The notes under the pieces: model-generated
What the model was told of the DNA's origin: nothing
The model's database searches: none
What the model saw: the letters and a program-made list of their open reading frames with translations, nothing else
Source: Archangium violaceum
GTDB taxonomy: Bacteria > Myxococcota > Myxococcia > Myxococcales > Myxococcaceae
Direction of reading: 5' to 3'
Assembly: GCF_016859125.1 (NCBI RefSeq)
Contig: NZ_CP069338.1
Span: 10,977,501-11,041,500, forward strand
DNA length: 64,000 nt
Program-made: the position numbers and the translations under genes
In this document: piece after piece, positions 1 through 64,000 of the stretch
Layout: every line of letters begins with the position of its first letter
Position numbering within the stretch: position 1 is the first letter of the stretch

Positions 1-13
1 ATCGGAGGCGCTG

Positions 14-1452
14 ATGACGTCCACGCTGCTGGTGCTGCTGCTCTCCCAAGCGCCCCGGGCCCGGTGGGTGGGTCTTGTGCTCGCCCTGGCCCTGCTGTCC
101 GCCGGCTGTGCGTCGCTGACACCCCCGCCCGGCAGGGGGACGCGCTTGCGCTACACGCCGGGCGAGGCCACGGGGCCTGCCGCGAAGTGTCAGGCTCCAC
201 CCGCCGCATCTCCAGAGAGTTCGCCCGGCTCAACGCCAGTGGCCGGGGCCTCGCCAGTGGAAACGGTGTCTTCCTCCGCTACGCCGACTACGGCGCCACG
301 CAACTGAGGTGGAAGGAGGCCCAGCTCACCGCCGCCACCCGGCTGGCCAACGCCGCGTCGGAGGTGGAAGACCCGGACATGCAGCTCGCTCTGCTGCGCG
401 TGGCTGGCCCACGGCTGGAGGCCGCCATGGTGGGCTCGCTCCTGCTCGCCGTCTGGCTCGACTTCCTCAATCTCGCCGACGTCGCGCTCGAACAGCACCT
501 CTACCCCGTGGAGACGCTCTTCGCGGACATGTGGCGCAGGCAGGAAATGCTCGAGCCCGCCATGCGGGCGCTCTCCTCGCGAGAGCACGAGCAGGTGGAG
601 GCCGTGGCGCGAGACGTGCCCCCGCTGGTCGGCCACCTCGCGGAGGAATTCGCGGCCACCGTGGAGAGAATGCGCGTGGCGGCGGAGCACCTCCAGAAGA
701 TGCTGGTGCTCAAGGAAGCCATCGAGACTGTCACGATGCTCTCGACGATGAGGTTCTCGCTGCCCTCGGCGCCTCCGTCCGCTCCCGCCCTGGTGGGTAC
801 TGGCCTGACGGTAGGCGGCGACGGCGTGACGATGGGCACGCGGATTGTCGTGTCCGCCGAGTGGGTGGAGAGGGTGCGCCAGTTGGTGCGCGCGGGCGTC
901 CTCTCCCTGCCCGTCGTCAGCGCCACCGTGCGGATTCAGGCCGGCCAGGTGATGCTGGCGCAGGCTCGAGGCGAGCTGCCTCGGGGCGTGCGTGAGGTAC
1001 TGGGAGATGGGCCCGAGGTGGGGGCCCTGCACGAAACGGGCAAAGCAGGGGCTGGCATGGCCGAGCCGCCGCGACACCATGTCATGCCCAAGGAGTTCCG
1101 CGAGTGGTTCGAGAAGCGCGGCTTCACCGGCGAGATGGACATTGACGAGTTCTGCGTCAAACTGGAGCAGGCATACCACCAAGCCATCCATGGCGGTGGG
1201 AATTGGAAGCTGGGGCGCGCATGGCCCGGTGAATGGAACCGGATGATCATGGAGGCGCTGCACGAAGCCGAGGCGGAGCAGCGCAAGCAGGTCACACGCT
1301 TTGTGCGCGATGTGCTTGTGCGCGAACTCTCCGAGTGTCTTCCCAACGGCTGGCCGGCCGAGCTGGATGACGCCAACCGCTATGCCAGGCAGGTCAGGAC
1401 AGCTCTCCTTTCCACGCCGCCTCCCCCCCGGGTGGCGGCCTCTCGGTCCTGA
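14..1452 (+). pseudogene. Frameshifted SitA-like / TIGR02269 (DUF2380) lipoprotein toxin
   Basis: The first part (from the ATG at 14) encodes a lipoprotein signal peptide ending in LLSAGC, then a PPPGRGTRLRYTPGEATG stretch. The rest of the protein continues in another frame from about 190 (REVSGSTRRISREF) to the stop at 1452. A one-base-type frameshift near 160-200 therefore separates signal and body. The C-terminal domain (about 1070-1270) has HHVMPKEF, a DIDEFCVK segment and H-x3-IHGGG, which match the myxobacterial TIGR02269/DUF2380 lipoproteins; these include SitA-type toxins passed between kin by outer-membrane exchange. The tail after about 1270 does not resemble the family end as I remember it. 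No immunity-like (SitI) ORF follows; the next gene is on the other strand. Either a relic or a sequencing frameshift. Confidence 0.7.
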
Positions 1453-1545
1453 CGACGAACTGCTTCTCTCACTTCTACCCGACGAGGAAGTCTGAGCTTC
1501 ACCCCGTGGAAAGGACCATGAGCGACGGACGTGCCTGATACGGAC

Positions 1546-2451
1546 CTACGGGAATTTCAACCCGTGAAGGGTGATGCTGCGCGCGCTGTCATCCCACAGC
1601 GTGAGAGACAGTTCACCCTGAGCTTCCGATAAGAGAGCATCAACCTCCACGAAGACCGGACCGTCCCCTTTGGGCGGAATAGGCACGTCCTGCCGGATCT
1701 TCAGTCCCTCCATCTCCCTGCCTCCCGCGTCCACCAGCGAAGCGTCGACCGTCATCCAGGGCTCCGAGCTCAAGTTCAATAGCGATACCTGAACCGCGAT
1801 GCCTTTGTCCGCACGGTAGCTGACAGCCTTCACGCACGTGAGGCCATCGGATTTCAATTGAACGACCGTATCCTTCCCACTCAATGGTCGGACCTGGATG
1901 CCATACGTGTCGATCTTCTTCCTGGCAACCAGGCCCCCAATCCCACCTGACTGCTCGAGTCGGGCCCGCATGAGCCTGAGCTCCGCACGCAACTCCCGGT
2001 TCTTCGCCTGCTCCAGGGCGACTTCGTGAAGGAAGGACTCCCTGGAGCGCCGGTCGCGATACACCTCCACCTGATGTGTCGCCAGCCCAGAGTGAGCCAG
2101 CAGCGTGAAAGTGACACGCTGCTGGGAGGGCCCGTCTCCAATATGAGCCGTGAGCCGGAGGCGCTCCCCAGGCACCATGTCTTGTGGTGGCAGGAGGCTG
2201 ATGATGCCGCGTCCCCGTGTCACCTCCAGGAAGCGCGCCTCATCCTGCAACTCCACATCCGTGCGCACATCGAAGACGATGGTCGTCATGTGCCCTGGGC
2301 TGACGCAGATCTCGCGTGCCTCCCCCGCGGGCGCCAACGAAAGTTCGATGCGCTTCAAGTCCTCGCAAACCCTGACGATAGGCGGATACTCGACAGGAGC
2401 ACCCTGGAGAAGCATGAGGACCAGGAGGGAAGAGGGAGAATGGGCTAGCAC
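1546..2451 (-). CDS. DUF2381 (TIGR02268) family secreted protein
   Basis: About 301 residues with an N-terminal signal-like segment (LAHSPSSLLVLMLLQGAP). It is followed by a family-typical opening (ICVSPGHMTTIVFD, then LQDEARFLEVTRGRG), a central helix rich in E/R/L (around residues 135-165), and a beta-rich C-terminal half. This matches DUF2381, a paralogous family of Myxococcus-type bacteria of unknown function that is often encoded beside Ser/Thr kinases. It lies 22 bp downstream of the kinase gene on the same strand, so the two are probably cotranscribed. I chose the GTG at 2451 because GGAGG sits 9 bp upstream; the TTG at 2457 is too close to that site. The actual role is unknown. Confidence 0.75.
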   Translation of the reverse strand: MLAHSPSSLLVLMLLQGAPVEYPPIVRVCEDLKRIELSLAPAGEAREICVSPGHMTTIVFDVRTDVELQDEARFLEVTRGRGIISLLPPQDMVPGERLRLTAHIGDGPSQQRVTFTLLAHSGLATHQVEVYRDRRSRESFLHEVALEQAKNRELRAELRLMRARLEQSGGIGGLVARKKIDTYGIQVRPLSGKDTVVQLKSDGLTCVKAVSYRADKGIAVQVSLLNLSSEPWMTVDASLVDAGGREMEGLKIRQDVPIPPKGDGPVFVEVDALLSEAQGELSLTLWDDSARSITLHGLKFP

Positions 2452-2473
2452 GGGCAATGGCCTCCGGCTCCGG

Positions 2474-4210
2474 TCAGTGGAACGCCCGGACCGCTTGGAT
2501 GAACAATGCGTTGTTGACGATTGCCCGCTTGGAGGTACTACCGGGACTCACCGGAGCGCCGAGCAGCGGCATACCGGAAGTCCCAGGCAGCACCACGAGT
2601 TCCATGCAGACTGGCACGACCTCATTGCCATTCAGGTGGGCTTCGGTGAAACGGCCATAGACACGCCCATTCCCGAAAATCAGCTTGCCACGGAAACGAG
2701 TCCGGCTCGAGACCTCCCCGTATTGACCAACGTTCTCGCCATCGACCTCCCCCTCCGAAAGAATGGCTTCTTCGGGAGGAATCATGCGATTGCTAGGACT
2801 GCCATTGTAGGGACGGATGAAGAATTGCAGAGTATCGCCCTCGCTGATGCCGAGTCTCGTGTGGCCCGACATGGACCCCGGCGGGCACGCCTCTGGCTTC
2901 GGCGGTGGACGCAGCGCCGGCCCTCCCCCCCCCGCGCAGGCGGAGGTCGCAACGAGGCCGGCGGAAAGCAGGGCACGGGTCTTCTGGGATTTCGTCATCT
3001 TGGGTTCCTCGCTCTTGTTCGTCGCGGTGGCGACGGGCGCGGGGGTGGGTGACTTCTTCGGTCCCGCGTCTTGCCCAACTTCTCCCGTCACCTTCGCTGG
3101 CGCCAGTTCTTGGCGAAGAGTGACCTGCTGAGGCGGGGGCAATGGAGCAGACTCCAGACGTTGGGTGGTAGGCGCCAGCAACGTGACCACCCCCAGCACC
3201 ACGGGGAGAACGAGCGCCGCGCGCCGCCACCCTCCGCGCCCCTGACGTTCGGGCACCACGGGCGCGGGGGCGGGCACTGGCGCCGGGCGCTCCTCGCGGC
3301 CGGGTTCGGGGAACAGCGGCACACGCCAGGACTTGTCGGCCTGGGCCCACACCTCGGACAGCGCCTCCGCGAGCGCCTTCGCATCCGCGTACCGGGCCCC
3401 GGGCTCCTTCTCCAGCATCCGCATGCACAGCTCACCCAGCGCCGGAGGCACGCGCGGGTTGAGCTCGTGCGGCGCCGGAGGGGTCTTCCCGAGGATGGCC
3501 TGCACCATGTCCGGGTCGTTCCCATCCCCGAAGGGAAGCCGGCGCGTCAGCAGGAGGTAGGTGACGACACCCACCGCCCACAGGTCGTCTCCTGGCGTGA
3601 ACGGATAGTGCTCGCCCTCCCACTCCCGCGCGAAGCGCCACACCTCGGGGCTGCGGTACTCGGGGGTGCCGGGCGGCATCCGTATCGTCAGCCGTTGCGC
3701 TCCCTCCAGGCCCGCCGCACCGAAGTCCACCAGCACCGGCTGCCCGTCCTCCTCGCGCACGACGATGTTGGCTTCCTTGATGTCCCGGTGCACGACGCCA
3801 GCCGCATGCACGTCCGCCAGGGTGAGGGCGAACGGCAGCAGCACCTGCATGACGAGCTCGAGCGCGGAGGGGTTCTCCTCCTTCGCCCACACATCCAGCG
3901 GACGGCCCTCGACGAGCTCCAGGGCCAGCACCAGGGAGCGCGGCTCCTCGTCCGGCCAGAAGCCGTACCCGTGGAAGCTCACCACGTTCGGGTGCCGCAT
4001 CAGGCGCAGCGCGTCCACTTCCCGGTTGCTCCGGGGCTCGATGCCCACCAGCTTGATGGCGAAGGGTCGCTCCCCCCGCCTCGCCCGGTACACCGAGCCG
4101 AAGCTGCCGGAGGCCAGTGGCCCCTCGATGATGAAACCGGCCACTTCCGCTCCGGGCTCCAACCGCCAGGGCAACCCACGTCCTGCCTGTCCACCGTCTT
4201 CGTCGAACAT
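2474..4210 (-). CDS. Transmembrane Ser/Thr protein kinase with C-terminal lipoprotein-like domain
   Basis: Eukaryote-like kinase domain at about residues 20-280, with glycine loop ASGSFGSVY, lysine in FAIKLVG, catalytic loop HRDIKEAN, DFG motif (DFGAAGLEG) and GTPEYRSPEV. A proline-rich linker, one membrane span (ALVLPVVLGVVTLLAP) and a second linker follow. The C-terminal ~190 residues begin with MTKSQKTRALLSAGLVATSAC, which looks exactly like a lipoprotein start read in frame, so the kinase is joined to what was probably a separate extracytoplasmic protein. Similar fused tails exist in related kinases, as far as I recall. The ATG at 4210 is chosen over the GTG at 4219 because GGAGG is 10 bp before the ATG but abuts the GTG. 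Overlaps no other gene; DUF2381 follows. Confidence 0.85.
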   Translation of the reverse strand: MFDEDGGQAGRGLPWRLEPGAEVAGFIIEGPLASGSFGSVYRARRGERPFAIKLVGIEPRSNREVDALRLMRHPNVVSFHGYGFWPDEEPRSLVLALELVEGRPLDVWAKEENPSALELVMQVLLPFALTLADVHAAGVVHRDIKEANIVVREEDGQPVLVDFGAAGLEGAQRLTIRMPPGTPEYRSPEVWRFAREWEGEHYPFTPGDDLWAVGVVTYLLLTRRLPFGDGNDPDMVQAILGKTPPAPHELNPRVPPALGELCMRMLEKEPGARYADAKALAEALSEVWAQADKSWRVPLFPEPGREERPAPVPAPAPVVPERQGRGGWRRAALVLPVVLGVVTLLAPTTQRLESAPLPPPQQVTLRQELAPAKVTGEVGQDAGPKKSPTPAPVATATNKSEEPKMTKSQKTRALLSAGLVATSACAGGGGPALRPPPKPEACPPGSMSGHTRLGISEGDTLQFFIRPYNGSPSNRMIPPEEAILSEGEVDGENVGQYGEVSSRTRFRGKLIFGNGRVYGRFTEAHLNGNEVVPVCMELVVLPGTSGMPLLGAPVSPGSTSKRAIVNNALFIQAVRAFH

Positions 4211-4217
4211 CCGGTAC

Positions 4218-4238
4218 ACCTCCGAAAATTTCGGAGGT
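4218..4238 (-). promoter_or_regulatory. Near-perfect hairpin covering the kinase ribosome-binding site
   Basis: Ten-base arms ACCTCCGAAA and TTTCGGAGGT are separated by one base immediately upstream of the kinase ATG at 4210. In the minus-strand transcript the right arm holds the GGAGG Shine-Dalgarno and the left arm the complementary CCUCC, so folding would hide the ribosome site. The same symmetry could instead be a protein-binding operator; the sequence does not decide between them. Confidence 0.5.
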
Positions 4239-4530
4239 TACCAGAGAAGTCGTACCCAGTCCCGAACTTGACTGGTTGGGCGGGTGGGACGGAACGCAGG
4301 GGAAGAGAAGATCGCGGACGCGGTGTTGAAGAGGGCGAAGTGGCCGTGATCCGAGGGATGCTGCACGGTGAACACGTAGGTGCAGAGCACGCGACGTGGC
4401 ACCAGGGCCGCGAGGCCCATGGGCCGTCGATTCGAATCAACCATGAAGGTGCACGCACCTTCGCAGGCACGGAACTTCCACGAGGGGGGCGGAGACGCCC
4501 CCCTTCGTCGTTTCCAGGGCCCGGCCTCCC
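4239..4530. other. Gap between deacetylase and kinase
   Basis: About 290 bases without a convincing gene. A minus-strand frame (4480-4238) stays open and carries a cysteine-containing stretch, but it has no start or recognisable family. The only clear element is the hairpin at 4484-4503. Confidence 0.4.
4484..4503 (-). terminator. Hairpin downstream of the deacetylase gene
   Basis: Arms GGGGGGCG and CGCCCCCC (8 bp) with a GAGA loop lie 27 bp after the deacetylase stop. No strong U-run follows, so it is a likely but imperfect terminator. Confidence 0.5.
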
Positions 4531-5649
4531 CTACTCCGCGCGGCAGTCCACCCAGCGCACCCCCGAGCCGCGCGTCTCGCGCCAGATGCGCGGGAGCGCC
4601 TCTCGGGCCATCGGGTGGATGTCGTGGAACAAGAGGGTGCCGTGCCGCCACAGGAGCATGAGCGACAGCACGCGCCCGGCGGCCTTCGCCCCCGTGTTGC
4701 TCGAGTGCCAGTCCTGCGAGTCGATATTCCACAGGACGTTCTTCATCCCGCCGCGCTCCAGCGCCTGGAGGAGCTCCGGGTTGCGCTGTCCGTACGGAGG
4801 GCGGAACAGCGTCAGCTTCGCCTGGCCCTCCGGCAGGCTCTCCGCGAGCCTGGAATGGAAGGACTGCATGCCGGCCACCGCGCCGTCCCACGTGGCGTGA
4901 GAGCGGTGCTCCTGCCCATGCGAGCCCACGCACATCCCCGCGTAGAGCGCCCGGAGCTGCTCCACCGAGGTCGCCTTGCGCCGGGCCTCGTAGTTGTTCC
5001 CGAGCAGGAAGAAGGCCGCGTGGACGCCCTCGGAGCGGAGCAGCGCGAGGAGCGTGTCCGTCTCCCCTCCCCTGGGCGTGGGGCCGTCATCGAAGGTGAG
5101 CAGGAAGTGGCGGTCCGGCAGCTCCAGGCCGAAGCGCTCGGCGGGCGACAGGGGGAGGATCTCGCTCGTCACCTTGGGGAAGAGCCCCGCCAGCCGGACC
5201 AGCTCGTACAGGTAGCCCTGGTAGAAGGGCTTCTGCTCCGCGTACCAGGGCGCCAGCTCCGCCGGCAGCTTCGCGAGGCCCGCGCGCGAGGCGGCGACCA
5301 GCGCGTCCCAGTCCTTCGGGACGGAGCCCTCGCAGAAGGGGGCCCCGGTGGCGCACGTCTCCCGGGCCCGGGCGAAGTTCTCCACCAGCACCCCACGCAT
5401 CCGCTCCCTCCACTTCGCCACCGACGCCGCGTCTCCCGGGACGTCGGTGCTCGCGTCGGAGGCCGCCATCACCTCGGTGAACGCGGCGATCTCCGCGCGG
5501 GAGGCCACGTCGAAGGCCTGGGGAGACGACAGGGGCGAGGGCCACCGGGTGCGCTCGGTCAGTGACACCTTCAGGCCCGCGGCATGCGCGGAGGGAGCGA
5601 GCAGGGAGGTACAGAGAAGCGTGGCCAGGATGCGGAAGGAGCGGTGCAT
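4531..5649 (-). CDS. Secreted polysaccharide deacetylase (NodB-type)
   Basis: A 372-residue protein with a signal peptide (ILATLLCTSLLAPSAHA). It has a helical N-terminal region and a C-terminal NodB homology domain (about residues 185-370) of carbohydrate esterase family 4. The metal and catalytic motifs are visible: TFDDGP (motif 1), GSHGQEHRSH (motif 2), RPPYG (motif 3), DSQDW (motif 4) and LFHDIH (motif 5). It probably removes acetyl groups from an envelope or extracellular glycan such as chitooligomer or peptidoglycan; the substrate cannot be told. I used the ATG at 5649 because it directly precedes the signal peptide; an in-frame ATG at 5667 would add six residues. A hairpin follows the gene. 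Confidence 0.88.
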   Translation of the reverse strand: MHRSFRILATLLCTSLLAPSAHAAGLKVSLTERTRWPSPLSSPQAFDVASRAEIAAFTEVMAASDASTDVPGDAASVAKWRERMRGVLVENFARARETCATGAPFCEGSVPKDWDALVAASRAGLAKLPAELAPWYAEQKPFYQGYLYELVRLAGLFPKVTSEILPLSPAERFGLELPDRHFLLTFDDGPTPRGGETDTLLALLRSEGVHAAFFLLGNNYEARRKATSVEQLRALYAGMCVGSHGQEHRSHATWDGAVAGMQSFHSRLAESLPEGQAKLTLFRPPYGQRNPELLQALERGGMKNVLWNIDSQDWHSSNTGAKAAGRVLSLMLLWRHGTLLFHDIHPMAREALPRIWRETRGSGVRWVDCRAE

Positions 5650-5682
5650 GGAATCTCTCGGGAACACGTGGGGACGGGGGCC

Positions 5683-6972
5683 CTACTTCGCCTCGGCCTG
5701 CTTGCCCTGCATGCGCAGGATGGCGTCGTCGTAGACCTTCATGGGCCGGTTCTGCCGGGCCCACCAGAAGTTCTGCTCGGCCTGCTTCCAGTCGCCCTGG
5801 GCCTCGAAGATGCGCGCGATGTTGTAGTACGAGCTGGCCATGACCCCATTCTTCCCCGCCCCGCGCGCGAGCGCGATGGCCTTGCGGTTGGCCCAGATGG
5901 CGTTCGGGAAGTCGCCCACCTTCTGGTAGGACAGGCCCAGGTTGCTGTAGGCCTGCGCGTGCGTCGGGTCCTTGTCGATCGCCTGCTGGTAGAGCGTGAT
6001 GGACTCGCGGAGCTTGCCCTGGTGATAGAGCCGCTCGCCCTTCTTGTTGAGCGACTCGGAGCTCTCGGCCGCGGCCACCGTGCGGCGCGAGCGGGCTATC
6101 CCGGGGGCACGCGTAGCCGGCCGGCGGAGGCGTGAGGATCACGCGGCTCACGGTCTCCTCCTTCTCGAAGCGCAGGTTCAGCCACTCGCCCACGCCCTGG
6201 CCGGGGACGCCCTCGGCCCACACGGTGTCGGGTGAACCATCCACCACGTGGAGCGGCGCGTAACGGCTCTCCTCGCCCTGGAAGAAGTCCATGCGGGAGC
6301 TGGCGGTCACCCAGCTCGGCGCCTGGTACTGCGTCACGTCCAGCCCCGAGTCCTTGCCCACCTTCACCCGGACCTCCACCGCGCGGCGGGTGGCGTCATC
6401 CCGCGGCCGGGGGCTGCGGTAGCTGACCACGTAGTTCACCGCGACGCCGCCCGCGAGCGAGCGGACGATCTCCTGGAAATCTCCCGAGTCCTTGTCGAAG
6501 AAGGAGCCCCCCAGCCGGCCCGGCATCCAGTGTAGGAGACGAGCGCGAGCCGGAAGTCGAACCCGCTGTTGCCGAGGATGTCCGCGAACTGGCGGGAGCG
6601 CTCCACCAGGCCGGCGATCTCCTCGCTCATGCTGCCGGTCTGATCGAAGACGAAGACCACGTCCACCGGGGCCGTGGAGGAAGGGCCGTCCAGGCGCTGC
6701 TCCTCGAAGGAGACGATCTCCCCGGGGACCATGTCCTCGCGCAGGGAGAAGGCGTCTCGGGTGAGCCCGCCCACGCGCTTGCCCGTGACGCGATCGCGCA
6801 CGTTGACGGTCAGGGTGACGAACGGGAACTGGCTGGCAGGCAAGCACTCCTCTCGAGAGGATCCACCCGGCCACGGTCGAGCCTCTCTGTGCCTGGGAAT
6901 CGTGGCAGGGCGACCACATGGCGTGGAACGGAGACCACGACGGCACACCCCGTCCACAGGTGCGTTCGCCAC
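5683..6972 (-). pseudogene. Decayed VWA - discoidin-like - TPR protein gene
   Basis: Read on the minus strand, 6860-6520 gives the start of a von Willebrand A domain (VTLTVNVRDRVTGK, then VVFVFDQTGSMSEEIAG with a MIDAS DxTGS). It breaks after FRLALVSYT. The protein then resumes in another frame at GGSFFDKDSGDFQEIV, with most of the VWA domain missing, and runs through a discoidin-like stretch (WLNLRFEKEETVSRVILTPP). It shifts frame again in a run of five C near 6100 and ends with three TPR-like repeats (5683-6078: GERLYHQGKLRESITLYQQA, then AYSNLGLSYQKVGDF). An internal deletion plus two frame changes and no proper N-terminus indicate a pseudogene. The TPR part alone could still be translated from the ATG at 6078 (131 residues). 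Confidence 0.72.
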
Positions 6973-7071
6973 CGGGTGGAGTGCACGACCTGCCGTCGAG
7001 CCCCGCCATGTCCGACTCCGAGCGCCTCAGCAGTCCCTGCTCAACCCATCAAGGTCATCGGCGTCAGCGCT

Positions 7072-8250
7072 CTACGCCGCGCGCTTCTCCAGGATGCCCG
7101 AGCGGGCGATCCGCTCGACGGCCTCGGCCAACCGCTCCTCGCTCTGCACGAGCGCGATGCGCACATGGCCCTCACCCATGGCGCCGAAGCCACTGCCGGG
7201 CACCACGGTGACGCAGGCCTGCTCCAGCAGCGCCATGGCGAAGGCGAGGCTGGACTCGAAGCCGCGCGGCACGGGCGCCCAGCAGAACATGGTGGCCTTC
7301 GGCTTGGGGACGGCCCAGCCCAGGCGGTTGAGCCCGTCCACCAGCACGTCCCGGCGGCGCTGGTAGGTGGCGGCCATGTCGGCCACGCACTGTTGCGGCC
7401 CGGTGAGGGCGGCGACCGCGGCGAGCTGGATGGGACGGAAGAGCCCATAGTCGAGGTGGGCCTTCACCTCCGCCAGCAGGCCCAGGAGCCGCGCGTTGCC
7501 CACGGCGTAGGCGATGCGCGCCCCCGCCAGGTTGTACGTCTTGGACAGGGAGTTGAACTCCAGGCCCACCTCCCGCGCACCCGGAGTCTCCAGGAAGCTC
7601 GGCGGCCTGTATCCATCGAAGCTCAGCTCGCTGTAGGCGGCGTCATGCAGGATGACCGTGCCGTAGCGGCGCGCGAAGGCGACCGCCTGCTCGAAGAACC
7701 CGGGCCGGACGACGGCGGCCAGCGGGTTGCTCGGATAGTTGAGGATCAAGAGCCTGGCGCGCTGCTTGACGTCCTCCGGCAGGGACTCGAGATCCGGGAG
7801 GTACCCGAGCTCGGCCTTCAGGGGGACGGGGTGGAGCTCCGCGCCGGCCAGGACGGGACCGGCGGTGTAGATGGGGTAGCCCGGATCGGGCACCAGCACG
7901 AGATCGCCCGGATCCGTGAGCGCCTGGGTGATGTGGGCCAGGCCCTCCTGCGAGCCGATCAGCCCCAGCACCTCCGAGTCCGGGTTCAACGCCACGCCGA
8001 AGCGCCGCTGGTACCAGCCGGCCACCGCCTCGCGGAAGGCGGGCAGGTCCTTCATCGGATAGCCGTAGTTGCCGGGATCCCGGATGGCCTGGGCCATGGC
8101 CTCGGTGATGTGCGGAGCGGGAGGCAGGTCCGGACTACCGATGGACAGGTTGATGACATCGGCACCGGTGGCGAGCTTGCGCTTGCGCGCCTCGTCCATG
8201 GTGGTGAAGACGGCGGCGGCGAGCTTCTGGAGACGCTGGGGCTTGCTCAT
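7072..8250 (-). CDS. PLP-dependent class I/II aminotransferase (DapL-like)
   Basis: A 392-residue fold-type I aminotransferase. It has NLSIGSPDLPP near the N-terminus, the substrate/PLP region YGYPMKDLPAFREAV, NYPSNPLAA (the usual NPT/N region), DAAYSELSFDG (Asp and Tyr binding PLP) and the lysine loop SLSKTYNLAGAR (Schiff-base Lys). The pattern resembles LL-diaminopimelate aminotransferases and related succinyldiaminopimelate/alanine aminotransferases, but the exact substrate cannot be fixed from sequence. The start at 8250 (MSKPQRLQ) is chosen; an ATG two codons upstream is possible. Gaps on both sides exceed 130 bp, so it is probably monocistronic. Confidence 0.85.
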   Translation of the reverse strand: MSKPQRLQKLAAAVFTTMDEARKRKLATGADVINLSIGSPDLPPAPHITEAMAQAIRDPGNYGYPMKDLPAFREAVAGWYQRRFGVALNPDSEVLGLIGSQEGLAHITQALTDPGDLVLVPDPGYPIYTAGPVLAGAELHPVPLKAELGYLPDLESLPEDVKQRARLLILNYPSNPLAAVVRPGFFEQAVAFARRYGTVILHDAAYSELSFDGYRPPSFLETPGAREVGLEFNSLSKTYNLAGARIAYAVGNARLLGLLAEVKAHLDYGLFRPIQLAAVAALTGPQQCVADMAATYQRRRDVLVDGLNRLGWAVPKPKATMFCWAPVPRGFESSLAFAMALLEQACVTVVPGSGFGAMGEGHVRIALVQSEERLAEAVERIARSGILEKRAA

Positions 8251-8384
8251 GAGCATGGAACGAGGGCCCCTCTATCACGCCTGGGAAGCGCGAGGGGTAC
8301 CGTGCTCAACACCCCGAGGTGGGGCGATATGGGCCGGCCGTCAGCGGTGAAATCGTCTACCGAATCCCCAGGCGACCGGGCTCG

Positions 8385-8708
8385 CTAGGCCACGCGCAGC
8401 AACGCGACGCCCGCGAGGATGAGCAGGACCGCCACGACTCGTGCGAGCGAGAGCCCCTCGTGGAAGAGCGCGATGCTGAAGACGAGCGCCAGCGCCGCTT
8501 CCAATCCGAGCACCGCGATGTACACGACCCCCAGATCGGCGCGGCGCATCGCGAAGGCCTGGAGCAGGGCCCCGAGCAGGAACAAGGCCAGGAAGGCCAG
8601 GATGGGAAGCGGACGCGAGACTCCCGCCGAAAGCTTCATGAAAATCCCACCGACCGCGAAGCACGCGGCCGCGAGGAACATCAGGACCATCTCCTTGCCC
8701 GACACCAT
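8385..8708 (-). CDS. Small multidrug-resistance (SMR/EamA-like) four-helix membrane protein
   Basis: A 107-residue protein with four hydrophobic segments, the usual length of SMR/EmrE proteins. It contains FMKLSAG at the end of helix 1 and a YIAVLGLEAALALVFSIALFH segment matching the third helix region. The membrane-embedded glutamate of helix 1, needed for proton/drug coupling in EmrE, is not present: the aligned position in AACFAVGGIFMK is Phe or Ala. It may therefore act on a different solute or be a transport-related relative. I chose the ATG at 8708 (MVSGKEM) since the longer form adds a polar tail before helix 1. The histidine kinase lies upstream on the same strand, 69 bp away. Confidence 0.72.
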   Translation of the reverse strand: MVSGKEMVLMFLAAACFAVGGIFMKLSAGVSRPLPILAFLALFLLGALLQAFAMRRADLGVVYIAVLGLEAALALVFSIALFHEGLSLARVVAVLLILAGVALLRVA

Positions 8709-8777
8709 GCCGCCCAGTATGCGCTGAAGCGGGAGCTCGCGCCCGTGTGAAGTCACGGGCCCGCCGCTCCGCGCGAA

Positions 8778-10955
8778 TCAAGTGTCAGAAGAGGGCACCG
8801 GAAGGAACAGGGTGAAGGTGGTGCCCCGGCCGGGCTCGCTCCGCACCCGCATCTCACCGCCCATCTTCTGGATGATGGAGTGGCTGATGGACAGGCCGAG
8901 CCCGGTGCCCGCCCCCGTCGGCTTCGTGGTGAAGAACGGCTCGAAGATACGTGGCAGCACCTCGGGAGGAATCCCGTGCCCGGTGTCCGAGATATCGACG
9001 CGCACCACCCCTCCCTCCAACGCGGTGACGACCCGGAGGACGTGGCGCTCCAGCCCTCCTCCGGACCGCATGGCCTGGGCGGCATTGATGATCAGATTGA
9101 GGAAGACCTGGCTCAGCCGGCCCTCGCTCCCGGACACGAGTGGCAGCGCGTCGGCGTATTGCTTCTCCACCCGCGCCGTGTGCTTCAACTCGTTGTGGGC
9201 CATGCGCAGCACGACGTCGAGGCACGCGTGGATGTCCACGGGCGCCATCTCCTCGCCCGCCGTATGCGAGAAGAAGCGCATGTCGCGCACGATGTCCCGG
9301 ATGCGCCCGCCTCCCACCAGGCTCTCGGCGATGACTTCCTCCGCCTCGGAGAGGGACTCCACCAGACGTGGATGCAGCCCCGGCAGTGCCACCAGCTCCC
9401 GCGCCAGCTCGTCCCGCCACTCCTGGAGCCAGCTGAGGTTGGAGAGCACGAAGGAGGTCGGGTTGTTGATTTCATGGGCGATACCCGCCGCCAGCGCGCC
9501 CATCGCCGCGAGCCGATCGTTCTGGATGCTCTGCTGCTCGATCCGCCGCTTCTCGGTGAGATCCGTGCCGACGATGAGCAACTGCCGGGTCTCTCCCGTC
9601 ACCTGGAGCGAGGCGGCGATCCCAAGGGCCACGCGAGCCCCGTTGGCCGAGCGCAACCCCAGGTCCTCCAGGCAGACCGTGCCGCGGGCGAGCAGGTCCT
9701 TCAGCGCCTGTCGCAATGGCTCCCGTTCCTCCTCCGGGACCAGCGCCTCGAAGGGAGTGCCGAGCAACTGCCCACGGGAGATGCCCAGCAGCCGCTCCGC
9801 CACCGGGTTGACCTCCAGCACGCTCCCGGCCGCGTCGAGCACGAAGACGGCCTCACCGGAGTGCTCCATGAGTTGACGGGTGCGCTCGTGGGCCTCGCGG
9901 ACCTGCTCCTCCAGGCGAGCCGCGTCCCGCTCGATGAGCTCCTTGGCTTCTTGCAGCACTTCCTCCTGACGCCGGCGCTCGCTGATGTCGGCGTAGATGC
10001 CGATCACCCCCGTCACCTTTCCGTTCGCGTCCCGCAGCGGCACCTTGCTCGTGAGTACCCAGGACATCGCTCCAGCGTATTGGCGGAGGGGCTCCTCGAA
10101 GGCGAGCTTGGGGATGCCCGACTCCATCACCTCGCGGTCATCCCGGCGGTACGCCTCGGCGTACTCGCTCAAGACGGGCATCTCGAAGTCCGTCCTGCCG
10201 ATGATATCCAGCGGCGAGGCGAGCCCCATGTCCCGGGCGAACTGCGGGTTGCAGCCCAGGAAGACGCTGTTCTGGTCCTTCCAGAACACCGAGTGGGGAA
10301 TGTGGGCCAGGATGCTGGAGAGCAGGGTCTGCTGCTCCAGGAGTTGACGCTCGATGCGTTGGCGCTCGCGCACCTCCGCCTGGAGGTAGGTGTTGAGGAC
10401 GCTCGTACGCTCCTGGGACTGCTCCAGCTCGGCGTTGCGGGCCTTCAGCAGGCGCACCTGGGAGCGCATGCGCAGCATCAGCTCCACCTGGCGCTTGAGC
10501 GCGAGCAGACTCCGGAGCTGCGACTCCCCCAGCCCGCGCGGCCGATGGTCGATGACGCAGAGGGAGCCGATCGGGAAGCCGTCCTCCGTCTGGATGGGGG
10601 TGCCCGCGTAGAAGCGGATGAACGGCTCGCCCTGCACGAGCGGATTGGTGGCGAAGCGCTCATCCGCGATGGTGTCCTCGACGAGCAGGACGCCTTCCCG
10701 CTCGATGGCCTGGGAGCAGAAGGAGATGCAGCGCTCCTGCTCCCCTACCCCATGCAACCCCACGTTCGCCTTGAAGCATTGCCGGTCGCGCTCCACCAGG
10801 CTGATGAGCGCGATGGGGGTGCCACACGCCTCGGCGGCGAGCCGGACGATGTCCTCGTAATCTGGCTCGGGTAACGCATCGCGAAGGCCAGAGAGCTCGA
10901 GCGCTCGCAGGCGCTGCGCTTCATCTCGCTGCAGGGATGGAGAAGGCGTGTACAT
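8778..10955 (-). CDS. Cytoplasmic hybrid-free sensor histidine kinase, GAF-PAS-PAS-HisKA-HATPase
   Basis: A 725-residue kinase without membrane spans. Domains are an N-terminal GAF (about 22-165, with FYAGTPIQTEDGFPIGSLCV), a coiled linker, PAS 1 (about 215-330), PAS 2 (about 365-475), HisKA with the phosphoacceptor His in AAGIAHEINNP (about 490), and an HATPase with NLIINAAQA (N box), DTGHGIPPEV (G1), FEPFFTTK and GTGLGLSIS (G2). No receiver domain or paired regulator lies next to it, so its partner is elsewhere. The signal is unknown; a GAF plus two PAS domains suggests a cytosolic ligand or redox/light cue. Starts at the ATG at 10955. Confidence 0.9.
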   Translation of the reverse strand: MYTPSPSLQRDEAQRLRALELSGLRDALPEPDYEDIVRLAAEACGTPIALISLVERDRQCFKANVGLHGVGEQERCISFCSQAIEREGVLLVEDTIADERFATNPLVQGEPFIRFYAGTPIQTEDGFPIGSLCVIDHRPRGLGESQLRSLLALKRQVELMLRMRSQVRLLKARNAELEQSQERTSVLNTYLQAEVRERQRIERQLLEQQTLLSSILAHIPHSVFWKDQNSVFLGCNPQFARDMGLASPLDIIGRTDFEMPVLSEYAEAYRRDDREVMESGIPKLAFEEPLRQYAGAMSWVLTSKVPLRDANGKVTGVIGIYADISERRRQEEVLQEAKELIERDAARLEEQVREAHERTRQLMEHSGEAVFVLDAAGSVLEVNPVAERLLGISRGQLLGTPFEALVPEEEREPLRQALKDLLARGTVCLEDLGLRSANGARVALGIAASLQVTGETRQLLIVGTDLTEKRRIEQQSIQNDRLAAMGALAAGIAHEINNPTSFVLSNLSWLQEWRDELARELVALPGLHPRLVESLSEAEEVIAESLVGGGRIRDIVRDMRFFSHTAGEEMAPVDIHACLDVVLRMAHNELKHTARVEKQYADALPLVSGSEGRLSQVFLNLIINAAQAMRSGGGLERHVLRVVTALEGGVVRVDISDTGHGIPPEVLPRIFEPFFTTKPTGAGTGLGLSISHSIIQKMGGEMRVRSEPGRGTTFTLFLPVPSSDT

Positions 10956-11345
10956 GGTATGAATGTGAATTTTGCAGCACGGAGATGCTTCACTTCACAT
11001 CGGGTCCGTCAGATTTCAGGCAGTCATGTAGGACCCAGCACCCGAAGCGCGCAGCGGCTCTGGGAACCTGCACTCGCATTGCACGGACACTGCACACTAT
11101 CCTTCACTTCACCGGAGCGCGTACGGCTCGGAACCCGGGCGGCCGCTCCCCCGCGACGCCTCGACGAGGGCGCGACAGTGTTGCCTTCGCGATAGCCCCG
11201 ACGCGAGACACGTACTCCGCCCAACGTGAGTGCCCCACCCCCTCGGTCTCCACGAATGCACGGATTGTGAGCGGTTGCCGTGGCGAGCAATCTCCCCCGC
11301 GCGTCGCGCGCACGTCCGCTCGCGCGCTCGTCGGAGGACGCCGCC
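10956..11345. other. Divergent intergenic region, histidine kinase / aldo-keto reductase
   Basis: About 390 bases between divergent start codons, so it must hold both promoters. I see no clear -10/-35 pair, sigma-54 site or hairpin, and the overlapping open frames look like shadows. Confidence 0.4.
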
Positions 11346-12332
11346 ATGAACCGGAGGGAGTTTCTCGAAGCCACACTCGCGCTGATGATTGCCCCGAGCG
11401 CCTTCGCCGCGGGGAAGCCCTCCTCGCCCCAGGCGGTCCCCCGCCGGAAGCTGGGACGCACCGGTGAGCAGATCTCCTGTCTCGGGCTCGGCGGCTTCCA
11501 CATCGGCATCCAGAAGGACGAAGCCGAGAGCATCCGCATCATCCGGCGCGCGCTCGACAGCGGCATCAACTTCCTCGACAACTGCTGGGACTACAACAAC
11601 GGGCAGAGTGAGATCCGGATGGGCAAGGCCCTCCGGGACGGCTACCGGTCCAAGGCGTTCCTGATGACGAAGATCGACGGCCGCGACAAGAAGACGGCCG
11701 CGAAGCAGATCGACGAGTCGCTCGAGCGCCTGCGGACCGACCACCTCGATCTGCTGCAGTTGCATGAGATCATCCGCGACAACGACCCCGACCGTTCCTT
11801 CGCCGAGGGGGGCGCCATGGAGGCGATGATCGAGGCGCACAAGGCGGGCAAGGCGCGCTTCCTCGGCTTCACCGGGCACAAGTCGCCCGCCATCCACCTG
11901 AAGATGCTCGAGACAGCGAAGAAGCACGACTTCCGCTTCGACGCCGTGCAGCTGCCACTCAACGTGATGGACGCGCACTTCGACAGCTTCGAGAAGCGTG
12001 TCCTGCCCGTGCTCGTGCGCGAGGAGATCGGCGTGCTGGGAATGAAGCCCCTGGGAGGCGCCATCATCCTGGAGAGCAAGACCGTCAGCGCTCCGGACTG
12101 TCTGCGCTACGCCCTGTCCCTGCCGGTGAGCGTGATGATCACCGGGATGGATTCGATGGAGCGGCTGAACCAGGCGCTCTCCGTCGCGCGGGGCTTCAAG
12201 CCGCTCTCGGAGAAGGAAGTGGGGGCCCTGCTCGCGAAGACCGAGAAGGCCGCCAGGGACGGCTCCTTCGAGAAGTACAAGGTCAGCCAACGCTTCGATG
12301 GCACGGTCAAACATCCGGAGTGGCTGGGATAG
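11346..12332 (+). CDS. Exported aldo/keto reductase
   Basis: A 328-residue NADPH-type aldo/keto reductase preceded by a twin-arginine-like signal (NRREFLEATLALMIAPSAFA). The AKR tetrad is visible: Asp78 (NFLDNCWDY), Tyr83, Lys109 (LMTKID) and His140 (LLQLHE). The barrel continues with FLGFTGHKSP and GMKPLGG. A Tat-exported AKR would act in the periplasm or be held there with its cofactor. The physiological substrate cannot be read. The ATG at 11346 gives a proper signal peptide; a start 66 bp upstream would add a basic unstructured tail and spoil it. The gene stands alone. Confidence 0.87.
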   Translation: MNRREFLEATLALMIAPSAFAAGKPSSPQAVPRRKLGRTGEQISCLGLGGFHIGIQKDEAESIRIIRRALDSGINFLDNCWDYNNGQSEIRMGKALRDGYRSKAFLMTKIDGRDKKTAAKQIDESLERLRTDHLDLLQLHEIIRDNDPDRSFAEGGAMEAMIEAHKAGKARFLGFTGHKSPAIHLKMLETAKKHDFRFDAVQLPLNVMDAHFDSFEKRVLPVLVREEIGVLGMKPLGGAIILESKTVSAPDCLRYALSLPVSVMITGMDSMERLNQALSVARGFKPLSEKEVGALLAKTEKAARDGSFEKYKVSQRFDGTVKHPEWLG

Positions 12333-12739
12333 AGCGCTCGCGACGCGAGGCTGCTAATCCACCGGCCCGCGGGGAACGAGGTACGCAAGGAGGAGGGTGA
12401 ACGGCCTGGAGAACGCACCCCAGGCCTTCATCGGACTCCTGCGCGGTGAGGACACGGGAAAGAGGGTGGTGCGGTTGGTGCCACCCTCGGCATGACCGGT
12501 CTCCCACAGATGAACACGTCCGCCACCGCTCCCCAGTCACGCCCCTCGTTGGGGACCAGACGGACAATGCCTTCACCGCCCCTGTTCCTCTGCTCCACAC
12601 CCTGGCCAGCGCCCTCCCCCGAAAGGGATCGGCCGTTGGCATTGCAACCCCGCGATTTCGTTTGAGTCGCAAGGAAATTCACTGTCGACAGAGGGGTGCC
12701 GCCCTGACGCTCCTCTGATTCCAGCGCCCTCCCGGGCAT
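12333..12739. other. Intergenic region upstream of the opg operon
   Basis: About 400 bases without a supported gene. A minus-strand ORF (12428-12745) has no recognisable family. Any enhancer sites for the sigma-54 promoter at 12740 would be expected here, but I found no obvious repeat. Confidence 0.4.
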
Positions 12740-12755
12740 TGGCACACCCGTTGCT
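12740..12755 (+). promoter_or_regulatory. Sigma-54 (RpoN) -24/-12 promoter of opgG
   Basis: The sequence TGGCACACCCGTTGCT matches the TGGCAC-N5-TTGCW consensus, with GG and GC ten bases apart (GG at 12741, GC at 12753). Transcription should start near 12766, giving a leader of about 27 nt before the opgG ATG and its AGGAGG site. Confidence 0.75.
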
Positions 12756-12792
12756 AGCAGCCGGAACGCGGTGCGTCACAGCCAGGAGGGTC

Positions 12793-14331
12793 ATGGAAGT
12801 GAGGTCGAGGACTTGGGCTGAGCGAGGAGCACGAGTGGTGTGCGTGCTCGGGATGGTGTGGGCGGTGGTGGCGGGAGCCGCGCCGAAGGCATCCAGTGCA
12901 CCCGGGAAGCGGAGCTCCACCGCGGACCTCGTGAGGGCCCGGGCCCGGGAGCTGGCCGGCCGCCGTTACCAGGCCCCGGTGCCGGCCGTGCCGAAGGAGT
13001 ACGCGCAGCTCACGTACGACCAGTACCGGGACATCCGCTTCCGCCCGGAGAAGGCCCGGTGGCGCGACGCCGGCCTGCCCTTCCAGGCGCAGTTCTTCCA
13101 TCCGGGGTTCTTCTACACCTCGCCCATCATCATTCACGAGGTGGACGGCGGGCGGACGGAGAAGGTGCGCTTCTCGACGGACCTCTTCAGCTATGGCCCG
13201 CTCGTGAAGCAACTGCCGCCCTCGAAGGTGGACGGCTTCGCGGGCTTCCGGCTCGCCCACCCGCTCAACCGGCCGGACCACTTCGACGAGCTGGTGGCCT
13301 TCCTGGGCGCCAGCTACTTCCGCGCCCTGGGCCGCGGCAACGTGTACGGGCTGTCCGCGCGCGGGCTGGCCATCGACACGGCGCTCCCCGAGGGAGAGGA
13401 GTTCCCCTCGTTCCGGGAGTTCTGGCTGGAGAAGCCCGCGCCCGGCGCGGATCGCGTCGTGGTGCATGCGCTGATGGACAGCCCGAGCGTCGCGGGGGCG
13501 TACCGCTTCGTCATCATCCCGGGCGAGCGCACGGTGATGGAGGTCGAGGCGACGCTCTACGCGCGCAAGGCGGTGAAGCGGCTCGGGGTGGCTCCGCTCA
13601 CCAGCATGTACCTCTTCGGAGAGAACGACCGCGGCACCTATGACGACTTCCGTCCCGAGGTGCATGACTCGGACGGCCTCTTCCTGTGGATGAAGAACGG
13701 GGAGCAGCTGTGGCGCCCGCTCCAGAATCCCGCCCACCTGAACGTCTCCAGCTTCCAGGTGGAGGGACTGCGCGCCTTCGGCCTGCTGCAGAGGGATCAG
13801 GCCTTCACCAGCTACGAGGACCTGGAGGCGCGCTACGACAAGCGTCCTGGCGTCTGGGTGGAGCCCCTGGGTGACTGGGGCCGCGGCGTGGTGCAGCTGG
13901 TGGAGATCCCCACCGCCGAGGAGATCAACGACAACATCGTGGCCTACTGGGTGCCCGAGGCCCCCTTCGGCCCTGGAGCCGAGCTGCGCATGGGCTGGCG
14001 GCTGTCCTGGGGCAGCGTGCCACCCGAGCGCCCCACGGTGGCCCAGACCGTTGCCACGCGCGTCGCGGCGGGCAGCACGCCGGCGGCCCGGCGCTTCGTC
14101 CTCGAGTTCTCGCGCGGTGGCCCGGAAGGCGAAGGCCCGGTGGAGGCGGTCGTCACCACCTCGAAGGGCCAGGTGCTCCACCCCATCGCGCAGCGCAACG
14201 ACGTCACCGGTGGCTGGCGAGCCACCTTCGAGCTGGTACCCGAAGCGGGTGCTCCCACCGAGCTTCGCTGCTTCCTGCGACGTGGATCCGAAACCCTCAC
14301 CGAGACATGGAGTTACCTATGGACACCGTGA
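12793..14331 (+). CDS. opgG: Periplasmic glucan biosynthesis protein OpgG/MdoG
   Basis: A 512-residue exported protein with a signal peptide (VVCVLGMVWAVVAGAAP) followed by the MdoG fold. Recognisable blocks are LTYDQYRDIRFRPEKA, QFFHPGFFY, FAGFRL, FLGASYFRALGRGNVYGLSARGLAID (quoted only to mark 13310-13380), MYLFGENDRG, VHDSDGL and ENIV-type EEINDNIVAYW. OpgG is needed for branching or polymerising the beta-glucan backbone of osmoregulated periplasmic glucans. The ATG at 12793 has AGGAGG seven bases upstream; the earlier in-frame ATG at 12739 lies inside the sigma-54 promoter and is excluded. It overlaps the next ORF by 13 bp and forms an operon with opgH. Confidence 0.93.
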   Translation: MEVRSRTWAERGARVVCVLGMVWAVVAGAAPKASSAPGKRSSTADLVRARARELAGRRYQAPVPAVPKEYAQLTYDQYRDIRFRPEKARWRDAGLPFQAQFFHPGFFYTSPIIIHEVDGGRTEKVRFSTDLFSYGPLVKQLPPSKVDGFAGFRLAHPLNRPDHFDELVAFLGASYFRALGRGNVYGLSARGLAIDTALPEGEEFPSFREFWLEKPAPGADRVVVHALMDSPSVAGAYRFVIIPGERTVMEVEATLYARKAVKRLGVAPLTSMYLFGENDRGTYDDFRPEVHDSDGLFLWMKNGEQLWRPLQNPAHLNVSSFQVEGLRAFGLLQRDQAFTSYEDLEARYDKRPGVWVEPLGDWGRGVVQLVEIPTAEEINDNIVAYWVPEAPFGPGAELRMGWRLSWGSVPPERPTVAQTVATRVAAGSTPAARRFVLEFSRGGPEGEGPVEAVVTTSKGQVLHPIAQRNDVTGGWRATFELVPEAGAPTELRCFLRRGSETLTETWSYLWTP

Positions 14332-14825
14332 AGACGCCGACCATCCACTCCACCCTCCAGTCCGTGGAGGGGCTCTCCCCGGAGACGCGCGAGGCGCTCG
14401 ACGCTTTCTTCCGGTCCTTCGGCTTCACCACGGACGGTGACCTCTCCCGGTTGGCGCAGTGGGTGCTCGCGGGCAAGCAGGGCGTGGGGCCGCGAGAGGC
14501 CGAGGCCCTCGCCCGGACGCGGATGGAGGATTGGCTGTCCGGGGTGTTCGACGTCGCCCACGCGAGCGGTGGCGCGCTGCTGGCGCGGGGCCGTGCGGCC
14601 TTCGTGCTGTGCGAGGGGGCTCGCTGGGGTGCGGGCGTCCTCACGGCGGGTCCTGGTGCGTTGCCGGTGGACCTCGCGCGGGCCCTGCGCGCCGCGGTGC
14701 CCGTCCCCGCCCCGGAAGAGAGTCCCACGACGATGCCGGAGCAGCAGTTGGTGCTGTGGCCTTTGGGTGAGCTCATCCGCCGCTGGTGGCGGGCGGGCGA
14801 GCCGGACATCTCCATCTCTCGCTGA
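14319..14825 (+). CDS. Unknown 168-residue protein between opgG and opgH
   Basis: Starts inside the last codons of opgG with GGAG six bases upstream of the ATG, so it is translationally coupled. The protein has no signal peptide or membrane span. It is mostly helical with PETREALDAFFRSFGF near the N-terminus, a central alanine/glycine-rich part and LWPLGELIRRWWRAGEPD near the end. I do not recognise a family. Its position inside the opg operon suggests a role in controlling or assembling the glucan synthase, perhaps cytoplasmic and touching OpgH; this is inference. The start codon 4 residues upstream is less well placed. Confidence 0.75.
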   Translation: MDTVKTPTIHSTLQSVEGLSPETREALDAFFRSFGFTTDGDLSRLAQWVLAGKQGVGPREAEALARTRMEDWLSGVFDVAHASGGALLARGRAAFVLCEGARWGAGVLTAGPGALPVDLARALRAAVPVPAPEESPTTMPEQQLVLWPLGELIRRWWRAGEPDISISR

Positions 14826-14840
14826 GCCGTAGGAGCCCTC

Positions 14841-16814
14841 ATGCACGCGCATTCGTTCTCGCCCGAAACCGCCGGGCTTCGGCGGGGGTGTGTCCTCGGT
14901 CTGGCCGCGATCTCCACCGTCCTCGCGACGTGGGAGATGTTCCGGCTGCTGAGCGCCCAGGGTCTCACCGCGCCCGAATGGGTGATGGGGGGCTTCTTCA
15001 CCCTGTGCTTCGCCTGGATCGCCCTGTCCTTCTGGACGGCGGTGGCGGGCTTCCTCCAGCTCGCTTCTGGTAGGCGCCTGGCCGGCCTGCGGTGGCCGGA
15101 AGCGGCGGAGGCCGCGGCCCCGCTGAAGAGCCGCACCGCGGTGGTGATGCCCATCCACAACGAGGATCCGGCATCGGTCTTCGCCAACGTGCAGGCCACC
15201 TACGAGTCCCTGAAGGCCACGGGGCGGCTGGACGCCTTCGACTTCTACGTGCTGAGCGACTCCACGCGCGTGGAGGCCTGGGTGGCCGAGGAGCTGGCGT
15301 GGGCGGACCTGTGCCGCCGGGTGGGCGGACAGGGGCGCATCTTCTACCGGCGGCGCTCGGACAACCGGGGCAAGAAGGCCGGCAACCTCGCCGACTTCTG
15401 CGAGCGCTGGGGCAAGCGCTACGACTTCATGGTGGTGCTGGACGCCGACAGCCTCATGTCCGGCGAGACGCTGGTGAAGATGGCGCGGTTGATGGAGCTC
15501 AACCCGCGCGCGGGCATCCTCCAGGTTCCGCCGCGGTGCGTGGGACGCGCCACGCTCTTCGCCCGGCTGCAGCAGTTCGCCGGCCGGCTGTACGGGCCGG
15601 TGGTGGCCGCGGGCGCGGCGGCCTGGCAGTTCGGCGAGTCCAACTACTGGGGCCACAACGCCATCCTGCGGGTGGCGGCCTTCACCGAGCACTGTGGGCT
15701 GCCGGTGCTTCCGGGGCAGCAGCCCTTCGGTGGCCACATCCTCAGCCATGACTTCGTGGAGGCGGCGCTGATGCGGCGCGCGGGCTACACGGTGTGGCTG
15801 GTGCCGGAGCTGGACGGCAGCTACGAGCAGCCTCCGCCCCACCTGCTGGCCTACGCGCAGCGGGATCGGCGCTGGTGCCAGGGCAACCTCCAGCACCTGC
15901 GGCTGGTGCTCGCGGGCGGGCTGCACCCGGTGAGCCGGGGTCACTTCCTCATGGGGGTGATGTCCTACGTGGCCTCGCCGCTGTGGCTGCTCTTCCTGCT
16001 GTCGGGCCTGGTGGCGGCGCTGAACCCCACGTTCGACGCGGAGGGCGCGTTGGGGTTGATGGGTGTGTCCCTGACCATGCTGCTGCTGCCCAAGGCCTTC
16101 GGGCTCGCGCTGGCACTGACGCGGAGGGAGGAGTCGGCGCTCATGGGCGGCCGGGGACGGCTGGTGCTGAGCGTGCTCGCCGAGAGCCTGGTGTCCATGC
16201 TGCTCGCCCCGGTGATGATGCTCTTCCAGTCGCACTTCGTCTTCGGGACGCTGCTCGGCTACAAGGTGTCCTGGACGAGCCAGCAGCGCGACGACGAGGA
16301 CCTGCCGTGGGCGGAGGCGGCGCGGCGCCATGCGGTGCACACGCTGGTGGGCGTGGTGCTGGCGGCCGTGGCGCTCGCCCTGTCCCCGGGACTGCTCCTG
16401 TGGCTGTCGCCGGTGGTGGCGGGACTGCTGCTGTCCATCCCGATGTCGGTGTGGACGGCGCGCGCGTCGCTGGGCGCGTGGGCCGCGCGCCACGGCCTGT
16501 TCCTCATCCCCGAGGAGTCGGCGCCTCCCGCCGTGGTAGCCCGGGCCCTCGAGCTCGCGCAGCGCGAGCTGGAGCCGGTGGAGGACGGATTGGAGCGGGT
16601 ATTGACGGATCCTCGCGCGCACGCGCTGCACCTGGCGCTGCTGGAGTCCCTGCCGGTTACCGGTGTGGCACCGCTCGCGCTCGCCTCGGCCCGCCGCAAG
16701 CTGCTGGAAGGACGGCGGGAGCCGCTCTCCGCGCAGGAAAAGGCAGCGGTGCTGATGGATGCGGAGACGCTCACGGAGGCGGCACGGCGCCGTCACGCCC
16801 TCCGGGCTTCCTGA
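14841..16814 (+). CDS. opgH: Glucan biosynthesis glucosyltransferase OpgH/MdoH
   Basis: A 657-residue inner-membrane family-2 glycosyltransferase. Two N-terminal spans (about 20-80) precede the catalytic domain, with TAVVMPIHNEDPASVFAN, YVLSDSTR, GKKAGNL, the DxD-type VVLDADSLMSG, GHILSHDFVEAALMRRAG and the Q-x2-RW motif QRDRRWCQGN. C-terminal spans follow (SPLWLLFLLSGLV onward). It polymerises UDP-glucose into beta-1,2-type glucan and exports it for OpgG. It follows the small ORF by 15 bp with GTAGGAG upstream. Length is shorter than the ~850-residue E. coli enzyme, mostly at the N-terminus. Confidence 0.93.
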   Translation: MHAHSFSPETAGLRRGCVLGLAAISTVLATWEMFRLLSAQGLTAPEWVMGGFFTLCFAWIALSFWTAVAGFLQLASGRRLAGLRWPEAAEAAAPLKSRTAVVMPIHNEDPASVFANVQATYESLKATGRLDAFDFYVLSDSTRVEAWVAEELAWADLCRRVGGQGRIFYRRRSDNRGKKAGNLADFCERWGKRYDFMVVLDADSLMSGETLVKMARLMELNPRAGILQVPPRCVGRATLFARLQQFAGRLYGPVVAAGAAAWQFGESNYWGHNAILRVAAFTEHCGLPVLPGQQPFGGHILSHDFVEAALMRRAGYTVWLVPELDGSYEQPPPHLLAYAQRDRRWCQGNLQHLRLVLAGGLHPVSRGHFLMGVMSYVASPLWLLFLLSGLVAALNPTFDAEGALGLMGVSLTMLLLPKAFGLALALTRREESALMGGRGRLVLSVLAESLVSMLLAPVMMLFQSHFVFGTLLGYKVSWTSQQRDDEDLPWAEAARRHAVHTLVGVVLAAVALALSPGLLLWLSPVVAGLLLSIPMSVWTARASLGAWAARHGLFLIPEESAPPAVVARALELAQRELEPVEDGLERVLTDPRAHALHLALLESLPVTGVAPLALASARRKLLEGRREPLSAQEKAAVLMDAETLTEAARRRHALRAS

Positions 16815-16978
16815 CAGGATTCCCAGGGGAGACAGTGAGCGTTTGTGCGGGAGTGTGCCGCGAGCTGTGTGTCATTCCGTCTGGTTCAACATCAGACATC
16901 GAGAGGAATTGAGAGCCGGAGCGGATGGAAATCCACTCCCTGCTTGTGATGGAATTCCCGAAAGAACGGGGGTTCACC

Positions 16979-18787
16979 ATGAGCAAGGGATGGGTGTCTC
17001 ACTCCGGGGAGGCTTCAGCACCCGTCTCGGAAGTCCCCACCGCCGCACCGTCTCTCTTCGTCCCCGCGCTCTCGTTCGGCTCCGCCGAGCTCACCGCACG
17101 CGCGCTGCTGTCGGGCGGAACCATTGGCGTGCTGCTGGCCCTCACCAATGTCTACATGGGGTTGAAGACTGGCCTGTGGGAGACGGGCAGCATCATCGCC
17201 ACACTGCTGACCTTCAGTTGCATGTCGGCGCTCGTGGGCCGGCGAGGTAACGCCCCCTCTTCCCTGGAGACCCATCTCGCCCAGACATTGGCTGTCTCGG
17301 TGGGGACCCTGCCCTCCGCCGCGGGGCTCCTGGGAGCGATACCCGCGCTCGCGCTCCTGGGAGTGCGGCCGTCCGGCGGGTGGGTGGCGTTGTGGGGAGT
17401 GGGGCTGGGAGCGCTGGGGGTGCTCATCGCCTACCTGCTGCGGCGGCGCCTGCTCGAGCAGGAGCGTCTGCCCTTCCCCACCGGCATCGCCACCGCGGAG
17501 CTCATCTCCACGCTGAACACCCCCACACCGGCGCACCGGAGGCGGGCACGCGGACTGTGGGGCACGGGTCTGGGAGCCATGCTCTTCACCTGGCTGCGAG
17601 ATGTGGGGGGGGTGTTTCCCCCGGTCTGGCTGCTGCCCGGGCAGTGGAGGGGCATCCCCCTGGAGAAGCTGCTGCTCGGGGTGGGATGGAATCCGATGAT
17701 GCTGGGCATCGGGATGATGTTGGGGGTCCAGGGTGGACTGAGCCTGCTGTTGGGCACGCTGGTGGCGTGGGGAGGTCTGGCCCCCTGGTTGGTGCGCGAG
17801 GGGCATGTGGCCCAGGCCGAGTTCGGAGCCCTCGTGGCGTGGCTCACCTGGCCCGGCGTGGGGCTGATGGTGGGCGCGGCCATCAGCTCGCTGGTGCCAC
17901 TGGTGAGCACCCTCCCGAAGGTGCTGGGGGACTTGTGGTGGCTCGGACGCGGGACGGTGGGCTGGGAGGCAACGGCGGCCCAACGGGTGGGGCGCGCGGT
18001 GCTGCCGACCGCCCTGCTCGCGCTCGTCGCGAGTGGCCTCGCCCTGGACATGCACCCGCTCCAGCTCCTCCTGTCATTGCTGCTCGTCCTCCCCCTGTGC
18101 CTGGTGTGCGCCCACAGCGCGGGGCAGACGGACATCCACCCCATCAGCCAGATGGGGCAACTCACCCAGGTGGCCTTCGGGCTCGTGTCGCCGGGGCAGG
18201 CCGCGCTCAACGTCGCGGCCGGCTCGGTGGTATCGGGGGCGGCGGCGCCCACGGGGTTGAGCCTGTGCTCACTCCAGGCCGGGCGCCTCCTGGGCGCCAC
18301 CCCCTCCCGCCAGTTCCTCGTCCAACTCATCGGGCTCCTGCTGGGGGCCGCCGTCTCCCTCCCCGCCTACTCCCTCCTCGTGGCCGCCCACGGGCTGGGG
18401 ACTCCGGAGCTGCCCGTGCCCGCGGCGCACCAGTTCAAGACCGTGGCGGAGTTCGCCTCGAAAGGGCTGGACGGGCTGCCACCGCGCGCCCTGCTGGCCG
18501 TGGGGCTGGGCTTCGGAACCGGGGTGTTGCTGTCCATGGCCGCGCGAGGCCGGCTGGCGCGCCTGCTGCCCTCGGCGATGGCCATGGGCGTGGGCTTCAT
18601 CCTGCCCGCGCACTACGCGGTGACCATCGCCCTGGGGGCGTTCCTGGCCGCGGGAGTCCGCCGCCTCTGGCCCTCCACGAGCCCGCACGTGCAGGCGGTG
18701 GGGACGGGCGCCATCATGGGGGAGTCTCTGATCGGCCTCCTGGTGGCGGCGCTGCTCGCGCTCGGCCTCATCGCCTCGCCGGGGTGA
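16979..18787 (+). CDS. OPT family oligopeptide/metal-chelate transporter
   Basis: A 602-residue polytopic protein with about 14 hydrophobic segments. It carries the OPT hallmarks NVYMGLKTGLWETGSII in the first repeat, LPFPTGIATAELI, and AHSAGQTDIHPISQMGQLTQ in the second half. Members import peptides or metal-nicotianamine-like chelates; which one cannot be told. Start at 16979 (MSKGWVSH) is preferred, as the upstream ATG at 16925 adds 18 residues with no better ribosome site. Its 3' end overlaps the convergent kinase gene by 20 bp. Confidence 0.88.
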   Translation: MSKGWVSHSGEASAPVSEVPTAAPSLFVPALSFGSAELTARALLSGGTIGVLLALTNVYMGLKTGLWETGSIIATLLTFSCMSALVGRRGNAPSSLETHLAQTLAVSVGTLPSAAGLLGAIPALALLGVRPSGGWVALWGVGLGALGVLIAYLLRRRLLEQERLPFPTGIATAELISTLNTPTPAHRRRARGLWGTGLGAMLFTWLRDVGGVFPPVWLLPGQWRGIPLEKLLLGVGWNPMMLGIGMMLGVQGGLSLLLGTLVAWGGLAPWLVREGHVAQAEFGALVAWLTWPGVGLMVGAAISSLVPLVSTLPKVLGDLWWLGRGTVGWEATAAQRVGRAVLPTALLALVASGLALDMHPLQLLLSLLLVLPLCLVCAHSAGQTDIHPISQMGQLTQVAFGLVSPGQAALNVAAGSVVSGAAAPTGLSLCSLQAGRLLGATPSRQFLVQLIGLLLGAAVSLPAYSLLVAAHGLGTPELPVPAAHQFKTVAEFASKGLDGLPPRALLAVGLGFGTGVLLSMAARGRLARLLPSAMAMGVGFILPAHYAVTIALGAFLAAGVRRLWPSTSPHVQAVGTGAIMGESLIGLLVAALLALGLIASPG

Positions 18788-21700
18788 GCACCCGCTCCCG
18801 GCTGCGCCGCAGCCGCTTGCCCATGATGTTGGGAACACGGGCGGCCCGCGCCAGGGCCTCATCCATCAGGCGCAGGGCCTCCTTGCGCTCGCCTCGCCGC
18901 CACCGGGCCAGTGCCTGGACCTCCAGCACCTCCAGGGGCTCCTGCTCCACGGAGCACGCGTCGGAGCGGCGCCCCAACGCGAGCCACTCCTCCGCGCTGG
19001 CCTCCCGGGTGGCCAGCTCCACCAGGGAGACGAGCACCTCCTCGGAAGAGCTGAACTCCGCGCCGCGCGCCTCCAGCTTGATCTGGATGTCGGTGAGCAG
19101 CGCGCGCGCCTCGAAATCGCGCCCGGTGTAGGCATGCAGACGGGCCTGCAGCAGCAGGGCCCATGGCCGAGGGGCCACCTCCGGATGGCGTCGTTCCAAT
19201 TCGATGGCACGGGCGATGTGCGGCGCCGCCGCCTCCGGCGCCCCCGACTGGTAGAGCAGCTCGCCCATGTTGTGCTCGGCGAAGAACTCCCAACTCGCCA
19301 GGCCCAGCTCCCGGCCCAGTTGCATGAAGCGCTCCTGATCCCGCAGGGCGCCCTTCAGGTCGTTGCGCGCCACCCAGAGGTTGCGGCGGTTGTTGAGGAT
19401 GCTGCCCAGGTGGAGCCGGTCACCGCGCTCGGTGCAGGAGGTGATGGCCTCCTCGAGGATGCGCTCCGCCTCGTCGATGCGGCCGAGGTTGGGGAGGATG
19501 AAGCCCAGCAGCAGTTGGGCCACCACCAGGGACTCATAGCCCGCGTCGCCCAGGCCTCGAGCGCGCTGGACGGTGTCCTCCAGCAGGGTGCAGGCCTCCT
19601 TCCACTGGCCGTTGCGGAACAGCGCGCGCCCGAGCCCCAGCAGCAATCTCACCTGGAGCAGCGGCGACTGCAGATTGGCGGAGGAGGCCAGCTCCTGCGC
19701 CAGGGACACCCGCATCTCGGCACGCACGTATTCGTTGCGCCAATCGTAGGCCATGGCCTCGTCCAGCAGCAGCTCCACCTGGCCGAAGAGATCTCCCAAC
19801 CGCCGGGCCAGCTCGCGCGCCGCGGCGAAGTCGGCCAGCGAGTCCTCGGAGCGGCCCACCCGGTAGCGCATGAGGCCCCGCCCCCGAAGCACCGTGAAGC
19901 GGCGCCGCGTGTCCTCGACATCCAGCAACTCCAACGCACGGGTGTAGGTGGACTCGGCCTCCAGGTAGGCATGGTGCCCACGCGCGGACTCGGCCAGGTC
20001 GATGTAGAGCGCGACGGCCTCGCTGCGCAGGCCCGCGGCGGAGGCGTGCAGGGCCAGGCGGGGCAGGCGCTGACGCCGGGTAGCGCCCGCCTCGCTCAGG
20101 AAGTAGCGGAAGGCGGCGTGGTGGAAGCGCACCCGGTCCGCCTCGGGCAGTGAGCGCTCCACCGTGGCGCGCAGCAGCTCGTTGCGGAAGCAGAGCCCCT
20201 CCTCGTGGTCCACCAGCAAGCCCAGTTCCTGCAGCCGGCGCGTGGCGTGACGCGGATCCAACGGGAAGTCCACCGCGCCCCCGTCCGACTCCAGGACATG
20301 CACCACCCCCTCGGCCTCGGCGGCGGTGAAGTCCGGACCGAGCAGCGCGCACAGCCTCGCGTGCGCCGCGAGCTCGGGTGGCAGGGCACCGAGCTCGCGA
20401 TCCACCAGCCACTCCACCAGGTGCAGCTCCGGCATGCGCTCCAGCTCGTCCGTGACCAGGTACCAGCTCTCCCCGCCGGCGCGCTGGCGCACCAGGCCCT
20501 GGCGCTTGAGACCGCGCACCAACTCCACCAGGAAGAGGGGGATGTACTGGGCACGCTCGGCGAGCCGCTCGATGGCCTCGGTGGGGACGTTCTCGGCCGG
20601 GCGCAGCAGGATGCGGCACAGCTCGGTGGCACTGGCGGGAGGCAGGGGACCCAGGGACAGCACCCTCTGATGGGCGGCACGAGAGCCCCACGAGGGACGG
20701 TGGCGCTCGAAGCCCGGACGAGCCAGCACGCACACCCACAGGGGGAGGCGCGACTCGGCGAGCGTGGCGTATTCCAACGCGTTCAACGCCGTCTCCTCCG
20801 CGTAATGCACGTCATCCAGGAGGATGCACAGCGGCCGTTGGCGGGCGCGCGCGACCAGCAACTCCCCGGTGGCGCGCATGGCCAGCGAGCGCAATGCGCC
20901 AGGCGCCGTGGCCCAGTGCTGCAATCGGGCGTCGCTCGGGGAGCGCCACCCCAGGGTGGCGGCCACACCGGGCCACAGCTCCATGGCCAATCGCGGCCCC
21001 AACAGCTCGACGCAGATGCCGCGGCCCTCCCCCTCGGAGCCGGAGAACGAGGCACCGGAGGCGTGGACTCCGTACAGCGCCTGTTGGAGCAACAGACGCA
21101 AGGTGCCCTCCGGATCTCCCTGCACCGGCTCCCGGGCACGCCACACATACACCCGGGCCTGGGGCAGACCCACCTGGAGCTGCTCGGCGAGCGTGGCGCA
21201 CAGGTGTGTCTTTCCCTGTCCCCGGTCTCCCAGCACCGTGATGAGCGAGGGAACCCTCTCCGCCACCGACTGCTTCGCGCTTCGCATCAACTCCGCCAGC
21301 TCGCCGTCGCGGCCGACCAGCTCCTTGTGCTGTTGGAATTGGAAGGGAGCACCGCTCACGGCCGATGAAGGCAGACATTGGAAGAGTCCGTCGCGGTCCG
21401 GTACCGGAACGCATGGCTGTTCCGGAAGGGCCTCCGCCGCCGCGGCGGTGAGCAGCAACAGGCGGGGCTCGTTCCCGGAGGGAAAGCGCTCCTGCCGGGA
21501 GAAGGTGGGGCTCAGGTAGCGGATGGCCCCACCGGGGCGGCGCTGCACCGTCACCGAGACCACGTCCAACAGGGCGGTGGAGACCAGACCCCGAGCGGAC
21601 AACCCCCGCACGGCCTGGTGCGCCCGCCGTATGGGGTTCTCCCCCACGTCCGGATCGAAGACGCCCACGAAGCGGGAGCCCTCCTGGAAGACGAGCTGCC

Positions 21701-22784
21701 CACCGAAGCCGGCGAGCTCCTTCTGGAGGACGACGGGGTTGGAGCCCGAGCGAAAGAAGAGTCCCGCCACGGAGCGGTGGGTGGACGTGGGAGGCGTGAC
21801 GCGCTCGGGAGGCGTGAGGGTCGCGGGAGGAGGCGGCGGCGGAGGGGCGTGACTGAACAGGGATTGCTGGAGTGCCTCCCGCAGCTCCGTCGCGGACTGG
21901 AAGCGGCGGTCGCGCTCCTTGGCGAGACAGCGAAGCACCACCTGCTCGAGCGCCACCGGCACCGCGGCCAGCTCCGAGGGACGTGCCGGCCGGCGGGAGA
22001 CGTGGGCCTGGGTGACATCGGACAGGGTGCCGAAGAAGGGCGGCCGTCCCGTGAGCATCTCGTAGAGGATGACCCCCAGGGCGTAGAGGTCCGTGCGCAC
22101 ATCCAGGTCCGGCTCACCCTCGCACTGCTCCGGAGCCATGTACTCCACCGTCCCCGCGAGGACGCGGTGGGTCGGAGGCGTCGCGGCGTAGGGGATGGGC
22201 AACGAGGCGGGTGCTCCGAGCCGACGCGCGAGGCCAAAATCGAAGAGGATGGCGGTGGGCGCCGTGTCGTCGAGGAAGATGTTCTCCGGCTTGAGGTCGC
22301 CATGGAGGAAGCCGCGGGCGTGTACCGCACCGAGTGTGTCCACCAGCGCGAGTGCCCCGGGTGCGAACACTTCCATCGGCATGGGGCCACCCTGGAGGGC
22401 CAGCACTCTGGCCAGGGTGGGATGCGAGATGAACCGCATGACGAGGTACGGCTCGCCTCGGGAGAGTGAGCCTGTCTCGTACACCTCCGGGACGAGAGGC
22501 GCACCGATGGCCCGCAGGGCCGCGGCTTCGGTGAAGAGATGGCGCCAGGCCAGAGGTGAGTCCGGGTGGGCCACCTTGATGGCGACCTTCTGGCCATCGG
22601 ACTCGCGTCGAGCGGCCAGGAGGGTGCCAAAACCACCGTGCGCCACCGCTCCCTCCAGCGAATAACCAGGGAGGGAGAGCGAGGGCGAAGTCGGGGCGCG
22701 CGGAGCGCCATCGGGGGAGGCTCCCAGGGGACAGTCGGCGTGGGCCCCCTCCCAACGCCGTCCACAGCTCTCGCAACGTGGCAC
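18768..22784 (-). CDS. Zinc-ribbon Ser/Thr kinase fused to AAA ATPase and TPR region
   Basis: A 1338-residue multidomain protein. Residues 4-18 (CESCGRRWEGAHADC) form a short Cys cluster. The kinase (about 40-310) has GGFGTLL, VAIKV with Lys70, catalytic loop HGDLKPEN (Arg of HRD replaced by Gly), DFGLARR and GTVEYMAPEQ. A cyclase-like linker follows (about 340-460). A P-loop ATPase (Walker A GDRGQGKTH, sensor CILLDDVHYAEETALNALE) spans about 480-760, and a long TPR array fills the rest. The layout matches PknK/MalT-STAND type regulators widespread in myxobacteria. The missing HRD arginine fits a kinase not activated by loop phosphorylation. Start is GTG at 22784. Cytoplasmic; targets unknown. 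Confidence 0.9.
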   Translation of the reverse strand: MPRCESCGRRWEGAHADCPLGASPDGAPRAPTSPSLSLPGYSLEGAVAHGGFGTLLAARRESDGQKVAIKVAHPDSPLAWRHLFTEAAALRAIGAPLVPEVYETGSLSRGEPYLVMRFISHPTLARVLALQGGPMPMEVFAPGALALVDTLGAVHARGFLHGDLKPENIFLDDTAPTAILFDFGLARRLGAPASLPIPYAATPPTHRVLAGTVEYMAPEQCEGEPDLDVRTDLYALGVILYEMLTGRPPFFGTLSDVTQAHVSRRPARPSELAAVPVALEQVVLRCLAKERDRRFQSATELREALQQSLFSHAPPPPPPPATLTPPERVTPPTSTHRSVAGLFFRSGSNPVVLQKELAGFGGQLVFQEGSRFVGVFDPDVGENPIRRAHQAVRGLSARGLVSTALLDVVSVTVQRRPGGAIRYLSPTFSRQERFPSGNEPRLLLLTAAAAEALPEQPCVPVPDRDGLFQCLPSSAVSGAPFQFQQHKELVGRDGELAELMRSAKQSVAERVPSLITVLGDRGQGKTHLCATLAEQLQVGLPQARVYVWRAREPVQGDPEGTLRLLLQQALYGVHASGASFSGSEGEGRGICVELLGPRLAMELWPGVAATLGWRSPSDARLQHWATAPGALRSLAMRATGELLVARARQRPLCILLDDVHYAEETALNALEYATLAESRLPLWVCVLARPGFERHRPSWGSRAAHQRVLSLGPLPPASATELCRILLRPAENVPTEAIERLAERAQYIPLFLVELVRGLKRQGLVRQRAGGESWYLVTDELERMPELHLVEWLVDRELGALPPELAAHARLCALLGPDFTAAEAEGVVHVLESDGGAVDFPLDPRHATRRLQELGLLVDHEEGLCFRNELLRATVERSLPEADRVRFHHAAFRYFLSEAGATRRQRLPRLALHASAAGLRSEAVALYIDLAESARGHHAYLEAESTYTRALELLDVEDTRRRFTVLRGRGLMRYRVGRSEDSLADFAAARELARRLGDLFGQVELLLDEAMAYDWRNEYVRAEMRVSLAQELASSANLQSPLLQVRLLLGLGRALFRNGQWKEACTLLEDTVQRARGLGDAGYESLVVAQLLLGFILPNLGRIDEAERILEEAITSCTERGDRLHLGSILNNRRNLWVARNDLKGALRDQERFMQLGRELGLASWEFFAEHNMGELLYQSGAPEAAAPHIARAIELERRHPEVAPRPWALLLQARLHAYTGRDFEARALLTDIQIKLEARGAEFSSSEEVLVSLVELATREASAEEWLALGRRSDACSVEQEPLEVLEVQALARWRRGERKEALRLMDEALARAARVPNIMGKRLRRSRERVLTPARR

Positions 22785-23105
22785 GCCACGAGTCTACGTC
22801 ATCCGGCTCGGATGTTCGTGGTCCATCCTGCCCTTGTTCGTAATCGTCATCACGTCCTGTGCGCGACCGGCCCCCCGCGACTCCGGATGGCCTGCCATCG
22901 AGGTTGCACCGGATAGGACTTCCAGGCGAGGACAACGTCCGGTACTGGACTGGGCTCTCCCTGGCTTCCGAACCATGACCCTTGAGCTGTCAAAGCCAGA
23001 ACTCTCCATTGAATTCTGACATAAGCAGTATTCCTCGTCTCTACCAGAAAGTTCATCCTCCAATTCGTAACACCCGGCTCCACACCCGTTCGTAGGAGTG
23101 AAGAG
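22785..23105. other. Divergent intergenic region
   Basis: About 320 bases between the kinase GTG and the gene at 23106. The stretch 22990-23060 is AT-richer than its surroundings and probably holds the promoter of the rightward gene, but I could not pick a convincing box pair. Confidence 0.35.
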
Positions 23106-24119
23106 ATGAGGACGCGCCTGGTTGAAATGTCATTGCCACTGTCTGCCTATCAGCTCCCCCATCTCACCTCCGCGTCCCACCCAAGCAGGGCAAGGGGATT
23201 CCCGAGGGAGGCCCTGCTGGCGGGGCTCGCGACCCTCGTCCTCGGTTGTGCCACGGGGCTCCCCGAAGACGAGGAGGTGCAGCCAGACAGCATGGCTGGC
23301 GCCCTCGCCGTCACCAACGGGCTGGCCACCAACGGGCTGGCCACCAACGGGCTGGCCACCAACGGGCTGGCCCTCAACGGACTGGCCACCAATGGGCTGA
23401 GCACCACCGACTTCAGCACCTGGTTCAGCTCGAACCCGGTGGGCTACTCGGACATGGTGATGAAGTACGTGGTGGCGTGCGCCTACGCCGAGGGTCAGAC
23501 ACTCTCCTATTCGAACGGCGTCACGACCTTCACCTGGTACGGCCGGCTGGGGCTCACGCCCGGCTGGGCCAGCGGCAATTCCGCCACGGAGAACGAGCAA
23601 CAGATCATCAGCGCCTGCCTCGCCGCGCACGTGAACAAGTTCGGTGCCCACGTCAACATCTCCATCCGCGGGCAGAACGCGCTCGGCAACCCCATCCCCG
23701 TCACCACCTCGGAGTCCAGCACCTTCTCGGAGCCGGAGGCCGCTTTCTTCGGCAACCTCTTCACGGGCGAGGGCATCTATGCGTGCAACAACCGTGGTCC
23801 CCTGAACCCCACGGAGAGCAGCGCTCGGGCCTGCGGCCTGTCCTCACAGGGTACCGGGGCGAGCATCGAGTGCCCTCCCATCCAACACACCGGGCAGTGC
23901 TCCAGTATCTGCGTCATCGACAAGCTCAGGGGCGACTACGCGAGGTGCACCATCGGAAGGAAGGCCTACCTGCCCCTCACCACCCACCTCAAGCCCTCGG
24001 ACATCTACAAGTGCGGTGATGGCACCTGCCAGCTCTCCGAGTCCTGCGACAGCACCAAGACCCGGTCGGGCATCTCCTATGATAACTGCAATGCCGACTG
24101 CGGTGTCTGCGGCGCGTGA
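23106..24119 (+). CDS. Predicted lipoprotein with NGLAT tandem repeat and Cys-rich tail
   Basis: A 337-residue protein with an extended N-terminus, a hydrophobic segment ending LATLVLGCATG (lipobox-like LGC), an acidic stretch, and then five to six copies of the pentapeptide NGLAT. The central ~200 residues contain conserved-looking aromatic blocks, and the C-terminus has at least eight cysteines (YKCGDGTCQLSESCD, DNCNADCGVCGA) suggesting disulfides outside the cytoplasm. I do not recognise the family. NGLA-type repeats followed by such domains recur in myxobacterial surface proteins as I recall. The true start may be one of the downstream in-frame Met codons nearer the hydrophobic stretch. 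Confidence 0.7.
   Translation: MRTRLVEMSLPLSAYQLPHLTSASHPSRARGFPREALLAGLATLVLGCATGLPEDEEVQPDSMAGALAVTNGLATNGLATNGLATNGLALNGLATNGLSTTDFSTWFSSNPVGYSDMVMKYVVACAYAEGQTLSYSNGVTTFTWYGRLGLTPGWASGNSATENEQQIISACLAAHVNKFGAHVNISIRGQNALGNPIPVTTSESSTFSEPEAAFFGNLFTGEGIYACNNRGPLNPTESSARACGLSSQGTGASIECPPIQHTGQCSSICVIDKLRGDYARCTIGRKAYLPLTTHLKPSDIYKCGDGTCQLSESCDSTKTRSGISYDNCNADCGVCGA
23313..23402 (+). repeat. Six tandem 15-bp units encoding NGLAT
   Basis: Four identical copies of ACCAACGGGCTGGCC are followed by two diverged units. The copies are in frame with the lipoprotein gene, so unit gain or loss would change the length of its linker by five residues each. Confidence 0.9.
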
Positions 24120-24186
24120 CGGGAGTGATGGGGCCCCCAGCGAGGAGGACGAGCGGGTCCGGAGTCCGTGTTAGGGTCCGGGAATC

Positions 24187-25626
24187 GTGACCGCGACCCC
24201 ACACCCCTTTCGTCAACTCGGATTGGCCGCGCGAACGCCCCCCTTCGGGGCACTCCTCGCACTGTTGCTCCTGGCCCTGCTCGCGAACGGCCCCGCCTGG
24301 GGCGCTCGAAACACGCGCCAATCGAGCCGGAAAACCACCCGTGTCGCCACACCGGTAACGGTGGCGCTGCTGCCCTTCAGCGGACCTGGCGCGGAGGCGC
24401 AGCGCAAGCAGGTGCGTGCCGCGTTGCAGAAGCGCAGGAAGGAGGTGCGGGTGTTGCCGGCCTCCACGGTGGATGCCGCGGTGGCGAGCGCCGGGGCACC
24501 CCAGTCGGAGAAACAGCGCCAGGAGCTCGCGCGACGGCTGAATGCCACCGCGCTGGTCACGGGCCAGGTGAGCGCGGACCGCAAGCAACTGGTGCTGGAG
24601 GTGGTGAGCGCCGACACCGGGAAGGTGCTCACCTCGAGTACCGTCCGGCTGCGATCGGCCAGCGCCACGCAGCGGGCTGTCTGGCCCCAGTTGTCCAAGG
24701 CCCTCCTCAGCGCCCGACCTCCCTCCGCGCCGACCGAGAGTCCACCGCCCGTCAAGAGCCCGGACAGCGCTCCGCCCGACGCGCCCTCCCCCACTCCGCC
24801 ACCACCTCCCGCCGTGGCGACCCGTCCTCCCGAGCCGCCCCCACCGCCCAGGAAGTTGGAGCCCAAGGCGGCCAGCACGGAGGCGACGGCTCCCGCGAAG
24901 AGCACGGGCGCGAAGCCGGTGGCTCTCGAGGTCGTCCTCGGTGGCGGCACACTGGGGCGGCGGTTGGGCTACACCGGCGAGCAGACAGGCCGTCTCCTCG
25001 GCTATGAGCTGATGGCCGCCCCGAGCGGCCGGGTCTCGGTCTCCTTCTTCCCCGGTGCGATCGGGAGCCGGGGCGTGCTCGCCCACATCGGCCTGCACGT
25101 GGAGGGGACGGGGACGCGGGCCCTGTCCACCACCCCCACGGGTGCGCTCTTCTCCGCCTCGGCGTACGGTCTGGCCGCCGGGCTCGTGGGTCGCGTGCCC
25201 CTGGGCGCCAGCGAGCTGTTGCTCGAGGCCGACTACGGCCAGCAGACCTTCGCCTTCCGTACCTACGGCGGGGCCGACCTCGAGGGGCTGCCCAACATGG
25301 ACTACCGCTACGTGCGTGGCGGGCTCGGGGGGCGCGTGCAGGTCACCGAGCGGCTCGCGGTGCTGCTCGACGCGGCCTGGCTCGCGGTGCTGCGCACGGG
25401 CGAGATGGGTGGCCCCGACTACTTCCCCCGTGCTTCCACCAACGGCCTTGAGGGCGCGCTCACCCTGGGTTTCGGCCTCAACCCGACGATGGAGCTGCGG
25501 TTGGGAGGCCAGTACCGGCGCTACCTCCACACGCTCAACGCCCAGCCTGAGGATGTGCGCGTGGCCGGCGGAGCGGTGGACGAATACTTCACGGTGCAGC
25601 TGGGGCTCGCCACGCGCGTGCGCTGA
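24187..25626 (+). CDS. Outer-membrane beta-barrel-type protein with N-terminal TolB/CsgG-like domain
   Basis: A 479-residue exported protein. After a signal peptide (LALLLLALLANGPAWG), residues 55-180 look like a small alpha/beta domain (VTVALLPFSGPGAEAQRKQV, LVTGQVSADRKQLVLEVV) of the kind that senses or binds in TolB/CsgG-like lipoproteins. A proline-rich linker (about 180-225) follows, then alternating hydrophobic strands ending in YFTVQLGLATRVR with no terminal Phe, as in small OM barrels. Function unknown. It uses GTG at 24187, and a strong hairpin follows eight bases after the stop. The neighbours on the far side of that hairpin face it. Confidence 0.72.
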   Translation: MTATPHPFRQLGLAARTPPFGALLALLLLALLANGPAWGARNTRQSSRKTTRVATPVTVALLPFSGPGAEAQRKQVRAALQKRRKEVRVLPASTVDAAVASAGAPQSEKQRQELARRLNATALVTGQVSADRKQLVLEVVSADTGKVLTSSTVRLRSASATQRAVWPQLSKALLSARPPSAPTESPPPVKSPDSAPPDAPSPTPPPPPAVATRPPEPPPPPRKLEPKAASTEATAPAKSTGAKPVALEVVLGGGTLGRRLGYTGEQTGRLLGYELMAAPSGRVSVSFFPGAIGSRGVLAHIGLHVEGTGTRALSTTPTGALFSASAYGLAAGLVGRVPLGASELLLEADYGQQTFAFRTYGGADLEGLPNMDYRYVRGGLGGRVQVTERLAVLLDAAWLAVLRTGEMGGPDYFPRASTNGLEGALTLGFGLNPTMELRLGGQYRRYLHTLNAQPEDVRVAGGAVDEYFTVQLGLATRVR

Positions 25627-25632
25627 CACCCC

Positions 25633-25660
25633 GGCGCCAGGCTCATCCCAGCCTGGCGCC
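25633..25660. terminator. Bidirectional hairpin terminator
   Basis: Perfect 11-bp arms GGCGCCAGGCT / AGCCTGGCGCC with a six-base loop, followed by TTCCTTCGTCC. It sits between two convergent genes (stops at 25626 and 25675). Confidence 0.75.
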
Positions 25661-25674
25661 TTCCTTCGTCCCGG

Positions 25675-26178
25675 CTAGCGAGGACGTGACTCGCGCGCCG
25701 TGCGCGTTTCGCGGCGCCGTGCCGTCACGAGCAGGAGCCCGCCGAGCAGGAGCCCCACGGGTGCCCCTGGCGCCGCACCACAGCCGTACGTGACATCGGG
25801 CAGCACGTCCTCGGGCTCATCGCCTCCGTTTCCACTGTCGCTGACGTTGGGGTCCCGGCCCGCCGCCAGCTCATCGGTGTCCGGCGTGCCATCCCCATCG
25901 CTGTCCACACGCTCGCTGCGCACCGCCCCCAGGGCCGTGCGCAAGGTCCCCTCGTTGTTGGCCACCAGGCCCCGGGAGCGCAGGGATTGACCGAAGGGCG
26001 TGGTCACCGTGCCGTAACCCACGGCGCCCCCCTGGTGGCAGACGTTGCAGGCTGGCTCGGAGGCCGAGCTCAGCTCGGTGCGGATGACGCCTGGATAGGC
26101 GGGAGAGGCCCAGGCCGCGGCGGAGCCGAGGAGCGTGAGGCCGACGGAGACGGTACGAATCAAGGAATGGACGGACAT
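25675..26178 (-). CDS. Secreted single-heme protein with calcium repeat and MYXO-CTERM-like tail
   Basis: A 167-residue protein with a signal peptide (SVGLTLLGSAAAWA), one c-type heme site (CNVCH), a type-3 thrombospondin-like acidic repeat (DSDGDGTPDTDELAAGRDPN) and a C-terminal Cys-hydrophobic-RRR tail (GLLLGGLLLVTARRR). Such tails resemble the MYXO-CTERM sorting signal for cell-surface proteins. It is the last gene of the YceI/porin-cytochrome/cytochrome row, 17 bp after the porin-like gene. I used the ATG at 26178, which gives a clean signal peptide; longer frames extend into a shadow. Confidence 0.78.
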   Translation of the reverse strand: MSVHSLIRTVSVGLTLLGSAAAWASPAYPGVIRTELSSASEPACNVCHQGGAVGYGTVTTPFGQSLRSRGLVANNEGTLRTALGAVRSERVDSDGDGTPDTDELAAGRDPNVSDSGNGGDEPEDVLPDVTYGCGAAPGAPVGLLLGGLLLVTARRRETRTARESRPR

Positions 26179-26195
26179 GGGGATTCCGGAGACGT

Positions 26196-27365
26196 TCAAA
26201 TCAAGAGGTGCAGCTGAGCGATGACCGAGAGGACGTCGGTGGTACTCCCGCTCCCGGAGTCCAACCGCCGCGCCGTGCCATCCACCCGCAGCTCCACCTG
26301 CGGCAGGAAGATGAAGGCCGCGCCCAATCCAGCGCCCAGGTTCACCCCTTCCCCGCCCACCGTCCTCAACGCTTCTCCCGTCACCAGCAGGTGCAGGCCC
26401 TGAATCGGCTCCACGTCCGCCTGGAGCAGACCCGTGTAGCCGACCGCCATCCGCTGGTCCCTCGAGGAATTGACGAGCATGTCCGCCTCGCCCATCAGCA
26501 CCAGCGGCCCCGTCACGGCCCAACGGGCGAAGACGCCATGGGCCTGGCGCCAGAAGAGGGGCTGGCGGCTCTCCACGTCATAGTTGGCGCGGGTCACCAG
26601 ACTGCTCACGCCCAGGGCGAGGTTCGACCTCGGCGCCACCTCGAAGAAACCCGAGTAGCCCAGCTCCCGATAGATGTCGGGATGGATCATGAAGTTGCCG
26701 GCGATGCCCATCAGCTCGCCACGCATTCCCTCGCCGTTGTAGGCAACGGCCACGCCGTACTGCTGCTGGTCGTTGGAGTCGGTGCGCGTGCGCTCACGGA
26801 CCCATGAGGTGTGCTCCACGTTGCGCAAGCCGAAGGGGAGGTTCATCCGGCCGGCACGCACCGTCACCGTCTGCGCCTCGTTGTCCCAGCCGAGCCAGTG
26901 CTCGCGGGACACCAGGTTGTTCGTCTCCGTGGAGGTCAGGGCGGCGGCACGGGCGCGGCGGATGGCGAACCCCAGGCTGCCATTGGCGCGGAACTGGCCG
27001 AGCGTCGCCTGGGCACGCACGTCGCTCGTCATCTGCACGGGCCGCACGTTGGTCGTCTCGGAGGCCCGGTTGACGAGCGCTCCGCCACGGAAGGAGAGCG
27101 CCATGTTCAGCCACTCGGGCAGCGTCACCGCGCCGAAGAGGAAGCTCGTGCTGGGACTGACCTCCTCCTTCGTCTTGCCGTACGAGGCCGCGAGAAGCAG
27201 CTCGGACTGGGCACGTCCGTAGGCGGTGAGCAGACCGCCCCCGGAGGGGTCGGTGTGGCAGGAGGCGCAACTGGTGTAACCGTGGCGGATCATCCACGGG
27301 TAGGCCTGCGCACCGAGGGGTGCGAAGAGCCCGAGCAGGACGAAGAGGAGAAGGGCCGAGCGCAT
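26196..27365 (-). CDS. Outer-membrane porin-like protein with N-terminal single heme
   Basis: A 389-residue protein with a signal peptide (LLLFVLLGLFAPLGAQA), then YPWMIRHGYTSCASCHTDPS containing one CxxCH heme site, then PSGGGLLTAYGRAQ. The remaining ~330 residues are a repetitive amphipathic beta pattern typical of an outer-membrane barrel. The layout, one heme at the entrance of a barrel, is like fused porin-cytochromes such as Cyc2, though identity is not shown. It could pass electrons across the outer membrane. It lies 30 bp after the YceI gene and 17 bp before a second heme protein, so the three are likely an operon. Confidence 0.78.
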   Translation of the reverse strand: MRSALLLFVLLGLFAPLGAQAYPWMIRHGYTSCASCHTDPSGGGLLTAYGRAQSELLLAASYGKTKEEVSPSTSFLFGAVTLPEWLNMALSFRGGALVNRASETTNVRPVQMTSDVRAQATLGQFRANGSLGFAIRRARAAALTSTETNNLVSREHWLGWDNEAQTVTVRAGRMNLPFGLRNVEHTSWVRERTRTDSNDQQQYGVAVAYNGEGMRGELMGIAGNFMIHPDIYRELGYSGFFEVAPRSNLALGVSSLVTRANYDVESRQPLFWRQAHGVFARWAVTGPLVLMGEADMLVNSSRDQRMAVGYTGLLQADVEPIQGLHLLVTGEALRTVGGEGVNLGAGLGAAFIFLPQVELRVDGTARRLDSGSGSTTDVLSVIAQLHLLI

Positions 27366-27395
27366 GCGGGCGGTCTGAATCTGCTTGGGTTTTCG

Positions 27396-27932
27396 TTAGG
27401 TCTTCTTGAAGGAGAAGGAGACGGCCGTTTCGATGTCCGGCTTGACCGTCACGCCCATGTAGTTGGGGATGTTGATGTCGTAGTCCTTGAGGTTGAGGGG
27501 CACCTTTCCGCTCGCCTCGTAGACATCCCCGTTGCGCTTGACCGTGTAGGTGACGGGCACCTCCTTGGTCTTGCCGTGAATCGTCATCTTGCCGTTGGTC
27601 GTCTGGGTGACCGTCTGCCCGTTCTCCGGCAGCTTGATGGCGGTCCAGAGCACCTCCAGCACCGCCTCCGGGTACTTGGCCACCTCGAGATATTTTTCCT
27701 GCATGTGGCGATCGCGCAGGTCGATGCCCGTCTTGAGCGTCGCGAGCGGCACCGAGAAGACCACCTTATCTCCCTGGTCCTTGACGACGACCTCGTTGGT
27801 CTTTCCCTCGAGCTTGAACCCGGCGGGACCCTTCCCGGTGAACGCCGCGGTCGCATCACCGCTCCGCTCCACACCGGCGAAAGAAGGAGACGCGAGCAGC
27901 ATCGCCGCCATCAACGCATGCTTGAGCTTCAT
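27396..27932 (-). CDS. YceI-family periplasmic lipid-binding protein
   Basis: A 178-residue protein with a signal peptide (ALMAAMLLASPSFA) and a lipocalin-like YceI barrel. Typical features are the AAFTGKGPAGFKLEGKT opening, the ATLKTGIDLRDRHMQEKYLEV block (27680-27740), TTNGKMTIHGKTKEV and the ending DIETAVSFSFKKT. YceI proteins bind polyisoprenoid or other amphiphiles and are often encoded with cytochromes. ATG at 27932 is preferred because AGGAG lies nine bases upstream; the upstream ATG at 27959 lacks one. First gene of a three-gene row. Confidence 0.9.
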   Translation of the reverse strand: MKLKHALMAAMLLASPSFAGVERSGDATAAFTGKGPAGFKLEGKTNEVVVKDQGDKVVFSVPLATLKTGIDLRDRHMQEKYLEVAKYPEAVLEVLWTAIKLPENGQTVTQTTNGKMTIHGKTKEVPVTYTVKRNGDVYEASGKVPLNLKDYDINIPNYMGVTVKPDIETAVSFSFKKT

Positions 27933-28090
27933 GGGGGCACTCCTGGTGCAGTTGAACAACGTTCGGAAGGATGCATATCACCTCCTGACGCGCTCTGGCG
28001 ACAGAGAGAGCGCGCGCGTAATTTGAGGCAACACAGTGCGAATGACACAGCAGCGGGCGATTCCAGGAAGTCGGACCACGAAGCCCGGGA

Positions 28091-29395
28091 TCAGTCGTTG
28101 AGGGCTCCGGCGAGGATCCAGGAACGGATGCGGGTGAGCTCGCCGGGATTCATGTCGAAGTAGTCCGAATCGAACTGCGGCATCCTGCGGCCACAGTCCT
28201 CGCCACTGAGCCGCTGTACCAGCAGGGAGCTGTCGGGCTGGCCCGGTCGCACACGCAGCATGGGGCTACAGGCGCCGGCTCCCATCTTGTCGACGAGCGA
28301 GGCGTGGGAGCTGCCCTCTTGCAGGGAGAATCCCTCGGGAGTTCCGCCCGCGTCGTGGTGGCAGTCCGTACACGTCGTGTTCCAGATGGGCTGGATGTCA
28401 CGGGAGTATGACGGGACGTTGACCTGCACGAGCCCCGAACGTGTCACGGAAGCGGTTCCATCGGACACGGTGACCTCGAAGGAGTAGGTCGTGTTCGCGC
28501 CAATGTCGGAAGAGCGCCACTGCGCGACAGCGGCTGGCGAATCCGCGAAGATCCCCGCCGGGGTCGTGGTCCAGGAGTAGGTGAGCGGATCGCCGTCCGG
28601 ATCATTGGCCCCGATGAAGAGGCTGACGGTGTCTCCCGCGAGCACCGGTGTGGTGGGGACGGTGAGGGTGTCGTCCACGACGGGAGCCTGGTTGAGGCCG
28701 GGGACGTTCGCCACCGACACCGCCACCGTGGCCTGGGCCGAGCCTCCCCTTCCATCCGAGACCGTCACCTTCAAGGTGAAGGCCGTGTCGCGCGAAAGAA
28801 AGGGCGCCGTCCACGTGCGGGCCGCCCCGGCCTCGAGATCAAAGGTGCCCGCCGGAGAGAACGGGGACTGGGTCCAGACGTAGGTGAGCGGATCGCCATC
28901 CGGGTCGGAGGCGGTCACCGAGAGGGAGGTACTCGCGCCTTCGTCGAGCGAGGACGATGTGGCGGACACCTTGCCGATGATGGGGATGCGATTGGGTGGC
29001 GCGACGGTGAAGGAGATCGGCTCGGAGGCGGTGGCGTTGCCCGCGGCATCGTAGGCCCTGGCGGTGAGCTGGCTCTCTCCCTGCGCGGCGGTGGAGGCAT
29101 CCCAGGAGCAGGAGAAGGTCGCACCGGAGCTCTTCGGCGCGCCGTCCGAGCAGACGAGCGCGCCGGAGACATGGAACTCCATCCGGGTCACCGTGCCGGA
29201 GTTGTCCGCGGCGGTGGCCTGCAACGTGCGCCGGCCAGAGACGGTCTCCCCAGCCGACACGCCGCCCGTCACCCGGACGTTCTCCGGAGCAGTGGTGTCC
29301 CTGGCATCCCCGCCAGGACCGCAGCTCACGCCCAGGAGCAAGAGCGCGGGAAGCAATGTTTTCGGAGCCCGTCGGGTCCACGGATACGCGTGCAT
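28091..29395 (-). CDS. Lipoprotein with Ig-like/PKD repeats and C-terminal cytochrome c
   Basis: A 434-residue lipoprotein with lipobox LLLGVSC. It has an Ig-like domain (about 40-145), two PKD/cadherin-like domains each marked by SDPDGDPLTYVW or NDPDGDPLTYSW, and a final ~100 residues with a CTDCHHDAG heme site and RRMPQFDSDYF providing a possible Met ligand. The end resembles planctomycete/myxobacterial cytochrome-like domains. Start at 29395 is supported by GAGGAG five bases upstream; an in-frame ATG at 29407 lacks one. Separate from the YceI row by 160 bp. A redox role at the surface is likely; the partner is unknown. Confidence 0.82.
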   Translation of the reverse strand: MHAYPWTRRAPKTLLPALLLLGVSCGPGGDARDTTAPENVRVTGGVSAGETVSGRRTLQATAADNSGTVTRMEFHVSGALVCSDGAPKSSGATFSCSWDASTAAQGESQLTARAYDAAGNATASEPISFTVAPPNRIPIIGKVSATSSSLDEGASTSLSVTASDPDGDPLTYVWTQSPFSPAGTFDLEAGAARTWTAPFLSRDTAFTLKVTVSDGRGGSAQATVAVSVANVPGLNQAPVVDDTLTVPTTPVLAGDTVSLFIGANDPDGDPLTYSWTTTPAGIFADSPAAVAQWRSSDIGANTTYSFEVTVSDGTASVTRSGLVQVNVPSYSRDIQPIWNTTCTDCHHDAGGTPEGFSLQEGSSHASLVDKMGAGACSPMLRVRPGQPDSSLLVQRLSGEDCGRRMPQFDSDYFDMNPGELTRIRSWILAGALND

Positions 29396-29482
29396 GATTC
29401 TCCTCATGCCCGGGTGCCCGTCCTGGGCGCCCGGAGCTTTCGACCATCGTATGCCGACTCGACGCGAAGCTCCCCGCAATGA

Positions 29483-29986
29483 GGTGTTCAGGCGCTCATC
29501 TCGATTCCTCGGAAGCTGAGGGGGCGTCTGCTGCGCTTCGGCGTCTCCATCCCGAACCTGGGCTCCGCCGCGGTGAACATTCCGTCCCCCGAGGATCGGC
29601 CGGACCTCTACGAGTTCGATGAGTGCCACCAGCATGATCACCTCATCGGGTTCGCCAGCTACGAGTTGCTCGACGCCCAGAACACGGTGGTGACGGTGGG
29701 CCGCAAGCAGGGCTTCTTCCTGGTGGACTACGCGCCCTACTGCGGGGACGCGGGGCCCCAGACCGTCAACATCGACGGCTCGCAAGGCATCTCGCCGGGC
29801 TGGGCGGACGTGTACGCCGCGGACTACCCGTGCCAGTGGCTGGACATCACGGACGTGCCGGACGGCACCTACACCCTGCGCGTCGGCGTGGACAAGAACG
29901 ACCTCGTCGACGAGCAGGACGTACAGCCGAACACCGTGAGCGTGAAGGTGGAGATCTCCGCCAACGCCGTGGAAGTCCTCCCGTAG
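29483..29986 (+). pseudogene. 5'-truncated lysyl-oxidase-like gene
   Basis: The open frame begins after a stop at 29480 and ends at 29986. It reads into LLRFGVSIPNLGSAAV, FDECHQHDHLIGFASYELL, GRKQGFFLVDY and WADVYAADYPCQWLDITDVP. These are the C-terminal lysyl-oxidase features: the His-x-His-x-His copper site (HQHDH), the Lys in GRKQ that would form the quinone cofactor, and PDGTYTLRV. The first ~50-100 residues and the signal peptide of the family are missing, and only a GTG at 29573 could start it. It is probably a truncated copy, or less likely a short cytosolic form. Confidence 0.6.
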
Positions 29987-30042
29987 CGGGCCTCGTGGCC
30001 GACGTGCCCGCTCCCCCTGGGAGGTCGCACGCCGGCTTCGCC

Positions 30043-31503
30043 TCACGGGCTCTCCCAACGCCCCTCCACGCGGGCATCCGTGAAGGCGAGCCAGACCTCC
30101 TCCCGTCCGCCGACGAGCTCCCGCAGCTTGCGGTTGTGGAAGCCATTGAGCGGAACACCAAACCTGTACCCCGCCGGGCAGGACGCGGTGCCGCCGGACC
30201 AGGGCCCCGCGTTCGCCGACAGCACCCAGAAATCACCCGGGCAGGAGGATGGATCACACGTGGCGCCCGCCTTCACGCAGGCGTAGCGCTTCGACTTCGA
30301 GCAGAGGTCATCGTTCCAGCGCCCGTTGCTCCACATCGCGGCGCAGTCCTCGTCACCCGCGTTGTTGGGCTCGCCCTCGTCGAAGCTCCAGATGGCGCCC
30401 TTCAGGCCGCGGGCGAAGTAGGACTCACCATTCGGGGAATAGCCGGGGTCGGCCTCGGCCTGATCCATGGCGACGCTGAAGCCACACGCCATGACGGCCG
30501 CGACATCGATGCGATCGCTCAGGCCCGAGCCGCTGTAGCAATTCTCGAAATGGTCGCAGATCTGCCGCTCCTCGAACTGGGTGAACCGATGGGGCAACGG
30601 CTGTGGGAGCTGCGACGCATCCCGGATATCCTTCGAGCCACAGCGCGCGGCGTCGAACTGGGGCGCGAAGTTGGCGGCCCACGCCGGGTACTGGATGGAC
30701 AGGGTGTCCAGGCTGCCAGAGGCGAAGAACCAATCCCGCATGTTGCCGTCGGCACCGAGGTCGATGTTGTAGGCCGACCGGTCCTTGACCGCGATGACGA
30801 TGCGCCGGCCCAGTTGGACGAGCTCGCGCTGCGTCGGCCAACGGCTCGGGAAGAGGAGCTGCTTGTCACTCGGCCGGAAGATGAGGTCTCCCGAGGTGAG
30901 CGAGGTGCTCGCACCCGGCCGGAAGTCCTTGTCGAAGCGGTAGCGGAGCTCGTTGAAGAACTGCCGCTTGTAGGCCTCTCCCTCGTTGAAATAGTCCTCG
31001 AGGAGGATGAGGAGCACGTCCTCCTGGTGCTCCGGCGCGTTGATCCACCCGGCGATCTCCTCCTCGAGGGAGACACTCCACTGGCCGAAGGGCTCGCCCT
31101 CGTGGCTGAAGCAGACGTTCCAGCCGAACTGGCAGTCGCCCGTGGAGTTGCCATTGGCATCATCATAGACATCCAACATCAGGGTCCGGATGCCCATGTC
31201 CAGCTGCGCGGCGAGGCTCCGATGCTGGTTGGAGCGGAGGTAGTAACACAGGCCCGCGCCACACTTCGTGTAGACCGTGCTGACATGGGAGTTGTGGGTC
31301 CCGAGCCGCTGCCAGCGATCGAGCGGAACATCCCGCTGGAGGTCGCGCTGCTGGATGACGGCGGCCTTCGCGGCCCACGTATCCCTCAGCTCAATCTCCT
31401 GGCGCCAGACACCGGGTGATTCCGGCTCGGGAGCAACGGGCTCCTCCGCGCATGCGGCGAGGAACAGCAGGGACAGGAGACCGGGGATGCTCGCACGCGA
31501 CAC
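30043..31503 (-). CDS. Lipoprotein: PI-PLC-X-like phosphodiesterase fused to C-type lectin domain
   Basis: A 486-residue lipoprotein (LLSLLFLAAC lipobox). The N-terminal ~300 residues resemble phosphatidylinositol-specific phospholipase C X domains. They include the LGTHNSHVS catalytic-His motif, IRTLMLDVYDD, a second His in NVCFSHEGEPFG and IVIAVKDRSAYN. The C-terminal ~130 residues form a C-type-lectin-like fold (WSFDEGEPNNAGDEDCAAMW, WNDDLCSKSKRYACVK) with paired Cys. It probably binds glycans or lipids outside the cell. The GTG at 31503 is chosen: AAGGAGG is six bases upstream, whereas the ATG at 31551 would give no usable signal. Confidence 0.82.
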   Translation of the reverse strand: MSRASIPGLLSLLFLAACAEEPVAPEPESPGVWRQEIELRDTWAAKAAVIQQRDLQRDVPLDRWQRLGTHNSHVSTVYTKCGAGLCYYLRSNQHRSLAAQLDMGIRTLMLDVYDDANGNSTGDCQFGWNVCFSHEGEPFGQWSVSLEEEIAGWINAPEHQEDVLLILLEDYFNEGEAYKRQFFNELRYRFDKDFRPGASTSLTSGDLIFRPSDKQLLFPSRWPTQRELVQLGRRIVIAVKDRSAYNIDLGADGNMRDWFFASGSLDTLSIQYPAWAANFAPQFDAARCGSKDIRDASQLPQPLPHRFTQFEERQICDHFENCYSGSGLSDRIDVAAVMACGFSVAMDQAEADPGYSPNGESYFARGLKGAIWSFDEGEPNNAGDEDCAAMWSNGRWNDDLCSKSKRYACVKAGATCDPSSCPGDFWVLSANAGPWSGGTASCPAGYRFGVPLNGFHNRKLRELVGGREEVWLAFTDARVEGRWESP

Positions 31504-31615
31504 GGGAACCTCCTTCGAAATGAAAGCAGGAGTTGATATTCCCAGACCCATCCCGGATCAACCGTCATACCGCGCCTTCTCCTACTTCGAGGCCTGACAG
31601 GAATTTCCGTCCGCC

Positions 31616-32254
31616 CTACACTTCCTGAAAGAATTTGATCCCGGCGAGGACTCCTCCGGCGATGAGCAGCAGGCCCATGATCCGCACGCCCCAGGTCAAC
31701 ACGTGGCGGGGGAAGCGGCGCTCGTAGCGCCGGATCAGCCCGACGAACGCCAACTGCCAGCTGGCCACCCCCACGCCAGCGGCGGCACCGAAGGGAAGCG
31801 CGAGCAGCCCGGAGAAGGACACGAGCTGCAGCGAGTAGAGGAATGCCACCGCCGTGCTCCAGGTCGCCAGGAGGGTGGGATTCAGCGCGGCGATGGTGAA
31901 GCCGAGCAACAGCCCCTCGCGGTGCGGCTCCTGCTCGGGCTTCGCCTCGTCCCTGAGCTTCCACCGGGCGAAGTGCACCCCGAGCACGGTCAACACCACG
32001 GCGCTCAACCCATGAGACACCGGCAGGATGACGGGATACTTCGCGAGGAAGGTCGAGAACCCCCAGAAGGCCACGGCGGCATAGAGCGACACCGCCAACG
32101 CGGCCCCGAAGCCGATACGGAGGGCCGCGCCGTAGTGCCTCCGCACGCTCGTGGAGAACACCATCACCGCGATCGGGCCCGCCAGGGGCATGGAGCCGAT
32201 GAACCCGAACGCGAACGCCACGAGAGAGGTGATGAGCGTGTTCATCCGACTCAT
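31616..32254 (-). CDS. LysE-family translocator
   Basis: A 212-residue membrane protein with six hydrophobic segments. It has an amino-terminal signature GSMPLAGPIAVMVFSTSVRRHYGAALRIGFGAALA (32100-32210) matching the LysE/RhtB family, including the conserved G-P-I/A and a glycine-rich helix. Members export amino acids or small polar solutes. Start is uncertain between 32254 and 32245; neither has a good ribosome site. It faces away from the peptide gene, so its upstream region shares the 32255-32406 spacer. Confidence 0.8.
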   Translation of the reverse strand: MSRMNTLITSLVAFAFGFIGSMPLAGPIAVMVFSTSVRRHYGAALRIGFGAALAVSLYAAVAFWGFSTFLAKYPVILPVSHGLSAVVLTVLGVHFARWKLRDEAKPEQEPHREGLLLGFTIAALNPTLLATWSTAVAFLYSLQLVSFSGLLALPFGAAAGVGVASWQLAFVGLIRRYERRFPRHVLTWGVRIMGLLLIAGGVLAGIKFFQEV

Positions 32255-32306
32255 GGAGGTCACTGATGCGTGACTCGCGCAAGGACATTTCTGGCTGCTG
32301 GAGAGG
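32254..32306 (+). pseudogene. Decayed 5' copy of the small-peptide gene
   Basis: The ribosome site and first codons (GGAGG, then ATGCGTGACTCGCGCAAGGA) match those of the intact gene at 32407 almost base for base over about 45 nt. A one-base difference then throws the frame, and similarity fades. It lies upstream of the promoter at 32335, so it is not transcribed by that promoter. It indicates that the peptide gene was once tandemly repeated. Confidence 0.6.
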
Positions 32307-32334
32307 GTTCCCAGGGCCTGGCCCACCTGCCCGC

Positions 32335-32363
32335 TTGACGCCCCCGGCGCGGCTTTCTAGAAT
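32335..32363 (+). promoter_or_regulatory. Strong sigma-70-like promoter of the peptide operon
   Basis: -35 TTGACG and -10 TAGAAT are separated by 17 bp, each five of six to consensus. The expected start is near 32370, 37 nt before the peptide ATG. Such good boxes are rare in this GC-rich window. Confidence 0.7.
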
Positions 32364-32406
32364 TTCGAACCTTTCAGCATTACACCGCAGCAGGTGGAGG
32401 CCACGG

Positions 32407-32625
32407 ATGCGTTACTCGCGCAAGGATGTCTCGGAGCTGCTGGATGTGGTGAACGGGGGCCCTGACGTCTCCGGCTTCTCGACGTCGAACTTCTCCTCCA
32501 CCACGTACGTGCTGGTCGCCTCCGGCCCGGGCACGGTCTGGCAGGACATGTACAACTCGAGCCACCGGCTCTGCTCGGAAGACGGCGCCACCTCTCCCAC
32601 CGAGGACTGCGGCGGCCGCATCTGA
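32407..32625 (+). CDS. 72-residue peptide, possible precursor
   Basis: Starts with ATG eight bases after GGTGGAGG and behind a strong promoter. The N-terminal ~22 residues (MRYSRKDVSELLDVVNGG) are charged and helical, like a leader ending in a Gly-Gly-type site. The rest is Ser/Thr/Gly-rich and ends with WQDMYNSSHRLC, an acidic stretch, EDCGG and RI. No known family. Partial copies flank it (32254 and 32627). With a downstream ABC exporter and subtilase, it could be a RiPP or peptide-pheromone precursor; this is inference. Alternatively it is a small conserved regulator of the operon. Confidence 0.65.
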   Translation: MRYSRKDVSELLDVVNGGPDVSGFSTSNFSSTTYVLVASGPGTVWQDMYNSSHRLCSEDGATSPTEDCGGRI

Positions 32626-32626
32626 G

Positions 32627-32746
32627 CACGGTGGGACGGCCTGGCAGGACATCTACAACCCCAACCACCGCATCTGCGAGGACGGCACCGTTCCCGCTCC
32701 CGAGGATGCCCACCGGACCATCAACGCCGACTGCACCCTGCGCTGA
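32627..32746 (+). pseudogene. 3' copy of the peptide core region, out of frame
   Basis: Immediately after the peptide stop, another frame encodes GGTAWQDIYNPNHRICEDGT and ends at TGA 32744-32746 after INADCTLR. It matches the peptide's GTVWQDMYNSSHRLCSEDGA at both DNA and protein level. It lacks a leader and a start codon. It may be the second core of an ancestral longer precursor, cut by the stop at 32623, or a decayed tandem gene. Confidence 0.55.
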
Positions 32747-32791
32747 GGCGTCACGCCACTCGCTCGGAGCTCTCCGTCCCGCGGCACCGGA

Positions 32792-35776
32792 ATGAACACG
32801 AGACTCGTCCTCCTCCTCAACACCCACATGCCCCAGGTGCTGAGCGAGGGACCCCTCTTCGATGAGCCGGAGAACTGGCTCTTCGAGGCCCTGACGGAGA
32901 CGTACATCCCGCTCTTGCGGATGTTGTCGCGCTGGGAGCCCCAGCGCTTCTCCGGCACGCTGGTGATGTCCTTCACCCCGTGCCTGGTGCAGCAGCTCCT
33001 CGCCTGCGAGGAGCGCTACACGCGCTACCTGCAACTGCTGGGGCGCATCGCCACGCGCGAGCTGGAGCGCACCTCCCGGTTGGAGCTCTACAACCGCTAC
33101 GAGAAGTACCCCCAGCCGATCACCGACGAGGCGCTGCACCGGCTCCACCGCACCTCGGGCATGTACCTGCGGCGCGTGGAGGACAGTCTGGCCTTCCTTC
33201 GGGAGCACCGCCTGCGCGATGTGCTCGGCCAGCTCGGGCGCTCGCGGTTGCCGGGGGTGCAGCTCTGGACGTCCTCCCCTCAGCACAACTTCCTCCCCTT
33301 CTTCGAGCCCGCCACCGCGGATCGACTCGTGGCTCGGGGTGTCGAGGACTTCGAGGCCGTCTTCGGGCGAGAGCCGGACGGCTTCTGGCTGCCGGAGTGC
33401 GCCTTCCAGCCCGGGCTCGAGCGCCTGCTGACGCGCCACGGCGTCCGTCGCACCGCGCTGAGCCTGCATGGAATCGGCGCCTATCAGCCAAATGACCCCA
33501 GCGGGGTGTACCGCCACGGGGATCTGGAGGTGCTCGTCCACGACTACCGGATCGGCCTGCACCTGTGGAAGTCACCCGAGTCCACCTTCCCGGCGCATCC
33601 CGTCTACCGCGAGTTCTTCCGGGACGTGGGCTTCGACGTCGTGCCCGAATACTTCGACGAGCTCGGCGTGCCCGTGCCCGCCCACAAGCGGGGGCACGTG
33701 TGGACGGGTCTCAAGTACCACGCGGTGAGTGGCCGGGACGTGGGGCTGGGACACAAGGCGCTCTATGACGTGGAGGCGGCGCGCGCCCAGGTACCCCAGC
33801 ACGTGCGCGCGTTCTGGGAGCTGCTCGAGTCCCGCCGTGCGCTCGTCCAGGACGGGCAGACGTTCGTGCTGGCCTTCGACACCGAGCTGTTCGGTCACTG
33901 GTGGCACGAGGGCATCGAGTGGCTCGAGGGGGTGATGCAGCCCTCGCTGCCTCGTGAGGGCACCGTCACCGCCGCGCCATCGCCGCCGCCTCCCCTGCCG
34001 CGGCTCTACTATTCGACGTGGGGACGGGACTTCTACAGCGAGCACTGGCTGACGCCGGGCAACTGCTGGATGTACGCGCTCATCAAGCTCGTGGAGGCCC
34101 ACCTGCCGGAGCCGGTGGGCGAAGAGGCCCTGGAGCTGTGGCGCCGCTTCGAGGTCCTCGGCGGCAGCGACCTGCTCTTCATGATGCCGGATCCCACGCA
34201 GCGGGAGCGGGCTCGCTCGCTGTTCCTGGCCCGCTACGCGGACGTCGTCTCGCGCCTGCCCTCCTTCACGCCCGAGCTGCTCGCCGCCTTCCCGGTGGAC
34301 CCGTTCAAGTGTCTGCTCATCCACGTGATGAAGCCGGGAGACGGGTCCGCGCCGCTCTTCCAGCTTCGCCGGCTGTCGCGCGAGGACGAGCGCATGGAGC
34401 GGCGCCGGGAGATCACCCTCGAGCCCGAGGTGCTCGACGTCGAGGGCCTGCGCGTCTGCTTCCAGTACTTCCTGCTGCACCCGCAGGGCCGCTACGCGCT
34501 GCGCGTGGAGGGCTCGGAGCGCCAGCACACCTTCCAGATGCCGGACTACGGCGTGCCCCTGCTCATCGCCCAGGACGCTCGCGCCTACCCCAAGTACGAC
34601 CCGGAGGTGCTCTACCGGAAGCTGGGGGAGATCTGGGAGGGGGACGAGCGTCTGCCGATCAAGACGGCGCCCTCGCAGCGCAGCCGCCATGCGTATACGC
34701 GCGAGGCGCTGATGGGAGTGCTCGAGGGTCGGCGGGCCGCGGTCTTCAAGTACAACAAGGAAGGGTACGCGCTGCTGCGCTTCCGCGAGCAGGCCCTGGC
34801 CCCACCCGTGGTCGTCTTCGACGACACCGTCTCGCTCCAGGACGCGGGCACGTACATCCAGGCCGGGGCGATGTCCGTGCCGGTCAGCAGCGATCCGGCG
34901 GACATCACCCGGCATGACTTCGGCGCGGTGATCTTCACCTGCTCGCTCAACTTCGAGTCCGAGGTGCCTCACGTCCGCGCGTTGCTGGAGGTGGCCACGC
35001 GCCGGAAGCTGCCGGTGGTCTCGCTGTACGACGACATCCTGTATTACGACCTGTTCGACGGGCTGGACGTGGACCCGGCGCTCTTCTACCGGGTGGCCGT
35101 GCCCGAGCAGGACGCGCTGGCCTCCCAGGCCCCGGTGGACTACCGGCCGCGCAACCTGCTGGGCGTCTTCGGCACGGACACGGTGCAGGGCAAGTTCACC
35201 ACGCAGCTCTACCTGCGCGAGGCACTGGCCCGGCACGTGCGCGTGCGCCACCACTCCACGGAGCCGACGGGCATCCTGCTGGGCGCGGACACCGGCTACT
35301 CGCGCGTGTTGCGCGTGGAGCCCGCCCAACGTCTGGCGTTCGAGCGGCGGCTCATGTCGGAGCTGGCCGAGGGCTGCGAGCTGGTCATCACCGGCGGGCA
35401 GAACGGGCTGCTCTACACGCCGCCCGGAGGTGATCGCCGGGCCAACGCCTCCACCCTCATCTACGAGACGTTCCTGCCTCGGCTGGTGGTGTTGACCGTC
35501 TCCGTGGACACCCAGGCGGAGGATGTGCTGGCGACGCGTGAGTACCTGGAGACGCTGGCCCGGGAGCACGGTGTGCCCTGCACGGTGGTGGGTCTGGCGA
35601 TGATGGGCGGGCGCAAGCTCCACGGCAGCCGGTGGACCGAGACCTGGTTCCTGGGCGTCCGGGACGAGGTGCTGGAGGGAGCGCGACACCGGCTGGAGCA
35701 GCACACCGGCCTGCGTGTCCATGCCATCCCCGAGGAAGCGGACGCGCTCGCTCGGGCCGTGCTCTCGCACCTGTGA
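32792..35776 (+). CDS. GH57-like glycosidase/branching-enzyme domain fused to DUF1611-like P-loop domain
   Basis: A 994-residue cytosolic protein. Residues 1-580 resemble GH57 branching enzymes: ENWLFEALTETYIPLL, the nucleophile motif GFWLPECAF (Glu202) and the acid/base motif AFDTELFGHWW (Asp363). The terminal 210 residues match the C-terminal DUF1611 P-loop domain: GTDTVQGKFT at 794-803 in the GTDxxxGKxT position, then TGILLGAD and a late GLAMMGGRKL. The middle (about 580-785) resembles the N-terminal DUF1611 half (VPVVSLYDDILYYD, FGAVIFTCSL). The fusion is unusual. It may glycosylate, ligate or otherwise alter a substrate using ATP; the target is unknown. Its stop overlaps the next gene's ATG as TGATG. 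Confidence 0.8.
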   Translation: MNTRLVLLLNTHMPQVLSEGPLFDEPENWLFEALTETYIPLLRMLSRWEPQRFSGTLVMSFTPCLVQQLLACEERYTRYLQLLGRIATRELERTSRLELYNRYEKYPQPITDEALHRLHRTSGMYLRRVEDSLAFLREHRLRDVLGQLGRSRLPGVQLWTSSPQHNFLPFFEPATADRLVARGVEDFEAVFGREPDGFWLPECAFQPGLERLLTRHGVRRTALSLHGIGAYQPNDPSGVYRHGDLEVLVHDYRIGLHLWKSPESTFPAHPVYREFFRDVGFDVVPEYFDELGVPVPAHKRGHVWTGLKYHAVSGRDVGLGHKALYDVEAARAQVPQHVRAFWELLESRRALVQDGQTFVLAFDTELFGHWWHEGIEWLEGVMQPSLPREGTVTAAPSPPPPLPRLYYSTWGRDFYSEHWLTPGNCWMYALIKLVEAHLPEPVGEEALELWRRFEVLGGSDLLFMMPDPTQRERARSLFLARYADVVSRLPSFTPELLAAFPVDPFKCLLIHVMKPGDGSAPLFQLRRLSREDERMERRREITLEPEVLDVEGLRVCFQYFLLHPQGRYALRVEGSERQHTFQMPDYGVPLLIAQDARAYPKYDPEVLYRKLGEIWEGDERLPIKTAPSQRSRHAYTREALMGVLEGRRAAVFKYNKEGYALLRFREQALAPPVVVFDDTVSLQDAGTYIQAGAMSVPVSSDPADITRHDFGAVIFTCSLNFESEVPHVRALLEVATRRKLPVVSLYDDILYYDLFDGLDVDPALFYRVAVPEQDALASQAPVDYRPRNLLGVFGTDTVQGKFTTQLYLREALARHVRVRHHSTEPTGILLGADTGYSRVLRVEPAQRLAFERRLMSELAEGCELVITGGQNGLLYTPPGGDRRANASTLIYETFLPRLVVLTVSVDTQAEDVLATREYLETLAREHGVPCTVVGLAMMGGRKLHGSRWTETWFLGVRDEVLEGARHRLEQHTGLRVHAIPEEADALARAVLSHL

Positions 35777-37575
35777 TGGAGAAGGTGGGCGCGATGCAGG
35801 AGTCCTCTCCCGGGCTGGGGCAGTCGGCGCGGTACCTCGCCGCGCTCGTGCGGTTGCTGCGCCCCGCCTGGGGAGCGCTGGCCCGTGGCGCGATGCTCGG
35901 CCCCGTCATCACCCTCCTCAGTCTGGTCCCCCCCTACCTCACCAAGCTGTTGTTCGACCATGTCGCCGCCACGCGGGACGTGGGCCTGCTCGAGGTCCTG
36001 GTGGCGGGCATCTTCGCGGCGGCCCTGGCATCCGTCTTCGCGGAGACGCTGCTGGGCTACTACTCGTCCTACTTGAACATCAAGTTGGAGAGCTCCGCAG
36101 TCCTCTACCTCTTCAACCACGTGCAGCACCTGCCGGACCGCTTCTTCACCCAGCGGCAGGTGGGGGAGATCACCAGCCGCTTCGATGACGCGAAGGCCGG
36201 CCTGGCGCTCGTGGTGGGACTGGTGCGGCTCGTCTTCTCGCAGGGCGCCTACCTGCTGATCATCCCCTTCACGTTGGCTTCCCTCCACTGGAAGCTGGCG
36301 ATGGCGGCGCTCGCCACTCTGCCGCTCGTCGTGCTGGTGCCGCTCGTCATCGGGCGCGCCATGGGCCGGGCGTGGCAGGACGTGGTGGGTGCGTACACGT
36401 CGATCAACGCCCTCCAGATGGAGGTCTTGCGGCAGAGCCGCACGAGCAAGGTGCTGGCGCTCGAGCCGCTCATGTATCAGCGCGCGGCGGAGCAGATGAG
36501 GTCGTTGCTGCGGGCGCACCTGCGGGCGCACGGGGTGGATGGACTGCTCCGGCTGTTCGAGCGCGCGGTGGAGGCGGCCCAGACCGCGCTCTTCACGTGG
36601 TTGGGCTGGCGGCTCATCCTCGCGGGAGAGATGAGCCTCGGTGGCTACATGGCCTTCGTCGCCTATGCCGCGTATCTCCGCGGTCCGGTGATCGAGGTCG
36701 TCTCCTTCGTCACCAGCATGCAGCGGAGTGGCATCCACCTGCGGCGCTTCTTCGAGTACCTGGAGGAGCCGCCGGAGCAGGAGCCCTCGAAGGCCCTGGG
36801 TCCACCGGCCCCCATCTCGAGGCGGCTGCGCGGTGGAGTGGAGCTGGAGGGCGTGTCGTTCGCGTACTCGCCCGGCGAGGAGGTGCTGCGCGAGGTGAGC
36901 GCGCGCATCGAGCCCGGAGCGGTGGTGACCATCGTCGGGCCGAGCGGCTCGGGGAAGACGACGCTGGCGCGGCTGCTGACCCGGCTGGAGGAGCCCGGCC
37001 GTGGGCGCGTGCTGTACGACGGACGCGACGCACGTGCGCTGGAGCTCTCCGAGTTGCGCCGGCAGCTCGCCGTGGTGTGGCAGGACGTGGAGCTGTTCCA
37101 CGGCACCCTGCGCGAGAACCTCACCCTGGGCCTTCCGCCCGTGCCAGCAGAGGAAGTCGAGCGCGTGGTACGGCTGTGCGGGCTGGAGCCGCTCGTCGCC
37201 TCGCTGCCAAAGGGCTACGACACCCCGGTGGCCGAGGCGGGAGCGAGCATCTCCGGTGGACAGCGGCAACGCCTGGCGCTAGCTCGGGCGGTGCTGCGCG
37301 ACGCGCCAGTGCTTCTGCTGGACGAGGCCACCTCCCAGCTCGACGTGGAGACCGAGGCCGCCGTCGTCCGCGGGCTTCTCGCACGGGCTCGAGAGCGGAG
37401 ACAGACGGTGCTGTTCATCACCCATCGGCTGGCCAACGCGCCGCTGGCCGATGAGGTGTGGATGCTCGCCGGAGGCCAGCTGGTGGGCCAGGGGTCTCAT
37501 CCGGAGCTGCTGGCGCGCTGTGTCCCCTACCAGCGTCTGTATCGCGCGGGCGTGGGTGAGGCGGATGCCGCCTAG
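35776..37575 (+). CDS. ABC exporter (fused membrane and ATPase domains)
   Basis: A 599-residue half-transporter: N-terminal ABC_membrane region with six helices (about 20-320) and a C-terminal ATPase. Visible motifs are GPSGSGKTTLARLL (Walker A), the Q loop in WQDVELF, ISGGQRQRLALARA (signature), VLLLDEATSQLD (Walker B) and THRLA (H loop). It belongs with lipid/peptide/bacteriocin exporters without an N-terminal C39 peptidase, so any processing would need another enzyme, such as the subtilase downstream. It overlaps the previous gene by one base and precedes the small membrane protein by 24 bp. Confidence 0.9.
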   Translation: MEKVGAMQESSPGLGQSARYLAALVRLLRPAWGALARGAMLGPVITLLSLVPPYLTKLLFDHVAATRDVGLLEVLVAGIFAAALASVFAETLLGYYSSYLNIKLESSAVLYLFNHVQHLPDRFFTQRQVGEITSRFDDAKAGLALVVGLVRLVFSQGAYLLIIPFTLASLHWKLAMAALATLPLVVLVPLVIGRAMGRAWQDVVGAYTSINALQMEVLRQSRTSKVLALEPLMYQRAAEQMRSLLRAHLRAHGVDGLLRLFERAVEAAQTALFTWLGWRLILAGEMSLGGYMAFVAYAAYLRGPVIEVVSFVTSMQRSGIHLRRFFEYLEEPPEQEPSKALGPPAPISRRLRGGVELEGVSFAYSPGEEVLREVSARIEPGAVVTIVGPSGSGKTTLARLLTRLEEPGRGRVLYDGRDARALELSELRRQLAVVWQDVELFHGTLRENLTLGLPPVPAEEVERVVRLCGLEPLVASLPKGYDTPVAEAGASISGGQRQRLALARAVLRDAPVLLLDEATSQLDVETEAAVVRGLLARARERRQTVLFITHRLANAPLADEVWMLAGGQLVGQGSHPELLARCVPYQRLYRAGVGEADAA

Positions 37576-37599
37576 CGCGGCGCCCTGGAGCGACCTGTC

Positions 37600-37890
37600 A
37601 TGGCGAACGAGCCCCCGCGCCTCATCGAGCTTCCGAGCCCCCCTCGGCTTCCGTTGTTGGAGGATCCCGATCATCCGGGCGTCTTCGTCGTGAAGCGGAT
37701 CGGCATGCTCACGGCCCTGCTCGTCGGAGGGCTCTGCACGGCGCTGCTCCTCGCGGGCTCTTTCGTCCGGCTGGACGTGCCCGTCCAGGCAGAGGGCGCG
37801 ACGCGGATGGAGTCGATGACCCTGGGCGCCTATGTGGCTCGGCAGCTCGGGCTGTGGACACCCCTGGGGTCCGAAGGAGCGGCCCCATGA
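37600..37890 (+). CDS. Small single-span membrane protein, HlyD-N-terminus-like
   Basis: A 96-residue protein with a Pro-rich cytosolic start (LIELPSPPRLPLLEDPDHPG), one membrane span (MLTALLVGGLCTALLLAG) and a short outer stretch beginning SFVRLDVPVQAEGATR. The last part resembles the residues just after the span of HlyD-type adaptor proteins, but the long coiled and barrel regions are absent. It may be a minimal adaptor for the ABC exporter or a truncated one. Its stop and the subtilase start overlap as ATGA. Confidence 0.65.
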   Translation: MANEPPRLIELPSPPRLPLLEDPDHPGVFVVKRIGMLTALLVGGLCTALLLAGSFVRLDVPVQAEGATRMESMTLGAYVARQLGLWTPLGSEGAAP

Positions 37891-38606
37891 AGGTGGGGAT
37901 CATCGACAGCGGTGTGGAGGTGAAGTTCCTGCGCGAGCATGCGCTCGGCCTCGCGGGTGGGGCTCGCTTCACGCTCGACCTGGACGCGCAGGTGCTGGAG
38001 ACGCGCAGCTATGACCGGGACGAGCTGGAGGCGTGGCGGGACGGAGCGCGAGAGTTGGACCTGCAAGACGAGCACGGACACGGCACCGCCGTCCTGAGCA
38101 TCCTCTATGACCGGGTCCGCCCCTGGCCGGACGTCGAGCTCTACGTGGCACGCATCTTCGACCAGGAGGTGCGTGGGTACTCGCTGTGCCTCGTGGAGGC
38201 CTTGCGGTGGATGCTCGACGAGGTGGGCGTGGAGTTGCTCAACCTGAGCCTCGGCACGACCCATCGTGCGCTGGAAGCTCCGATGCGCGAGGTGATCGAT
38301 CGCGCGGTGGCGCGGGGGGCCATCATCGCTTGCGCCGCGGGTGGAGTGCCCACGCTGCCCGCGCAGTTGGAGTCGGTGGTGGCGGTGGGGGATCCAACGC
38401 TCATGGACAGGGTTGGCTCCGAGGTGAAGGTCGACCATGTCGTGCGGGAGCGCGGGGTGAAGCTCTACATGGGAGGAAGCTGGTGCGAGGCGCCCATGAC
38501 GACCAGCTTCGCCTGCGCGGTGGCAGTGGCCGGCGTCTTGCGTGACGGCTGCCCACCCGGTTGGCGACGCAAGCTCCCTCTCCCTCTGGGAGAGGGCGGG
38601 GGGTGA
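37887..38606 (+). CDS. Small subtilisin-family (S8) serine protease
   Basis: A 239-residue protein without signal peptide. The catalytic triad is Asp7 (GIIDSGV), His65 (DEHGHGTAV) and Ser207 (PMTTSFACA), with the usual order and spacing. The oxyanion Asn region is altered (ACAAGGVP in place of AAGN). At 239 residues it is shorter than most subtilases. The last 10 residues (PLPLGEGGG region) are encoded by an inverted repeat that runs into the gene. The protein is coupled to the preceding gene. It is a candidate processing protease for the peptide. Confidence 0.82.
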   Translation: MKVGIIDSGVEVKFLREHALGLAGGARFTLDLDAQVLETRSYDRDELEAWRDGARELDLQDEHGHGTAVLSILYDRVRPWPDVELYVARIFDQEVRGYSLCLVEALRWMLDEVGVELLNLSLGTTHRALEAPMREVIDRAVARGAIIACAAGGVPTLPAQLESVVAVGDPTLMDRVGSEVKVDHVVRERGVKLYMGGSWCEAPMTTSFACAVAVAGVLRDGCPPGWRRKLPLPLGEGGG

Positions 38607-38726
38607 GGGTAGTCGTCACCGTGGCTGTGCTCACCTCGTCCAGGATCGCCCCATGTCCCGATTCCCAGGGGACCACATTGGGAGGGACATACCCTCACCC
38701 TAGCCCTCTCCCAGAGGGAGAGGGGA
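38575..38726. repeat. REP/MITE-like inverted repeat, ~36-bp arms
   Basis: Arms at 38576-38611 and 38690-38725 are near-perfect reverse complements (CCCTCTCCCTCTGGGAGAGG and onward; TACCCTCACC on the inside), separated by 78 bp. Each arm carries its own short palindrome around CCCTCTGGGAG. It encodes the subtilase C-terminus and could also end transcription between the convergent genes. Confidence 0.75.
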
Positions 38727-38729
38727 CAT

Positions 38730-41375
38730 TCACGGAGGTACGGATCCGGCCCCCAGCGGGATGTCCCCCACGTCGAGCACTTCGCCCTCCTTCAGCTTCA
38801 CCGGACGGCTCGCGCGTACCCTGGACTGCCCCCCGATGATGACCAGGATTCGTTCGCCCGCGCGCACGCCCCCGACGAAGAACCGTCCATCGGCGCTCGT
38901 CCCGTCGTCGGGCTTCAAGGGCACCTCCCCTTCGATGAAGACGAGCACACCGGCCAGAGGGGCCTTCGTGGTCGCATCCACCACCCGCCCCTGCACGACC
39001 GCCGTGGCCCGCAGGGGAATCTCCACCTCGGCCGTCGAACCGGTGCCGGGGGAGACCAGGGCCTCGCCGCTCGAGCCGTCCGCCGTCCGCACCACCAGCT
39101 TCAGGGGCTCGGCCGGTACTTCCCTCAGCTCGAAGCGATCTCCCGGGAACTCCCAGGGGCCATGGCCCTGGGGCAGGAATCCCTCCTGGACCTGGAGGCC
39201 GAGGGTGAAGCCCCTCACGGGCTCGCCAGTCCCCACCACCCTGCCCCGGATCGAAGCCGCGGGCCGCAGCTTCACCACCACCTCCTGCTCGCCGGGCTTC
39301 ACGCGCCGCACCTCGCTCGCGCGCCCGCCATTGCGCGCGCTCACATTCAGGCCGCGCGTGGCCGCGTCCGCCACACGCGGGGCACCGATGGCGAAACGGC
39401 CCTCGTCATCCGCGGGAGCCATCATCCACGGAACACCCCGGCCATCCCCGGAGGCCAGGGTGACGAAGGCCCCTGGAGAGGGTGTGCCGTCCGGCTCGAG
39501 GACGATGCCCCGGATCTCATTCGCGCCGTGCTTCTCCTCCCAGGTCAGCTCGACCCGCACCGTCCTCCCCTCCTCCACCTGGACCTGTTGCTGTCCGCCG
39601 GAGCCGAGGCCCCGGCGCGCCGTGAGCAGCAGACCGTAGGTTCCCGGCGGGAGCTCCATCCGGAAGCTTCCATTCGTCCCGACCTCGACCCGGCCGATGT
39701 CCGGCGCGCCGGAGCCGAGCCCCCCCTGCGCGAGGGCCGTCACATCCAGCGGCTCGGAGGGGAGCGGACCCCGGATCGCTCGCACCACGCCCTCCACGGT
39801 GCCCGTCCCCTCCAGCGTGAAGTCCACCCGGGCCGTGCCAATCTCCATCACCTCCACTGGCTGGCGGACCCCCAGCGTCGAGCCCTCCCGGCGGGCGGTG
39901 AGATACATGCGGCCCACGGCGAGTCCCTGGAGCCGGTAGTGTCCCCGTGCATCGGTACGAGACTCGACCGGAGAGGTGTCCGCGCCACCGTCCCAACGGT
40001 TGACGCCCATCACCCGCGCGCCCGGCACCGGCCGTCCGGCCCCATCCCGCACGAAGCCCTCCACCGAGCCGGTGCCCTCGAGCACGAGACTGACGGGGAA
40101 GCGCTCGCCCGAGGTCACCGTCAGTCCGCGCCGCAGCGTCGGCGAGAAGCCCGAGGCGCTCACCCTCACGTCGTAGCTGCCAGGAGCGAGCCCACCCACC
40201 GAGAAGTGGCCCTCGCCGTCCGTGAGGGCGCGGCCGGAGTCCCCTGAGCCACCCTGGGGGCCGACCTCGACGCGGGCGCCCACCACCGGGCCCCCCGAGG
40301 CCCGCTCCACCACGCGGCCCTCCAGCACCCCCCCCTGGCCGAGCCGTATCCGCACGTCGCGCACCGTCCTTCCCGCGTTCACGACGACCGGCGAGTCCAG
40401 CGAGCCCGCTTCCTCGCCGCGCCGCGCGGAGAGGGTGTGAGCTCCGGGCTCCACCTCGACGGAAAAGCCCCCCTCCGCGCCGGTGGTGACCACCTGGGCC
40501 GGGTCTCCACGCACCATCACCTCGGCGTCCGCCGCCGGGCGGCCCCGCGCGTCCACGACGAAACCCTCGATGACGCCCGCCCCCCGGAGCGACACCGTCA
40601 GCGGCCCCTCCGCGGGCACCTCCACGTGGCTCAGTACCGCTCGCGCGTGCCCTGGCGTCCGGGCCTCCAGCAGGTAGCCACCGGGGGCGAGCCCGTCCAC
40701 CTGGAAGTTCCCCCTTTCGTCACTCGTGACGTACACGCGCTCCTCGGCGGGAGCTTCGGCGCGCGGCCAGGGCTCCTGCTGGCGACCGTGGGCCGTGAAG
40801 ACGAGCTCCACCAACGGCAGCGGTTCATTCGTGCCGTGCACCACCGTGTGGCCGGAAAGGGAGTGGCCTTTCTCCAGCATGAGACGCAGGGTCGTCCGCG
40901 CCTCTCCATGGGGACGCACCACGTCGCGCAGCAGGGGTGCATGGCCCCTGGCGCGCACCGCCACCAGATAGGCGCCAGGCCGTGCCGCGAGCCGGACACG
41001 TCCTCGCTCATCCGTGGTGCCAGAGCCCGCCAGGCGCCAGGCGTTGTCCCCGCGGAGGGGCGCTCCCTCCGCGTGCCAGTAGAGCCGGACGTTGGCGCCG
41101 GGCCACGGCCGCTCGCCCGCGAGCACCTCCACCTCCAGAATCCCGTCCACTCCGGTGGGGGCCTGGGCCAGGGACGGCGTGCCGCTCGCGTTCGCATGGC
41201 CCCGCGCGCCCACCTGCCCGGGCTCCTCCGGCTGCGACACCGGCCCCCGCGGCCGCGCGGCCGAGACTTCCCCGGCATTGCCCTCCGTGGCACGTGGCCC
41301 TCCGGAATGTGAGAACCAGAGAAGCGCGAGTCCCACTCCCACCAGGACCATTGCCACGATGATGCGCCTGCGCAT
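38730..41375 (-). CDS. Large secreted protein with carboxypeptidase-regulatory-like repeats
   Basis: An 881-residue protein with an N-terminal membrane anchor or signal (IIVAMVLVGVGLALLWFSH). Repeats of ~85 residues with the pattern V-x-G-x-V-x-D/E...G-x-V...A-x-V-x2-G...T-D-x2-G-x-F/Y-x-V...G-x-Y-x-L, e.g. GRPVPGARVMGVNRWDGG and TDARGHYRLQGLAVGRMYL, are typical of CarboxypepD_reg beta-sandwich domains. At least eight copies are visible. Long myxobacterial proteins of this type are predicted extracellular or adhesive; no catalytic site is seen. Single gene, separated from its neighbours by the repeat element. Confidence 0.8.
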   Translation of the reverse strand: MRRRIIVAMVLVGVGLALLWFSHSGGPRATEGNAGEVSAARPRGPVSQPEEPGQVGARGHANASGTPSLAQAPTGVDGILEVEVLAGERPWPGANVRLYWHAEGAPLRGDNAWRLAGSGTTDERGRVRLAARPGAYLVAVRARGHAPLLRDVVRPHGEARTTLRLMLEKGHSLSGHTVVHGTNEPLPLVELVFTAHGRQQEPWPRAEAPAEERVYVTSDERGNFQVDGLAPGGYLLEARTPGHARAVLSHVEVPAEGPLTVSLRGAGVIEGFVVDARGRPAADAEVMVRGDPAQVVTTGAEGGFSVEVEPGAHTLSARRGEEAGSLDSPVVVNAGRTVRDVRIRLGQGGVLEGRVVERASGGPVVGARVEVGPQGGSGDSGRALTDGEGHFSVGGLAPGSYDVRVSASGFSPTLRRGLTVTSGERFPVSLVLEGTGSVEGFVRDGAGRPVPGARVMGVNRWDGGADTSPVESRTDARGHYRLQGLAVGRMYLTARREGSTLGVRQPVEVMEIGTARVDFTLEGTGTVEGVVRAIRGPLPSEPLDVTALAQGGLGSGAPDIGRVEVGTNGSFRMELPPGTYGLLLTARRGLGSGGQQQVQVEEGRTVRVELTWEEKHGANEIRGIVLEPDGTPSPGAFVTLASGDGRGVPWMMAPADDEGRFAIGAPRVADAATRGLNVSARNGGRASEVRRVKPGEQEVVVKLRPAASIRGRVVGTGEPVRGFTLGLQVQEGFLPQGHGPWEFPGDRFELREVPAEPLKLVVRTADGSSGEALVSPGTGSTAEVEIPLRATAVVQGRVVDATTKAPLAGVLVFIEGEVPLKPDDGTSADGRFFVGGVRAGERILVIIGGQSRVRASRPVKLKEGEVLDVGDIPLGAGSVPP

Positions 41376-41494
41376 GTCCGCGATTCCTCGAGCCGGGAGT
41401 GACGTGAGCCGGGCCGAACGTTACCCGCTCTCGCGACAAAAGCGGTCCATGCCTCGGCGCCTTTACCCCTATCCTGAGCGCCCCAGGAGGAATC

Positions 41495-41977
41495 GTGTCC
41501 GGAGCTCTCGAGCAGTTGCTGGCGGAAGAATCCGAATTGCAGTTCGATCAGCTGAGTCAGGAGGATGCACTCACGCTGGGTTTGAAGTTGCTCGATCGGG
41601 CCCGGCGCGACCGGCTGCCCGTGGTGATCGACGTGACGCTCGCGGGGCTCACCGTCCTGCAGTGCGCCCTCCCTGGTAGCCGCCCCGACAACCATGATTG
41701 GGTACGGCGCAAGAAGAACACCGTGAGCCGTTTCTGGCACAGCTCGTACTACATGGGCCGCTACTACGCCGCCAAGGGAACGAGCCTGTCCGACAAGCCA
41801 CACATCGATCCGGCCGAGTACGCGGACCATGGCGGAAGCTTCCCTCTGTTGCTACGGGGCACCGGCTGTGTCGGAAGCATCACGGTGTCAGGACTCGTGC
41901 AGGAGGAGGACCACGCCCTGGTAGTCGGAGTGCTGCGCGAATGGCTGACGAGCCGCGCGAAGGAGACAATGTCATGA
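41495..41977 (+). CDS. UPF0303 family protein (heme-degrading-type fold)
   Basis: A 160-residue protein starting at GTG 41495. It contains TLGLKLLDRARRDRLPVVID, the KKNTVSRFWHSSYYMGRYY block and DPAEYADHGGSFPLLL...GTGCVGSITVSGL, which are typical of UPF0303/HbpS-like proteins. Some relatives bind heme or cobalamin-like ligands; the role here is unknown. Its stop overlaps the ATG of the esterase gene (ATGA), so the two are cotranscribed and coupled. Confidence 0.8.
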   Translation: MSGALEQLLAEESELQFDQLSQEDALTLGLKLLDRARRDRLPVVIDVTLAGLTVLQCALPGSRPDNHDWVRRKKNTVSRFWHSSYYMGRYYAAKGTSLSDKPHIDPAEYADHGGSFPLLLRGTGCVGSITVSGLVQEEDHALVVGVLREWLTSRAKETMS

Positions 41978-43497
41978 CATCCACTTCCCCTGTGCGCTAC
42001 ACGATTCCCTGGAGTATTTCGGCGGCGGCATTGCTGCTCACGCTCGGAGGATGCAGTACCACTCCCGAGCCGGCGCCCCAGTCCCGGTGCGAGAGCTTCC
42101 GTGGAAGGACCCTCGAGGAGGCACGAATCACCGGGGCCGAGCTCGTCGCCGCATCCGGCCAGTTGCCCGAGTACTGCAAGGTCACGGGCACGCTTCCGCC
42201 CGCCCTCGACTTCGAGGTGCGTCTGCCCTCTGAGTGGAACGAGAAGACGGTCTACGCCGGAGGCGGCGGCTTCGACGGCTCCATTCCCAGCACGGACGTC
42301 TACACGGCGAAAGGCTATGCCGCCATCGCCTCCAATGGCGGACATACGGGTGATGTCCTGGACGCCTCCTTCGCCCTGGATCCCCAGAAGCTCGACGACT
42401 ACGCGTACCTCTCCATCCACCGCGTGCTTCCCATCGCGAAAGCGATCATCCAGGAGAATTACGGCAAGAGCTCCGCGAAGACCTGGTTCGAGGGGTGCTC
42501 CAATGGCGGCCGTGAGGCGCTGATCGAAGCGCAGCGGTGGCCGGAGGACTTCGATGGAATCATCGCCCGGGCCCCCGCCTACGACTTCGTGGAGTTGCTG
42601 ATTGCCCACAACCGGAACACCCGGCAGCTCATGAGGCCCGGTGCCAGTCTTCCCTCCGCGAAGCTCCAGGTCCTGGGCAAGGCGGTCCTCGATGCGTGTG
42701 ATGCGAAGGATGGCGTCGCGGACGGCATCATCTCCCATCCCGCGGCCTGCCAGTTCGATCCCGCTGTCCTCCAATGCGCCGGGGCCGAGCAGAATGACTG
42801 TCTGACGGCCGAGCAGGTGGCCTCCGCGAAGACGATCTACTCCCCCACGAGCCTCAATGGCACGACCCTCTATCCGGGATGGCCCGCCGGAGGAGAGGCC
42901 GATCCGGAAGGTTGGGCCGCGTGGTTCACGGGAAATGGGAACGCCACGGCCTCCGCTGGAGGCCTCTTCGGGAGCGGCCTGGTCAAATACCTCATTACCC
43001 GGGATCCGAACTACGACCCGCTGACCTTCGAGCCCAACGACTGGCTGCCACGGATCAACGAGATGTCCGCGCTGGTGTCGGCCAACAGCACGGACCTGGG
43101 ACGGTTCCAGGCGCGCGGTGGGAAGTTGATTCTCTGGCACGGTGGCACCGATGCGGCCATCAGCCAGAAGGGAACAGCGGCGTATTACGAGGGCGTGGTC
43201 CAGAGCGCGGGCGGGCAGGCCGCGGCGGATGCGTTCGTCGAGTACTTCCCCGCCCCGGGGGTCAATCACTGCGCGGGTGGAGCCGGCGCCGACACGGTGG
43301 ATCTGCTCACCGCCCTGGAGAACTGGGTCGAGAAGGGCGTTGCTCCTTCGCAGGCGAAGCTGGTGGCGACGAAGCTCGATCCCCAGACAGGTGAGAGCGT
43401 CCTCTCCAGGCCCCTGTGCAAGTACCCGCGCTATCCCAGGTACAAGGGCACCGGAGACATCAACTCGGCCGACAGCTTCACCTGCGTCGACCCCTGA
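41974..43497 (+). CDS. Tannase/feruloyl-esterase family lipoprotein
   Basis: A 507-residue secreted alpha/beta-hydrolase with lipobox LLLTLGGC. The tannase/feruloyl esterase core shows GCSNGGREAL (catalytic Ser and its flanking Cys), ILWHGGTDAAI (Asp) and VNHCAGG (His with Cys), i.e. the CS-D-HC arrangement with a disulfide linking the catalytic residues. It releases gallic or ferulic acids from plant polymers, or acts on related esters. The ATG at 41974 is directly coupled to the preceding gene. A terminator-like hairpin lies 190 bp downstream. Confidence 0.9.
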   Translation: MTSTSPVRYTIPWSISAAALLLTLGGCSTTPEPAPQSRCESFRGRTLEEARITGAELVAASGQLPEYCKVTGTLPPALDFEVRLPSEWNEKTVYAGGGGFDGSIPSTDVYTAKGYAAIASNGGHTGDVLDASFALDPQKLDDYAYLSIHRVLPIAKAIIQENYGKSSAKTWFEGCSNGGREALIEAQRWPEDFDGIIARAPAYDFVELLIAHNRNTRQLMRPGASLPSAKLQVLGKAVLDACDAKDGVADGIISHPAACQFDPAVLQCAGAEQNDCLTAEQVASAKTIYSPTSLNGTTLYPGWPAGGEADPEGWAAWFTGNGNATASAGGLFGSGLVKYLITRDPNYDPLTFEPNDWLPRINEMSALVSANSTDLGRFQARGGKLILWHGGTDAAISQKGTAAYYEGVVQSAGGQAAADAFVEYFPAPGVNHCAGGAGADTVDLLTALENWVEKGVAPSQAKLVATKLDPQTGESVLSRPLCKYPRYPRYKGTGDINSADSFTCVDP

Positions 43498-43558
43498 CAC
43501 GCCGGGTTGTCAAGGCCCCCCCGGGACGTTCCACCGGTCGCTCTGGCGGCGAACAGCA

Positions 43559-43675
43559 ATGGCTCCCCTCGAGACCGAACTGCTCCGAGACACCCTCGAG
43601 CACATCGACCTCAAGGCCCATGACGTCCGCGCCCTCGTGACCCTGCGAGAAGCCTGCCAGGCCTCCACCTCCTGA
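43559..43675 (+). CDS. 38-residue small protein
   Basis: ATG at 43559 and stop at 43675 give a short peptide with TELLRDTLEHIDLKAHDVRA and LVTLREACQA. The pattern resembles conserved short myxobacterial peptides that I recall only vaguely. No clear ribosome site; could be a gene fragment. Lies between the esterase and its hairpin. Confidence 0.4.
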   Translation: MAPLETELLRDTLEHIDLKAHDVRALVTLREACQASTS

Positions 43676-43686
43676 ATAGGGGCTCC

Positions 43687-43717
43687 GGACAGCCTGTTCG
43701 TCCTGGACAGGCTGTCC
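43687..43717 (+). terminator. Hairpin after esterase and small ORF
   Basis: Perfect 11-bp arms GGACAGCCTGT / ACAGGCTGTCC with a nine-base loop. A second GGGCGCCC palindrome and a run of six T follow near 43740, together forming a good termination region. Confidence 0.65.
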
Positions 43718-43780
43718 TCCCTCTTTGGGCGCCCCCTCTTTTTTGGATTTGATATCGAGAACCGCGGTACGGAGGAACGA

Positions 43781-43954
43781 ATGGAAGAAGTCCTCGTGGT
43801 GTCGTTACTGGGCATGCTGGCGTTTGGCGGCCTCTTCCTGATCTTCTGCCCGGAGTGGTGGAGCACGAGCCTGGGCACGCTGAAGGAGGAGAAGAAGCCG
43901 GAGGCCGGGCGCCCGAAAGCGGGCAAGGCCGAGGCCCGCGAGGCGGACAAGTAG
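43781..43954 (+). CDS. 57-residue single-span membrane peptide
   Basis: ATG with GGAGG four bases upstream. The protein has one hydrophobic span (VLVVSLLGMLAFGGLFLIFC), then PEWWST and a charged Lys/Glu tail (KKPEAGRPKAGKAEAREADK). Unknown function. The gene sits alone, before the sigma-54 promoter at 43974. Confidence 0.6.
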   Translation: MEEVLVVSLLGMLAFGGLFLIFCPEWWSTSLGTLKEEKKPEAGRPKAGKAEAREADK

Positions 43955-43973
43955 GCGATCAGCCCCCGCCGGC

Positions 43974-43989
43974 TGGCACACCCCGTGCA
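43974..43989 (+). promoter_or_regulatory. Sigma-54 -24/-12 promoter before the unknown gene at 44030
   Basis: TGGCACACCCCGTGCA has GG (43975) and GC (43987) ten bases apart; only one -12 base differs from TTGCA. Predicted start is near 44000, about 30 nt before the ATG. Confidence 0.6.
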
Positions 43990-44029
43990 ATGACCGGATG
44001 CCGTACTCACCACGTAAAGGGCATCCCTC

Positions 44030-45214
44030 ATGAGCGTCCGGTTGGCACAGGCACAGGCGATGATTCCACGGCCGGGCGCGTCGGTTCGCGGACCCCAGGA
44101 GCAGCCACGGCGGGAGTCCTCGAAGTCCGAATCCGGCGGCAAGTCCTCCTCGGCCGGGGGCTCCTCCTCGGCGAAGTCCGGTGGAGCGGGCAAGAGCGGC
44201 GGGGCCAGGGGCGCGCAGCGCCAGGAGGGAATGGAGGCGGGCGGCTCCGTCGGAGCGCGGGCGGGTGGATTCGACGGGATGCCGGACAAGAACGAGCCCC
44301 AGGCCCGGGCCCGGCTTGAGCTCATCCAGGGAGAGGCGCCCCTTCCTCCCCCCCAGCAAGGCCAGGGTGTCCCTCAGCGCGCGGCGTCCATGGCGGCGGC
44401 GCCCGAGCTCTCCCGGGAGCGGAAGGTGGTGGGCCGCGAGGACTCCGGCGCCGAGCGCCAGGCCCTGGAGAGCCGCGCGAAGCTGCGCGCCGCGGTGATG
44501 GATCGTCTCCTCGCCGGCATGAAGGACGTCCACGCCCGGCTGAGCCAATTCCTCAAGAATCCCGGCCGTTTGGGCGTCGTCAACCTGAGCCTGGTGCTCA
44601 GCGAGAGCTCCATCACCCACGAGCTGTGGAAGGAGCCGGGTGCCACCGCCGAGGGCCGGGCCCACCTGGCGCGGATGTTGGGCCTCGATCCGGCACTGGA
44701 TGAGGCCTCGCTGCTGCAGGCGGTGATGGCCGAGGTACACCAGGCCTTCGTCGACTTCCAGGCCAGCCGCCCGGGCCAGGAGATACGGCAGCAGTACGAG
44801 GCGGTGCTCCAGCGCTATGAGGCGGTGAACGTGCTGCCCATCGTGCCGGGCCACGACACCGGACCCCTGCTGGCCGAGCTCGCCCGGCTCGGGATCGCCC
44901 ACGAGAAGGACTTCTCCCAGTCGCTGCTGGTGGATCCGCGGCTGCTCGCGGTGGGGCTCAGCGCCGAGGAGGGCTCGACCCAACAGGTCATGGTCGCCGG
45001 CCTGACGGTGCCCCAGCTCGGCACGCTCGTCGCCCACCTGCGCCGCCTCAATCCCCGGCTCACCAACCGGCAGCTGTGCCAGCTCCTCCTGCTCGCCTCC
45101 ACGGACCTGAAGAATGCGAGCCGCAAGCTCCTGGGACAGGCCGAGGTGGAGCAGGTGCAGGAACTGGCGCGCCAGCTCCTGCGGCTCCAGGCCGTCGAGC
45201 TGCTCTTCGTCTGA
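44030..45214 (+). CDS. Unknown 394-residue protein
   Basis: An N-terminal ~140 residues rich in Ser, Gly, Lys and Ala (KSESGGKSSSAGGSSSAKSG), looking disordered, precede a helical domain of about 250 residues (RLSQFLKNPGRLGVVNLSLV, LAHLRRLNPRLTN-like segments). No signal peptide or membrane span. I do not recognise the family. A secreted-effector or secretion-regulator layout is possible because the disordered start is typical of substrates, but that is inference. It shares a sigma-54 promoter type with the gene at 45433. Confidence 0.7.
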   Translation: MSVRLAQAQAMIPRPGASVRGPQEQPRRESSKSESGGKSSSAGGSSSAKSGGAGKSGGARGAQRQEGMEAGGSVGARAGGFDGMPDKNEPQARARLELIQGEAPLPPPQQGQGVPQRAASMAAAPELSRERKVVGREDSGAERQALESRAKLRAAVMDRLLAGMKDVHARLSQFLKNPGRLGVVNLSLVLSESSITHELWKEPGATAEGRAHLARMLGLDPALDEASLLQAVMAEVHQAFVDFQASRPGQEIRQQYEAVLQRYEAVNVLPIVPGHDTGPLLAELARLGIAHEKDFSQSLLVDPRLLAVGLSAEEGSTQQVMVAGLTVPQLGTLVAHLRRLNPRLTNRQLCQLLLLASTDLKNASRKLLGQAEVEQVQELARQLLRLQAVELLFV

Positions 45215-45238
45215 GCGCCCCGTGGGGTCCCGGAGGTG

Positions 45239-45306
45239 GTGACAACAGTCACCAGGGGATGACGGCAGTCACCAGCTCCGAGGCCTCAAGAAGTGACCGC
45301 TGTCAC
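45239..45306 (+). promoter_or_regulatory. Three inverted-repeat activator sites
   Basis: GTGACAACAGTCAC (45239), ATGACGGCAGTCAC (45259) and GTGACCGCTGTCAC (45293) share the palindrome GTGAC-N4-GTCAC. The first two start 20 bp apart, the third 34 bp later. They lie 45-112 bp upstream of the sigma-54 promoter at 45351, the usual range for an NtrC-type activator. Confidence 0.7.
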
Positions 45307-45350
45307 CAGGACGGGCCCCCTTTCGGGACGAAACACAGGGGGTGAGACGC

Positions 45351-45366
45351 TGGCACACCTCCTGCT
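45351..45366 (+). promoter_or_regulatory. Sigma-54 -24/-12 promoter before the gene at 45433
   Basis: TGGCACACCTCCTGCT has GG (45352) and GC (45364) ten bases apart. Predicted start near 45377, leaving a 56-nt leader. Confidence 0.65.
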
Positions 45367-45432
45367 CCTTGGCCGTACGTGCCCCCGACACACGGTCCCT
45401 GACCTCCACTTCATTTCCGAGGAACGCCCATC

Positions 45433-46431
45433 ATGTCTCTCTCGCCCGTTTCCAGGTCGCCCGTTTCCACGTGCAGCCCGCGCACCTCCAGCCTCGAGCC
45501 GCTTTCCACCCCGGCCAGGGGCTGCCTGCCGGACCTCCAGGACACGCAGCGGAGCAATCCCCTGCGGCAGCTGTTCGCGACCGATGGCTTCGACGCTCCG
45601 ACGGACCTGAAGAAGGCGGTGGGCCTCGAGGTGCTGGCGCAGGTGCTCGCGCAGATGGATCAGGTGCTGTCCATGGCCACGAGCCTGCTGGGCGGCGAGG
45701 GTGGCGCGGGTGTTCAGGGCCTGTCGGGCCTGGATTCGCCGCTGGGAGGCCTGGGCGGCGGAGTGCCTGAGATTGGCGGCGATGCCCCTGGTTTCCAGGC
45801 ACCGGCGGCAGCGGCGGCGCCCCAGGCACCGGCCGCACAGGGAGCTCCGGCCGCGAAGGCGGAGGGAGTCGCTCCGGCTGGCGGGTCGTCGAAGAACGGC
45901 AACACGATGACCTTCACCAACGATGGCAAATCGCCGATGACCATCCAGTTCACGCCCAACGCCGGTGAGAAGGCGATCGACTCCGTGACACTGAAGCCTG
46001 GTGAGAAGAAGACGCTGGAGTTCCCCGAGGGCTGGTCCGGCAACTTCCGCAGCACGTCTGGCGATGGAGCGGCGGCCACGCTCGGCGAGGTCAAGTTCGA
46101 CGGAGGCTTTGGCCAGACGTACTACGACGTGAGCTACATCGAGGGCGCCAATGCCGCCATGACCATCGCTCCCGAGGGCGGCGGCAAGAAGTCCGGCACG
46201 GAGGAGAGCCTCCTGGCGTCGGCCCCCGACTCGGTCAAGGCCAGGACGGCGGACGGCACGGTCTACGGCATCAAGAAGACCACCACGTCCAACGTTCAGG
46301 ACCCGAGCGTGGTGGACTTCTACCGGAAGCATGTGGGCGCCGACGAGGGCTACGTCATCCCCACCGATGACGCGAGCACGCTCGGGACCAACAGCTCCCA
46401 CCTGGAAGTCCACATGAAGGACCTGGCCTGA
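45433..46431 (+). CDS. Unknown protein with thaumatin-like beta domain
   Basis: A 332-residue protein. The first ~150 residues are Ser/Ala/Gly/Pro-rich and low in complexity, with a helical LEVLAQVLAQMDQVL stretch. Residues about 155-260 look like a beta-sandwich with MTFTNDGKSPMTIQFTP, KTLEFPEGWSGNFRS and TYYDVSYIEGANA, which recall thaumatin-like proteins. The end is mixed. No signal peptide is seen. It shares the promoter type of the gene at 44030 and is convergent with the one at 46435. Function unknown; the layout would suit a secreted or surface protein. Confidence 0.65.
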   Translation: MSLSPVSRSPVSTCSPRTSSLEPLSTPARGCLPDLQDTQRSNPLRQLFATDGFDAPTDLKKAVGLEVLAQVLAQMDQVLSMATSLLGGEGGAGVQGLSGLDSPLGGLGGGVPEIGGDAPGFQAPAAAAAPQAPAAQGAPAAKAEGVAPAGGSSKNGNTMTFTNDGKSPMTIQFTPNAGEKAIDSVTLKPGEKKTLEFPEGWSGNFRSTSGDGAAATLGEVKFDGGFGQTYYDVSYIEGANAAMTIAPEGGGKKSGTEESLLASAPDSVKARTADGTVYGIKKTTTSNVQDPSVVDFYRKHVGADEGYVIPTDDASTLGTNSSHLEVHMKDLA

Positions 46432-46434
46432 GGG

Positions 46435-46938
46435 TCAGGAGACAACTCCCCCCGTGCCCAGCGCCACCTCCTGCAGCAGCGCGTGGCGGAGCAGCATCAG
46501 GCCCGAGTAGCGCTCCTCGATGAGCGCGGCCTGCTCGGGCGTGAGAACCTCGCGCGCCGCCTGCCGGGCGGTGGGAACGCCGGCGCCATTGAGCAGGACA
46601 TGCAGGTAGAGCCCGGGCAACCCGCCGTTCAGGAGCCGGTTGCCCGCGACCACATGGGACTCGAAGAAGGCGTCGTCGGGCCGCTGGCCGTAGGCCAGGA
46701 GCATCGACTCGATGCGCGTGGTGTCGGCCATGTTCCGCGTGGCCGGGTGCTGGGCCAGCTTCGGGGCCAGGAGCGCGGCGAAGCGCTGGCACCAGGCGCG
46801 GAGGGCGGGCTCGGGCAGGGGAAGGAGCGGCTCCTGCTCGGAGAGGCCGAGCACCTGACGCAGGTCCCGGTAGATCTCCTTGCGCTGTTCGAACGGCAGG
46901 GTCCAGAGACCCTTTTTCAAGGCGTTCAATGCATCCAT
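46435..46938 (-). CDS. Unknown 167-residue helical protein
   Basis: ATG at 46938 with GAGGAGG seven bases upstream, so the start is well supported; the longer frame to 47292 overlaps the reductase and is rejected. The protein is soluble and helical (MDALNALKKGLWTLPFEQRK, PALRAWCQRFAALLAPKLA). No known motif. It follows the aldo/keto reductase by 47 bp on the same strand, so it may be cotranscribed, and ends 3 bp from the convergent gene at 46431. Confidence 0.65.
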   Translation of the reverse strand: MDALNALKKGLWTLPFEQRKEIYRDLRQVLGLSEQEPLLPLPEPALRAWCQRFAALLAPKLAQHPATRNMADTTRIESMLLAYGQRPDDAFFESHVVAGNRLLNGGLPGLYLHVLLNGAGVPTARQAAREVLTPEQAALIEERYSGLMLLRHALLQEVALGTGGVVS

Positions 46939-46985
46939 GGAAGCCTCCTCGGTGGCGCGAGTCTGCACCGGAATCCCCGTCTGCG

Positions 46986-47903
46986 TCACGGAACCTCGGA
47001 GCCCAGGGCCGCGCTCCAGATCGCGAACCAGTCCTGCAGCTCCATCTCCAGCGAGAGCGCACCCGCGGCCGAGGTGATGCGCTCGAGCCGGTTGGTGCCC
47101 ACGACCGGGATGATCCGGGACGGATGCCGCAACAGCCAGGCGAGGAGGAACTGCTCCTGATCCGCTCCGTACCGGCGCGCCAGCTCCGCCAGTACCGCGC
47201 GCACCCGCGTCTCGGCCTCGCCCTGCCCCGTCGCCAGCCGCCCCCCGGCCAGCGGCGACCAGGCCATGGGGGAGATCCGCGCCCGCATGCATTGGTCGAG
47301 CGTCCCATCCTGGAAGGCCGCCAGCCGAAGTGGGTGTATCTCCACCTGATTCGTCACCAGGGACACCGTCAACCGGGAGGCCAACATGTCGAACTGGGAC
47401 GGGGTGAAGTTGGACACGCCCAGGTGGCGCACCTTCCCCTGCCCCACCAACTGTTGCAGCGCCTCGGCGACTTCATCTGGATCCAACATCGGGCTCGGCC
47501 GGTGCAGGAGCAGGACGTCGAGATGGTCCGTGGCCAGGTTGCGCAGCGAGCTCTCCACGGACTCGACGATGTGCCGCCGCGAGTAGTCGTAGTGCTTGAG
47601 CCGGTTGTTCGGTCGCGCCGGGTTCACCAGCATGATGCCGCACTTGGTCACCAGCTCCATCTTCTGACGCAGTCCGGGGTGGGCCCGCAGCGCGGCGCCG
47701 AACGCGGCCTCGCACTGGTAACCGCCGTAGATGTCGGCATGGTCGAAGGTGGTGATGCCGTGATCCAGACAGGTCTGGATCCTGGCCAGCACCTGCTGGA
47801 CCTCGGCGCCACCGGGCACGGCCATCAACCGCCACAAGCCGTAGGCCACCCGGGAGACCTCGGGGCCCGAGGGCGCCATCCTCACGCGCATGGGAATGCT
47901 CAT
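46986..47903 (-). CDS. Aldo/keto reductase
   Basis: A 305-residue cytosolic aldo/keto reductase with tetrad Asp54 (TFDHADIYGG), Tyr59, Lys87 (LVTKCGI) and His134 (LLLHRPS). Typical barrel blocks follow (VRHLGVSNFTPSQF, AWSPLAGGR, IIPVVGTNRLERI). It resembles the YdhF group, which reduces ketones or aldehydes with NADPH; the substrate is unknown. ATG at 47903 used; no strong ribosome site. Confidence 0.88.
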   Translation of the reverse strand: MSIPMRVRMAPSGPEVSRVAYGLWRLMAVPGGAEVQQVLARIQTCLDHGITTFDHADIYGGYQCEAAFGAALRAHPGLRQKMELVTKCGIMLVNPARPNNRLKHYDYSRRHIVESVESSLRNLATDHLDVLLLHRPSPMLDPDEVAEALQQLVGQGKVRHLGVSNFTPSQFDMLASRLTVSLVTNQVEIHPLRLAAFQDGTLDQCMRARISPMAWSPLAGGRLATGQGEAETRVRAVLAELARRYGADQEQFLLAWLLRHPSRIIPVVGTNRLERITSAAGALSLEMELQDWFAIWSAALGSEVP

Positions 47904-47913
47904 GCGCCCTACC

Positions 47914-48068
47914 CTAGATCACCGCCGTGAAGTCCTCGTAGCCCTGGATGAGCCACGCCCTGGCGCGGGACTCGCCGCCGTCCGCTCCGTTCGTGTCGTG
48001 ATGGCGCAGGGGGCCGAAGTCCAGGCCCGTCAGACGTTCGATCTCCGCCACGGTGCCGCGCCCGTTCT
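47914..48068 (-). pseudogene. C-terminal fragment resembling a DNA/RNA non-specific endonuclease
   Basis: Between a stop near 48070 and the stop at 47914 the minus strand reads VAEIERLTGLDFGPLRHHDT and then a tail ending FTAVI. The EIERLTGLDFG pattern is the end of NUC1-type nucleases of this group as I recall. The catalytic part is absent and no start exists. Probably a remnant. Confidence 0.4.
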
Positions 48069-48143
48069 ATCGGATCTCCCATGGCCCTCGAGCTCGACGC
48101 CACCGCGGCGGCCCCCATGAACGGGGCCGCCGCCAGGAAGCCG

Positions 48144-48854
48144 TCAGGCGGCCGAGGTGGACAACGACGACCCCGAGCCGTCGTTGTCCCTCAGCTCCGC
48201 GAGCAGCCGCTCCCCCTCCTGCTCATCGATGGGGGTGAAGCGCTCGAGGTCCGGACGGTAGACATGCACCTGCGCGCGGCCGATGTCGAACCACCAGCCG
48301 TGCAGCCGCAACGTGCCGGCCTCCACGCGCTCGCGCACCAGGGGATAGGTGCGCAGGTGCTCGAGCTGCTGCAGCACGTTGAGCTGGCTGAGCCGATCCG
48401 CCGGGGGCAACCCCTCGCCCAGCTTTCCGCCGCCGCGCTCGAGCGCCTCCAGGGCGGGCCGGCCGAGCGCCAGCCAGCTGCCGAGGTTGGGGGTCCGCTG
48501 ATCGTTGTACCCCGCCAGCACCGCCTTCATGGCGCCGCAGCCGGAGTGCCCGCACACCACCACATCCACCACCGGCAGATGCAGCAGGGCGTACTCCACC
48601 GCCGCCGCCTCGGACCGATCGCCCAGCGACTGGCCGGCCGAGTCCGAGGGCGCCACCATGTTGCCCACGTTGCGCGTGACGAAGAGGTCACCCGGGTGGG
48701 TGGACACGACGAGGTTGGGCACCACGCGGCTGTCGGAGCACCCGATGAAGAGGCAATCCGGCGACTGCCCATGGGCCAGACGCGCGAAGGTGGAGCGATA
48801 GGCGGGAAGTCCGTGACGCTGGAAATCGAGTAGACCTTGAATGAGCTTCTTCAT
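48144..48854 (-). CDS. Beta-carbonic anhydrase
   Basis: A 236-residue beta-class enzyme with zinc ligands Cys39, His103 and Cys106 (FIGCSDSR and CGHSGCGAMK) and the Asp41/Arg43 pair. It interconverts CO2 and bicarbonate in the cytosol. It begins one base after the SulP stop (TGAAATG) on the same strand and is thus translationally linked to the anion transporter. SulP-anhydrase pairs are known for bicarbonate uptake. Confidence 0.93.
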   Translation of the reverse strand: MKKLIQGLLDFQRHGLPAYRSTFARLAHGQSPDCLFIGCSDSRVVPNLVVSTHPGDLFVTRNVGNMVAPSDSAGQSLGDRSEAAAVEYALLHLPVVDVVVCGHSGCGAMKAVLAGYNDQRTPNLGSWLALGRPALEALERGGGKLGEGLPPADRLSQLNVLQQLEHLRTYPLVRERVEAGTLRLHGWWFDIGRAQVHVYRPDLERFTPIDEQEGERLLAELRDNDGSGSSLSTSAA

Positions 48855-48855
48855 T

Positions 48856-50403
48856 TCACGCACCTTCCGAGGTGAGAGCAGTGGGGGCAGACGAAACGGG
48901 AACAGCGGACTTCGACGAGGCGATGGCGCCCTTGCGCGTCCAGACATCCTCGAGCGGCTCCATCCACACCTTGCCGCCCGTCTTGCGGTGCGTCTGGCAC
49001 CAGCTCTCCAGCGCCTCGTAGCCGGAGTGGTCCATCGACTCCACCGCGAGATCCAGCTCCACCTGGGCGCCCGCGGGCACCTGGGCGAGCGCGGTGGACA
49101 GCTTGGGGACGCCCACGAAGGTGAGGGCACCGCCCACGCGCACCTGGTGCACCTCGCCCTCCCGGCGCACCTGCACCTGCACCTGGCCCAGCTGCCACAG
49201 CAGGCGCAGCACGGCCAGCGCCAGGCCCATGCCAATACCGGCCAGCAGGTTGACACCCACCACACCGGCCACCGTCACCAGATACACGGGCAGCTCCCCG
49301 CGCCGGCGCAGCTCCCGGATGTGGTGCGCGTCCACCAGCTTGCCGCCCACGAAGACGAGCAGACCGGCCAGCACGGTGAGGGGCACCAGCCCCAACCACG
49401 AGCCCAGCAGGGACACGAAGAGCAACATCCACACGCCGTGCAGCACGGCGGACGCGCGCGTCTTGGCGCCCGCGGCGATGTTGGCGGCGCTGCGCACGAT
49501 GACGCCGGTGATGGGCAGACCCCCCACCAGACCCGAGACGGTGTTGGCCAGACCCTGCGCGACCAGTTCCTTGTCCAGGTTGGCGCGCGCGCCCGTGTGC
49601 AGCTTGTCGGTGGCCACCGCGCTCAGCAGCGACTCGGCGCTGGCCACCAGGGCCAGGGAGAACACCGCCGTCAGGAAGGCGCCCCAGTTGCCCTGGGGCA
49701 GCGAGGGAAGCTGGAGGCTGCTGAACAAATCACCGTTCAGATCCACCCGCTTCACGTCCGCATCCCAGATCGCGGCGGCCGCCGAGGCGAGCACCACCGC
49801 CACCAGCGGTCCGGGCACCCGCTTGAGACGGCTGTTGGGCATCACATGCCACAGCACCAGCACGCCGATGGTGAGCAGTCCGAGGATCGTCGCGGGACCG
49901 TGCAGGTCGGAGATCTGCTGCGGCAGCTCGCGCAGGTTCGCCCAGGCGTTGGACTGCGGAGCGCCGCCCAGCACGATGTGCAGCTGGCCCAGCACGATGA
50001 GGATGCCGATGCCCGCGAGCATGCCGTGGATGACGGCCGGGGAGATGGCCAGCGACGTGCGCGCCACCTTCAGCACACCGAGCGCGACCTGCACCAAACC
50101 CGCGGCGGCCACCGCGGCACAGGTGGCGGCGAAGCCCAGCTCCTGGATGAAGCCGAACACCATCACCGCCAGACCCGCCGCCGGGCCACTCACCAGGAGC
50201 GGCGCACCACCAAACGCCCCGACCACCAGACCGCCCACCACGCCGGCGATGAGGCCAGACATGATGGGAGCGCCCGAGGCCAGGGAGATGCCCATGCACA
50301 AGGGCAGGGCCACCAGGAAGACCACCAGGGAGGCAGGCACATCCCTGGCCAGCACGTCCTGGAGCGAGCCGGCGGAGCCGGCCTTCTGCTCATTGGACTT
50401 CAT
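48856..50403 (-). CDS. SulP-family anion (bicarbonate/sulfate) transporter with STAS domain
   Basis: A 515-residue transporter. The membrane part (about 1-410) contains VPASLVVFLVALPLCMGISL, GLIAGVVGGLVVGAFGGAPL, VSGPAAGL and VIHGMLAGIGILI; the C-terminal ~100 residues are a STAS domain (VELDLAVESMDHSGYEAL). With the coupled carbonic anhydrase, bicarbonate is the likely substrate, though sulfate cannot be excluded. ATG at 50403 is chosen because GTGGAGG lies upstream; the longer frame enters the promoter. Controlled by the sigma-54 promoter at 50476. Confidence 0.9.
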   Translation of the reverse strand: MKSNEQKAGSAGSLQDVLARDVPASLVVFLVALPLCMGISLASGAPIMSGLIAGVVGGLVVGAFGGAPLLVSGPAAGLAVMVFGFIQELGFAATCAAVAAAGLVQVALGVLKVARTSLAISPAVIHGMLAGIGILIVLGQLHIVLGGAPQSNAWANLRELPQQISDLHGPATILGLLTIGVLVLWHVMPNSRLKRVPGPLVAVVLASAAAAIWDADVKRVDLNGDLFSSLQLPSLPQGNWGAFLTAVFSLALVASAESLLSAVATDKLHTGARANLDKELVAQGLANTVSGLVGGLPITGVIVRSAANIAAGAKTRASAVLHGVWMLLFVSLLGSWLGLVPLTVLAGLLVFVGGKLVDAHHIRELRRRGELPVYLVTVAGVVGVNLLAGIGMGLALAVLRLLWQLGQVQVQVRREGEVHQVRVGGALTFVGVPKLSTALAQVPAGAQVELDLAVESMDHSGYEALESWCQTHRKTGGKVWMEPLEDVWTRKGAIASSKSAVPVSSAPTALTSEGA

Positions 50404-50475
50404 CACTCTCTCAGCCTCCACGTAACGAAAGCGTCGCGACTCCTTCCGGGGGCGCGGCGCGGTTCGCCCTTCGCT

Positions 50476-50493
50476 TGGCAAGGAGCGTGCCGG
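50476..50493 (-). promoter_or_regulatory. Sigma-54 -24/-12 promoter of the SulP-carbonic anhydrase operon
   Basis: On the minus strand CCGGCACGCTCCTTGCCA matches TGGCACG-N4-TTGC with GG and GC ten bases apart (GG at 50491/50490, GC at 50479/50478). Predicted start near 50467, about 64 nt before the SulP ATG. Confidence 0.75.
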
Positions 50494-50542
50494 GGGGATG
50501 GAGCCCGGCTTCCCTCTGACGAGGGTCGAGGACGTCCGAGGA

Positions 50543-50592
50543 GGACTTAAAGAATTTTGAAGCGGCGCGTCAGGGACTTAAAAATTCTTGAA
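50543..50592. promoter_or_regulatory. Two direct-repeat activator sites
   Basis: GGACTTAAAGAATTTTGAA (50543) and GGACTTAAAAATTCTTGAA (50574) are 19-bp near-identical repeats starting 31 bp apart, close to three helical turns. They sit about 50-100 bp upstream of the sigma-54 promoter, just after the regulator gene stop. Likely binding sites for the response regulator at 50607. Confidence 0.65.
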
Positions 50593-50606
50593 TTCCCCTT
50601 TATTCC

Positions 50607-51950
50607 CTACTCTTCACCCAGCCGACGCAGGAAGGTGGGATAGGAGATGCCGAGGGCACGGGCGGCATCCATGCGGCGCCCCTCCAGGCGCTCGAGGACA
50701 TGCCGGACATACCGGCGCTCCACCTCTTCCAGGGGGAGCGGGGGGCCGGATACCACGAAGGCATTGGGGTCGGATGGAGAGGCGGAACCCGGGGTGCCCG
50801 ACGCGAGCGCCTCCAACTCCAGGGCGGGGCCGGTCTCCAGCACCAGGGCGCGCTCGAGGACGTTGCGCAGCTCGCGCACGTTGCCGGGGAAGGGGTAGCG
50901 CTCGAGCCGCTCGCGCGCGGCGGCGGAGAAGCCCACCGGGCGGCGGCCCAACTCCGCGCACAGCTCGACCACCAGCGACTCGGCCAGCGGCAGCACGTCC
51001 TCGCGCCGCACCCGGAGCGGGGGCACCTCCACCTTGAAGACGCTCAGGCGGAAGTAGAGGTCCTCGCGGAAACGGCCGGCGGCCACCTCCTCGTTGAGGT
51101 TGCGGTTGGTGGCGGCCACCACGCGCGCGCTGCTGGTCAGCTCGGTGCTGCCGCCCAGCCGCCGGAAGGCGCCCTTGTCCAGGAAGGTGAGCAGCTTGGC
51201 CTGCAGCGGCAGCGGCAGCTCGCCCACCTCATCGAGGAAGAGCAGACCGCCGTTGGCCACCTCCACCAGACCCCGCCGGGCGGTGCGCGCGTCGGTGAAG
51301 GCGCCCCGCTCGTGGCCGAACAGCTCGCTCTCCACCATGGTGTCCGGCAGGGCCGCGCAGTTGACGTGGACGAAGGGCCCCTGCTCCTCGCGCAGCAGGT
51401 GCAGGTGACGGGCGATGACCTCCTTGCCCACGCCCGTCTCCCCCAGCAGGAGGACGGGGCTGCGGGGCGAGGTGGCGATGCGCTCGAGCATCCGCAGGGT
51501 GTTCTGCATGGCGGGCGAGCGGGGCACCAACAGACGCCGCCGGCCCTCCAGCGCGCTCTCGGCCCGGCGCAACCGCTCCTGGAGTTGCGCGTCCTCGGCG
51601 GCCCGGCGCGCGCGCAGCACCAGGTCGTCCAGTTCCACCGGCTTGGACAGGTAGTCGCGAGCACCCGCCTTGATGGCCTCCACCGCGCTGGCGATGTCCC
51701 CGTGCGCCGTCACCATCAGCACCACGGTGCCGGGAACCTGGGCGCGCAGCTCGGGAAGGAAGGAGAGCCCGTCGCCATCCGGCAGCCGGCGGTCGAGGAT
51801 GATCAGATCCGGCGCCTCGCGGGCGAGGGCCATGCGCGTCTCGTGCAGCGAGCGGGCCGTCCGCACCCGGAAGCCCTGCTGCGTCAGCACGGAAGCGGCG
51901 AGCGAGGAGAAGGTGCGATCGTCGTCCACCAGGAGCAGGGAGGAACTCAT
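50607..51950 (-). CDS. NtrC-type sigma-54 activating response regulator
   Basis: A 447-residue regulator. The receiver domain (1-115) has acidic pocket DDD and phosphoacceptor Asp53. The AAA+ domain (about 145-370) has Walker A GETGVGKE (170-177), GAFTDA (216-221, normally GAFTGA) and Walker B LLFLDE. A Fis-type helix-turn-helix ends the protein ([20 protein letters not shown]). It is coupled to the kinase gene (ATGA overlap). A sigma-54 promoter and repeat sites lie just downstream, in front of the SulP operon on the same strand, making this operon the obvious target. Confidence 0.92.
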
Positions 51951-53623
51951 GTGGTGCTCTCCAGGGGCAGCCGAAGGGTGAAGCGGCTGCCATCGGGCAA
52001 TCGGGTATAGGTGAGGCTCCCGCCGTGGGCCTCGACGGCAGCACGGGCCATGGGCAACCCCAGACCCACGCCCTTGGCGCGCGCGGTGGCGAAGGGCTCC
52101 CACAAACGGGGTTCCAGGTTCGGGTCCACCCCACCCGCGTTGTCCTCCACCCGAACCACGGCCTCCCCGGCCTCGCGCGAGAGGGTCACCCGTACCCACG
52201 GGGAGGGACGCAGGCCCGTGTCGCGCGCCACCGCGCCCGCCTCCACCGCGTTGCGCAGCAGGTTGTCGATGGCGGACACCAGCAGCGCCGGGTCCGCCTG
52301 CACGGTGATGCCCTCCGCCAGCGACACCTCCAGGTGCACGTCCTCCGCCTCTGGCAGCAGGCGCACCGGCTGCAGGGCCTCCTCCACGAGCAGGCGCAGC
52401 TCGCAGGCGTGGCGCATGGCGGCGGAACGCGGTGGGGTGCCGAAGGACAGCAGCGAGCGCGCCAGATGCCCCAGCCGTTGCACCTGGGCACGCAGGGCCG
52501 GCAAGGCCACCTCCCCCGCGGAGGCGGCGGGCCGCAACAGGGAGAGGGCCGCCTGGATGCCGTTGAGGGCGTTCTTCACCTCGTGGGCGATGAGCTGACT
52601 GGCCGAGCCCAGCGCGGCCATCGTCTCCTGGTGCCGCAGCCGCTCCTCCGCGGCCATCAACGAATGGTACGAGCGCCGCAGCAGGAAGGTGAAGATCAGC
52701 AGGGTGCTGCCCAGCAGGGCGACATGGAAGAGGAATTGCCCGAGGAAGCGGTGGCGCAGGCGCTCGATGTCCCGCTCCTCGTCCTCGAGCACGGCCAGCA
52801 ACATGCCGCTGACACCTTCCGGTGTCGGAACCGGAGCCGCCGCGCCCAGCATGCGCTTGCCATCCAGGATGAGGGGACCGGGAGCCTCGGCCAGCAGGTG
52901 CATGCGCGCGGCGCGCTCCGGAGTCCACGCGAAGCGCGGCGAGGGAACGGGCAGCAGCAGCTGTCCGCCTTCATCCAGCAACAGCGTCATGTCCGCGCCC
53001 CCCGGCTGGACGCCCGGCAGCGGACGAGCTCCCGCCCGCAGCTCGCCTACCAACAGGCCCACCACCTCCCCGGCGCGGAGGATGGGCACCGCCACCACCA
53101 GCGGCCCGTCCTTTCCCTCCAGCAGGCTGATGTCCGACACACCTTCCGCCAGCACCCGGCGGAACCAGGGCCGGGTATGCAGGGGCGAGTCTCCCAGTGA
53201 CATCTGGGGCGGGTCGCTCCACACACGGCGTCCCGAGGGGGAGAGCAGTGCCACCCCCTCCGAGAAGAGGTGCGAGTGGTGGAAGGCGCTGTCCAACACG
53301 GCCATCTCCGGGCCGGAGGAGCCATCCTCGGGAGTGAGCTGAGGGTTCTCGGCCAGACGGCGCAGCTCCGCCTCCAACAGGCCCAGGTGCACACCCAACG
53401 CCTCGGCCTGCACCCGGGCCTGACTGGAGAGGCTCCCGAGCACTTCCTCACGGGCGTTCTGCAGGTCCTCACGGTAGGCGAGCAGGGGACTGGCGAACGC
53501 CGCCATACCGAGCAGCGCCAGCCCCAGCATGGCGGAGCGGCCGGCACGCCGCTGCGCGCGAGCAAGTTCCCCGAGCGCGACAGACTGGGATGGAACGGAC
53601 GGAGGGGGCGGCCGTGACGACAT
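51947..53623 (-). CDS. Membrane sensor histidine kinase (partner of the NtrC-type regulator)
   Basis: About 558 residues: N-terminal span (GLALLGMAAFASPLLAY), an extracytoplasmic sensor of about 240 residues resembling a Cache domain (WFRRVLAEGVSDISLLEG), a second span (LFHVALLGSTLLIFTFLL), then HisKA with phosphoacceptor His in SQLIAHEVKNALNG and an HATPase (NLLRNAVEAG, VEDNAGGVDPN, GVGLGLPMARA). Overlaps the regulator gene by 4 bp. The Cache-like sensor suggests small organic ligand or pH-type signals, but the ligand is unknown. Confidence 0.88.
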   Translation of the reverse strand: MSSRPPPPSVPSQSVALGELARAQRRAGRSAMLGLALLGMAAFASPLLAYREDLQNAREEVLGSLSSQARVQAEALGVHLGLLEAELRRLAENPQLTPEDGSSGPEMAVLDSAFHHSHLFSEGVALLSPSGRRVWSDPPQMSLGDSPLHTRPWFRRVLAEGVSDISLLEGKDGPLVVAVPILRAGEVVGLLVGELRAGARPLPGVQPGGADMTLLLDEGGQLLLPVPSPRFAWTPERAARMHLLAEAPGPLILDGKRMLGAAAPVPTPEGVSGMLLAVLEDEERDIERLRHRFLGQFLFHVALLGSTLLIFTFLLRRSYHSLMAAEERLRHQETMAALGSASQLIAHEVKNALNGIQAALSLLRPAASAGEVALPALRAQVQRLGHLARSLLSFGTPPRSAAMRHACELRLLVEEALQPVRLLPEAEDVHLEVSLAEGITVQADPALLVSAIDNLLRNAVEAGAVARDTGLRPSPWVRVTLSREAGEAVVRVEDNAGGVDPNLEPRLWEPFATARAKGVGLGLPMARAAVEAHGGSLTYTRLPDGSRFTLRLPLESTT

Positions 53624-53635
53624 GGGGCGCATCAT

Positions 53636-53880
53636 GCGCCAAACAGGCGGCCGGATGGCTTCTTTCCGCGAGCCGCTGCCGGGGGGCGTCCGGAGGTCCC
53701 CGGTGCTCGGGTTTCACCAGAAGTGAGCGACGCCCGGTCGGCCAGCATGGCTCACCGCCCTCCATGGTTTCGAGCGCAACGAGCTGCGCGCCATGGACGC
53801 GGCGATGCTGGCGCAGCTGAGCGAGGAGACGGCCGAGGCCTGAAACAGGGCCCCGGCCCCCTTGTTTCACGTATGCGCCG
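53636..53880. other. Gap with possible gene fragment
   Basis: A short plus-strand frame reads WLTALHGFERNELRAMDAAM and ends at 53842 in an acidic tail. It has no plausible start and no known family, so it may be a gene remnant. Otherwise nothing recognisable. Confidence 0.35.
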
Positions 53881-56800
53881 TCAGGGCTCGAGGCCCCACT
53901 GGAGGCTGCCGGAGATGTACGCGGGTGCTTTCCTCCAGTCCGAATAGGCCGTGCCGGTCGGAGCAAAGGAGTAATCACCCGTCTGCGTATAGTTGCTCCA
54001 GTCGGACTTCGCGAACCTCACCTGAACGTCGATGCTCTGCCCGGCCGCGAGACCGCCTGCTCCGCTCGTGAAACCGATCTCGAGATAATGATCGGCATCG
54101 GGCGTTGGCGTCGTCATCTTGACGAAGGTCCCGGTCACATTCGAACCACCAACCTGGGACCAATCACAGAAGAAGCTCTGCTCCTTCTCCCCATCGATGG
54201 AGTAGTAATACCGGAGCTTGACCGTGGAAAGCGCTACAGCGCTCGTTCCGGTATTGACGAGCTTGAATCTCGGGTTGATGGAATTGAGGGACGCCGCGGT
54301 GGACCCATTGTACATCTGCACCTTGAGATTCCCCGAGCCAGTGGAGGTCGTATCGGTCACGGTGACGGCCAGAACGGGAGATGAGCCCGCGCTGAAATGG
54401 AAGGTCAGGTTCGTCGTCCCGACAGGCTGGTTGGCCAGATAGCGCTTCGAAAGGATGACGGTCGAGCCAGAGACGGTGTAATCCGTACCGGCCACGAGCG
54501 TCGCCGCGCCATTGCTGATGCGGACCAGCGTGTTCCCATTCAGCGTCATCGTCACCGGAAGGTCGGCCTGCTTGTCCGTCTTCTTGTCGAAAGAGGCACT
54601 CGTCGGAGTGATGGTCGACTGATTGACCGGCGGCGGCGGCTCACCGCCGGCCGGCTCGCCATAGACGATACCGCGGCCGTTCGTGCCCACGTACACGCGG
54701 CCGTACACTCTCGGATCCCCGGTGATGGTCGTGACTCTCGCATACTGATGCTGATCGTCGTTGATCCTCACCCAGGAAGCTCCCGCATCATCCGAACGGA
54801 AGAAGCCGCGCACCCCGTCGATCTTCGCGATGACGTACAACGCCATGTAGCTCTGTCCCGGCGCCGCTTTGCCGAAACCGACTCCATCGGCCTCCTGCAC
54901 GTTCGCCAGCTTCGTGAAGCTCGTGCCGGAATCGGTCGAGTGCCACAGGCCATGGGGCCCGGGATTCTCATTGCCGCCAGCGAACCAGACGTCGCCCTCG
55001 CGGCCTGGTACGGCCTTGAGTGAAGCGGCTCCGCTGCTGGGAAGACCCGCCGCGCCCGTCAGGGTGAATGTGGCGCCACCGTTCGTGCTGACATAGAACC
55101 TTCCGGCCGAGTAGGCGTAGAACTTGTTCGGGTTCACGCGGTCGGAGGCGATCTTCGCACCCGCCGGAATACCGGCACTGGCCGTCCAGCCATTGCCGCC
55201 CGACTTCGAGTAGTACACCCCGACATCCGACGTGCTCCACACGATGGAGGTGCCATCGGCCGCGACCGCCACCGTACCTCCGCCTTTCGTTCCCGTCGGC
55301 TCGGAGGAGGCCTTGTACCAGTTCGCGCCTCCATCATGGGAAAGGCCCACCGACCTGGCATTGGAGTCCGACGCGTAATCCGCCATCCCGACACGAACCA
55401 TGAAGCCCGGGTTGAGCTCCGCGTAGTCGATGCCGTACGTCGTGCTCCACTGCGGGACGGACATCGTCTTGGCGGGAGGCGTCGTCAGGTCGTCATGACG
55501 GAAGCCGGAGATATCGCCCAGCGCGCTGATGAGCGGCGCACCGGACGGCGGACTGATCAACTCCATGACGGCCGTTTCCTCGATTCCCCTGGCCATGACG
55601 GAGATCTTCACCGTGCCGCCGACATCCCAGTCCGTCAGGTTGTTCGTGCCGTACAGGGTCGCGCCCGTCCCGTACATCATCCGGTTGGAGTTGAACGGGT
55701 CGATCTCGAGATCTCCTATCATCCAACCCAGCTTGGGAGAGGGAGTCGGCGGGATGGGCTCGATGCCCATCGTCAGCCAGGGCGCGGCCGAAATGTCATG
55801 CGTATACCGAAGCTTCCGGCTCGGGTAGCCATCCCAGTCCCAGATCCGGCTCCAGGTCGCACCGCCGTCCGTGCTCCGGAAGATGATGGCATCCGGCCAC
55901 CAGGAGTTCAGGGTGGCGACCATGATCGTGTTCGGGTTCCGCGCATCGACGGCAAGGCCGCCGTAGCCGAAATAGTTGTCGGAGCTGCTGCTCGGAACGG
56001 GGCTGATGTTCGTCCAGACGCCCGTCGCCGTATTGAACTTCCACACGTCTCCCTGGGTGCCATCGTAGGGGCCGACGCCATCGCTATAGGAGATGTAGAG
56101 GTTGCCATTGGAGGACAGCTCCCCATGGTGCGGCAGATAGCCCACGGGCTGTCCGGGAACCGCCGCCCAGGTGGCACCACCATCCGTGCTTCGGAACACG
56201 TTGTTCTCCTTGTCCGCTACGCCGACGTAGATCGTCTGCGTCGCGCTGCCAGCTGAACCCGTTCGCGGGTCGAACGTGATCCAGGCCAGCCCCACGATGT
56301 CGTTCCCGTAGGAGTTGGTGGGGTCTTGAACATAGGTACCGGGGTTGGGGAAGCTGGTGACCTTGGTCCAGGTCGCGCCGTAGTCCGTGCTCCTCCAAAG
56401 TCCGTTGCCGCTCCGGGCGCCGAAGAAGAGGATGTTGTTCTTGTTCGGATCGATCACCAGACGCTCACCCATGGAGCGCCCGGGCATATTGCCGCCGACC
56501 TTGAATGGGAGCGGGGTCACCTGCCACGTATCGCCCTTGTCGGTCGAACGCATGATCTGGCCGTTCGTATCCCAATCGTTCGTATAGGTGCCGGTCGCCA
56601 TGTAGACGCGGTTCGGCTCGACCGGGTCGGTCGCCAGGGCATCCACGCCGTTCTTGTTCCAATCCACCCAGCCCGTCGAATCGGAGAGCGGAATCCAGCT
56701 GGAGGTCGCCGCATCCCAGCGGTACGCGCCGCCAATATCGGTTCGGGCGTAGATCAGATCCTTCTCTTTCGTATTGAAGACGATCCCCGGGATGAAACCG

Positions 56801-56946
56801 CCACCACCGCCCGTGACGACGTTGCGCCAGGTGTATGCGGCACCTGGCGCCGCCTGCGCCTCCGGCACGGCAGCCGCCAGAATCGAGCTGACGACGACAG
56901 CCAGCACCAAAGCAACACTGCGTCCATTGAGATATCTCTTACACAC
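53881..56946 (-). CDS. Secreted GH74 xyloglucanase with X2 and CBM3 domains
   Basis: A ~1021-residue enzyme with signal peptide VALVLAVVVSSILAAAVPEAQA. The GH74 twin seven-bladed propellers show repeated RSTDGGATW-type blade motifs. Catalytic Asp sites are visible in TDIGGAYRWD (first propeller) and ALGDISGFRHDDL (second). A Pro-rich linker, an Ig-like X2 domain (STITPTSASFDKKTDKQ) and a C-terminal CBM3 (YYYSIDGEKEQSFFCDWSQV) follow. It cleaves xyloglucan and binds cellulose. The X2-CBM3 tail is typical of Gram-positive cellulases. A GTG at 56946 gives the best signal peptide; an ATG at 56994 is also in frame. Confidence 0.92.
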   Translation of the reverse strand: MCKRYLNGRSVALVLAVVVSSILAAAVPEAQAAPGAAYTWRNVVTGGGGGFIPGIVFNTKEKDLIYARTDIGGAYRWDAATSSWIPLSDSTGWVDWNKNGVDALATDPVEPNRVYMATGTYTNDWDTNGQIMRSTDKGDTWQVTPLPFKVGGNMPGRSMGERLVIDPNKNNILFFGARSGNGLWRSTDYGATWTKVTSFPNPGTYVQDPTNSYGNDIVGLAWITFDPRTGSAGSATQTIYVGVADKENNVFRSTDGGATWAAVPGQPVGYLPHHGELSSNGNLYISYSDGVGPYDGTQGDVWKFNTATGVWTNISPVPSSSSDNYFGYGGLAVDARNPNTIMVATLNSWWPDAIIFRSTDGGATWSRIWDWDGYPSRKLRYTHDISAAPWLTMGIEPIPPTPSPKLGWMIGDLEIDPFNSNRMMYGTGATLYGTNNLTDWDVGGTVKISVMARGIEETAVMELISPPSGAPLISALGDISGFRHDDLTTPPAKTMSVPQWSTTYGIDYAELNPGFMVRVGMADYASDSNARSVGLSHDGGANWYKASSEPTGTKGGGTVAVAADGTSIVWSTSDVGVYYSKSGGNGWTASAGIPAGAKIASDRVNPNKFYAYSAGRFYVSTNGGATFTLTGAAGLPSSGAASLKAVPGREGDVWFAGGNENPGPHGLWHSTDSGTSFTKLANVQEADGVGFGKAAPGQSYMALYVIAKIDGVRGFFRSDDAGASWVRINDDQHQYARVTTITGDPRVYGRVYVGTNGRGIVYGEPAGGEPPPPVNQSTITPTSASFDKKTDKQADLPVTMTLNGNTLVRISNGAATLVAGTDYTVSGSTVILSKRYLANQPVGTTNLTFHFSAGSSPVLAVTVTDTTSTGSGNLKVQMYNGSTAASLNSINPRFKLVNTGTSAVALSTVKLRYYYSIDGEKEQSFFCDWSQVGGSNVTGTFVKMTTPTPDADHYLEIGFTSGAGGLAAGQSIDVQVRFAKSDWSNYTQTGDYSFAPTGTAYSDWRKAPAYISGSLQWGLEP

Positions 56947-56994
56947 AGCCGTGACCCCCACCGTCAGGTTGACGTGCGAAAACAAAACCACCAC

Positions 56995-57559
56995 TGCTTC
57001 GCTTCACCACATCCTTGCCATGTCTCTCATCAGCAATCCGCCGCCACGAGGATGCTGGATTGGCGGTGAACGGCTCCCTGATGAGCAGGCTCGCTCGATA
57101 CACCTACAGCAAAGACCCCGCCAGCAGGGTATCCAGCCATTACATGTTGAGACGGATAATCTGTAAAATCCAGGGAAAAGAGACTGAAGACAATCTCTTC
57201 GTGGCACGACGTGCCGAATCACTTCGGCCTACCGCATTGATTGCACTGCGATTGTAGGTTCACAGCCAGAACCAAGGAATGCGCCCGCGCACCCCATCTC
57301 CTGAATCACCCATCGACCGGGATTCAGAATCCCATTCAAGGAACTGAATCTCCAACTACGCGATTCTACGGATATACGAATATACGAAGTTCAAGGAGAC
57401 TTCTGGTCCTCATTGAATTCCAGCTTTGACCCATTATAAAGAATGCCGCGAATGAAATACCCGCCTCGGCCAGGGGACCGCGGTCCTCATTGCATAAGAA
57501 AAAGATTGGCCGGATGCGGCACGAGTTCCCATCGCCGAACAGGCAAGGAGAAGTGAAGC
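56995..57559. other. AT-richer divergent regulatory region
   Basis: About 560 bases between the xyloglucanase and pectate lyase starts, clearly lower in GC than the rest. It holds a promoter for the rightward gene at 57413. I looked for the LacI operator seen at 61035/61135 and did not find it here. Confidence 0.5.
57413..57440 (+). promoter_or_regulatory. Sigma-70-like promoter of the pectate lyase gene
   Basis: -35 TTGAAT and -10 TATAAA are 16 bp apart, giving a start near 57447 and a leader of about 110 nt. Confidence 0.45.
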
Positions 57560-58438
57560 ATGCTCACCCACAAGACTCTGCGTACGCCTACCCTGTTGCT
57601 CGCAGTGAGTGTCTTCGGAAGCGGATGCCTGAATGGAGGAATGACGGAGGAGGAGCTCCTGGCCGAGGAGGCCAGCGCGCTGGAGACCATTTCCACCACG
57701 ATCCCGACGCCCAGCAACGGCTCTTCTGGAGAGATCCGGACCAGCACGACCCGGTTGAAGAACGCCGCCAACGGCGGCTCGAACGTCTACGATTTCGCCA
57801 ACAAGAAGATCGGCGTGAACAACACCGCCTCGTGCGACGGTGAGGGCCAGAAGACGGTGTTCGAGGTCGAGGACGGCGTCACCGTCAAGAACCTCATCAT
57901 CGCGGGTGGGAAGGCCGGCGGCAACGGCATCGTCTGCCTGGGCAGCTGCACGCTCGACCACGTCTACTGGGAGGACATCTGCGAGGACGCCGCGACGCTC
58001 ACCAAGGACGGGGCGACCATGACGCTCAACCACGTCATCGCCCTGCACGCCAGCGACAAGGTCTTCCAGCACAACGCCAAGGGCAATTCCAAGACCATCA
58101 TCAAGAACTCCTACATCAGCGACTTCGGGAAGCTCTGGCGCTCCTGCGGTGACTGCACGAACAATGGCGGCCCGCGCAACCTCATCATCGACAATGTCAA
58201 GGTCGAGGGCATCAAGTCGGCCCTCGCCGGCGCGAACCAGAACTACGGGGACACCGTCACGCTCACCAACCTCTTCGTCAAGGGCGGCTACAACGCCTCG
58301 AAGGACAAGCCGAAGATCTGCACGGAGTGGATCGGCGTCACCAATCACAACGGCGAGTCGCAGAAGGTCAACAACGGCAAGAGCCAGTGGAACACCGCGA
58401 CCTGCCGCGTGAAGCAGACCGACGTGCTGAGCTGGTGA
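57560..58438 (+). CDS. PL3 pectate lyase, lipoprotein
   Basis: A 292-residue protein with lipobox SVFGSGC and a beta-helix catalytic domain of polysaccharide lyase family 3. Family blocks are VTVKNLIIAGG, GSCTLDHVYWEDICEDAAT, KVFQHNAKG, SYISDFGKLWRSCGDC and KICTEWIGV. The paired cysteines and ICEDAA are PL3 signatures. It cleaves polygalacturonate by beta-elimination with calcium. AGGAG lies nine bases before the ATG. A hairpin follows. Confidence 0.92.
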   Translation: MLTHKTLRTPTLLLAVSVFGSGCLNGGMTEEELLAEEASALETISTTIPTPSNGSSGEIRTSTTRLKNAANGGSNVYDFANKKIGVNNTASCDGEGQKTVFEVEDGVTVKNLIIAGGKAGGNGIVCLGSCTLDHVYWEDICEDAATLTKDGATMTLNHVIALHASDKVFQHNAKGNSKTIIKNSYISDFGKLWRSCGDCTNNGGPRNLIIDNVKVEGIKSALAGANQNYGDTVTLTNLFVKGGYNASKDKPKICTEWIGVTNHNGESQKVNNGKSQWNTATCRVKQTDVLSW

Positions 58439-58448
58439 TGACAGCGGG

Positions 58449-58466
58449 GTGAGGGGAGGCCCTCAC
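58449..58466. terminator. Hairpin between convergent genes
   Basis: Seven-bp arms GTGAGGG / CCCTCAC with a four-base loop, just past the pectate lyase stop and over the LacI gene end. Confidence 0.45.
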
Positions 58467-59578
58467 GTCCGCGGAGTCATCCGGGTCAGATCGACCTCGT
58501 CCTGTGTGCGGAACAGCCGCAGGTCATCGATCCGCGCATAGGGCAGAACCGTCTGCAGGTTCTCGGCTGGCTGGCCATTCAGGAGCGCTTTCAGATGGCT
58601 GGCCAGCACCGTACCGACGCGCGACTGTGGCTGGTAGTAATAGGTGACATGCTGCTCGGAGAGCGTGAGGAACGGCATGCCACCAAAACCGACCACGCTC
58701 AGGCCGTCCTTCTTGGTGTCCCTCCCGCTTTCGAGCAGCCCCTCCAGCGTGCCCACGATCGACATCTGGTTTCCACAGACGATCGCCGTGACCGAGGGAA
58801 CGCGCTCCAGAAGCAGCTTGATCGCCTCGCGGGTTCCCCGCACCGAAAGGTCGCCATGGTAGACCAGGGACTCGTCCCAGGGCAGTCCGGCTTCGGCCAG
58901 CGCCCGCCGATAACCGCGCAGGCGCAGGCCGACATAGTTGAACCCTCCGGACGGGTTGAGCAGCACGATCCTCCGGTGCCCACCGCGCGCCAGGGTCATG
59001 ACCGCATCGAACACCGCGTACTCGTCGTCGTGGTCGACGAAGGCGTGCGGCGTCTGCAGCTCGGTGCGCCCGAAGCTCACGAACGGGAAGTCCTTCTCCA
59101 GGCAGAACCTGGCCCGTTCATCCATGGGCGTGGTGCGCGAGAAGACGACGGCATCGGCGAGCCGCTGATCGTAGATCTTGCGGACCGGATCCAGCGGCGT
59201 CTGCTGGCCGGTCTGAGCCAGGACGATCAGGTTGTAGCCCGCGGGCTCGATGCCGTTCGACAGGGTCTCCACCTGCGCCAGGAAGCCCGGCTCTCCGTAG
59301 TCGCCAACCTCGGGCGCGTAGAGGATGGAGCAGACCTTGAACGTCCGGCCCGTGCGAAGGTGGATGCCGCCAATGTTCGGCACGTAGCCGAACCTGGCGG
59401 CGGCCTCCTTCACCCGCTGGATCGTCTCCGGCCTCACCTCCGGACCGTCCTTCAGCGCCCGGGAAACGGTGCTGATCGACAGGCCCAGATGTGTCGCCAA
59501 CGTCCTGAGGTTCGCTCGAGCCCCGGCCGTCCGAGCGACCCCGTCGTTCTCCTGGCGCTTGCTGCGTTTGGCGCTCAC
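58463..59578 (-). CDS. LacI-family transcriptional repressor of sugar use
   Basis: A 371-residue regulator with a disordered N-terminal ~22 residues, a LacI helix-turn-helix (NLRTLATHLGLSISTVSRAL, then YVPN) and a periplasmic-binding-like sensor (about 85-360) with RGGHRRIVLLNPSG and VVGFGGMPF. It follows the GH1 gene by 13 bp on the same strand and is probably cotranscribed. It likely binds the two AATCG-type palindromes at 61035 and 61135, acting on both divergent transcripts. The ligand is probably a sugar released by the enzymes here. Confidence 0.9.
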   Translation of the reverse strand: MSAKRSKRQENDGVARTAGARANLRTLATHLGLSISTVSRALKDGPEVRPETIQRVKEAAARFGYVPNIGGIHLRTGRTFKVCSILYAPEVGDYGEPGFLAQVETLSNGIEPAGYNLIVLAQTGQQTPLDPVRKIYDQRLADAVVFSRTTPMDERARFCLEKDFPFVSFGRTELQTPHAFVDHDDEYAVFDAVMTLARGGHRRIVLLNPSGGFNYVGLRLRGYRRALAEAGLPWDESLVYHGDLSVRGTREAIKLLLERVPSVTAIVCGNQMSIVGTLEGLLESGRDTKKDGLSVVGFGGMPFLTLSEQHVTYYYQPQSRVGTVLASHLKALLNGQPAENLQTVLPYARIDDLRLFRTQDEVDLTRMTPRT

Positions 59579-59591
59579 GTCGAATCCGAGT

Positions 59592-60923
59592 CTAGATGCC
59601 TGGCAAGGCGTTCGCGGCGATCACTTCCCGCATGAAGTCGAAGGAAGCCTTCGGTGTCCGTTTCTGGGTGCGGTAATCCACATGCACGAGGCCGAAGCGC
59701 TTTCCATACCCATGCGCCCACTCGAAGTTGTCGAGCAGCGACCAGGGCATGAAGCCACGGACATCCGCTCCCTCCGAAACAGCGCGTTGCAGTCCGGCCA
59801 GATATTCCCGGTAATAGGCGATACGGTCTTGATCGTCAACCCGGCCATCCGCGCCGACCACGTCGATGAAGGCACCACCGTTCTCCGTCACATAGACCGG
59901 CGGGTTGCCGCAGCGCTCCTGGACGATTTTGAGGACCTCGTAGAAGGCGTGGCCGTCTATCGCCCAGTTCATCTCGGTCCGGCGGAAGTAGAGCGGCGGG
60001 TCGGCATGCATGAAGGGCCAGGCACCGTTCGGGCAGGCCTTGATGTAGCTCGGGAAGTAGTGGTTGACGCCCAGGAAATCGATCGGCCGGTGGATCTCCT
60101 CGAGGTCACCGTCGCGCACGTGCTCGGCGAAGCGCTCCACGACCGAGTCAGGGTAGCGTCCGCGGTAGATCGGGTCGAGGAAGACGCCGTTCCACTTGTC
60201 CTCGAAGAGCGCCGCCAGGTGGCCATCGCGCTCCTTGAACTGAGGGAGCGGCCGGGCCTTGTGGATCGGTACCACGGTCCCCACGCCCGCCCTGGGCGTC
60301 AGGTCGCGCAGCACCGCGACGGCCCGCCCATGCGCCAGGTTGAGATGGTGCGCGGCGCGAACGGCGGCGCGGGGATCCGTCAGCCCCGGCGCGTGGCGTC
60401 CCTCCTCGTAACCGACCCAGGCCGAGACGCTCGGCTCGTTGAAGGTCACCCAGTTCTCGACGCGATCTCCGAGCCGTTTGGCCACCACGGCCGTGTACTC
60501 CGCGAACCAACCCGCGATGTCGCGATTGGCCCAGCCGCCGCGGTCCTGCAGCGCCTGCGGCAGATCCCAGTGGTAGAGGCACGGCCACGCGCGCATGCCG
60601 CGCTCGAGCAGGCCATCGACGATGCGATCGTAGAAGTCGAGCCCCTTGGCGTTGAGCGCGCCGCCCCCTTCTGGAAACACCCGCGGCCACATGATGGAGA
60701 AGCGGTAGACCTTCGCGCCCAGGTCGCGCATCAGGTCGAGGTCCTCGGCATAGCGGTGGTAGTGGTCGCACGCGACCTCGCCCGTGTCTCCGTTGGCGAC
60801 CTTGCCGGGCGTCGCGCAATAGGTGTCCCAGATGCTTCGACCCCGTCCGTCGTCCGGGGCCCCGCCTTCAATCTGGTAGCTGGAGGTCGAGACCCCCCAC
60901 ACAAAGCCTTCAGGAAAACGCAT
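59592..60923 (-). CDS. GH1 beta-glucosidase
   Basis: A 443-residue cytosolic family-1 glycosidase with TFNEP (acid/base Glu163) and YVTENGG (nucleophile Glu347), plus the N-terminal FVWGVSTSSYQIEG and a late GFMPWSLLDNFEWAHGY. It hydrolyses beta-linked glucosides or cellobiose-type sugars brought in by the ABC system. ATG at 60923 is chosen: GGAG lies about six bases upstream; the upstream frame runs into non-coding sequence. It leads the GH1-LacI pair. Confidence 0.93.
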   Translation of the reverse strand: MRFPEGFVWGVSTSSYQIEGGAPDDGRGRSIWDTYCATPGKVANGDTGEVACDHYHRYAEDLDLMRDLGAKVYRFSIMWPRVFPEGGGALNAKGLDFYDRIVDGLLERGMRAWPCLYHWDLPQALQDRGGWANRDIAGWFAEYTAVVAKRLGDRVENWVTFNEPSVSAWVGYEEGRHAPGLTDPRAAVRAAHHLNLAHGRAVAVLRDLTPRAGVGTVVPIHKARPLPQFKERDGHLAALFEDKWNGVFLDPIYRGRYPDSVVERFAEHVRDGDLEEIHRPIDFLGVNHYFPSYIKACPNGAWPFMHADPPLYFRRTEMNWAIDGHAFYEVLKIVQERCGNPPVYVTENGGAFIDVVGADGRVDDQDRIAYYREYLAGLQRAVSEGADVRGFMPWSLLDNFEWAHGYGKRFGLVHVDYRTQKRTPKASFDFMREVIAANALPGI

Positions 60924-61034
60924 TGTCATCTCCAGAACACCGTCTTCATTCCTACCGCACCGCGTCACTGTCTGTCTTTGCCGCGCCGCGTCGTGGTCAT
61001 TTCCTTGCCGCATCGCGTCGCCAACCGCCCCGAG

Positions 61035-61052
61035 AATCGTAACGTTGTCATT
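61035..61052. promoter_or_regulatory. LacI-type operator, site 1
   Basis: AATCGTAACGTTGTCATT, centred on the AACGTT palindrome. It lies 112 bp upstream of the GH1 start on the minus strand. Matches site 2 in 15 of 18 bases. Confidence 0.6.
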
Positions 61053-61134
61053 TTATTTCCCCGACTCATTCTTTCGACGAGAAACCCGCGAGAACGGCGT
61101 TGACTGCCGAGTCTATCTGTGGGACGAATCGTGG

Positions 61135-61152
61135 AATCGAAACGTTACGATT
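61135..61152. promoter_or_regulatory. LacI-type operator, site 2
   Basis: AATCGAAACGTTACGATT, an almost perfect palindrome (one mismatched pair), starts exactly 100 bp after site 1 and 49 bp before the binding-protein ATG. Confidence 0.7.
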
Positions 61153-61183
61153 TCTGAGTCTTATACCAACGGGGAGGATCGTA

Positions 61184-62425
61184 ATGCGAGCGCTCAATGC
61201 ATCCGTGGGGCTGGTTTCCGCCGTACTGCTCGGTTTCTCGGCCGCGGCCCAGGCCCAGACGGCCGAGGTGCTGCATTGGTGGACGTCGGGAGGTGAATCA
61301 GCCGCGCTCGACAAGGTGCGCGCCGCCTACAAGGCGAAGGGTGGCACCTGGAAGGACACTCCGGTGGCAGGTGGCGACAATGCCCGCGCCGCGGTCGTCA
61401 ATCGCATGATTGGAGGCAAGCCGCCCACCGTCTTCATGTTCTCGATTGGCAAGCAGCTCGAGGAGCTGGCCGAACAGGGGCTCGTTGGCGACGTCCAGGA
61501 CGCGGCCACCACGGGCAAGTGGGACGCCGTGCTGCCGCCCCTCATCGCCAAGGTCGCCAAGTACGACGGCAAGTACATCGCCGCGCCGCTCAACATCCAC
61601 GGCGAGAACTGGATGTTCTACAACACCGCCGCCCTCGAGAAGGCCAAGGTCCAGGTGCCGAAGACGTGGCCGGAGTTCATCACGGCCGCGAAGGCGCTCA
61701 AGGCGGCTGGAATCACCCCGATCGCGCTCGGTGGCGAGCCGTGGCAGGAGCGGATCCTCTTCAACTCCGTCCTGCTCGGTGTGGGCGGCCGTGACCACTA
61801 CCTCAAGGTCTACGGCCAGCTCGACGACGCGGCGATGAGGTCCGCCACCATGCTCGAGGTCTTCAAGACCGTCGCGGCACTGCGCGAGTTCGTCGACGAG
61901 GGCAGCCCGGGCCGCAAGTGGAACATCGCGGCCAACATGGTGATGAAGGGCACGGCGGCCTTCCAGTTCATGGGGGATTGGGCCAAGGGTGAGCTGGTGG
62001 CGGCTGGAATCGAGCCCGGAACGGCCGTTGGCTGCGCGCTCGCCCCGGCCAAGGACAAGGGCTACATCATGACCATCGACGCGTTCGCCTTCTCCAACGC
62101 GAAGGACAAGGCGAGCCGCGAGGCCCAGAAGCTGATGGCGAACATCATCATGGACCCGGCGGTCCAGATCGCCTTCAACAAGAGCAAGGGCTCCATTCCC
62201 GTCCGGACCGACGTGCCCAGCGACTCCTTCGACGTCTGCGCCAGACTGGGAATGGAGACGCTCAAGGACCCGAAGGCGCAGCTGGCGAGCTCCGGCCTGT
62301 TCGGCCTGCCGAGCGCGGTCTCTGGCGCCATCGATGATGCGATCTCCCAGTTCTGGAACACCCGGACGATGACGCCCGAGCAGGGACGCGCGCTCTTCAT
62401 CAAGACGATCGCGAGCGCGAAGTGA
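61184..62425 (+). CDS. Sugar ABC transporter substrate-binding protein (CUT1, glucose/mannose type)
   Basis: A 413-residue periplasmic protein with signal peptide VGLVSAVLLGFSAAAQA and the family-1 solute-binding fold. It has VLHWWTSGGESAALDKVRAAY near the start and YDGKYIAAPLNIHGENWMFY in the middle, which match glucose/mannose-type binding proteins. The ATG at 61184 has GGGGAGG eight bases upstream. It is first in a transporter operon and lies behind operator site 2. A hairpin separates it from the permease genes. Confidence 0.92.
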   Translation: MRALNASVGLVSAVLLGFSAAAQAQTAEVLHWWTSGGESAALDKVRAAYKAKGGTWKDTPVAGGDNARAAVVNRMIGGKPPTVFMFSIGKQLEELAEQGLVGDVQDAATTGKWDAVLPPLIAKVAKYDGKYIAAPLNIHGENWMFYNTAALEKAKVQVPKTWPEFITAAKALKAAGITPIALGGEPWQERILFNSVLLGVGGRDHYLKVYGQLDDAAMRSATMLEVFKTVAALREFVDEGSPGRKWNIAANMVMKGTAAFQFMGDWAKGELVAAGIEPGTAVGCALAPAKDKGYIMTIDAFAFSNAKDKASREAQKLMANIIMDPAVQIAFNKSKGSIPVRTDVPSDSFDVCARLGMETLKDPKAQLASSGLFGLPSAVSGAIDDAISQFWNTRTMTPEQGRALFIKTIASAK

Positions 62426-62435
62426 GACAGCGTCG

Positions 62436-62460
62436 CCGGGGTGGATGAGTCCCACCCCGG
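62436..62460 (+). promoter_or_regulatory. Intergenic stem-loop after the binding-protein gene
   Basis: Nine-bp arms CCGGGGTGG / CCACCCCGG with a seven-base loop and no U-run. Such hairpins protect or partly terminate the upstream message, leaving more binding protein than permease. Confidence 0.5.
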
Positions 62461-62508
62461 AGACCGCCCTCCCCTACCCCTGGCATTCAACGGCGGACGG
62501 ACCATCTC

Positions 62509-63456
62509 ATGATGAACGCACAACAACAGCCGTCCGCGGTGACGATGCCGCGCGCGGAGAGCTCTCCGGCCGGTAGGCGCTCTCGCCTGTCGTCCAGCAC
62601 GGCGGCCAGGATCGCGCTCATTCCAGCCGCGCTCATCACGGTCGTATGTTTCTATGTCTTCGTCGGCTGGACGATCCTCATCTCGATGACGCGGTCCCGG
62701 CTGCTGCCGGTCTACAACTTCGTCGGGCTCGATCAATACAAGCGCCTGTTCGCCAACGACCGGTGGTGGACGGCGATGGAGAACCTGGCCATCCACGGCA
62801 CGCTGTTCATCCTGGGCTGCACCGTGATTGGTTATGCGCTCGCCATCATGCTCGACCGCATCACCCGGGGCGAGAGCCTGTTCCGCACCGTGTTCATGCT
62901 GCCGTTGTCGATGTCGTTCATCGTCACCGGTGCCATCTGGCAATGGCTGCTCAACCCGACGCTCGGCATCCAGGACGCGGTGCGTGATCTCGGTTGGACG
63001 GATTTCGTCTTCAACTGGATCGTCCGGCCCGACCGCGCGATCTACACGCTGGCCATCGCTGGCATCTGGCAACAGGTCGGGTTGTGCATGGCGCTCTTCC
63101 TCGCGGGCCTGCGCGGCATCGACCCCAATATCTGGAAGGCGACACGGGTCGATGGCATCCCCACCTGGCGCGTCTACACCAACATCATCACGCCGATGTT
63201 GAGGCCGGTGTTCTTCTCCGTGTTCGTTCTGCTGTCCGCGCTGGTCCTCAAGTCCTTCGATCTCGTCGTGGCGCTGACCGGTGGTGGTCCCGGCTTCTCC
63301 TCCGATCTGCCGGCGCGGTTCGTGGTCGATCACATCCTCAATCGCCAGGAGCTGGGGCTGGGCGCCGCTGGTGCCTTCATGATGCTCTGCACCATCGCGG
63401 CGGTCGTCTCCCCGTACGTCTATTACGAGCTCCGCACGCCGCGGAAGGAGGCTTGA
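62509..63456 (+). CDS. Sugar ABC transporter permease 1
   Basis: A 315-residue inner-membrane permease with about six spans and a BPD_transp_1 domain (about 95-305). It includes the cytoplasmic EAA-like loop (LAGLRGIDPNIWKATRVDGI). It starts with ATG-ATG at 62509 after CATCTC and ends overlapping the next permease (TGATG). It pairs with the partial gene at 63456; the ATPase gene is not in the window. Confidence 0.92.
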   Translation: MMNAQQQPSAVTMPRAESSPAGRRSRLSSSTAARIALIPAALITVVCFYVFVGWTILISMTRSRLLPVYNFVGLDQYKRLFANDRWWTAMENLAIHGTLFILGCTVIGYALAIMLDRITRGESLFRTVFMLPLSMSFIVTGAIWQWLLNPTLGIQDAVRDLGWTDFVFNWIVRPDRAIYTLAIAGIWQQVGLCMALFLAGLRGIDPNIWKATRVDGIPTWRVYTNIITPMLRPVFFSVFVLLSALVLKSFDLVVALTGGGPGFSSDLPARFVVDHILNRQELGLGAAGAFMMLCTIAAVVSPYVYYELRTPRKEA

Positions 63457-64000
63457 TGCGCTACCAGCGGCTCGTTCTCTATCTTCTGCTGACCTCCGCC
63501 ACACTGGCGATGCTGGCGCCGATCCTGATCATGGTCTCGACCTCGCTGAAGCCGATGGACGAGATCCGCGACGGCAGCTTGTTCGCGTTGCCTCAGGCCC
63601 CGACACTGGCCGCCTGGGGAAAGGCCTGGGGCAGCGCCTGCATTGGTGCTTCCTGTGAGGGGCTCTCGGGACAGTTCGCCAACTCCTTCGTGATCGTCCT
63701 GCCGTCGCTCTTCCTGTCGGTCGGGCTGGGCGCGTTGACGGGCTACGCACTCAGCCTGTGGCGTGTCCCCTACGCCAATATCCTGTTCGGCGCGATCCTC
63801 GTCGGCCTCTTCATTCCGCCCCAGGTGACGCTCTACCCGATGATCGTGATGATCCGGGAGCTCGGCCTGTTCGGCTCGGTGCCCGGACTCGTGTTGGTCC
63901 ACGTCATCTGGGGCCTGGCCTTCGTCACGCTGTTGTTCCGCAACTTCTTCCAGTCGGTGCCGCAGGATCTGCTCAAGGCCGCGCGGATCGACGGTGCCGG
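63456..64000 (+). CDS. Sugar ABC transporter permease 2 (partial, runs off window)
   Basis: Begins at ATG 63456, coupled to permease 1. About 181 residues are present with an N-terminal span (LYLLLTSATLAMLAPILIMV), STSLKPMDEI and the start of the EAA loop (FRNFFQSVPQDLLKAARIDGAG). This is the MalG-like partner of the CUT1 system. The 3' end lies beyond the window. Confidence 0.9.
   Translation, partial: MRYQRLVLYLLLTSATLAMLAPILIMVSTSLKPMDEIRDGSLFALPQAPTLAAWGKAWGSACIGASCEGLSGQFANSFVIVLPSLFLSVGLGALTGYALSLWRVPYANILFGAILVGLFIPPQVTLYPMIVMIRELGLFGSVPGLVLVHVIWGLAFVTLLFRNFFQSVPQDLLKAARIDGA

Follow-up and report, generated by a model that had tools for sequence, protein, structure and literature searches.

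A probable shrunken array of precursor-like peptide genes beside a GH57-DUF1611 fusion, an ABC exporter and a subtilisin-like protease in Archangium violaceum

Results

Genes and features of the locus

The window, by which we mean the whole stretch of 64,000 nucleotides analysed here, comes from an Archangium violaceum genome that consists of a single contig of 12.68 Mb and belongs to the same family as Corallococcus. The following features lie in it.

32254..32302, + strand: 5' relic, what is left of a lost precursor gene (ribosome site, first ~12 leader codons); one gap of 1 nt when aligned to the live gene
32335..32363, + strand: sigma-70-like promoter TTGACG-17-TAGAAT, 43 nt 5' of the live ATG; a similar site in 16/17 operons
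32396..32400, + strand: putative ribosome-binding site GGAGG of the live gene, assigned from the sequence
32407..32625, + strand: live precursor-like peptide gene, type C, 72 aa; two Cys and two ED motifs in the core, which follows the leader MRYSRKDVSELLDVVNGGPDV
32633..32746, + strand: 3' relic, type D, remnant of a sister gene truncated at its N terminus, with core and stop codon kept; lies in frame +1 with respect to the live gene
32792..35776, + strand: fusion protein, 994 aa, GH57 (alpha-glucan branching-like) N-terminal and DUF1611/DgcN-like C-terminal
35773..37575, + strand: ABC exporter, membrane domain plus ATPase; start codon picked by reading the sequence
37600..37890, + strand: small protein of 96 aa, conserved in the operon (51-67% identity in 7 other loci); one membrane-like segment recognised by eye
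37887..38606, + strand: subtilisin-like protease (S8) whose closest NCBIfam model is QhpE, with a score under the cut-off of that model

The operon runs in the order peptide gene(s), GH57-DUF1611 fusion, ABC exporter, small membrane-like protein and S8 protease, and GH57, DUF1611, ABC exporter and S8 protease were the only domains matched in it. In Pfam the fusion matched PF03065 (1.1e-12) and PF07755 (2e-5, just below the cut-off with 24.6 of 25 bits); its PDB matches were 2b5d and 2g0t. Its GH57 motifs WLPECA and DTELFGHWW, which we take to have a catalytic role, were found in 18/18 genomes, and a GH57 activity is predicted from them. The DUF1611 P-loop pattern was found in 17 of the 18 fusions and missed in the one at L091; the structure prediction of the C-terminal part, built on four aligned sequences only, reached a pLDDT of 38.6. 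No C39 peptidase domain appeared in the Pfam list of the exporter, and the 96-aa protein had no match in Pfam or NCBIfam. The best NCBIfam match of the protease was QhpE (1.4e-21; NF049966, 76.8 bits against a cut-off of 165). Catalytic Asp, His and Ser motifs were present in 30/30 proteases, the Ser motif of 11 stand-alone proteases (see below) being read by eye. Among the Pfam and NCBIfam matches of the operon, which for the exporter are the best 25 of 203 NCBIfam families, no class-defining RiPP modifying enzyme was found.

The full-length fusion was present in 18 of the 195 genomes searched in the phylum; some match to it occurred in 133/195, nearly all the others being to the GH57 part alone. 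The protease was found in the same 18 genomes, 2010-2133 nt from the fusion in all 16 that carry both on one contig, and the exporter and small protein were present in 8/8 operons checked of the 18. A leader-peptide search picked out these 18 genomes again, at E<=1e-11; six leader matches with E values of 0.002-0.035 were set aside, and the two loci inspected (L152, L153) show long metabolic genes. The peptide profile had matches in 20/195 genomes, two of them weak (G094 and G096, E 0.005-0.008) and set aside, and the family is present in 15/16 Corallococcus genomes (genus g5).

Upstream of the operon, a LysE-type translocator gene (31616-32245, opposite strand) adjoins the side of the 5' relic and is itself preceded by a gene (30043-31551) for a protein with weak PI-PLC-type and C-type lectin matches. 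After the operon, and convergent with it, lies the gene of an 881-aa protein (38730-41375), a relative of which stands beside the operon in one genome of the window's genus (G064), in one of another genus (G093) and in Corallococcus, as read by eye; relatives of this protein occur in all six genomes of the window's genus. Outside the 18 genomes, G139 carries at a contig end (L116, 3277-5907) a DUF1611-like gene with 54% identity, followed by a 47% identical ABC exporter, distantly related to the pair of the operon. No protease was recognised on that contig, whose end cuts the DUF1611-like gene, which may be part of a fusion.

Promoter and start of the peptide gene

The peptide had no match in Pfam or NCBIfam and nothing from PHROGs or PADLOC, and its profile found nothing better than E 0.24 among solved structures (PDB). 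Its predicted structure had a mean pLDDT of 58.7, the leader lying mostly below 50 and the core blocks reaching up to 70. The promoter was the sole sigma-70-like site detected in 32200-32800. When the best-scoring site of each of 17 operons was compared, a TTG...TA...T site stood 41-47 nt before the first peptide ATG in all of them except the G093 operon, with a spacer of 17 in 15 operons and of 18 in G064 and with 6-10 of 12 consensus matches, counts that stand without a shuffle control. From the position of the promoter the live gene is taken as the first gene of the operon, and the 5' relic would lie outside the transcript.

The ATG of the 5' relic (32266), which has a GGAGG of its own, is in frame with the live gene, and the frame is open throughout, giving a mechanical 119-aa ORF (32266-32625) that fuses relic and live gene. 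We nevertheless consider translation of a 119-aa protein with this N-terminal extension highly improbable: the promoter lies downstream of that ATG, and the 38 other copies of the gene, whose starts were set by script at the nearest MR or MK, align from the second ATG and hold no counterpart of the extension. Promoter and alignment with relatives thus support 32407 as the true start of a predicted 72-aa product. Automatic annotation may choose the wrong ATG here.

The two flanking copies

A preliminary description of this DNA had claimed that the peptide gene is flanked by two partial copies, that the 5' flank repeats the ribosome site and first codons while the 3' flank repeats the core in another frame, and that the promoter sits between the 5' copy and the live gene. 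Base-by-base alignment of the segments together with a shuffle control bore out both copies, and the promoter lies where it had been placed. On the 5' side, the alignment of 32254-32302 with 32395-32444 has 50 columns, of which 42 match and 7 do not, the remaining one being a 1-nt gap (score 58; dinucleotide shuffles, mean 17.7, maximum 34). The segment takes in the ribosome site GGAGG, the start codon ATG at 32266 and some 12 codons of the leader, and it is best matched by the G064 gene, in its leader (44 nt, 82%, E 2.5e-6). On the 3' side, 32633-32709 aligned with 32530-32610 (score 56; shuffle mean 19.3, maximum 38), with an ungapped core of 69 nt at 74% identity.

The +1 frame of the 3' relic reads HGGTAWQDIYNPNHRICEDGTVPAPEDAHRTINADCTLR-stop, with its own TGA at 32744-32746 and no internal stop over 39 codons. 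The relic matched the intact G093 gene better than the live gene, with 84% identity over 118 nt that take in the stop codon (E 8e-32). A tree of 45 short rows and 73 columns, in which the relic is half filled, placed these two together (99/98 support), and in it the live gene stood beside 12 type-C Corallococcus genes (92/90, below the firm-support mark). Such similarities might be expected by chance or from composition in short segments of G+C-rich DNA; we give this reading practically no credence, since the score of neither flank was reached in 2000 dinucleotide shuffles (0/2000 each). The similarity of the 3' relic to an intact gene of another genome, which runs as far as the stop codon, counts against it too, and for this relic the reading is refuted. 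As far as can be read from the sequence, both segments are probably pseudogene relics, with homology to an intact gene, the start or leader lost and no evident route to translation.

The dN/dS of the 3' relic against two intact genes was 0.40 and 0.51 (pN/pS 0.21/0.43 and 0.14/0.25), values that include a contribution from selection on the intact partner gene and that fit a recent truncation. With 39 open codons and these values, the 3' relic is therefore either recent or not wholly dead. One could imagine that it is expressed as a C-terminal extension of the live gene, through +1 frameshifting or readthrough, to give a two-core product. Its frame is indeed open from 32453 to its stop (bounded 5' by a TGA at 32450-32452), with the core motifs kept. 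We find this very hard to uphold, however, since no slippery site was recognised by eye at the junction CGC-ATC-TGA, the frame holds no ATG, GTG or TTG after 32450, and a comparable layout was absent from the 16 other upstream regions searched; the joining by frameshift that the preliminary description had put forward for checking found no support.

These upstream regions, 18 of about 1.5 kb each (one just 85 nt long), were searched with intact genes masked. Besides the two relics of the window they yielded a weak match of 39 nt in G064 (79%, E 0.001), which was set aside, with no comparable relic in the 16 other searchable regions; among the genomes sampled here, only the window's has such relics. 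The DNA homology of the LysE gene to genome G065 stops at the LysE start codon (window 32246), 8 nt from the 5' relic, and its end may mark a rearrangement break. An empty site sought through the flanking LysE and 881-aa genes was not found, both genes being far apart in G065.

Tandem copies in related genomes

We counted intact copies within about 1.5 kb upstream of the gene of the 994-aa fusion. There were 39, the window's included, in 17 of the 18 operons, at 1-3 per operon and 29-57 nt apart; the eighteenth operon is broken by a contig end, and the genome concerned carries three copies elsewhere, on a different contig. Corallococcus genomes hold 1-3 intact tandem copies at the same place, and in G064 and G093 the gene is single and stands 6 and 4 nt, respectively, upstream of the fusion gene. 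The core pattern CS?ED[GS] and at least two ED motifs were present in 39/39 copies and exactly two cysteines in 38/39; the constant pair of cysteines suggests a cross-link or a disulfide. Homologous copies thus stand side by side in related genomes across 17 operons, as in a tandem precursor array. The precursor-like gene with tandem relatives in variable states that had been proposed from the window is therefore recovered, as 39 intact copies and two relics, and the further copies that were to be looked for in related genomes exist. Because in the relatives as many as three intact copies accompany this protease and exporter, the locus is probably a shrunken array of precursor-peptide genes and a member of a little-known peptide gene family.

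Selection and a possible hybrid gene

Compared with 12 type-C Corallococcus orthologues, the window's gene had a dN/dS of 0.26-0.39 in full length; its first 22 codons gave 0.30-0.63 and the remaining ones 0.20-0.36, these pairs being short genes with few changes. The remainder lay below the leader in 11/12 pairs. A group-A comparison (three genes picked by text pattern) was left out of these results. The live type C gene is, as judged from these ratios, kept under purifying selection, and its core is not diversifying, so that the rapid diversification expected of the live copy found no support. Divergence among copy types is much larger than divergence inside a type.

The gene of G064 shows a different pattern on either side of its GTAWQ codons. 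Before them, 33 sites agree with type C and 4 with type D; from them on, 6 agree with type C and 10 with type D (Fisher p 2.3e-4), and another 9 fit neither type. The split was placed at the 5' end of the window's 3' relic, the pattern had been noticed by eye before testing, the sites are linked, and type D is represented by one full gene. These counts are no more than suggestive of a hybrid with a C leader and a D core, switching where the 3' relic begins. A C-D tandem that underwent deletion between its repeats could produce such a gene, and an older C gene with ancestral core states would look similar.

Second protease loci and orphan peptide genes

A second protease, 53-57% identical, was found in 12 Corallococcus genomes. 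These proteases stand alone, and each (12/12) has an adjoining gene for a peptide that shares the leader pattern but differs in its core. The peptides are 62-64 aa long and the gap to the protease is 24-160 nt in the nine loci measured, adjacency in the remaining three being taken from coordinates. This regular pairing indicates a tie between protease and peptide closer than one through a shared operon. At L042, for instance, a KFTS-type leader peptide gene (8307-8498) directly precedes a stand-alone QhpE-like protease gene (8523 onward), and the same type of locus recurs at L043-L045, L050-L053 and L055. In six stand-alone loci read by eye, neither an ABC exporter nor a fusion gene was recognised.

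Peptide genes were also found by themselves. The window's own genome carries an intact orphan paralogue (L038, 7738-7977; C1:3518737) with 50% identity over 67 aa, and neither operon partner was recognised by eye beside it or beside the orphans at L041 and L049 in Corallococcus. The link between peptide and operon is consequently not obligatory. Upstream of the L038 orphan lies a near-identical pair of genes of no assigned function (2511-3317 and 6397-7524).

Discussion

We asked which known system the locus resembles. In the Qhp system, QhpE cleaves a 28-residue leader before transport through QhpF (PMC7876137). The operon of the window is similar to qhp (QhpC precursor, QhpE protease, QhpF exporter) in that a small leader-bearing polypeptide is encoded together with a small S8 protease and an ABC exporter. 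In contrast to qhp, however, the protease scores below the QhpE cut-off, the peptide has no match to the QHNDH gamma-subunit family in Pfam, NCBIfam or PDB, and no dehydrogenase genes were recognised in the operon, which has the GH57-DUF1611 fusion instead. The best match of the window's genome to the radical SAM enzyme QhpD (TIGR03906) scored 49.3 bits against a cut-off of 453, and 12/14 control genomes also matched it, all below the cut-off. Because three defining features were tested and none was found, this is not a Qhp system; at best, the operon may work like the Qhp maturation system, by analogy.

The layout also recalls RiPP precursors with S8 leader peptidases (NisP, ElxP, AmyP), in which leader and core go with a subtilisin-like protease and a transporter (PMC10885120); unlike in those systems, no lanthipeptide or other class-defining enzyme was found among the Pfam and NCBIfam matches of the operon. 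Across copy types, the small genes have a conserved leader and a more variable core and lie beside processing genes, as expected for RiPP precursors, whereas inside type C the reverse holds and the core is more conserved than the leader in 11/12 pairs. By its sequence, the locus would best be placed among RiPP-like peptide arrays, as a variant in which a RiPP-class enzyme was not found. Corallotide, a graspetide of Corallococcus, shares the host genus of the relatives and has Asp/Glu-containing cores. Its operon encodes a graspetide synthetase and a 2OG oxygenase (PMC13097080), and neither enzyme was found here, with no ATP-grasp match in the fusion, exporter or protease. The two-cysteine peptides of the window carry a leader of the form xxELLxxVxGG, which we take to resemble the double-glycine leaders of C39 peptidase transporter systems. 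Unlike in such leaders, Gly17 may be followed by G, S, T, N or D, the glycine is missing from the G093 gene, and the transporter has no C39 domain in its Pfam list.

We propose that the window probably holds a shrunken precursor array heading a dedicated processing and export operon. The 72-aa product would carry an N-terminal leader of about 20-25 residues, removed by the QhpE-like protease, with cleavage taking place in the cytoplasm by analogy with QhpC, QhpE and QhpF. The GH57-DUF1611 fusion may tailor the two-cysteine core, which the ABC transporter would then export. The basis for this proposal is anatomy, conservation and co-occurrence, all read from sequence. In its favour, fusion, protease and leader peptides co-occur in the same 18 of 195 genomes. 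Against it count the protease score (76.8 bits, where the QhpE cut-off is 165), the lack of a recognised peptide-modifying enzyme in the operon, the orphan peptide copies, and the six stand-alone protease loci in which no exporter was recognised.

The main rival is that the peptides stay in the cell, as small regulators or as subunits of a GH57-DUF1611 enzyme of carbohydrate metabolism, with the protease controlling their level. It would explain why the first enzyme of the operon has a GH57 domain with both signature motifs in 18/18 genomes, why the live-type core is under purifying selection like a structural protein, and why no exporter was recognised beside the orphan copies. We nonetheless regard it as rather unlikely, since an ABC exporter and a small membrane-like protein accompany the peptides in 8/8 operons checked of 18, 12/12 stand-alone proteases pair with a leader peptide while the full-length fusion occurs once per genome, at the operon, and the layout is that of a leader plus a variable core. 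A further-reaching and rather unlikely version of the export proposal would make these peptides an undescribed class of exported products, with two cysteines, two ED motifs and cores tailored by the fusion, whose arrays evolve by core swapping at GTxWQ. Should the export proposal be true, it would add a peptide maturation and export operon combining a QhpE-like protease, an exporter and a GH57-DUF1611 fusion, a combination that we did not find described together among the papers listed. This operon was likewise undescribed in titles and abstract starts among the open-access literature matches listed. That leader peptides co-occur with a carbohydrate-type enzyme domain poses a question open to testing, namely how such an enzyme acts on a peptide.

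The relics themselves are ordinary gene turnover, and the surrounding operon is the more interesting find. Since both fragments look untranslatable, we read them as relics of copy turnover, in which copies would have been duplicated, recombined and deleted. A type D gene, stripped of leader and start, would have survived as its core half directly after the stop of the live type C gene, and a third copy as its leader start upstream of the promoter. The window would then show the kind of C-D tandem able to give rise to a hybrid like that of G064. If this reading holds, the operons form a graded series for the loss and exchange of copies, from three intact copies in many Corallococcus genomes, through one in G064 and G093, to one with two relics in the window.
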